NCBI GenBank assembly: GCA_001787585.1
Contig: MFXW01000070.1
Span: forward strand, 1 to 34,252
Reading direction: 5' to 3'
Length of the DNA: 34,252 nt
Source: Candidatus Peribacteria bacterium RIFCSPHIGHO2_02_FULL_53_20
Lineage (GTDB): Bacteria; Patescibacteriota; Gracilibacteria; Peribacterales; Peribacteraceae
Numbering within the stretch: the first letter of the stretch is position 1; each line of letters starts with the position of its first letter. The notes below the pieces were generated by a model. It saw only the letters and a program-made list of their open reading frames with translations, had not been told where the DNA came from and made no database searches. Shown here one piece after another: positions 1 to 34,252 of the stretch. The translations under genes were made by a program, and so were the position numbers.

Positions 1-1
1 G

Positions 2-808
2 CATATTCTCGACCACGGCACCGTCAAAGACGACCGCACGGGAACGGGAACATACAGCATCTTCGGCGCGCAGATGCGGTTTGATCTGCAATCAGGATTT
101 CCCATGCTCACAACGAAGAAACTCTCGACGCGTGCCATTATCCATGAACTTCTTTGGTTTCTGATGGGATCGACGAATACCGGTTACCTCAAGGAGAACG
201 GCGTCTCGATCTGGGACGAATGGGCGAGTGAAAAGGGAGATCTCGGACCGGTCTACGGCAAGCAGTGGAGAGCATGGGAAGGACCGAATGGTCGGGTGAT
301 CGATCAGGTCAGTGAAGTCATTGCGCAGATCAAGAAGCGACCGCATTCACGGCGTTTGATTGTTTCTGCATGGAATCCTGCAGATCTTCCAGATGAATCG
401 ATTAGTCCGCAGGCGAATGCAGCGCAAGGGAGGATGGCGTTGGCGCCGTGTCATTGTCTGTTTCAGTTCTATGTCGCAGACAAAAAATTAAGTTGCCAGC
501 TTTATCAGCGCAGTGCGGATGTGTTTCTCGGAGTGCCGTTCAATATCGCTTCCTATTCCTTACTGACGCATATGGTCGCGCAGGTGTGCGGACTCGGTGT
601 GGGGGATTTCGTGCACACATTTGGTGATGTACATTTGTATAAGAATCATGTGGAGCAGGCACGGTTGCAATTATCGCGTGAGCCGAAAGCGCTGCCACAG
701 TTCAAGATCAATCCGGAGGTGAAATCGATCTTTGATTTCCGCTTCGGGGATTTTGAGATCCTCAATTACGATCCGCATCCAGGCATAAAAGCACCGATTT
801 CTGTATAA
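2..808 (+). CDS. thyA: Thymidylate synthase, 5' truncated by window edge
   Basis: Frame is open from base 2 ([29 protein letters not shown]...); ThyA signatures [43 protein letters not shown]. Confidence 0.97.
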
Positions 809-834
809 AATAAAACCCCCTAAATACGGGGGTT
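804..834 (-). terminator. Intrinsic terminator (minus direction)
   Basis: Plus strand AACCCCC(814-820) TAAATAC GGGGGTT(828-834); the T-rich tract (TTATTTTATA) follows the hairpin only when read on the minus strand. Confidence 0.6.
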
Positions 835-870
835 CGAACACCTTTAGTACACAGTACGAATCGTCAATCT
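806..870 (-). ncRNA. Putative ~60-65 nt small RNA on the minus strand (promoter + intrinsic terminator)
   Basis: Minus strand: TTGACA-N17-TACACT (905-877), predicted start near 870, then AGATTGACGATTCGTACTGTGTACTAAAGGTGTTCG, then hairpin AACCCCC-GTATTTA-GGGGGTT followed by TTATTTTAT. No ORF of note. Confidence 0.5.
852..869 (+). repeat. 18-bp direct repeat CAGTACGAATCGTCAATC, copy 1
   Basis: Identical 18-mer at 956-973. Confidence 0.9.
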
Positions 871-876
871 AGAGAG

Positions 877-905
877 AGTGTACGTTTGTACACTTGCCTT
901 GTCAA
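877..905 (-). promoter_or_regulatory. Sigma70-like promoter TTGACA-17-TACACT overlapped by a perfect dyad operator
   Basis: Plus-strand TGTCAA at 900-905 and AGTGTA at 877-882; dyad AGTGTAC-GTTT-GTACACT at 877-894 covers the -10 and part of the spacer. Confidence 0.55.
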
Positions 906-938
906 CACACCTTTGTAATGTCCTATTGCCGCCGTTGT

Positions 939-1009
939 GGGGTGGGCATGGTGCGCAGTACGAATCGTCAATCGATACTGCGGGGGTTCGAGTCCCCTCC
1001 GCTCCACCA
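939..1009 (+). ncRNA. tRNA-like element: intact T-arm/acceptor/CCA, aberrant D- and anticodon-arm regions
   Basis: GGGGTGG(939-945) pairs with CCGCTCC with G-U wobbles including G3:U70; T-arm GGGGG-TTCGAGT-CCCCT; discriminator A plus encoded CCA at 1007-1009. The middle is GCATGGTGC and the long hairpin GCAGTA...TACTGC rather than canonical arms. Confidence 0.5.
956..973 (+). repeat. 18-bp direct repeat CAGTACGAATCGTCAATC, copy 2 (inside tRNA-like element)
   Basis: Identical 18-mer at 852-869. Confidence 0.9.
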
Positions 1010-1032
1010 ACGCGGCGGCGTATAGTACTTCC

Positions 1033-1515
1033 GTGCGCATTTCCCTCATTGCCGCCGCTTCGGAAAACAATGTGATCGGCAATCACGGGAAGATTCCGTG
1101 GGATATTCCTGAGGATCTGCAGCACTTCCGCACGGTCACGCTTGGAAAGCCGATCATTATGGGACGCAAGACGTACGAATCGATCGGGCATCCACTGCCG
1201 AAGCGACAGAATATTGTCATCACGCGGCAGGAGGATTTTGTTGCAGAAGGGTGTGAGGTGGTTTCTTCCTTGGAGGACGCGTTGCGGGTTGCAGGAAAAG
1301 ATCATTCCGAAGAAGTGTTTGTGATTGGGGGAGGGGAAATCTATCGAGAAGCATTACCGAAGGCAGACCGCGTCTATCTCACGCGCGTGCATGCGACGAT
1401 TGAAGGCGATGCATATTTTCCGGAGTTCCATCCAGAGCATTGGGTGGAAGTGAGCAAGGAGAGACATGAGGGTGAGCCGGCATGGACATATTTGGTGTAT
1501 GAAAAAAGGTTATAG
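1033..1515 (+). CDS. folA: Dihydrofolate reductase (GTG start assumed)
   Basis: VRISLIAAASENNVIGNHGKIPWDIPEDLQHFRTVTLGKPIIMGRKTYESIG...VIGGGEIYREALPKADRVYLTRV. Track start 937 would read through the tRNA-like element. Confidence 0.93.
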   Translation: MRISLIAAASENNVIGNHGKIPWDIPEDLQHFRTVTLGKPIIMGRKTYESIGHPLPKRQNIVITRQEDFVAEGCEVVSSLEDALRVAGKDHSEEVFVIGGGEIYREALPKADRVYLTRVHATIEGDAYFPEFHPEHWVEVSKERHEGEPAWTYLVYEKRL

Positions 1516-1591
1516 GGGGTAGGGTGTGGGGCGTAGGATAGTTTCTCTGGGATCGGAATTTTGGCTTATATAAAACAAAAAGCAGGTGTTC

Positions 1592-2608
1592 ATGCTTTTC
1601 AATTGCCATTATGCTATTGCACTCTTTTTCGGGGTGCACACTGTGCGCGCAATGAACGAGAACCCTACAGCAACGGCAGAGATGGAGGCGCCTCCGATGC
1701 CCATCCTCACGGCGGAGGAACGGCTCCAAAGAGCAACAACATATGCGGATACTCTTGGAGATGTTTCTGGTCAAATCGATAAAGAATTGGCCATTCTGCA
1801 GATTGAAGTACAGCAGGAAATCATCGATGCAAGTGATGGAACTGCGGCGGGTATCCGGCAGACATTGCTGACGCGTCAACAGGTGATCGCACCGCTTGCA
1901 TCGAAATACGGCAGCGTGCAGGTAGCGAACCTAGAGCCCGGAGTCGGCGGTATGGCACCGGTCGGCGGGGAAGTTTCGGAGATTTATGTGAGTGCTGGAC
2001 AGGTGGTGAGTGGTGATTTTCAGGACTTACAGGGAATTTTGGTGCATGAAAAGCGTCACACGGATCAGGTGGATTTGCAAACGGGCGAAGCAGCGACGCT
2101 CATCGTCGATGGTCAAGAAGTGATGGATGACACGGTGCTTCTGGAAGGGGATACAGAGACACATGTGATCGATGTGACCGGATATAATCGGGGCGATCGT
2201 CCTAATGCGGTGTACGGGGAAGGAAAGGAGATTGCCGATGCGATCCAGGTGCACAGTGCGGATACCTGGAATGAAGTGCTTACGAAGACAGGCGACGTGG
2301 AGGCGCTGCAGAATGCCGTGTGGATCAATGGAGTGGAGCAGGAGTCCCTTTCCGGAGATGACATTGCGAAGGAAGCTGATCAAACAGGGTATATGTTCAA
2401 TGAAGCCTTTATCGCTGCGCAAAATAAAGCATGGGCGACCGCGATTGAGAGCGGAAAATTAGAAGCGGAGGAGGTGCAGGAAGTGGCAGATCAACTGGGT
2501 ATCGAGCTTTCTTCCAAGGTGAATCTGGCGATTGCGAGGGTCGCGGCGGATACGCGGAAGATGTATCTGCACGGACCGGCGGAGAGGCAGACGGCGTTGG
2601 CGGCGTGA
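1592..2608 (+). CDS. Secreted protein with HEXXH motif (putative zinc metallopeptidase)
   Basis: Signal-like N-terminus MLFNCHYAIALFFGVHTVRA; QGILVHEKRHTDQVD (HEKRH). Alternative GTG start at 1586 or ATG at 1652 region. Confidence 0.7.
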   Translation: MLFNCHYAIALFFGVHTVRAMNENPTATAEMEAPPMPILTAEERLQRATTYADTLGDVSGQIDKELAILQIEVQQEIIDASDGTAAGIRQTLLTRQQVIAPLASKYGSVQVANLEPGVGGMAPVGGEVSEIYVSAGQVVSGDFQDLQGILVHEKRHTDQVDLQTGEAATLIVDGQEVMDDTVLLEGDTETHVIDVTGYNRGDRPNAVYGEGKEIADAIQVHSADTWNEVLTKTGDVEALQNAVWINGVEQESLSGDDIAKEADQTGYMFNEAFIAAQNKAWATAIESGKLEAEEVQEVADQLGIELSSKVNLAIARVAADTRKMYLHGPAERQTALAA

Positions 2609-2612
2609 TGAT

Positions 2613-2646
2613 TGTAGGGGAGACGCAACAGCGTTGCGTCTCTACA
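2613..2646. repeat. Palindromic repeat of the GTAGAGACG family, copy A
   Basis: TGTAGGGGAGACGCAACAGCGTTGCGTCTCTACA between convergent genes; possibly doubles as a terminator. Confidence 0.75.
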
Positions 2647-2656
2647 TGGTTGACGT

Positions 2657-3223
2657 TTATCTTCCAATCAACCGTAAAAATTCTTCCCGCGTCTTTTCAT
2701 CCTTTTTGATCAATCCTTTCACACAGCTGGTGATTGCTTTGGAATGCTGTTTCTCCACGCCCCGCATCATCATGCAAAGGTGCTCGGCTTCGCAGACGAC
2801 GGCGATGCCTTTGGGCTTTAAGACGGATTCCAGTGCATCGCAGATCTGCTGTGTGAGGCGTTCCTGGGTCTGGAGCCTGCGTGCAAACATATCGATAATC
2901 CGGGGGATTTTGCTGAGACCGATGATGTGTTTATTCGGCACGTAGCCCACGTGTACTTTTCCGATGAAGGGGAGCAGATGGTGCTCGCAGAGGCTGTAGC
3001 ATTCGATATCGGTCACGATTACCATACCGTCGGTTTCTGAAGGGAAGAGCGCGCCGTTGACGATCGTTTTCAGATCTTCGTCGTAGCCTTTCGTGAGGAA
3101 TTGAAAAGCTTCTGAGGCGCGTTTGGGGGTCTTTAAGAGCTCTTTGCGCTTGGGGTCTTCGCCGATGGCTTTGAGGAGCTTTTGGAACAGGTCTTGCATG
3201 GTTTCTGATAATGGTATTCCCAT
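2657..3223 (-). CDS. folE: GTP cyclohydrolase I
   Basis: [35 protein letters not shown]..., [44 protein letters not shown]. Start ATG at 3223 preferred over the upstream extension. Confidence 0.96.
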
Positions 3224-3225
3224 TG

Positions 3226-3415
3226 TACTTTCTTTGTCTGCGCGACAAAGAAAGTACCAAAGAAAGCGCACCGCGCGCCAGAGCTCCTCCGCCCGGCCCT
3301 GTGTCTCGATGGAAACGCCTGCAAGGATTCGGCGTTTCCCTCTCGACTCCGCTGCGGCGGAAAGCAGGGCCTTCCCCCGCACCCCCCGTGGCGCGCGACC
3401 CCGCCGCGGCCTTTT
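3226..3415. repeat. Structured intergenic repeat element, copy 1 (terminal hairpin plus nested inverted repeats)
   Basis: TACTTTCTTTGTC-TGCGC-GACAAAGAAAGTA hairpin, then CAAAGAAAGCGCACC; nested pairs CGCGCGCCA/TGGCGCGCG, GGCCCTG/CAGGGCC, GGAAACGCC/GGCGTTTCC. Confidence 0.7.
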
Positions 3416-3910
3416 TTATAAAACTACGAGTGTTTTCACACATGCTTGATTCTTTGTTTTTTTGAACAATTCTTTCCAGGATTTCTTGACGACCGGATGA
3501 GTCGTTTGCGGATCGACAAGTTCACAGAGCGGCTCCAGGACAAAGCGGCGCTCGTGCATTCTTGGGTGGGGGAGGATCAAATCTTTCGTATTGCTGATGA
3601 GGTCTCCATATAGAAGGAGATCCAGATCGATTGTTCGGGGACCGAAGCGGTAGGGAGGGGCTTTGCCGAGAGATTGTTCGATGCTTTGCAGAATCAGATG
3701 GATTTGCTCGGGGGATTTCTCTGTTGTAGCTTGAGCAACAGCATTCAGAAAATCCTCTTGGGTCTCGACTTCGCGGGCGGCAGTGCGGTAGACTGAGGAG
3801 AAGCGGATATCCGGGAGATGCTCGCGGAGCATGGTTGCAGCTTGCCGGAGGTTTTCTTTGGGGGAGATGTTGCTACCGAGGCCGATCAAGATCTGTTGTT
3901 TGGGAGCCAT
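3416..3910 (-). CDS. folK: 2-amino-4-hydroxy-6-hydroxymethyldihydropteridine pyrophosphokinase
   Basis: MAPKQQILIGLGSNISPKENL..., VETQEDFLNAVAQ, RFGPRTIDLDLLLYGD, LPHPRMHERRFVLEPLCEL. Confidence 0.95.
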   Translation of the reverse strand: MAPKQQILIGLGSNISPKENLRQAATMLREHLPDIRFSSVYRTAAREVETQEDFLNAVAQATTEKSPEQIHLILQSIEQSLGKAPPYRFGPRTIDLDLLLYGDLISNTKDLILPHPRMHERRFVLEPLCELVDPQTTHPVVKKSWKELFKKTKNQACVKTLVVL

Positions 3911-3919
3911 GCGATAAGA

Positions 3920-4068
3920 ATCTACTTTCTTTTGTCTGCCGGACAAAAGAAAGTAGCAAAGAAAAGCGCACCCACCTTCGTCCGCTGAGGCGGACTACGG
4001 ATGGGCAGGCCCGCTTGCCCGGCGTAGCTCGCAAGCGAAGTCGGGTGGCGCACGGAGCCCACCCGACC
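3920..4068. repeat. Structured intergenic repeat element, copy 2
   Basis: TACTTTCTTTTGTC-TGCCG-GACAAAAGAAAGTA hairpin, then CAAAGAAAAGCGCACCCACC; GTCCGC/GCGGAC, GGGCA/TGCCC and GCGCACCCACC...GGGTGGCGC pairings. Confidence 0.7.
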
Positions 4069-4069
4069 A

Positions 4070-4411
4070 TTATGGTCGTTGGATTGTTGCTTTTACCCCT
4101 CGAACCCCCGGTAGAGGCTCCTTCCACACCGAAACTTTTACGGATTGTGGTTTGTAGGATTTCAGAATCATTTCCGCAATATCCTCTGCCAGTCGTTCGA
4201 TCGTTTTTCGCTCTGTTTTGGCAAGAGCGCGGACAGCATTTGTCAGTTTTTCATAGTCAATGCCCCTAGTGACATCATCAGATTTTCCCACGGGAGAGAG
4301 ATCACCGAGGAGTTCGATGGTCACCAGAATTCGTTGCTCTGTTTTACGTTCCTTCTCTGGGACGCCGATGTGTGTCCAGAGTTCGAGGTCGGTGATGCAG
4401 AGGGAATCCAC
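4070..4411 (-). CDS. folB: Dihydroneopterin aldolase
   Basis: MDSLCITDLELWTHIGVPEKERKTEQRILVTIEL...IDYEKLTNAV...TIERLAEDIAEMIL...VKVSVWKEPLPGV. Confidence 0.93.
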   Translation of the reverse strand: MDSLCITDLELWTHIGVPEKERKTEQRILVTIELLGDLSPVGKSDDVTRGIDYEKLTNAVRALAKTERKTIERLAEDIAEMILKSYKPQSVKVSVWKEPLPGVRGVKATIQRP

Positions 4412-4636
4412 AACACTATTCTAGCATCTTGTTTGGCCCTGCCAGAGCAGTGGTATCTGTTTTTGGATGTGGCTGAAGATCACCCAAAATTCTCCAACGG
4501 TAGTTTTTTATTGCATCTCCATGTGATTGGAGATCTCGAAGATCACAGGCATCTCGGATAATGGATCGCCAATCATCGCCGTCATCCAATTCTGAAGAAG
4601 GTAAAGGTGACATGTAAGCAGTATATCACATGCCTC

Positions 4637-7066
4637 TTATTCAACTTCCAAGTGTTGCTTCACCCCAAAGAGCTCCATCCGCTCCGCCATCGGTGTTGCG
4701 GCGATCCAGCGTGCAAGCCACTTCGTCACCGTGATTGCGGTGAACATCGAGAGGAAGACTCCAAGCCCCAGAGTGATGGCAAAGCCGCGAACGAGCGAAG
4801 TACCGATCGTGAAGAGAATGGCGCAGGTGATGAGGGTAGAGACGTTTCCATCGCGAATGCTTGGCCATGCTTTTTCGAAGCCGGTTTCCAGTGCGAGTGA
4901 GAAATTGCGACCGCGTCTCAGCTCTTCTTTGATGCGCTCGAAGATGAGCACGTTGGCGTCCACGGCCATGCCGGTACTGAGAATGATGCCCGCCATGCCG
5001 GCGAGTGTGAGCACTACGTACTGACCGGAGAAGAGGAAGAGGGGAATTTTCATCAGGACGAAATAGAGGATTGCGTAGAGGAAGAGCGAAATATCTGCGA
5101 GTACGCCGAGCATGCGGTAGACGAGGAGCATGTAGATCATGAGGAGCACGATGCCGACGACCGCAGCCTGCATGGAGGTGCGCAGGGCATTTGCGCCGAG
5201 TGTGGCCTCTACGGTGCGCTGACCTGACAGGAAGATCGGCGCAGGAATGGCGCCGGTATTCAGATCCTGGGCGAGAAGCCTGGCCTCGTCGAAGTTCTTA
5301 CTGCCCGTAATCACGGCAGAGCCGCCGGAGATTTCTCCTTGGACGACGGGCGCGGAGATGAGATCTCCGCCGACGAAGATCGCGAGGCGCTTGCCGGTGT
5401 TCCTTTTCGTGAGTTCCTGGAAGAGCTTGCCACCTTCGTCATCAAAGAGGATCTGTACAACCGGAATATTGGTCACGGGATCCAGCGTGACGGTGGCCGA
5501 GCGAAAGTGTTTGCCATCGAGTGAGGTGTCTTTCCAGCCTGTCGGCATGAGCGAGAAGAAGATGGAGCGGATATACGCGGCATCTTCGGTGCTCCGCACG
5601 TCGCCCCGCTGGAGCGCACCAAGAATTTCCGTCCCTCGCGAGCCATCGGCATCTTTTGTAAGAATCAGTTCATCGTAACTGGCGATGTCGCTCGTGGAAC
5701 GCACTGCCGAGTCCGTGCGGATGACGTGGTAGCCGAACTGGGTTTCCACAGGAGCGCTTACCTGACCGACTTTTTGAGTGAAAGCGACCTGTTCAAATGC
5801 AGGAAGCATCGATCCGCGACCGATGGGATCGATCTTGCCACCCAGGGCTGCAGAATCGCCGTCGGAGTAGGTGCGAGCCAAACCTTCAAAACTCTTCCCT
5901 GCATCAATTTCCGCTTTGATTCTCTGTGCGAGGATCAGAGCTTCTTCTTTCGTACGCTTCATGGTCGGTTTCGCCTGCGCTGCGCCGGCATACGCAATGA
6001 GAATGTGACTGGCATCCACCTCCTCGCGTCCGGGGACAAAGGAACGCAGGAAGAGGACACGGCTACTACCGTCATCCATGGTGACAGACTGAAGGTCACC
6101 GGGTTTCATACTGCGGACAACGCCGGTGATGCGCGGCGGGATCTTTGCATCCAGAGTGGTTTTCTCATGGGTTTCGTAGGAGGCACCCTCTTCGCGATCG
6201 GCGAGAAGACCGAAGGCCTTCGGCGCCTCATTGATCGTGCGACCGGTTTGCGTCTTTGCACGCGCAATTTCGCTGAGGAAAATTCCATCGACCTGCTGTT
6301 CCACCGGGTTTCCCTCCGCATCCTGACCGGGAACCGTAATGGTCGCATTGCGGCGAAGCACACCGGAGCCGGGTGCTTTATTCCAAAGATCCTCAAGCCC
6401 TTTTGGCAAAGCGTCTTTGAAGTACATCTGTTCGCCGAGGGAAGCCACACCCAATTTGCCGCTCTGGTCTTCCCCGAGCTGCGTGAGCGTGATGCCGCTT
6501 TCACTCAGGCGGCGCTGCGCATTTGCAACAGACTTTTGCACGCCCAGTTTGTATTCCTCCGTCGCCTCTGTGAACTCCTCTTTAAATTCCAGTTTGATCG
6601 TCTTTCCCACGGTCGCGATGCACTGTTGGACATCCACAATGCCCGGACACTCCACGAGGAGGTGCTTTTCCGTGCCGATCGTCGAGGGGGTGATCGTCGC
6701 TTCGCTCACGCCGAGACTGTTGATGCGGCGCTCGAGCACGACACGGATAGCCTCAAGCACGTTGCGTTGCTGCTCTTCGAGTGACACGATCTGCAACTCA
6801 AGTTCGCCGATAGTTTCAGCGGAAGCCCCCTGGGCATGCAGCTTCGCGATCTGCACCTTCAAGGTTTCCTTCTGATCGAGCATCTCCTGTTCAGAAATGC
6901 GGAAATCAAGCTGGGTGCCTCCTGCGAGATCCAAACCGAAGTGGATTCTCGGGGAACGCAATCCCGGAGCCCACTGACGCATGGATTGTGGGAGAGCGAG
7001 GAATGCGATGAGGACTGCGACAATCGCGGTGATGACAGGCCAGACTAGAGAGCGTTGTTTGGGCAT
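4637..7066 (-). CDS. secD: SecD protein translocase subunit with inserted parvulin-type PPIase domain
   Basis: SecD N-terminus (IHFGLDLAGGTQLDFRI), P1 head (FDDEGGKLFQELTKRNTGKRLAIFVGGDLISAPVVQGEISGGSAVITG) and TM block (AGIILSTGMAVDANVLIFERIKEELRRG). Between them VDASHILIAYAG...FEGLARTYSDGDSAALGGKIDPIGRGSMLPAFEQVAFTQKVGQVSAPVETQFGYHVIRTD is rotamase-like. Confidence 0.93.
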   Translation of the reverse strand: MPKQRSLVWPVITAIVAVLIAFLALPQSMRQWAPGLRSPRIHFGLDLAGGTQLDFRISEQEMLDQKETLKVQIAKLHAQGASAETIGELELQIVSLEEQQRNVLEAIRVVLERRINSLGVSEATITPSTIGTEKHLLVECPGIVDVQQCIATVGKTIKLEFKEEFTEATEEYKLGVQKSVANAQRRLSESGITLTQLGEDQSGKLGVASLGEQMYFKDALPKGLEDLWNKAPGSGVLRRNATITVPGQDAEGNPVEQQVDGIFLSEIARAKTQTGRTINEAPKAFGLLADREEGASYETHEKTTLDAKIPPRITGVVRSMKPGDLQSVTMDDGSSRVLFLRSFVPGREEVDASHILIAYAGAAQAKPTMKRTKEEALILAQRIKAEIDAGKSFEGLARTYSDGDSAALGGKIDPIGRGSMLPAFEQVAFTQKVGQVSAPVETQFGYHVIRTDSAVRSTSDIASYDELILTKDADGSRGTEILGALQRGDVRSTEDAAYIRSIFFSLMPTGWKDTSLDGKHFRSATVTLDPVTNIPVVQILFDDEGGKLFQELTKRNTGKRLAIFVGGDLISAPVVQGEISGGSAVITGSKNFDEARLLAQDLNTGAIPAPIFLSGQRTVEATLGANALRTSMQAAVVGIVLLMIYMLLVYRMLGVLADISLFLYAILYFVLMKIPLFLFSGQYVVLTLAGMAGIILSTGMAVDANVLIFERIKEELRRGRNFSLALETGFEKAWPSIRDGNVSTLITCAILFTIGTSLVRGFAITLGLGVFLSMFTAITVTKWLARWIAATPMAERMELFGVKQHLEVE

Positions 7067-7078
7067 GATGGAGGGATT

Positions 7079-7744
7079 TTACGGAAGAGGGGTGAAGGTG
7101 ACATGCAGACCGACATTGACGTCATCGGCAAAGACGCGGGCAAGTTCGGCGGAGGGGATTCCCGTGATGATAATGTCATCTTTGAGTTCGGCGGTATCCA
7201 CCTGGAGCTTGGCCACAAGGCGACCGCGTACGAAAAGACCGATATTTTTCCCCACATTCTCCCGAAAGATCATGCGCATGAGCTTGCGTCCTTCTTCAGT
7301 GAATTCGAGCGTGATCCGACCCTTATTGTCCGGCTCTTCAGCAGCTTCTATCCACTCCAGGTGTTCCTGCGTGATCTGGGTCTCTACAAATCCGCCGTGT
7401 CCTTCCGCTTCCATAGTCGGTGTTTCCTTCTCCTTGGCCTCGCGCATAATGCGGAGCTCGAAAGGCGCTGTGAGATCTTCTCTGAGGAGATCGGCTGCTG
7501 CTTCCGTAACAACGGAGAAGGAAAGCTCTGGTCCCCCCTGTTTTTGGCTGACATCAAGACCCCGGACATCCTCTCCCATACCCTGCAGCCTGCGTTCTAC
7601 GACGCGCATCACAGCAAGCGAAAGCAGGGTAAGGCGGCTGGGATCCTCGGTATCGAACTGCAGACGGTAGGTAGAGCTCACGGAGCCGCCACAACCAACG
7701 AGAAGGGTGCTCAGGGAAAGACCGACGATGAAACGGCGAAACAT
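7079..7744 (-). CDS. Lipoprotein with SecD-P1-head-like domain
   Basis: Lipobox LLVGC; C-terminus ITLEFTEEGRKLMRMIFRENVGKNIGLFVRGRLVAKLQVDTAELKDDIIITG resembles the SecD P1 head; adjacent to secD. Confidence 0.75.
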   Translation of the reverse strand: MFRRFIVGLSLSTLLVGCGGSVSSTYRLQFDTEDPSRLTLLSLAVMRVVERRLQGMGEDVRGLDVSQKQGGPELSFSVVTEAAADLLREDLTAPFELRIMREAKEKETPTMEAEGHGGFVETQITQEHLEWIEAAEEPDNKGRITLEFTEEGRKLMRMIFRENVGKNIGLFVRGRLVAKLQVDTAELKDDIIITGIPSAELARVFADDVNVGLHVTFTPLP

Positions 7745-7832
7745 GTGGCAGAGAGTGTATGGGGAAAAGGCAAAATGGAAAATTGAAAATGGGGAATTAC
7801 CATCAACTCTTCGGAACTCCTTGTTGGTTTTG

Positions 7833-8831
7833 TCAATCTTCCCGGATCAGTTTTGTTCCCTTTCGAAGCATTTTCTTCTGAAGATCGATGCCCTTGAGGG
7901 CGCAGGCATCATCACAGATGCAATCGCGCAGATCACAATCTTCGATGGTGCAGCAGTCAAAGAGAACAACGTTTTCTAGCGTGGAATTCCGTACGGTGCA
8001 GCACTGACCTGTGACGACACTGCCCGAGCATTGCGTATTCTCCAATATTGAGTCTTCGCCGGTCAGAACGGTTTTCCCTACAAGAGCGGTGGTTGCTTCG
8101 AGGTAAGCATCAAACGAACCAATATCAAACCAGGGCTCATGGAAGAGGAATGTATCAATGGGAATATGTTGCCGTAGGAATTCCTCGAAGATACCGCCGA
8201 CGTTGTCGGGATGCGAGGCAGCATATTCCACGAGAATAGGGAGAGTGGAGCGGGGGAGGAGGGAGCAGCCGGTGGAAACCAACGTAGAGCGCGGGTTATG
8301 GGGTTTTTCTTCGAAGGAGGAGACGGAGTGGATTGTTTGTTCGTTTGTTCGTTTGTTCGTTTGTTCGATGAGGACGGTACCAAATTGTTTTGCACGCTCC
8401 AGATCGCCGATGTCGTGGGCAGCCAGAAGAGGAGTATCGGGTTTGGCGGATTGGATAAATGTTTCGAGAGAACAGCCGAGGTAGTTATCTCCCGTGAGCA
8501 GAAGAATGTCATCATCAATCTTCGCATCTCGTATCCACTGCGCGACTGCGCCGAGGGCGCCGAGTTTGTGGTCGTCGTGGCGGGTGTCCTCTATAAGGAT
8601 CGTGAGTGGGGAGTGGGGAGATCGGGAGATCGGGAGTTGGGACTTCCATTGATGAAATGCATTTGCAAAAACTGCATTAGTACTGACTGTAATAGGAATG
8701 TTGTTTGGAATCTTCTCGACGAGGTGCGTGAGGATGGGTTTGCCCGCAAGCGGCAGGAGAGGCTTTGGACGCGATTCCGTGAGGGGCCAGAGGCGGGTAG
8801 CAAATCCGCCGGCGAGGATGAAGGCTTTCAT
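7833..8831 (-). CDS. NDP-sugar pyrophosphorylase / nucleotidyltransferase
   Basis: MKAFILAGGFATRLWPLTESRPKPLLPLAGKPILTHLVEKI; LLLTGDNYLG; FEEKPHNP; C-terminal hexapeptide-like region. Confidence 0.9.
   Translation of the reverse strand: MKAFILAGGFATRLWPLTESRPKPLLPLAGKPILTHLVEKIPNNIPITVSTNAVFANAFHQWKSQLPISRSPHSPLTILIEDTRHDDHKLGALGAVAQWIRDAKIDDDILLLTGDNYLGCSLETFIQSAKPDTPLLAAHDIGDLERAKQFGTVLIEQTNKRTNEQTIHSVSSFEEKPHNPRSTLVSTGCSLLPRSTLPILVEYAASHPDNVGGIFEEFLRQHIPIDTFLFHEPWFDIGSFDAYLEATTALVGKTVLTGEDSILENTQCSGSVVTGQCCTVRNSTLENVVLFDCCTIEDCDLRDCICDDACALKGIDLQKKMLRKGTKLIRED
8336..8367. repeat. Tandem repeat (TTTGTTCG)x4 inside the nucleotidyltransferase gene
   Basis: Four exact 8-bp units read directly; unit length is not divisible by 3. 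Confidence 0.97.
8604..8640. repeat. Low-complexity tandem tract (GAGTGGG)x2 (GAGATCGG)x2 GAGTTGG inside the same gene
   Basis: Read directly from sequence. Confidence 0.9.
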
Positions 8832-8853
8832 AGAGGTGAGTTTTTCTAGGGTA

Positions 8854-9660
8854 TTACCGCAAAAACCAATTCCACCAATCATTCTTGGGGCGAACGACCG
8901 TCACTGGCACTCCTTCTAGCGACTCCACCGATTCATCGCGCTCCACGATGCCGAAGACGGAGGGAAGCACGATATAGGTGATGCCGCGGTTGCGGCAGGC
9001 GGAGAGTAAGTTCAAAGATTGTTCGAGGTCACTCCCCTGAATGAGATGGGTGATCTTGAAGCGCTCGAGCGTCTCCTCGAGTTTATTGAGTTTTCCGAGT
9101 ACAGGCACGCCTTCGATCGCCGTATCCTTCACTCCACGACCGTCGAGAACGGCAACTGGCTTCAGTGCACTTTTGCGGATCTTCATCGTCTTGAGTAGGG
9201 CACGCGATTCCCGCGTTACTCCTACAAGAAGTGTCGGAAAAGCTGGAGGATCGCGACGCAGCAAGCTTCGCTGGATCTGTTCCCAGATGATGTGCCAGGC
9301 AAGTGTCGTTACGGTGCTTAATGTGAATGCATAAACGAGGAGCATCCGGCTGAAGAACTCCTTATACGTGAAGTAGTAACCGATCGTGAAGAGCGCGATG
9401 CCCACAAGGCAGGAATAGGCGATGTAGGCGGCATTGCGGACGGTCGCCTGATTTCGCGTAAGTGCAAACGTACGTGTCGTTCCGAGGACCACGAGCCATA
9501 CCGGTGCGATGATCAGCGTCACTACGAAAAATTTCCCGAAGAGAAAATCTGTGGAGAGGATCGGACCGACCTGGAGGAAATAGGCAGCGCAGTACGCGGC
9601 AGCGAAGGTCAGGATGTCGGAGAGAAGCCAAACAATCAGGAGAATCCGGTGACGGAACAT
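8854..9660 (-). CDS. Membrane protein resembling the N-terminal TM + CoA_binding_3-like region of polyprenyl glycosylphosphotransferases, without a catalytic domain
   Basis: Multiple N-terminal TM segments, then LLVGVTRESRALLKTMKIRKSALKPVAVLDGRGVKDTAIEGVPVLGKLNKLEETLERFKITHLIQG...; ends at VRPKNDWWNWFLR. Confidence 0.7.
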   Translation of the reverse strand: MFRHRILLIVWLLSDILTFAAAYCAAYFLQVGPILSTDFLFGKFFVVTLIIAPVWLVVLGTTRTFALTRNQATVRNAAYIAYSCLVGIALFTIGYYFTYKEFFSRMLLVYAFTLSTVTTLAWHIIWEQIQRSLLRRDPPAFPTLLVGVTRESRALLKTMKIRKSALKPVAVLDGRGVKDTAIEGVPVLGKLNKLEETLERFKITHLIQGSDLEQSLNLLSACRNRGITYIVLPSVFGIVERDESVESLEGVPVTVVRPKNDWWNWFLR

Positions 9661-9746
9661 ACATGTAGAATACAGGTTTTTTGGTTTGTTTGTTTCTTTG
9701 TCGTGAAGCATTTCCAACAAACTAGTCAACCAAAAAACCAAAACTA

Positions 9747-10730
9747 TTACTTTTGGCTTACTGAGATGGTCCATGTGTAGGGCAACTTCGTGCTATCCCA
9801 CGGCACCTCTCCATTCCATTGGTGCGATCCGTTGGCGATGGTGATGCCTCCGGGGAACACATATGTTTCGATCCAGGCGAGCTTCATGGCAATCACATGG
9901 TTCGTCCTGGCACGTGCGATGAATGCATCGCGCTGGAAGATGTAATACGTGAGGGATTCGGTAATATCCTCGAAAACATCCCAGGAGGCGTAACCGGTGA
10001 CGAAGTTTTCGGGCTTCATACCCTCCTTCTGCACGTTGTGCGCCGTCCATGAGATCCGGTAGAAGACGAGGCTTGGGTCGTCATTCCACATGATGTCGTT
10101 GCCGTCCTTAAACTCGCTTGCGCCAGCAACTGGGGTTCCTTGCAGACATCCGAGATCGAGTACATGACCGAATTCATGCGCGAAGAGTGTGCGAAATTCA
10201 TGGTCGTCGATCTTGGAGCCGTCCATGACGATGCTCTCTTTCCCTGCAACGCCGCGCTGACCGCTGTTGTCGTACCGGACGTAGAAATTTTTCATGGTGT
10301 TGTGGCATTTTTTCGGCATGAGGCGGAGCATTTCATTCGCGATGAGGCGGTGCCTGAGCAGGATATCGGGCTGGTCAAGAACAGGGAAAATATCTGAAGT
10401 GGGGAACGGAGACTGGGGCGATTGTGATTGCACAGATGATGCAGACGCTTGGATGGAAGTAGCTGACGAAGTGCTGCCTGTTAGCAATTCTGCGCGAATG
10501 GCACGGGTAGGCTTCCTCTGCTTAAGGGACGCGCGAGCGATCTGGGTTTTTGCAGAGGATCTCTGAGACGATCGGACGGTATCTCCTATGCTACGAATAC
10601 GCCCTGTCCAGAAGGAAGAGACGCTTGCCACAGGTTGGGATTGTGATACGCTTTTGCCAAGCGCAACGGGAGCGGCAGTTCCGAGGAGCAACGGGCCGAT
10701 GAGGAAAATGGCGAGGGGGAGTACTCTCAC
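9747..10730 (-). CDS. Secreted protein with HEXXH motif (putative zinc metallopeptidase)
   Basis: Signal peptide MRVLPLAIFLIGPLLLGTAAPVALG; FRTLFAHEFGHVLDLGC; downstream FEDITESLTYYI. Confidence 0.75.
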   Translation of the reverse strand: MRVLPLAIFLIGPLLLGTAAPVALGKSVSQSQPVASVSSFWTGRIRSIGDTVRSSQRSSAKTQIARASLKQRKPTRAIRAELLTGSTSSATSIQASASSVQSQSPQSPFPTSDIFPVLDQPDILLRHRLIANEMLRLMPKKCHNTMKNFYVRYDNSGQRGVAGKESIVMDGSKIDDHEFRTLFAHEFGHVLDLGCLQGTPVAGASEFKDGNDIMWNDDPSLVFYRISWTAHNVQKEGMKPENFVTGYASWDVFEDITESLTYYIFQRDAFIARARTNHVIAMKLAWIETYVFPGGITIANGSHQWNGEVPWDSTKLPYTWTISVSQK

Positions 10731-10761
10731 GTGTGCTGAAGAAAGAGGTAATATTTTATAC

Positions 10762-10767
10762 TATAAT
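10762..10767 (+). promoter_or_regulatory. TATAAT -10 box 9 nt upstream of the next start codon
   Basis: TATACTATAATATTGTTTAAATG; no good -35 box seen. Confidence 0.4.
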
Positions 10768-10776
10768 ATTGTTTAA

Positions 10777-12318
10777 ATGTCAATGTCATTATTCTCTGAT
10801 ACATCTGGTGCTCCTGAGCCAACGGAAATACCTCTAATGGCAGATTCTCCTGTTTCTACGGGGGGTGCTGCAGCCGTAGCAAACCCTGCAGTACACCCTG
10901 GTCAGACCTATACGGTGACGATCGAAAAGCTGACCTTTGGAGGGTCTGGATTGGCTCATGTAGGCGATTTGGCTGTCTTTGTTCCCAGCACCATTCCCGG
11001 ACAGCAGGTCGAAATCATCATCACCAAATTCCGGGGAAATTCCGCAGAGGCACGAGTGAATAAAATCGTCCGGAAAGCAAAAGATGAGATCATGCCAAAG
11101 TGCCAGCACTTCCACGATTGCGGTGGATGCCAGTGGCAGAATCTTCCGTACGATAAACAGATCGGATTCAAGGAAGAGATTGTTCGCGAGACTCTGGCTC
11201 ATCTCACGCCCGTCGATGATGCTGTTCGCGAGTCGCTTCCCGGCAGAGTGCTGAAAATCATCCCGAGCCCGCAGGTATTTCACTATAGAAACAAGCTCGA
11301 ACTTTCTTTTGGATTTTCTTCCATGGATACAGAAGAGAAAGACGGGAAGAGGATCTATTTCGACAATGGTCCGACCGTGGGATTCCACCAGCCTGGAAAG
11401 TGGGAGACGGTTCTCCCAATTTCGGAATGCCACCTCTACGACGAGCAGATCGGGCAACTTCTTGCGGACGTCCGCAAGTTTATGCAGGAGACCAAGCTTC
11501 CTGTCTATAACCCCAAAACCCATAAGGGACTCTTCCGCACATTGCTCCTGCGCCGCGGTATTCACACGGGAGAATCGATGATTGCGTTCGTTGTGAAAGC
11601 TCGCAAAAAAGAACTCGAGCCAATCTTCCAGCACTTCATGCGGTTTGCAGGGCGCTCAGGATTGAAGTCGCTTCTCGTCATTGAAAATATGAGCCTCAAT
11701 GACAAGCCCGAAGAACCCAAAGTGCATTGCCTCGCCGGAAAACCTTTCATCACCGAGCGACTCTTCGATCTCACATTCGAAATCTCGCCTTTCTCTTTCT
11801 TCCAGACAAACACATTAGCAGCAGAGAAACTGTATCAGGCGATCGTCGACGGCGCGGAGATCGGGCAAAAAGACGTGGTGCTCGATGCCTACTGCGGCAT
11901 GGGGACGATCGGGCAGTACGTGGCGCGCTTCTGCCAAAAAGTCGTCGGCGTGGAAAGTCACCCGACAGCAATCGAAGACGCACTCAAGAGTGCCGGCAAA
12001 AATCGCATCGGCAATATCAGCTTCTACAAAGGGCGCATGGAGCAGGTGATCGGTGATCAACTGGCACCCAATGGCAAATACCAATTCACCGTCGCGATCG
12101 TCGATCCGCCGCGCGCCGGCATGCATCCGAAGGCGCTTGCGGGTGTGCTTGCCCATAAACCTGAGAGATTGGTGTATGTCTCGTGTAACACTGCGACTTT
12201 TGCACGTGATCTCGGCGTTATCTTAAAAGCAGGATATGACCTGCGAACGGTGCAGCCGGTGGATTTGTTTCCGCATACGTCGCATATAGAGACGGTTGCT
12301 GTGCTTCAACGTCGATAA
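10777..12318 (+). CDS. 23S rRNA (uracil-5-)-methyltransferase, RumA/RlmD-TrmA family with TRAM domain
   Basis: TRAM-like VTIEKLTFGGSGLAHVGDLAVFVPSTIPGQQVEIIITK; FeS motif CQHFHDCGGCQWQNLPYDKQ; VLDAYCGMGTIG; VDPPRAGMHPKAL; LVYVSCNTATFARDL. Confidence 0.93.
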   Translation: MSMSLFSDTSGAPEPTEIPLMADSPVSTGGAAAVANPAVHPGQTYTVTIEKLTFGGSGLAHVGDLAVFVPSTIPGQQVEIIITKFRGNSAEARVNKIVRKAKDEIMPKCQHFHDCGGCQWQNLPYDKQIGFKEEIVRETLAHLTPVDDAVRESLPGRVLKIIPSPQVFHYRNKLELSFGFSSMDTEEKDGKRIYFDNGPTVGFHQPGKWETVLPISECHLYDEQIGQLLADVRKFMQETKLPVYNPKTHKGLFRTLLLRRGIHTGESMIAFVVKARKKELEPIFQHFMRFAGRSGLKSLLVIENMSLNDKPEEPKVHCLAGKPFITERLFDLTFEISPFSFFQTNTLAAEKLYQAIVDGAEIGQKDVVLDAYCGMGTIGQYVARFCQKVVGVESHPTAIEDALKSAGKNRIGNISFYKGRMEQVIGDQLAPNGKYQFTVAIVDPPRAGMHPKALAGVLAHKPERLVYVSCNTATFARDLGVILKAGYDLRTVQPVDLFPHTSHIETVAVLQRR

Positions 12319-12420
12319 GAGTTTGCGAGGATTGCGGAGTTTGCGAGATGCATCTTGTGATCACTGTAGGATGCGTTTGCACCTATTGCATTCCTTCAAC
12401 ATTGGGCATGATTCTTTACT

Positions 12421-13287
12421 ATGCATAGAGCTGCACAGCGCGATCACGAGCTTGAAACTCTCAATGGGATTATCAGTCGAGAGGAACTCAGACGGATACG
12501 CCAAGATGCATTTGGTACAACCTGCCCTATTCCCATGCGGAAAGAACGAATACCGAAACAACTGTCGGTGCAGGAGAGAAGGAAACTTGAAAAGTTCTAC
12601 AATGCTCACAGAGTGACCGAGTATTCGGATGTTGCGCACTATGGGACATATCATATTGCGCGACGTATTTTTGAGCTTCTTGGTCATCAAGCATTGTCGG
12701 AGAGGCTCGTAGTACCCAGTCTGGAAGATGTGAATGAGGAAAGTCCCGTCGATAATATCATTGTTGCCGGCACTGCATGCTCTGGGAAAAATAACCACGC
12801 ATCAAGAATTGCAACGGCACTTGGGCGAACCTTCATCGATATTGATGATTTTGTTGCAGGGCGGTATCTCCAGAAGATGAAAAGAGGCATTCCTCCTACG
12901 ACTGAAGACAGGCTATCCGTATACATCACCGCATTGCATATTATGCATCTCATGAATGAAACTGGCCGCAAGGTTGTTTTGATTTATCCTGCTCAAAAGC
13001 AGGTGTATCGGGATCTTCTTCGCACCGCACGAAACGTTCGTTTTGTGCTGCTTCACGCACCAAAGGACGTCCTATTGCAACGAGCCAGACGTAGGAAACA
13101 TCCGATCATTCATGGTGACCGTTGTGAGCCCTTCATTGAAGATCAAGTACGCATTTTAGAGATGCCAACAGGATATGAATGCATGGATACAGTAAGTGTA
13201 TCGACCGATGCTCCGGAAAATAAAGTGCAAAAAATCATTCAAGAGCATCTGCATCAGTGGTTGTTTGCCAATGCCAAACTTCTTTAA
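12421..13287 (+). CDS. Gluconokinase-like P-loop protein with N-terminal extension and altered Walker A
   Basis: IIVAGTACSGKNNHASRIATALGRTFIDIDDFVAGRYLQKMKRGIPPTTEDRLSVYI resembles the GntK GxxGSGKS...F.DGDD..P..N..KM..G.PL.DEDR pattern. Confidence 0.6.
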   Translation: MHRAAQRDHELETLNGIISREELRRIRQDAFGTTCPIPMRKERIPKQLSVQERRKLEKFYNAHRVTEYSDVAHYGTYHIARRIFELLGHQALSERLVVPSLEDVNEESPVDNIIVAGTACSGKNNHASRIATALGRTFIDIDDFVAGRYLQKMKRGIPPTTEDRLSVYITALHIMHLMNETGRKVVLIYPAQKQVYRDLLRTARNVRFVLLHAPKDVLLQRARRRKHPIIHGDRCEPFIEDQVRILEMPTGYECMDTVSVSTDAPENKVQKIIQEHLHQWLFANAKLL

Positions 13288-13400
13288 TCTACTTTTGAAT
13301 TGATGGTTCAGTAACTCCACAAACTTTTATGCATCACAGTTTTCGCAGTCCCAACAGCAGCAGACCGGGTAAACTTGACGAATAATGCAGAGCTTGCTTA

Positions 13401-14453
13401 ATGTTCAAATACGTTATAGCTTTCTCAGCCATGGATCATACGACTCTTGATGAAGCTCGCGTTCGGCAATTGGTCTCTGAGAGCGATCCGGCGCGGCGCG
13501 TGGAGGCAATAATGCAGTTTGTTATGGATTTGCGTGTTGGAGAAGCAAAGAGATTCAGGGAGCTTCTCCGATCTCTTGGCTCAGAAGGTCATGTTGGAGC
13601 CGAGGTGGCCGCTAATCGGAGGCAGATCTTGGATGTGCTGCAGCATGAAGAGGATATGCACCCGGATGTCGAGCGAGGCTCTGAGCAGTTTGCCATCATC
13701 AATATGAACGATGCACCTGAGGACAGGGATACTTGGGGAACATCACGGCACGTTGACCGCACACAAGAATTGGGCTGGTCTTTCGATGCAGAGCTTATAG
13801 AACTGGATGGAGAATTTGGAGCAGCGTACAGCGACCAGCCACATATCTATTTCCTTGTGGATGGAGAAGTAGATATTACTATTGGCGACAAGCCCTCCGT
13901 ACCGATGACCCGGAATGCGCAAGCAGCGATTCCTGCAGGCACCAGTTTCAAGGTATCCGGTCATGGCAAGGTATTCGCACTCCACATGCATGCTGAAAAA
14001 ATGCGAGGACTGCAGCCGGAAGTGGTGGTAGGGAACTTCGATGATGTGCCTGTTGGTGCATCACAGGAAGCGCCATATCATGCTGAAACGGCGCAGTGTC
14101 CCTGCGGACCTTCCCGCAGAATCCAGCTGATAAAACATGGCTGGGGTTTAAGTACGCACCTGACAACCATGGGCTTGCATGTGAATGAGACTACGTATCC
14201 TCTGGCAAAGGGACACGAGCACTTCACGACCCTTGAGGCTTACTACATTGCGAGGATTCATGAAGGAAAACCCATCATGACTATTGATGGAATGTCTTTC
14301 CCTCTCTCGGAGGAACAATTGATTTTGGTTCCCAGAGGAGTAATGCATGATATTGAAGGAGGAAAGGTTGATGTTCGCATCCTCGTTATAGGTGGACATG
14401 ATGATGAGGATTTCCGAAGAGAAGACTGGAGGCATGTAAGAGATAAGAAGTAA
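13401..14453 (+). CDS. Bicupin-like protein
   Basis: Two cupin-like stretches: HIYFLVDGEVDITIGDKPSVPMTRNAQAAIPAGTSFKV and GHEHFTTLEAYYIARIHEGKPIMTIDGMSFPLSEEQLILVPRGVMHDIEGG. Start may be ATG at 13431. Confidence 0.6.
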   Translation: MFKYVIAFSAMDHTTLDEARVRQLVSESDPARRVEAIMQFVMDLRVGEAKRFRELLRSLGSEGHVGAEVAANRRQILDVLQHEEDMHPDVERGSEQFAIINMNDAPEDRDTWGTSRHVDRTQELGWSFDAELIELDGEFGAAYSDQPHIYFLVDGEVDITIGDKPSVPMTRNAQAAIPAGTSFKVSGHGKVFALHMHAEKMRGLQPEVVVGNFDDVPVGASQEAPYHAETAQCPCGPSRRIQLIKHGWGLSTHLTTMGLHVNETTYPLAKGHEHFTTLEAYYIARIHEGKPIMTIDGMSFPLSEEQLILVPRGVMHDIEGGKVDVRILVIGGHDDEDFRREDWRHVRDKK

Positions 14454-14480
14454 CATGGTTGAGTTGCCGCGGCTCCTCCC

Positions 14481-14945
14481 ATGCATCACATCACTCTTCT
14501 CTGCGTCGGCTCCCTCAAATTCTCCTGGGCGAAATCTGCATGTGAAGACTATGCAGATCGGCTCAGTCATTCATTGAAGTTGGAGATTGTTGAACTTCCC
14601 GCGAGCCGATCGCGCGAATTGGAGCAGCAGAGGGAAGAAGAGTCGGAGCGGATTATTCAAGCCTTAGAAAAGAGGGGAGGGATGGTGTGGGTGTTGGATG
14701 AACGGGGGAAGGAAATGGATTCAACGACGTTTTCGAAGGAGTTGCAGGTTGCAAAGGACAGAGGGGATGCGATGACATTTGTGTTGGGCGGAGCGTATGG
14801 ATTGAATGATACTGTTCGGAAGAAAGCGAATCGATTATTGAGACTCAGCGCGATGACGCTGCCGCATGAACTGTGCAGAGTGGTGTTTCTGGAGCAGTTG
14901 TATAGGGCACAGGAGATTGGGAGGGGGAGTGGGTATCATCATTAA
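14481..14945 (+). CDS. rlmH: 23S rRNA (pseudouridine1915-N3)-methyltransferase
   Basis: HHITLLCVGSLKFSWAKSACEDYADRL...FVLGGAYGLNDTVRKKANRLLRLSAMTLPHELCRVVFLEQLYRAQEIGRGSGYHH. Confidence 0.95.
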   Translation: MHHITLLCVGSLKFSWAKSACEDYADRLSHSLKLEIVELPASRSRELEQQREEESERIIQALEKRGGMVWVLDERGKEMDSTTFSKELQVAKDRGDAMTFVLGGAYGLNDTVRKKANRLLRLSAMTLPHELCRVVFLEQLYRAQEIGRGSGYHH

Positions 14946-14963
14946 GTCGCATTTCCTTGGCAT

Positions 14964-14997
14964 TTGACATTGACAAATTAAATAGAATAAATACATT
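14964..14997 (+). promoter_or_regulatory. Candidate promoter TTGACATTGACA...TACATT
   Basis: Second TTGACA at 14970-14975, 16-bp spacer, TACATT at 14992-14997; the next ATG is at 15004. Confidence 0.45.
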
Positions 14998-15003
14998 AAA
15001 TGT

Positions 15004-15561
15004 ATGTCTAAGACTGAAATATATCCAGGTCCGAATTGGCTTATTCAACAGGATTTTCCTGGAAGTACACTGAATGACGAGATGGTGGGGCAATTGCAAA
15101 GCAGACACACCGGCCTAAAGTTAGAATATCTGGCCAGAGATATAAATGCCGCTTGCTCCATGTATCAAAGTACTGCCGCTCAACTACTTAATCCAATGAT
15201 TCGTGGGCGAGGCAAAACAAGAGATTTGGCGCGAACACCAATTCAGGTTATGCCTGTGGATCCGAATGGTGAAGCGCGTTCGTTGCCCATTGAGCAGGGT
15301 ATTCATGATCTACTTTTGCATCGGATTTTTTCTTTGCGAGATCATAACTTTCGAAGCATTTCCATTATTTTAGAATCAGCAATAAAAAGTGCTCGTGCGC
15401 AATATGAACATGCACGATTGGGCTGGGTGCCTGTCGATCAGGATCCTTCAGTTGTATTGTGGAGTAACCCTACGTTAAAAACCCTCGCCGTATATCCTGG
15501 CTCTGGGGATGGAGAGCCTTTCCCTGAGAGTCTTTCACCGTCGTCTTCCATACCACATTGA
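15004..15561 (+). CDS. Hypothetical protein, 185 aa
   Basis: Long ORF with a good upstream promoter candidate; no family recognised. Confidence 0.6.
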   Translation: MSKTEIYPGPNWLIQQDFPGSTLNDEMVGQLQSRHTGLKLEYLARDINAACSMYQSTAAQLLNPMIRGRGKTRDLARTPIQVMPVDPNGEARSLPIEQGIHDLLLHRIFSLRDHNFRSISIILESAIKSARAQYEHARLGWVPVDQDPSVVLWSNPTLKTLAVYPGSGDGEPFPESLSPSSSIPH

Positions 15562-16402
15562 TTCGCACGTCGTAACGACTATCGACTCCGAGTGTTATTT
15601 CCAGGGTCTCATTGGGTTTGAGAGAGACGGGTTCGAGCAGCGGGAGGTAGATCTGTTGCCAGTGCGTGCGTTCGGTGAAGGGGCTGGTGGAGAGGGTAAC
15701 GCCGGGAGCCAGATCGGATTCCCACCATAAGCAAAAACCGTTGCAAGTTGCAGGTTGCAAAAAATGCCATTCAACTTTTGCATGTCGGATTTCTTTGTTG
15801 TGTTTCGTAAAATCAATCCGGTCCCATTCTCTTGTTCCTTCTTTAAGCAGATCCTCCGGGCGGATTTCCTTCACATACATATTGTTCATGGCTACTTCGT
15901 GCGCAGCTTTCCATGTGAAATCTCCTTCGATGCCGGACCATGTATCGATGGTTTGTTGAATGCGATCAAAAATAACCGGAGCAATGAATTGCCGCAATGT
16001 AGAAGGCACCATCGTGCCGCCAGGCTTCAGAAAGCGTTGTGCATCGTTGAGATTCCCGATGATCGATTCTTCCAGTGCGAAGTTGCCGAAAGTTTCGGAG
16101 ATGATGAGATCGACGTTCGGAGGATTCTTCACCTCTGTTGAATGTTTGTGTACGAAATAACAGCTGGTGATGTCGTTTTCTTTGGCAAGTCCACGGCTCA
16201 CATCACTGAGCTCGGAGACTTCGTAGAGATGACATTCTTTCGCACCGAGTTTGCGCGCGAGAAAAGAAAGGTATCCGGTTCCTGCGCCGATATCGGCGAC
16301 GGTGGTGACCCCCGGGACGATCAGTTTTTTCAAGGCATCGGAAAATGCGCGGTTGCGGACGGGGTCTGCCAAGATCACCCGTTGGTATTCGATCAGGGAC
16401 AT
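15470..16402 (-). CDS. SAM-dependent methyltransferase resembling protein arginine methyltransferases (PRMT)
   Basis: MSLIEYQRVILADPVRNRAFSDALKKLI; VADIGAGTGYLSFLARKLGA; double-E-like loop LIISETFGNFALEESII; THW loop TSPFTERTHWQQIYLPL. Confidence 0.8.
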   Translation of the reverse strand: MSLIEYQRVILADPVRNRAFSDALKKLIVPGVTTVADIGAGTGYLSFLARKLGAKECHLYEVSELSDVSRGLAKENDITSCYFVHKHSTEVKNPPNVDLIISETFGNFALEESIIGNLNDAQRFLKPGGTMVPSTLRQFIAPVIFDRIQQTIDTWSGIEGDFTWKAAHEVAMNNMYVKEIRPEDLLKEGTREWDRIDFTKHNKEIRHAKVEWHFLQPATCNGFCLWWESDLAPGVTLSTSPFTERTHWQQIYLPLLEPVSLKPNETLEITLGVDSRYDVRINVVWKTTVKDSQGKALHPQSQDIRRGFLT

Positions 16403-16410
16403 CAAATACA

Positions 16411-16443
16411 TTGTAGAGACGTGCGAATCGCACGTCTCTACAA
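16411..16443. repeat. Palindromic repeat of the GTAGAGACG family, copy B
   Basis: TTGTAGAGACGTGC-GAATC-GCACGTCTCTACAA, perfect 14-bp arms. Confidence 0.9.
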
Positions 16444-16649
16444 CAGATGGGTAATTGCTGGAATTGTTACGGCAACACCGATGCCAGTTGCCCCATCGCG
16501 CCCAGGAGATGCCCGCTTTGTAGAATGCACAGAAGGGCAAAGACCGCCGTGAAGGCATTTACGCTTTTCTGGCTGGAGAACAGCTTCATAGAGGGCTTGG
16601 GTATGTGTTGATATTATATCACTTTTTACAAAAATATCAATATCTGTAA

Positions 16650-19016
16650 TTATGGTTCTGTAACCGATATTTGAAGAGAATTCTGCAGTTCTTCCGCGAT
16701 AATCTTCACTGCATGCATTCCCATTACCGGTTGCCACTCCATCCGGAAATCAGGTGCTTGAGCTTTGCCGACCGATTTCCCGTCCACAAACCATTCTGCA
16801 CTGGAAATATCCGAATCTGCCCGCGCCTCCAGAATGATCTTTTCATGTTCATCGGGGATCAATGGATCGAGGAGGAAGCTGTCGCCGGAGTGGGGCTTGG
16901 TGATGGTGAGAGAGTCCTCGGGAAATTCGGAATGCGGAGTGCCGAATTCGGAATGAGTACAGAGAGGGGAATATTGTGATGGTGGTTCGTGATATCCGTT
17001 CTCTCTTGCCCAGGGACGGACTTCCGGAGGGAAGACGGTGAAGGATTGCTCGATCACAAATTTTTCCGGGCAGCCCTCTCCCGCAAGCAGTCCGTTTCTG
17101 CGGTCGAGGGAGATCAGGCGGTGCATATCATCGAGTTTCTTCGGTTCCGTTCCTTCTACGAAATATTCTTCCATGGTATGGGGGCAGGTTGGAGTCGGTA
17201 ATTTTCCAGAGAGACTGCAGATCGTGCGCTTGGTGATTCCGGAGGGTTTGAAAAATGGCTTGGGATCGATGTATTCCAATGCAATCTCCATGACATCATG
17301 GAAGATCGGTCCGGCACCAGTGACACCCGAGGTTCCTTTCATCGGAGAGTTATTTGCGTTACCCACCCAAACGCCGACGATGCGATCCGGCGTATAGCCG
17401 AGAACCCAGTTATCGCGTGCATTCCGTGTCGTTCCGGTTTTTGCCGCAACCTGATGAGGGGATACAGAAAGGGGAGTGTCTTCACCGAATTCGGGGAGAC
17501 GAGCGGAAGCATCACTCAGAATATCAGAGATAATCCATGCTATGCGCGGCTCAAGGATCTCTTTTCCAGTTTCCACAGGTTCATCAAGCAGTGCTCGTGC
17601 ATGGAGTGTCTTTCCTCCCCGAGGAAAGATACCGTACGCCTCGGCAAGTTCCAGCAGCCGCACTTCGCCGCTGCCGAGGGTGAGCGCGAGACCGTAGAAT
17701 TCCGGTTCTTTTGTAAGCGTTGTGATGCCAGCAGCTCGCAGGAACTCTAGTAGCGGCTGTACACCCAGTTTTTCCAGGACTTTCACCGCGGCGATGTTGT
17801 AGGAGTTTGCGAGCGCTTCGCGGTAGCGCGTCAGTCCGTGAAGTTCGTAGTCGTAATTTCTCGGCGTATACGGATTGCCTTCCTCGGTTAGCAGCTGCAC
17901 TTCGGTATCGGCGACGGTTGTGGCTGCTGTTGCGCCACGGCTCAGAGCCAAGGCATAGGTAAACGGTTTGAGCGAAGATCCCGGCTGCCGCGCGGAAATT
18001 GCGACATTCACCGCGCCGTCATGCTCGCTATCGAAGTAGTTATTTGAGCCGATCATTGTGAGGATGTCTCCATTATGTGCGTCAAGAATGACGACAGAGG
18101 CTGACGTGGCATTCTTGTCTTTCAGTTCGAGAAGCTTTCGCGCAACGGTATCTTCTACGGCATGCTGGAGATCGAGATCGAGCGTTGTGCGGAGTTGCGC
18201 ACCGGGGTCTGTGCGATCGGCGTGTTGTTGCAAAACCCAAAAGGAAAAATGTGGAGCTTCAATCTCTGTACGGTCGGGAGTGAGCCGCACGGATTCTTCT
18301 GCAGATTGCTCGACATCTTCCGCATAGATGACCCCGGTTGTTTTCATCGCATCCAATACGATCTGTCTGCGTGCAAGAGCTCCTTCCATATTCTCAAAAG
18401 GATCCAAGACGACAGGGGATTGAATGATTCCGATCAGAAGGGCAATTTCTCCGGATGAGAGTTCATGGGGATCTTTGCCGAAGTAGGTGTGGGAAGCACT
18501 GCGAAGTCCGTATGCCTGGTGACCGAAGTAGACGGAGGAAAGGTATTGTTCGAGGATTTCGTCCTTCGATAGACGTGCGTCAAGTTTCACGGCGAGCAGC
18601 ATTTCCCGCAGTTTGTAGAGCACCGTGCGGTGCTTTGGATTCAGCCGGATACGTACCAGTTGCTGCGTGAGAGTTGATCCTCCGGAGATGATTCTGCCTT
18701 CCTGCAGATTCTGCGTCATCGCGCGGGCAATGCCACGGACAGAGATGCCATGGTGCGTGCGGAATGAACGATCTTCGACGGCAATCAGCGCATCGATGAC
18801 CGCAGGAGGGATTTCTGCGAATGTTAGGTGTTTTTGGGAGCCGTAATTATTTTGCCGGGCTTCGTAGAGAAGAGTGCCGTTGCGGTCGAGAACGGAGACA
18901 GGAGAGCGGGAAGGGGGATTTTGAATTGCCTTAGGCAACGGGAGTGCAAATGCAAGAAGCAGCAGAGTCAGAATTGTTGCAAGTAGGAGCCGATGGAGAT
19001 GATTACGAGAAGGCAT
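16650..19016 (-). CDS. pbpC: Penicillin-binding protein 1C (transglycosylase/transpeptidase)
   Basis: Transglycosylase VEDRSFRTHHGISVRGIARAMTQN...GGSTLTQQLVR; transpeptidase RQPGSSLKPFTY, NSYN, KTGTTRNARDNWVLGYTPDRIVGVWVGN; C-terminal extension. Confidence 0.95.
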   Translation of the reverse strand: MPSRNHLHRLLLATILTLLLLAFALPLPKAIQNPPSRSPVSVLDRNGTLLYEARQNNYGSQKHLTFAEIPPAVIDALIAVEDRSFRTHHGISVRGIARAMTQNLQEGRIISGGSTLTQQLVRIRLNPKHRTVLYKLREMLLAVKLDARLSKDEILEQYLSSVYFGHQAYGLRSASHTYFGKDPHELSSGEIALLIGIIQSPVVLDPFENMEGALARRQIVLDAMKTTGVIYAEDVEQSAEESVRLTPDRTEIEAPHFSFWVLQQHADRTDPGAQLRTTLDLDLQHAVEDTVARKLLELKDKNATSASVVILDAHNGDILTMIGSNNYFDSEHDGAVNVAISARQPGSSLKPFTYALALSRGATAATTVADTEVQLLTEEGNPYTPRNYDYELHGLTRYREALANSYNIAAVKVLEKLGVQPLLEFLRAAGITTLTKEPEFYGLALTLGSGEVRLLELAEAYGIFPRGGKTLHARALLDEPVETGKEILEPRIAWIISDILSDASARLPEFGEDTPLSVSPHQVAAKTGTTRNARDNWVLGYTPDRIVGVWVGNANNSPMKGTSGVTGAGPIFHDVMEIALEYIDPKPFFKPSGITKRTICSLSGKLPTPTCPHTMEEYFVEGTEPKKLDDMHRLISLDRRNGLLAGEGCPEKFVIEQSFTVFPPEVRPWARENGYHEPPSQYSPLCTHSEFGTPHSEFPEDSLTITKPHSGDSFLLDPLIPDEHEKIILEARADSDISSAEWFVDGKSVGKAQAPDFRMEWQPVMGMHAVKIIAEELQNSLQISVTEP

Positions 19017-19080
19017 GTGTTCGTGAGTCGTGAGATCGTGAGTCGTGGAACCGATCTCCCGACCTCCCGACTCCCGATCT

Positions 19081-22000
19081 TCATTCGTTCATATCTTGCA
19101 CTTCCACTACTTTGCTCTCCGTATTCCCAAACACCTCCGGGAAGTACATCTCGTACGCGCGTGCCGGGCGCCAGAGGAAGGTGCCTGGAAGTGTTGCCCG
19201 GACGAGATACTCGTAGTGATAGACGCCTGCAGGGAGGTTATCCGCAAACAGGAAAACCTGATCGTCGCGGTATTCCTTATGGGTGAAGACCCAGGAATTG
19301 TCCCACCACCAACCGTACGGCGAACGGTCCTCTTCGTTTACTTCTTCTTCGAGGTATTGCTGCGATGTCTTGAGCGCAAAGTCGACGCCTTCAAAGCCGG
19401 CGGGGTGCGGACTTTCTACAGCAACAAAGTGGCGCGATTCCGGAACGGTGATTGTGAGCTTTACCTGATACGTGCCGCCGACTTCGGGGCGGGCTGGCGA
19501 TCCTGCAACGGGGGTGAGCTCGCGGACGACGCTGATGCCTTCTTCCGCTGCGAGGATTTCACGTGTCTTCCAGAAATACGTGAGGAGCAGGTCGTAATAG
19601 AGTCTGCCGGGACCAACCTTGCCGATTTCCACGTTGTTGAATTGTCCGGGCTCTAGTGAGGCAGCTGGAATAGAGATCTCTTTCTTTGTCAGAATATTTG
19701 ATGCATCGAAGACGGCTTTGCCGACTTCCGCACCGTCTACCAAGAGCGTCGCCGTGAAGTCTCCCTCGAGTTCCTGTGTGTACTTCAGGTAGTCTACGAG
19801 CGCGAAAATACTCGCGGTTGTGGATTGGGTCGTGTCCCAGTGACCGCCTTGGCGCATCGCAAGCATGGAGCGGACGATCTTGGGGGTGAGGGCGTTGCCT
19901 GGCTCAATGCGCATGAGTGCCTGCAGCACGATGGCCGTCGTACGGCTATCGGTGTTCATGTACTGGCGGTACCACCAGCCGTTTTTCTCCTCGAAGCGCA
20001 CGCCACGGGGGCTTACTTTGGCTTCCGCAAGTATTTCTTGCACGAGCGAAAGCGCGCGGCGATGGTCGCCGGATTTCTCGAGACTCATTGCCAGATAGGA
20101 CTTAGCGAAGATGCCAAGTTCCTCCCGTTTTCCGTAGAGATTACTCAAAAGACTTGCATCCGGAGAACCGGTTTCTCCGAGGACATAGAGGATGTAAGCG
20201 CGATCGGAGAAATCCGGCTGCCCTTTCCGCGTCGTGCCACGGAGCGTTCCTTCCAGATAGCTCCGCGTGCGGGCGAGCAGATCGGCATCGACCGGGTACC
20301 CAGCGAGCTTTGTGAGGTGGAGCGCATGGAGGATGTAGGCGGAGAGGTACGGGTAGCTCTCGGCGCTCCCCGTCCAGTACCCGAATCCGCCGTCACTGCG
20401 CTGGAAAGTAAGAAGCCGTTCGATGCCTGCCGTGATTTTCTCTTTCAGCTCTTCATCGGTCACGACTTTGAACGCATCAAAGCCCTGGAGCTCTGCAACG
20501 GCGATATTTGGTAGGAAACTTGAGACGGTTTGTTCAGCACATCCGTAAGGGAATTGTACAAGGTAATCCAAGCTCTTCGGTAAGTACGTTGCGAGTGTGG
20601 GGGACACCGTCGCCGTTGTTTCGATATCTGAGACTTCACTCCGGACGGGAACGAAAATCTGTTCGGTCACGGATTCTTCAGTGAATCCAGATGTTGCGAC
20701 AGATTGCGGAATGCCAAAAGGGTGGAGGGGAATTGTTTCATGGATTTCATCCCGACCGGTTTTTCCTTCAGCCTTGAAGACGAATTCAGCATCTGCGGCA
20801 TAGCCGAAAGTGACCGGGAAGATCACTTTTTGCAGACCTTCTGCAGGGATCGTGACTTTCTGCGGCTCGCGGCCGCCCTCGAAGCCTTTGCCACTGAGTG
20901 TTACCGTGAATTCCTGCTCTTCCTCAGTGCCGTTATGGACGATCGCCGCGAGCTCGGCGCGATCTCCGTGAACCGCAAACCGTGGTCGCACGGGGCGGAC
21001 GATCACATGCTTAGTTTCGAGGATTTCCGTGGCTACCGATCCCACGAGTGTTGTTGGCGTGTGGGCAATTGCCAGAAGCTGCCACGTGGTCAGGTTATCG
21101 GGCAAAGTGAATTCCACCGTCGATCGACCGCGCTCATCCGTCACGATGCTGGGGTTCCAGTAGGCAGTATCCTTGAACGTTCCCCGTGCTTTCTCTTCGC
21201 CCTCACCGCCTCCGCCTCCTTTCGATCCGGGCTTGAACCGTTCCAGAAGATAGATGAGGTTCATGGCTGTCCGTACCCCGAGACCGCGGTCGCTGTAGAA
21301 GGTTGCGAGAAGATCGGGCAGTTCAAAACCCGTGAGCGCAAGAACGCTCATATCTACTGCTGAAAGCGAAACTTCCGCAGGCACGGGGTTACCTTGATGA
21401 TCTTCCGTTGCAATCGTCACAGAGACGACTTCTCCGGGCACATAGCGACGCTTATCAGGAGTGATGCTGACCGTGAGCCCCATGGATTTGTTCTCCACCT
21501 TGAGCTTTACATACCCGATGCGGAACGCCGGCGCGCCCGTATCGAGTCCGTGCTCGTTGAAGGTTTCCCCTATACGAGGTTTCACGACAACAACCGAGAC
21601 ATACGCATTCGGGATCAGATCTTCCGTGATCGGAATTTCGATTGCCTGAGCGGAGCTCTCGACCGGAATCACTGTTCTGCGGATGAGACCTTCACGCTCG
21701 ATGGACACAAGTGCCGTGACACCTTCTCCCTGATAGGGAGACTGGATCAGCAGTTTCGCGGTTTCCCCGATTTTGTACTCTGGCTTATCGGCGAGAACCG
21801 TCATGCGATTGCTATTGCTGTGCGGCCAGTTCACGTAGGTCGAGGACCACGAGTAGACCGAGGTATCGGCTTTTGCTTCATTGCCCGAGCCATCACGGAC
21901 AACCGCGAGAATCCGGAATTGTCCGCCGGAGGGAATGCGTACTTTGGTCTCTGCCTTGCCGTCGGCGTCGGTGGTTGCTCCGAATGAGGAAATGAGATCA

Positions 22001-25000
22001 TCCTTCACCTCGTTGTCATAGTAGTACTGCCCATCCACGCCTTTCTTACGGGTCGTGTTCCACGTGCGGTTATAGAGTGTGAGATCGATACGCTGTCCGC
22101 CGAGAGGTGATCCATCCGGAGCGACTGTGACGAGATTGATTGCAGCTTCCTGCCCGGGTTCCACGGAGTATTCGTCCGTGCGGATACCCACATACACTCC
22201 TGCCTTATGGATGGGGACAGATGCACGGTTGCTCACGACCTGATTGCTCGCATCGGTGATATCTACATCGACACTGAGTACCTGACTGAGCGCTTCATTC
22301 TCCAGTGTCACCGGCACTTCAATCGGGAAGGTGCCGTCTTTGCGGAGCGTGCCTTCTCCGCTGCTCAAGATCTCCGATTCACGTTCGCAGTCGTACCAGC
22401 ACCAGTTTTCTTCGAGGCTAAAGGAATACCACCCGTCCGTGAACCGGTTGAAGTAGTAATCGGTGGACATCGCACGCCAGGAAACTTTCGCTTCTTCCAT
22501 CGGCATGCCGAAGTAGTACGCGCCTTCCACAGTTGCCTTTACCGTGTCTCCCGCGAAGTATTCCTCTTTCTCAAAAGCTATGTCCACGCGGTACTCGGGC
22601 TTCCGGTACGCGAGAACCTGGAAGGTCGTGGAGGCTGATCCATAGCCGATATCTTCATTGGGTATGAGTTCCACGCTCAGCCAGTACGAACCAAGACCAG
22701 CCTTCGGATCGAGCGGAAGTTTTCCGGAGAAGCTTCCGTACGCATTCAATGCCATTGTTTCATTGAAGACGGTATTGCCCTGGGAGTCTTCTATACTGAC
22801 TCTCGCCATACGCGACGGAGGATGGAGTACGCCGTGCTTATCCTTCAGACGCACAATGCCTTTGAACCGCACTTCATCTCCCGCGCGATAGATCGGACGG
22901 TCGGTGTAGAGATAGCTCAGCATCGTGAGCCCTTCCTTATTGGGTACCCATTCCTCGCTCATACCAAAATCATAAGATCCCATGCCGCTGTTCCATGAAC
23001 TTCCCACGAATGCGAAGTCCGTTGCTGTCTTCGCCGTTGCCCAGATTTCCGGATTCCACGTATTGCCGTCGATACCGAAGGCAGCTGCATCTATCGATGT
23101 TTCAAAAAATCCTTCTGCATCGGTCGTTCCCGTATGCAGCATTTTGCCGTTGAGATCATGCAGCGCAACTTCCGCGCTGGAGACGGGTTTGCCTGTTTGC
23201 ATGTCTACCGCCCACACGAGCGCTTGGTGGCCGCTGTACTTGAGTGTGAGCGCGGTGCCGCTGACGGTGAAATAGATTTTTTCCGTGAGGAGAAGGTTGC
23301 TGTACGCATCTTTGTACTCGGGAGCCGTAAGCATCAGCACATAAATGCCTGTGGGGAGCGCACTGCCAAGTTTCTCTTCGAGATCAAACGGAATGGATTT
23401 CCAGGTGTTCTCTTTGGATCCCGGCGTCAGCGTCCAGTGCTGCTCCATCTCCTTTCCTTTGAGATTCGGCACGTGTTGCCAATCGTTGTATCCCGCTTTC
23501 TGCTCCGCGAGGAATTCCGCGAGCGTGAGTTTTGCAAATCCCACCTCCATCTTGCTCACATTCACGCCGTTCAAGTAGTAGACTGGCGCAAAGCCGCGCT
23601 CAAAAACGCCGAAGGTGCCGTTGCTATGAATGAAGACGCGCGGATCCATCGGTTTCGTCTTGAAGGTCAGCGTTTTTTCAGCAACGGCGCTCTGACCGTA
23701 GGTATCTTTGAGCTTGGCATTGGTTTGTACGGTGTACGCGGTACTCGGTTCCAGCGTGGGATAGAGATACAGCGTTGTTCCCTCCCATATATTCTCTTCA
23801 ATGGTGAGATCATCCCAACCTTCGGGCTTCGGGGTGATGGTCACACCTTTTTTCACGGAAGCAGCGTCATAGGGATTATTAAATTCGAGCACGATTGCGC
23901 CGTATTCCTCACGGACGGATCGCACTTCCATCGGCTCCGCTGTGTGGAATTGCACGGCTTTTGCTTCCTCCGTTCCGAGCGTCCCGCCGGGGCTCATCAC
24001 GCCGTCATTCACGATCAGTGCGTGCCAAGTATCCAGTGCAAGAGGAGAGGAGGGGATGACGACGATCGTCGAGCGATCCGTCACTTTTTTCCCATTGGTG
24101 TCCATCATGCCGTAGACGACTTTGCGCGGGAGCATCGTTGCCATGCTCGGATCCGGAGATGTATCACGCATTGCAGCGAGCTCTTCCGTGCTTTGTTTGC
24201 CGGACTCCGATCGGATGAGTTGCATGTGTGTGTCTGCGCTTGCAAGATCGATATCCTGATTGAAGTGCAGCACAATTTCCGTCTTCGGTGACGCATTGGT
24301 CAGACCGTCATACGGTTCGGATCGAAGCATCTTCGGACGACGCGTCATAAAGCTCCAGGAGAAATCTTCCGCGGTTTTCTCATCTGTGATTGTTTTGATC
24401 CCGGCGGGAACCGCCACGCGATATTCTGTGCCTGCGGCAAAACCGTTTTTCGGCGTGAATTCCGCGGTGGTCGTCGAAAGCCATTTCCATGTTCCTTCCA
24501 GAGCCGGCGTCACCGTTACGGGCCACTCCGCAAACTGGCTGCTGCGCTGCGAAATGGTGGTGAGCGCTACGACAGGTCGGTCAAAGACGATCGTGACCGG
24601 TTGGTTTGGAGAGACCATATCCGAAGAAGGTGGCGGGATCTGCTGTGTGACTTTCGGAGGTCCCGCGACAAAATATTTTATAACAATGGATGTCCCGAGT
24701 ACTGCCCTATCGCGGCGCTGCGCCTCCGGACTCACCGTCAGCGTGTACGTGCCGCTCAAGCTCAGAGGCGCGGAGGGGTGAAAGGAAAGTGTTTGCTTGT
24801 CCTTCCATTCCACTACCCCCTCCACGGGTGGATCAATCGTGAGATATGTTGCAACACTCTCTTCGTCCATTGGTGCGGAGAAGCGCACCATGAGCGGACT
24901 TCCTGTATCAATGCGCTGATGCCGGTCGCCTTGGGTGCTCGCGGTCGCTGTTCCCCCGGGGGAGGTCTCTGTGCGTTGCCACGCGAAGACCCCCGCGATC

Positions 25001-25059
25001 AAGATCGTAGCGAGGGCAAGACCGGGAGCGAGGAATTTTCTGAGAGTGAGAGCAGGCAT
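19081..25059 (-). CDS. Bacterial alpha-2-macroglobulin with thioester motif
   Basis: 1992 aa; thioester FPYGCAEQTVSSFLP (codons at about 20531-20550); MG/bait-region architecture; directly upstream of pbpC. Confidence 0.95.
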   Translation of the reverse strand: MPALTLRKFLAPGLALATILIAGVFAWQRTETSPGGTATASTQGDRHQRIDTGSPLMVRFSAPMDEESVATYLTIDPPVEGVVEWKDKQTLSFHPSAPLSLSGTYTLTVSPEAQRRDRAVLGTSIVIKYFVAGPPKVTQQIPPPSSDMVSPNQPVTIVFDRPVVALTTISQRSSQFAEWPVTVTPALEGTWKWLSTTTAEFTPKNGFAAGTEYRVAVPAGIKTITDEKTAEDFSWSFMTRRPKMLRSEPYDGLTNASPKTEIVLHFNQDIDLASADTHMQLIRSESGKQSTEELAAMRDTSPDPSMATMLPRKVVYGMMDTNGKKVTDRSTIVVIPSSPLALDTWHALIVNDGVMSPGGTLGTEEAKAVQFHTAEPMEVRSVREEYGAIVLEFNNPYDAASVKKGVTITPKPEGWDDLTIEENIWEGTTLYLYPTLEPSTAYTVQTNAKLKDTYGQSAVAEKTLTFKTKPMDPRVFIHSNGTFGVFERGFAPVYYLNGVNVSKMEVGFAKLTLAEFLAEQKAGYNDWQHVPNLKGKEMEQHWTLTPGSKENTWKSIPFDLEEKLGSALPTGIYVLMLTAPEYKDAYSNLLLTEKIYFTVSGTALTLKYSGHQALVWAVDMQTGKPVSSAEVALHDLNGKMLHTGTTDAEGFFETSIDAAAFGIDGNTWNPEIWATAKTATDFAFVGSSWNSGMGSYDFGMSEEWVPNKEGLTMLSYLYTDRPIYRAGDEVRFKGIVRLKDKHGVLHPPSRMARVSIEDSQGNTVFNETMALNAYGSFSGKLPLDPKAGLGSYWLSVELIPNEDIGYGSASTTFQVLAYRKPEYRVDIAFEKEEYFAGDTVKATVEGAYYFGMPMEEAKVSWRAMSTDYYFNRFTDGWYSFSLEENWCWYDCERESEILSSGEGTLRKDGTFPIEVPVTLENEALSQVLSVDVDITDASNQVVSNRASVPIHKAGVYVGIRTDEYSVEPGQEAAINLVTVAPDGSPLGGQRIDLTLYNRTWNTTRKKGVDGQYYYDNEVKDDLISSFGATTDADGKAETKVRIPSGGQFRILAVVRDGSGNEAKADTSVYSWSSTYVNWPHSNSNRMTVLADKPEYKIGETAKLLIQSPYQGEGVTALVSIEREGLIRRTVIPVESSAQAIEIPITEDLIPNAYVSVVVVKPRIGETFNEHGLDTGAPAFRIGYVKLKVENKSMGLTVSITPDKRRYVPGEVVSVTIATEDHQGNPVPAEVSLSAVDMSVLALTGFELPDLLATFYSDRGLGVRTAMNLIYLLERFKPGSKGGGGGEGEEKARGTFKDTAYWNPSIVTDERGRSTVEFTLPDNLTTWQLLAIAHTPTTLVGSVATEILETKHVIVRPVRPRFAVHGDRAELAAIVHNGTEEEQEFTVTLSGKGFEGGREPQKVTIPAEGLQKVIFPVTFGYAADAEFVFKAEGKTGRDEIHETIPLHPFGIPQSVATSGFTEESVTEQIFVPVRSEVSDIETTATVSPTLATYLPKSLDYLVQFPYGCAEQTVSSFLPNIAVAELQGFDAFKVVTDEELKEKITAGIERLLTFQRSDGGFGYWTGSAESYPYLSAYILHALHLTKLAGYPVDADLLARTRSYLEGTLRGTTRKGQPDFSDRAYILYVLGETGSPDASLLSNLYGKREELGIFAKSYLAMSLEKSGDHRRALSLVQEILAEAKVSPRGVRFEEKNGWWYRQYMNTDSRTTAIVLQALMRIEPGNALTPKIVRSMLAMRQGGHWDTTQSTTASIFALVDYLKYTQELEGDFTATLLVDGAEVGKAVFDASNILTKKEISIPAASLEPGQFNNVEIGKVGPGRLYYDLLLTYFWKTREILAAEEGISVVRELTPVAGSPARPEVGGTYQVKLTITVPESRHFVAVESPHPAGFEGVDFALKTSQQYLEEEVNEEDRSPYGWWWDNSWVFTHKEYRDDQVFLFADNLPAGVYHYEYLVRATLPGTFLWRPARAYEMYFPEVFGNTESKVVEVQDMNE

Positions 25060-25068
25060 AGGGGGACA

Positions 25069-25491
25069 TTATTTCACAATCATCCGGTCTACGCTCCACT
25101 TTCCGCCGCCTGCAAGCACCAGCGCGAGCGACGATCCGAGGATTAGCAGAGGCATCTCGTATCCGCCATTTCCTGCAAAGAAGCCATTCTTCGCATGCAC
25201 CAGCGCGATAGCGCCGATCATGATGATAGCGATTGCAGCTGCAGAGAAACGGGTGAGCAGGCCGAGAACGAGGGCCGCTCCACCGACGGACTCTCCGATG
25301 ATGACCAGTGCTGCAATCGCAGTCGGAATGCCCATGCCGGTGAGGAATTGGATCGTTCCGTCCCACCCTCCGCCACCGAAATAACCGAGTTTCTGTAAGC
25401 CGTGCACACACATCACGACGCCGACGGTGACGCGGACTATAAGGAGGGACCAGGAGTCTGATGTCCGGAGAAATTTCTGGAAAGAGGTCAT
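25069..25491 (-). CDS. DoxX family membrane protein
   Basis: LLIVRVTVGVVMCVHGLQKLGYFGG...GESVGGAALVLGLLTRFSAAAIAIIMIGAI. Confidence 0.9.
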   Translation of the reverse strand: MTSFQKFLRTSDSWSLLIVRVTVGVVMCVHGLQKLGYFGGGGWDGTIQFLTGMGIPTAIAALVIIGESVGGAALVLGLLTRFSAAAIAIIMIGAIALVHAKNGFFAGNGGYEMPLLILGSSLALVLAGGGKWSVDRMIVK

Positions 25492-25523
25492 GAAAATAAG
25501 GGGGAAAAGAAATCAGGCACAGT

Positions 25524-25551
25524 GTAGCGGAGGTTCATGAACCTCCGCTAC
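25524..25551. repeat. Perfect 28-bp palindrome GTAGCGGAGGTTCA/TGAACCTCCGCTAC
   Basis: Read directly; same GTAG...CTAC ends as the dispersed palindromes. Confidence 0.9.
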
Positions 25552-25561
25552 GGTAGATGCA

Positions 25562-26743
25562 ATGACTGCGTACCCTGTTCTCACGCTTAAACCTTCGGCT
25601 GATGTCCACCTCCGCAATCGTCACCACGCAATCTTCCGGACGGCAGTGGATCGCTTGCCTGCATGCGTCGACGGAGACATCGTCGAAGTGCGAAGCTTTA
25701 AGAGCGAGTTTCTCTGTTATGCGATGTGGAACGCTAAGGCATATATTTGCGGACGGGCGATTGCGTTTGAAGAAGGGGATCCGATGCAGACTCTGCGGGA
25801 ATTGATCACGCAGGCGGTACGCCTGCGCCGAGAGTTTTTTTCCCGCGAAGACACGACTGCCTATCGCCTGATCAATGCGGAAGGGGACGGCATCCCCGGT
25901 CTCATCGTCGATCGCTATGACTCTGTTCTTGCTGTTCAATTCACGACTCTTGGCATGGATCGATTGCGTGATTGGGTTGTGGAGATTCTGCGCGAACTCT
26001 GCAAACCCTCAGGGATTTTCGAAAAATCCACAGGGTCTGGGTGCAAGAAAGAAGGATTGGAAGAGAAAGAAGGATGGATCTGGGGCAGCGGCGACGCATC
26101 TATCCCGGTGACGGAGCGTGGGATGCAGTTTATGATTTCGCTTTGCGGTAGCCAAAAAACCGGATTATTTCTTGACCAGCGTGAGATGCGGTCTCTCGTG
26201 CGGACGGTTGCGGAGGATCGAACTGTTCTGGATTGCTGCAGCTACGTCGGAGGTTTTTCGCTTTCTGCGCTTCTCGGCGGAGCAGTCGCCGCGGATGCGG
26301 TTGATTACGACGAGGAAGCGTTGGCAACTGCCGCGACGCACATGGCGATGAATGGTGTTGAATCCAACCGGTTTGCATCGTATCCCGAAGATGTCTTCAA
26401 CTTCCTCCGGAGGAAGCCGTACCCGCATGCCTACGACTTTATCATTCTCGATCCTCCCGCATTCGCCAAGCGCAGCGCTGATCTCGAACCTGCCAAAAAG
26501 GCATACACCGATCTCAACCGTCTCGCATTACAAGCGCTGCCCGCCGGAGGATTACTGCTGACCTGTTCGTGTTCGTACCAGATGGATACCGAGATGTTCC
26601 AAACAATGGTTTTCAATGCTGCACGGCAGGCGAGGCGATCGGTGCGGATTTTGCAGCGGCATCGGCAGGCGATGGATCATCCCGTGAATTTGTTTCATCC
26701 AGAAACGGAGTATTTGAAGAGTTTGTTGTTGTGGGTGGAATAG
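25562..26743 (+). CDS. rlmI: 23S rRNA (cytosine-C5)-methyltransferase, RlmI/YccW family
   Basis: PUA-like N-terminus; AYRLINAEGDGIPGLIVDRYDS; GSQKTGLFLDQREMR; VLDCCSYVGGFSL; FIILDPPAFAKR; LLTCSCSY. Confidence 0.92.
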   Translation: MTAYPVLTLKPSADVHLRNRHHAIFRTAVDRLPACVDGDIVEVRSFKSEFLCYAMWNAKAYICGRAIAFEEGDPMQTLRELITQAVRLRREFFSREDTTAYRLINAEGDGIPGLIVDRYDSVLAVQFTTLGMDRLRDWVVEILRELCKPSGIFEKSTGSGCKKEGLEEKEGWIWGSGDASIPVTERGMQFMISLCGSQKTGLFLDQREMRSLVRTVAEDRTVLDCCSYVGGFSLSALLGGAVAADAVDYDEEALATAATHMAMNGVESNRFASYPEDVFNFLRRKPYPHAYDFIILDPPAFAKRSADLEPAKKAYTDLNRLALQALPAGGLLLTCSCSYQMDTEMFQTMVFNAARQARRSVRILQRHRQAMDHPVNLFHPETEYLKSLLLWVE

Positions 26744-26764
26744 GTCTATTACACGATTATGCGA

Positions 26765-26830
26765 TGTAGAGACGTGCCGTTGGCACGTCTTTCTTGTATA
26801 AAAGAGACGTCCTAACGGGACGCCTCTACG
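26765..26830. repeat. Composite double-hairpin palindromic repeat, copy C
   Basis: TGTAGAGACGTGCCGTTGGCACGTCTTTCTTGTATAAAAGAGACGTCCTAACGGGACGCCTCTACG. Confidence 0.85.
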
Positions 26831-26858
26831 GGATTCATTTTTTACGAGATCTTGTGTA

Positions 26859-27641
26859 TTAGTCTGCCCAAACAACGAATGTGTGGACTTTTCGACCGTT
26901 GCCGAGATCCCGTTCGAACTTAGATGGTCGCCCCTTGCTGTCGTGTTCTATTGCCTTTCCCCATGCTGGAGGATCGGAGACATCAATATCCTGCCCGGTC
27001 TGAGCGGTGTTGGATGCAAGCGTTGTTGTCGTATCGAGATGCGCGTAGATGATTTCGAGCTGCTCATAATCGTGGATATTGGGGTGCTGATTGGGCGTGG
27101 GATCATTTGAGTAGTCCATGCAGGTGCCGAGGTTCACGTTACTGAAATTCTCGTCCTGGTGATCAAGACCGAATGTGTGACCAACTTCCTGACAGAGTAC
27201 GAGGTTCTTCCATGCAGTTGTGTTGTATACGGGCTTGTTGAAGTACGTGTCATTTACCTTCACCGTTCCCTGTGTGATATGTGTGCCACTTACCCATACC
27301 TGGGCGATACCCAGCCATCCGTTGTTGCCGTATTTCGCATTACACACTTCCACGCGTCCGTTCGTCGCGCGGCAATTCTTGCGTCCTTGACCTGTTACGA
27401 TGTTCGTATCGAGGACGGCGGAAACAGACCAGTCTGCTGATGTCGTTGCTAGGTACGGATCCCACGCAGCCGAGAGATTATCCCCGAGTTTCACCGTGAA
27501 GGGATTACTCGTGCGAGCCCAGTGGTAGCTGCCCCAGGAATGTAGAGCGGAGGCTGTGGTAGAAAACAGCAACACGCCGGTTGTGGCGAGTACTGCGCTC
27601 AGGAAGAGAGGTAGTGAACGGTGGAAGGGGAGATGTTTCAT
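26859..27641 (-). CDS. Secreted metzincin-like protein with QEVGHTFGLDH motif
   Basis: Signal peptide; LCQEVGHTFGLDHQDE (Q in place of the first zinc His) and Met-turn-like GTCMDYS. Confidence 0.8.
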   Translation of the reverse strand: MKHLPFHRSLPLFLSAVLATTGVLLFSTTASALHSWGSYHWARTSNPFTVKLGDNLSAAWDPYLATTSADWSVSAVLDTNIVTGQGRKNCRATNGRVEVCNAKYGNNGWLGIAQVWVSGTHITQGTVKVNDTYFNKPVYNTTAWKNLVLCQEVGHTFGLDHQDENFSNVNLGTCMDYSNDPTPNQHPNIHDYEQLEIIYAHLDTTTTLASNTAQTGQDIDVSDPPAWGKAIEHDSKGRPSKFERDLGNGRKVHTFVVWAD

Positions 27642-27745
27642 AGTGGTTCTACACTCCTCCCGCAGGAGTGGCGTGTCAAAGAAATTCAGGTGTCATTTTT
27701 TGCGTGGCATTTCAAGATATTGTTCGAGGATTGATAAATATATGG

Positions 27746-27812
27746 CGTAAAGACGTGCGATTCGTACATCTTTCTCGTATCAAAAGAGACGTCCCAACGG
27801 GACGTCTCTACG
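27746..27812. repeat. Composite double-hairpin palindromic repeat, copy D
   Basis: CGTAAAGACGTGCGATTCGTACATCTTTCTCGTATCAAAAGAGACGTCCCAACGGGACGTCTCTACG; same orientation as copy C. Confidence 0.85.
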
Positions 27813-27846
27813 GTGGATTCTTCACAGGAAGTTGCCTGATATTCCG

Positions 27847-28833
27847 TTATTCCACCACGATCGTTCCCTGGAACCGCGCGTTCAAATGATTGTGGAAGCC
27901 CCAGCTGCCGATCTGGGTGAATGTGTACATGTACGTTTCACCGTTGATGAGTGTGCGGTCGGCATCGAAGCCGAGAAGGGCGGTATGGGCTGGATGCGGG
28001 TTACTGGCAACCCAGAGACCCGTTGTACTCGTGTTCTTAAAGGTCACGGTGTCGCCTTTTTTCACACGGAGGATCAGGGGCGAGAATCCTTCATCGGTGT
28101 AAGTGACGATGTTCAGCTCATTTTCCGTTCCGCCGCCCTGCTCCTCTGAGGGAACACGGTCTTTGCCTGGGGTGCCATACGTTGCGCGGGCCAGTATCAC
28201 CATCTTTGCCACTTCTGCACGGTTGATGTTGTCACTGGGACGGAACGTCCCCACCGCCTGGCCATCGATGTCCGTATCTCCGGAGACGACACCATCGCGA
28301 CTCAAGGCTTCGATGGCAGTGGCGAATTCTGTGCTTGCTGAGACGTCTCCATACCGCGTACCGAGTTCACCATTCTCTGTATTCACAAGGAACGCGGAGG
28401 TAAAGATGGCTGCGACCTCGCTGCGCAGCGCAGCCTTGTCGAGGCGCGTGCGCGGATTGATAACGAGAAATGCTTCGCCCTTGGCGACTGAGACATACGG
28501 AGATGCCCAATGCTGGAAGCCGCTCTGGATTTTGCTGGCGTAGAGATCCTCATCGTACCCTGCGCCTTCCACTGCAATTTTTAGCGCTTCGCCGATGGTG
28601 ATGTCGTTACTGGGTCCGAATTTCCCGGTCAGCATTCCGCGGCTGTCTTTGTAGCCGCTCACAATGCCCGCTTCCGCAGCAGTGCGGACGTGGGTGGCAA
28701 ACCATGCCGACTGCGGGACATCGACGAAGATGACCGTTTTACCGTCGATAATGACCTGGATACCCATGGCCTGGACGGCGAGAGGAATAAGCAAGGCGAA
28801 TGCCGATAGGATCGAAAGAAAGCGGTTACGCAT
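27847..28833 (-). CDS. Secreted protein: S-layer-homology-like repeats plus C-terminal cupredoxin-like domain
   Basis: SLH-like VDVPQSAWFATHVRTAAEAGIVSGYKDSRGMLTGKFGPSNDITIGEALKIA and two more; cupredoxin-like SPLILRVKKGDTVTFKNTS...NPHPAHT...FTQIGSWGFHNHLNARFQGTIVVE. Confidence 0.85.
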   Translation of the reverse strand: MRNRFLSILSAFALLIPLAVQAMGIQVIIDGKTVIFVDVPQSAWFATHVRTAAEAGIVSGYKDSRGMLTGKFGPSNDITIGEALKIAVEGAGYDEDLYASKIQSGFQHWASPYVSVAKGEAFLVINPRTRLDKAALRSEVAAIFTSAFLVNTENGELGTRYGDVSASTEFATAIEALSRDGVVSGDTDIDGQAVGTFRPSDNINRAEVAKMVILARATYGTPGKDRVPSEEQGGGTENELNIVTYTDEGFSPLILRVKKGDTVTFKNTSTTGLWVASNPHPAHTALLGFDADRTLINGETYMYTFTQIGSWGFHNHLNARFQGTIVVE

Positions 28834-28889
28834 AGTGAGAAAGGGGGTAGGTACAGATGATGACGTACATGCTAGAGCACTCTTACCAC

Positions 28890-29870
28890 TCATTGCATCC
28901 CTCTCTTCGCCCGTGCCATCACTCGCTTGAGCACCGATGCCGAAGCGGCAGCAGCCGGCGCGATCATCGCAGCAGAGGAAATAGCAGATACTGGTTTCCC
29001 CGCGTACATGTTCGGCACAGTCTTCCCCGTCCGAATATCCGTGATCATTCGCATCTGCATCTTTCCTATATAGGGATCTGAAAGCATCGGCGTGTAGTAG
29101 AGACAATTGTCGAAATAATAGTGTGTGACCTGGCTGTGGCGTGTTTTGGTTCTGTCATCAATTCTCTCGCCGCCATGGAGGAGGGTGGCCGACCAAATTA
29201 CGGCCTGTCCTTTTTTCATGGTGACGATGTGCTTTTTGAGTCCTATAGCTTCCACATAGGTCTGCATGCATTCTTCATAGCGCTGATACGATTCTCTTCC
29301 CGAGGGAAGTCCAAGATCGTGAAAATCCCACGCGGGCATCCGGTGACTTTCAGGGTACACATGCAGCGGACCGGCATCCATATCGATATCTTCCAGAGCG
29401 ATCCACACGCCGCACATGAAACCGTGCGGGATGCAGTGGAAGTGCACGGTGTCGCTGTGGGTATGCTGCTCCGTCCCTTCCGCGAAGTTTAATGTCTGAA
29501 AGGGGATTGGGTCGCGTTGATAGAGGAGCCGAAGGATGCGATCGATTTCCGGAAGAGTCGCGAGCATTTTTGCATCGGAGTTCTCCTTCCATGCATCTTG
29601 AATGCGTCCTCGACCGCGGTACAAGGGATCAAGGCTTTGGATCAATCGTGCAGCGAAGTTCTCGAGGTCAGGAATCTTCGCATCCACCAAGAGGTAACCG
29701 TCTCGGGCATACAATTCCACGAGCGTCCGATCCTGCTCAGAAAGGTTCGCTTCCTTCAATAGTGTGGGAAAAAACGGCGTCTGGAACCACGGCATATTCA
29801 TCTGTCGCAATGTCGCTTCCTTCGCATCGGGATTGGCCAGAATCGCCGCGGCGGAGCGCTGAATGTCCAT
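28890..29870 (-). CDS. Phytanoyl-CoA dioxygenase (PhyH) family Fe(II)/2OG oxygenase
   Basis: EQHTHSDTVHFHCIPHGFMCGVWIALEDIDMDAGPLHVYPESHRMP; ATLLHGGERI. Confidence 0.85.
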   Translation of the reverse strand: MDIQRSAAAILANPDAKEATLRQMNMPWFQTPFFPTLLKEANLSEQDRTLVELYARDGYLLVDAKIPDLENFAARLIQSLDPLYRGRGRIQDAWKENSDAKMLATLPEIDRILRLLYQRDPIPFQTLNFAEGTEQHTHSDTVHFHCIPHGFMCGVWIALEDIDMDAGPLHVYPESHRMPAWDFHDLGLPSGRESYQRYEECMQTYVEAIGLKKHIVTMKKGQAVIWSATLLHGGERIDDRTKTRHSQVTHYYFDNCLYYTPMLSDPYIGKMQMRMITDIRTGKTVPNMYAGKPVSAISSAAMIAPAAAASASVLKRVMARAKRGMQ

Positions 29871-29890
29871 GGAACACAACTATAGCATCA

Positions 29891-30415
29891 CTACTTCTTC
29901 CCCATCCCCAGCGAAATCATGGTCTGACCCCCCGCATTGCTGATGGAAGCCGCAAAAACGCGGTTACCTTTCTCCGCGCCGATGATCGTGGCTTCTCCGG
30001 ATTCTAGCGTGGACAAGATTTTCCATCCCTCAGCAGCGAGGGTACCCTTATAAAATTCCACCGCCTGTTCAAGCGTATCGTTTGTGCTGAGCGTGAGCGC
30101 CAGACCGTCATCTCCTTCCGGGGTGGTGACCGCGGCGGAGTACACCACTTGAGCGCCCGGATAGGCGGGAACATCGCTCGGCCAATTCTTCGGGATCGTA
30201 TTGCCGCCGTTGAAACTGCCCGCACTCGTGACGATGTGTACCCGTGCATCGGTGTCGACGTCGATGTTGAAGTTCGCGCCCTCCTCGGTATTCCCTTCCG
30301 CGGTATTCCCTTCCGCAGCCCGATCATCTCCGTCCGTGGATCCGCATGCGGCAAGTGTGCTGAGAAGAGCAATGCATGCGCAGGAGAAAAGTTTCTTTGC
30401 GGAGGGGGTGATCAT
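29891..30415 (-). CDS. Lipoprotein of unknown function
   Basis: MITPSAKKLFSCACIALLSTLAACGS lipobox; PSDVPAYPGAQVVYSA...EQAVEFYKGTLAAEGWKIL. Confidence 0.8.
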   Translation of the reverse strand: MITPSAKKLFSCACIALLSTLAACGSTDGDDRAAEGNTAEGNTEEGANFNIDVDTDARVHIVTSAGSFNGGNTIPKNWPSDVPAYPGAQVVYSAAVTTPEGDDGLALTLSTNDTLEQAVEFYKGTLAAEGWKILSTLESGEATIIGAEKGNRVFAASISNAGGQTMISLGMGKK

Positions 30416-30576
30416 AGAACTGGTGGGGGACAAGTGTTTGCAGTGTACTCTTTTTCTCTGTTGCTCCGGAGACGCTTTAGACGTGCCTATGGTGGCAGGC
30501 AGCGTTCGCAAAAATTCGAACAGATTTTAGCAGTTCCGGCTGCGGTGGCTGAAATTTTTGGGGGCACCAGCCGCCG

Positions 30577-30634
30577 CAGCTCCGCTTGCCGGCCATAGCC
30601 TTGGCGACGGCTGGACGAAGACTGGCCGTTTCGG
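30577..30634. repeat. 58-bp perfect inverted repeat, left copy
   Basis: CAGCTCCGCTTGCCGGCCATAGCCTTGGCGACGGCTGGACGAAGACTGGCCGTTTCGG; exact reverse complement at 34195-34252. Confidence 0.95.
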
Positions 30635-30663
30635 GCAATTTCAAGGTGTTCTTTGGCGGTCCG

Positions 30664-31344
30664 TTAATCTTTCAACGTACAAAACTCAATGAACTTTCTT
30701 GCTATTGGCCTAAGTCTTCCTCCTACCCGACTGAGATCAGCAGTAAATGGCATGCTAGTGGGTTGAGTGTTGGTGAACTGTAACTGATAAAGCTCTGCCG
30801 CAGCCGACATAATTATGTCTCCATCAACTTCTCCTAACATCGTACGAATTGTTTGACCACATTCGGGCCCATTCTGGGGAACCTTCATTGCGGCGTGTAA
30901 TGCCCCCAATAGCCTGATATGAATTGGTGAAAGAGTGTTTACAAGATTGAGGAAGTATTCTTGCTGTTCGTCTGTGTCTTCGCTGGGCATTGCTGCATTT
31001 ATCAAGATTGCTTTGTAACATTCTATTTTTTCTTTCTGTGGACAGAATGAAACACCGCGTACGCACTGTTCAAATACAAAAGCAAAATGATCCCCGACAA
31101 TTCTCTGTTCTTCAATCTCTTCCTGTAACTCAACAAGCTTCGCTGCTACCTCTTCCAAGAAGCATTCAATTCTCTGTGTTTTACGAGTAGGAATATAGTC
31201 GTCTATCAATGATGCGAAAGCTCCCCCAATAGGTACCACGGATAACGTAGCTTTGAATAAGTTGATTAAGTGTTCCACCGTTGAGCGGTTTTTAATATCT
31301 GATCTTACAACTTCAATGGTTCTCGTGAGCTTGCTCTTTGTCAT
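30664..31344 (-). CDS. 226-aa protein with a short hydrophobic helix and DYIP motif; possible effector or accessory protein
   Basis: LFKATLSVVPIGGAFASLIDDYIPTRKTQRIECFLEEVAAKLVELQEEIEEQ...NTLSPIHIRLLGALH; 27 bp after the ATPase gene. Confidence 0.75.
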   Translation of the reverse strand: MTKSKLTRTIEVVRSDIKNRSTVEHLINLFKATLSVVPIGGAFASLIDDYIPTRKTQRIECFLEEVAAKLVELQEEIEEQRIVGDHFAFVFEQCVRGVSFCPQKEKIECYKAILINAAMPSEDTDEQQEYFLNLVNTLSPIHIRLLGALHAAMKVPQNGPECGQTIRTMLGEVDGDIIMSAAAELYQLQFTNTQPTSMPFTADLSRVGGRLRPIARKFIEFCTLKD

Positions 31345-31371
31345 ACAGACGGAGAAATATGTTGGGGGAAA

Positions 31372-33780
31372 TTATTCTTCCATTTCCTTAAGCAAGCTTT
31401 CGTTAGTTGTGACATGCAGCAAAATCTTTGCCATTCCATTCATCATAAAGGCAGCCAAATCCGCTGGTTCAAACTCTTCACCTACTTTTGAGTACTTATC
31501 CCGGCTCTCTTCCAACTTCTTTTTGCGCTGGAAGAGCTCATTGTAAAGTACTATGGAGATCAAATACACACTTGTCTTGTATGTTCTTGTGACTTTCTCA
31601 ACATTCTTCCCTGTAATTTTCTTTGATTTGATGTAGCTATGCAACTCTTTTGCATCCATATTTATTTCCACAGTATCTACTAAACGATCCTGTCTGCTGG
31701 ACTCTTGAATCCTGCAAATTTCAGCTTCTGTCCAAACAGGATCACAATCCAACCAATATTTTTGTTGAGCTTCTTTATCCTCCTGTTCTTTCGTTGGGCG
31801 CTCTTTATAGACTTCTGTAAGAGCAGGCAGGGAGTATTGTTGCTTTGTTGTGATGTTTTTCTCATCTGTCTTGCCATGCGGGTTATCAATTTTTACCAAT
31901 GCCGTTAGTTGAAAGGGGCCGTTTGGGGAACTCATTTCGATATCAATCGGAACAGAGGTTCCAACGGGTAATTCTTTTGTTGGTTTGATGCGTAGGCTAA
32001 TGGTGCCATTATTAGGTCCAACTCTGTTTACTTCTAAAACATCTTCGTTCCTGTCAGAAGGCTTTGGTCCTGGGCCTGGCCCTGGGCCCACAGGTATCCG
32101 GGGGACCTGTATCTTGATGTTCAGCTCACCCTTCTCATGAGAACGCATGAGATACTCGTCTTCTACATCCGTTTCAATTTGGATGCGGCATTCACCATTC
32201 TGTGGAAGCATTTTGTATTGACCGGGCTTCAGATTTTTAAACCTAAAAACCGAAGGGTGTCTCTCCCCTCTAAACGGTTTTTTATCGCCCTTCTGCTCCT
32301 TCTTAATTTCCTTTGTTTTAGTGCCAATTATATCTCCACTAAGACCAAGCAACCTCTCGATTTCTTTATCATCTCTCAACAACCTTCCAATTATATTCTT
32401 TAAGAAAGCTTCATCTTTAGGATTTTGATATACAGCATCCTTTTGCCTTGTATCATCTATCGCTCGCAGGGTCTCGTTGTCTCTTAATTCTTTTGCCAAT
32501 GCGTCCAATAGCTCTCTGTATTCAATGACGTCACGCATTTGTGCTCGGTTCGACATGAAAATTCTTTCATGTAACTTCGAAGGTAAATCAGAACAGTCGA
32601 CATGAACCAACATCGAGCTTTTCAAGTAGGCCTTTTTTGCCTTACTGGAAATAAAACTTTGTCCTAGATAATGTTGCACTTGCCCATTAACACTAAATAC
32701 TATCGGCATACCTCCGATAAATTCACGAGGTTGTACCTCTTTGTTAAACACAAAAACCTCTACCGGATATTGCTGCCCTCTAATTGATAGACTCATAGAA
32801 ATAGATTTTTCAAGGCTTCCTCGTTCGTCCAATCTTGCACGCATTCTATTACCATGCATTATTTTTGAGGGTGTCTTGCCACCGTACTCTCTTTTTTCGT
32901 ATAGAAGAACAGGTAAAGCAGATTTATATATGTATCTATTTAATCCTCTCCAAAAGTCCAGAGTAATATCTGTTTTTGTCGGTAAATCATAATTATAGAG
33001 TTTAATGTATGTCCCACCAGCAAATAAAGTTTCAAATAGGCCAAGATCGAGCGGATTGCTTGAGAACTCAAATATTTTTCCTTGCTCATCTACGCAGTAT
33101 TCGTACCGGGATGATTTCACGTGTTTTCCCTCGCCCCAGTTTCTCCTCATTAATGTAAATCCGAAGTTCCCCATATTATCTTTACTTAAATTCTTTTTTG
33201 AAAGAATCAGCTGATAGCCTGTTTCACCACTATCTCCACAAAATGGGAGAACGGCAGAACCTCCCATGTTATATTTTCCCTGCACAAAAAATACCTTTCC
33301 TTTATTATCAGCACTTAACGAAAGAAATGTGTCAGGAAACTTTTGGGGATGCTGTCCTTCTCCTTCATCGTAAATAATTATGTTTGTCTTACCTCCTTTT
33401 TCTCCCTCAGCTAATATCTGTACTTTCTTTGCAAGTTTTCTTCTTTGAGCATCCGAAAGCTCTTCATATTTTTCATCATCCAAGTTGAAATATTTTTTAA
33501 GAGCTTCAGCCATTGAATTAGGACTATTTTCTCCCTTGGGGTCATCTCCATTTTCGATACATGCTTTTATTAGAATGGCATCAAGTGAGTTTGTTATCTT
33601 CTCTGATAAAGATGGTATGGCTTCAGGGTTTTGCCCCGTGATCGTTCCAATGTTATTCGGAGTACCATAAGGTCTCCAATTTTTTTCGTTTTTGAGTATG
33701 GGGTGTTTGTTAATAACATCAGCCACATCTGTCTCGGCGTTTGCCTTTATCAGTGATAAGAGAAGATTTTTTGTGTCCAT
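31372..33780 (-). CDS. GHKL (HATPase_c, MutL/MORC/Hsp90-like) ATPase, 802 aa
   Basis: N-box SEKITNSLDAILIKA, IIIYDEGEGQHP (DxGxG), VQGKYNMGGSAVLPF (glycine box), FAGGTYIKLYNYDL; PGPGPGPKP linker; long C-terminal region. Confidence 0.85.
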   Translation of the reverse strand: MDTKNLLLSLIKANAETDVADVINKHPILKNEKNWRPYGTPNNIGTITGQNPEAIPSLSEKITNSLDAILIKACIENGDDPKGENSPNSMAEALKKYFNLDDEKYEELSDAQRRKLAKKVQILAEGEKGGKTNIIIYDEGEGQHPQKFPDTFLSLSADNKGKVFFVQGKYNMGGSAVLPFCGDSGETGYQLILSKKNLSKDNMGNFGFTLMRRNWGEGKHVKSSRYEYCVDEQGKIFEFSSNPLDLGLFETLFAGGTYIKLYNYDLPTKTDITLDFWRGLNRYIYKSALPVLLYEKREYGGKTPSKIMHGNRMRARLDERGSLEKSISMSLSIRGQQYPVEVFVFNKEVQPREFIGGMPIVFSVNGQVQHYLGQSFISSKAKKAYLKSSMLVHVDCSDLPSKLHERIFMSNRAQMRDVIEYRELLDALAKELRDNETLRAIDDTRQKDAVYQNPKDEAFLKNIIGRLLRDDKEIERLLGLSGDIIGTKTKEIKKEQKGDKKPFRGERHPSVFRFKNLKPGQYKMLPQNGECRIQIETDVEDEYLMRSHEKGELNIKIQVPRIPVGPGPGPGPKPSDRNEDVLEVNRVGPNNGTISLRIKPTKELPVGTSVPIDIEMSSPNGPFQLTALVKIDNPHGKTDEKNITTKQQYSLPALTEVYKERPTKEQEDKEAQQKYWLDCDPVWTEAEICRIQESSRQDRLVDTVEINMDAKELHSYIKSKKITGKNVEKVTRTYKTSVYLISIVLYNELFQRKKKLEESRDKYSKVGEEFEPADLAAFMMNGMAKILLHVTTNESLLKEMEE

Positions 33781-33785
33781 AACTG

Positions 33786-34013
33786 TTACAAGGAAAAAGT
33801 CCTAGATGATTTCTGTTTCGAATTTGAAAATTTCGCCTTCACATCATTCAATTCTTTTGCAATGGCTCCGAAAATTTTGTTCACCTCCTCTTCCGTGTAC
33901 TCGTACAAAGAAGCGTTGGAACAATTGCCGAGAACGCGCAGTCTTTCTAGAACTGTATTTGTCCTCTTGTTAGCGAGCCGAACAAACCGTTCCTTTCGAG
34001 ATTCTTGAGTCAT
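33786..34013 (-). CDS. 75-aa small protein, first gene of the operon
   Basis: MTQESRKERFVRLANKRTNTVLERLRVLGNCSNASLYEYTEEEVNKIFGAIAKELNDVKAKF; 5 bp upstream of the ATPase gene. Confidence 0.75.
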   Translation of the reverse strand: MTQESRKERFVRLANKRTNTVLERLRVLGNCSNASLYEYTEEEVNKIFGAIAKELNDVKAKFSNSKQKSSRTFSL

Positions 34014-34194
34014 AATTCTGAAATAGGTAATAAAACGGTACTACATTTATCAGAATGGTTGTATATAGTCAATACTAATTGCTGGAATATGTTCTTATAT
34101 TATGGTAATTTTTGCGTATGTTACTGAAAAAGTTTGCGTTTGGCGGACCGAAGAACGTTCGAGCCGATCGTTTTCCGGGTTCTTTGGCGGTTTT

Positions 34195-34252
34195 CCGAAA
34201 CGGCCAGTCTTCGTCCAGCCGTCGCCAAGGCTATGGCCGGCAAGCGGAGCTG
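34195..34252. repeat. 58-bp perfect inverted repeat, right copy (reaches window edge)
   Basis: CCGAAACGGCCAGTCTTCGTCCAGCCGTCGCCAAGGCTATGGCCGGCAAGCGGAGCTG; may extend beyond the window. Confidence 0.95.

Follow-up and report, generated by a model that had tools for sequence, protein, structure and literature searches.

The window, a stretch of 34,252 nucleotides from a Candidatus Peribacterium genome (Patescibacteria), carries on its minus strand a gene for a protein similar to protein arginine methyltransferases (PRMTs). The positions of this gene, its motifs and its flanking features are listed in table 1. Upstream of the start codon the frame stays open to 16558, and this extension is not conserved in relatives. 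We looked for a signal peptide by eye and saw none. The gene is present in a single copy in the host genome, and in close relatives it lies at the identical locus, with PBP1C on one side and RlmH/RlmD on the other. Thus, it does not come from a contaminating contig. When 22 loci were compared, the neighbours differed between genera, and therefore synteny gives no operon clue and points to no pathway.

Two further features adjoin the gene. A palindrome lies immediately upstream of its start codon. The word GTAGAGACG from this palindrome occurred 93 times in 1.13 Mb of host stretches, some of them overlapping, against about 9 occurrences expected under uniform base composition, and paired arms were found at 13 places. 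The palindrome is thus a candidate dispersed palindromic element or terminator. At the other end, an open reading frame (ORF) of 185 amino acids converges on the gene, so that the two 3′ ends overlap by 92 bases. The ORF has no Pfam or NCBIfam match and is absent beside the PRMT-like gene in relatives.

Table 1. Features of the PRMT-like gene and its product, adjoining features, and RG-dense proteins of the same genome
Feature	Position	Strand	Remarks
PRMT-like class I SAM-dependent methyltransferase, 310 aa	15470..16402	-	ATG 16402-16400; stop 15472-15470, included; Pfam PRMT_C/PRMT5_C, PDB profile match, AlphaFold2 pLDDT 91, Foldseek
Helix alphaZ DPVRNRAFSDAL, residues 13-24	16331..16366	-	Asp (PRMT1 D51) and Arg (PRMT1 R54) equivalents; R16 invariant, D13 in 21/22
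Motif I DIGAGTGY, SAM-binding loop, residues 37-44	16271..16294	-	D37, G39, G41 and G43 invariant (22/22)
E61, post-I acidic residue (PRMT1 E100 equivalent)	16220..16222	-	Invariant (22/22)
Double-E loop SETFGNFALEES, residues 102-113	16064..16099	-	E103/E112 = PRMT1 E144/E153 equivalents; both Glu 22/22
Predicted dimerisation-arm region, about residues 145-178, boundaries approximate	15869..15970	-	PRMT_C match 139-273; AlphaFold2 helices 147-152 and 165-172
THW loop ERTHWQQIYLPL, residues 244-255	15638..15673	-	T246, H247, W248 and Q250 invariant (22/22)
Palindrome GTAGAGACGTGCGAATCGCACGTCTCTAC	16413..16441
ORF, 185 aa	15004..15561	+
RNase J, RG-rich N-terminal tail	L149 8011-9924
DEAD-box helicase, C-terminal RGG tail HRGPPRRGGGGGFRGRPQQRGG	L188 6889-8160

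Family assignment, fold and conserved residues

The protein belongs to the PRMT superfamily. It matched the Pfam models PRMT_C (8.4e-12) and PRMT5_C (4.4e-9), both above the curated cut-offs, and PRMT_C was also matched by all of the 22 homologues; in the NCBIfam search, no score came near the cut-offs. In a phmmer search against PDB, the best match was Naegleria PRMT1 (2.7e-23), and all 60 matches listed were PRMTs. A profile of 22 relatives likewise placed Naegleria PRMT1 first (1.6e-40), followed by PRMT8, PRMT6, CARM1, PRMT2, PRMT3, PRMT7, PRMT9, and PRMT5. The two Pfam matches together with the phmmer and profile scores indicate that the three motif strings quoted in an earlier sequence-only reading, all of which are present, are not chance matches. 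Furthermore, the AlphaFold2 model (pLDDT 91, pTM 0.88) was closest in Foldseek to the type I enzymes PRMT6, PRMT1, CARM1, and PRMT2 (TM 0.75-0.82). In this single-chain model, and in line with the PRMT_C matches, a beta-barrel domain with a dimerisation arm follows the Rossmann fold.

PrmA, the ribosomal protein L11 methyltransferase, was rejected as an identity because only the Rossmann part matches (profile positions 156-261 of 296, 28.8 bits). In addition, a full-length PrmA match was absent in the six genomes searched, two of which have no PRMT-like gene. Since no full-length PrmA match was seen in these genomes either with or without the gene, we see no link to PrmA replacement.

The conserved residues were read from an alignment of the 22 homologues (39-80% identity to the window protein; mean column identity 57%), and the pairing with PRMT1 rests on the PDB-match alignments from phmmer and the family profile. 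R54, E100, and D51 follow the usual numbering of PRMT1. E103 and E112 are spaced by nine, as in PRMT1. Loss of the catalytic glutamates in an alignment, which the sequence-only reading had named as grounds to abandon its proposal, was not seen; both glutamates are invariant, as is THW.Q, so that the double-E and THW loops are indeed retained. Around the glutamates, the family has SE[TM][LF]GN..EE.I versus SExMGxxLxxExM in type I PRMTs (PMC8619983), and the window protein agrees with the latter except for M to F/L, L to A, and M to I. The roles of these motifs have been described previously (PMC8619983, PMC8623767, PMC12925635).

The positions that separate PRMT types were also compared. The PRMT1 M48 position corresponds to residue 10, which is I/L/M in the 22 sequences, and the M155 position to residue 114, which is an invariant Ile. 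Thus, the type I trait of Met at both positions was not found in the family. For the type II enzyme PRMT5, we found neither Phe at the M48 position nor PLxxN ahead of position 10. It was reported that PRMT1 M48F permits symmetric dimethylation (PMC8623767).

Helix alphaX with its YFxxY motif is absent from the peribacterial family, whose proteins begin M[IL][ED]...R..L.D..RN; the start M[IL][ED] lies about 12 residues ahead of the aspartate, about where alphaX ends. This N-terminal helix is general in type I PRMTs. In PRMT2, the YFxxY-bearing helix shuts the SAM pocket and touches the second glutamate (PMC12925635). A hidden upstream alphaX was rejected, since the upstream frames are unconserved and several hit stops within a few codons. 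Because alphaX/YFxxY is missing, we file the family as PRMT superfamily and not as type I PRMT. The PRMT signature proposed earlier holds for the double-E loop, THW and R16, and does not extend to the type I helix. The overall identification as a PRMT-like methyltransferase is supported by sequence, motif set, and predicted fold.

Distribution and relationship to other PRMTs

A profile search of 288 genomes found a near-full-length orthologue in at least 41 genomes. Among these 41, 38 fall in the window's own family and the other three in two further families of the class (G249, G520, and G604). The presence is patchy within the window's family, where 20 listed genomes have no PRMT-like gene. 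The frame is intact in almost all genomes, with an internal stop in one of the 41. Meanwhile, the PRMT_C model matched 7 of 380 Patescibacteria genomes, all in the window's class, and the named relatives of the protein are Candidatus Peribacteria and Peregrinibacteria. A literature search of incomplete coverage returned no paper on PRMTs in Patescibacteria, which is weak evidence of novelty. A phage origin was rejected because tblastn against phages gave no match. In IMG/VR, 56 viral contigs (L058-L113) encode distant relatives of the family, with family-profile scores of up to 82 bits.

Arginine methylation of proteins by PRMTs is regarded as a system of eukaryotes, and the sequence-only reading had taken PRMTs to be mostly eukaryotic. 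This statement needs qualifying, since bacterial plasmids also carry PRMT7/9-like, PRMT5-like, and natural-product-cluster PRMT-like proteins. With tblastn, we found eleven distant relatives on plasmids (22-33% identity). The family profile gave at most 100.7 bits on the plasmid proteins versus 142.5 bits on Naegleria PRMT1, and none of the plasmid proteins examined keeps THW (they have TNW, GGW, GHW, HCW, or SW). For instance, a Rhizobium plasmid (L031 4494-5861) encodes a protein that joins TPRs to a PRMT7/PRMT9-like methyltransferase; it is annotated only as a tetratricopeptide repeat protein, and its best PDB matches are PRMT7 and PRMT9. A hypothetical protein on a Pseudomonas aeruginosa plasmid (L039 2956-3717) has its best PDB matches in PRMT5 and contains the loop SEIMGNLGDNE, with the upstream Rossmann part lying outside the ORF. 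On two Streptomyces plasmids (L032 and L035), a PRMT-like gene stands in a conserved row with cupin, DUF3865, GFA, arginine deiminase family, antiporter, and nitroreductase genes. These rows look like an SznF/SznE-type cluster for a natural product with an N-N bond. In addition, Nostoc and Tistrella have PRMT-like domains embedded in NRPS.

Phylogenetic analysis of 36 sequences, including seven eukaryotic rows taken from PDB alignments, placed the peribacterial proteins in one clade (99/100) whose stem is 1.56 changes per column long. The type I eukaryotic PRMTs formed a separate clade (100/100), three bacterial proteins grouped with PRMT7/9 (98/95), and the biosynthetic-cluster PRMT-likes formed their own clade (100/98). 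An open fork (88/76) joins the peribacterial clade with PRMT5-like proteins and with PRMT-likes from NRPS and biosynthetic clusters. This fork favours PRMT5-like and cluster neighbours, whereas the raw profile scores favour type I PRMTs. Since several rows are long-branched, only the monophyly of the peribacterial clade is taken as shown. The phylogeny proposed earlier as a check returned a distinct clade, but not one firmly nearer to protein methylators than to biosynthetic-cluster enzymes. A recent transfer from eukaryotes was set aside because the clade lies outside the type I PRMTs sampled in the seven eukaryotic rows.

In comparison with known enzymes, the type I PRMTs (PRMT1, PRMT6, PRMT8, CARM1, and PRMT2) are the best sequence-profile and structure matches of the family, which shares with them motif I, the post-I Glu, the double-E spacing, the motif III Pro, THW.Q, the PRMT_C barrel, and the arm. 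However, the identity is about 19-26%, alphaX/YFxxY is lacking, the aspartate is followed by RN and not by RT, and the family forms its own clade on a long stem. With PRMT7/PRMT9 and the Rhizobium TPR protein, the family shares the N-terminal motif D..RN and a related methyltransferase core; it differs as a single PRMT module without TPRs and in its separate clade. Its THW is canonical, whereas the Rhizobium protein has GGW and PRMT9 has CW. Like PRMT5, it scores above the PRMT5_C cut-off, and its loop GNFA resembles GSFA of PRMT5. Nevertheless, it lacks a TIM barrel and the Phe at the M48 position, and its THW is intact where PRMT5 has SWF.

Proposed activity and alternative readings

The peribacterial PRMT-like enzyme is real and conserved, and it is probably active, with arginine or guanidino N-methylation as the likely reaction. 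Taking sequence and model together, we consider it reasonably probable that the protein is a cytosolic single-copy enzyme of the PRMT superfamily that would methylate arginine at a terminal guanidino nitrogen with SAM as the methyl donor; this arginine would most likely be part of a peptide or protein. E103 and E112 would hold and orient the guanidinium, as E144 and E153 do in PRMT1, and the protein would dimerise via its arm. The product may be mono- or asymmetric dimethylarginine; a symmetric product would not be expected because the M48 position holds I/L/M where PRMT5 has Phe. With alphaX lacking, the pocket might be more open, or another segment might close it. An enzyme of this kind, a compact single PRMT module with a full guanidinium clamp and no alphaX in hosts with genomes near 1 Mb, would test which parts of PRMTs catalysis needs, and whether the history of the PRMT fold is bacterial. 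At 310 amino acids, the protein is small enough for direct expression and assay.

We infer that the substrate would be protein. A point against this is that the host genome is nearly devoid of RG/RGG tracts. In all contigs of the window's genome (about 1.13 Mb), a search for 40-residue stretches with four or more RG returned only two real proteins, RNase J and a DEAD-box helicase, with the RG in the N-terminal and the C-terminal tail, respectively. Proteome-wide, RG was observed 1281 times against 1535 expected, and RGG 109 times against 114, so neither was enriched. RG-rich tails on both proteins occur whether or not a genome has the methyltransferase. The RNase J tail was rejected as a co-evolving substrate (mean RG about 1.2 with the enzyme versus 1.0 without, counted by hand), and so was the DEAD-box tail as a tracking substrate (1.5 versus 0.95, P = 0.07 ignoring kinship); RGG in the latter tail did not differ. 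As the tails show no clear difference with and without the enzyme, they are possible, but not supported, substrates. Both proteins would belong to RNA decay. We find it quite doubtful that the enzyme represents an ancient bacterial system of protein-arginine methylation, apart from the eukaryotic PRMT radiation and without alphaX, that methylates the RG-rich RNase J N-terminus and DEAD-box C-terminus. Meanwhile, a DDAH/ADI partner was rejected, with no ADI/DDAH-type gene in nine genomes.

The main rival is a small-molecule guanidino N-methyltransferase acting on free arginine or another guanidine metabolite. Such an enzyme is known in Streptomyces, where SznE/StzE, an arginine-guanidino methyltransferase, acts on free L-arginine in streptozotocin biosynthesis (PMC11705231). 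The shared prediction is a bacterial guanidino methyltransferase activity, SznE being represented in our comparison by a stand-in gene that lies in an SznF-like setting on a Streptomyces plasmid. The PRMT-likes in Streptomyces clusters and in the NRPS of Nostoc and Tistrella fit this reading, the tree is compatible with an affinity to cluster enzymes, and a pocket without alphaX could admit small substrates. However, the cluster proteins keep to their own clade and have TNW or HCW where THW is invariant in the peribacterial family. Moreover, the neighbourhoods of the peribacterial gene vary by genus, and at the 22 loci we found no shared biosynthetic neighbours and no NRPS, SznF-like, or other cluster partner. 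We think this reading rather unlikely.

Alternatively, the PRMT fold may have been re-purposed to another acceptor, e.g. a non-arginine protein residue or RNA. The lost alphaX, the double-E loop changed outside its glutamates (M to F/L, Y to N, and M to I), and RG-rich candidate substrates that do not track the gene would agree with this, but invariance of both clamp glutamates and of THW would make little sense if the acceptor were not a guanidinium, and such re-purposing appears improbable. A catalytically dead scaffold or a decaying gene, to which the patchy presence might point, is very improbable given that the gene is full length, nearly always free of internal stops, and invariant at its SAM-binding and catalytic positions.

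A role in a defence system was also considered and rejected. Residues 18-152 of the window protein matched the PADLOC model mad2, a MADS defence protein (7.8e-10); the match is generic, and no further such gene was identified adjacent. In turn, this match hints that mad2 may contain a PRMT-like methyltransferase module.
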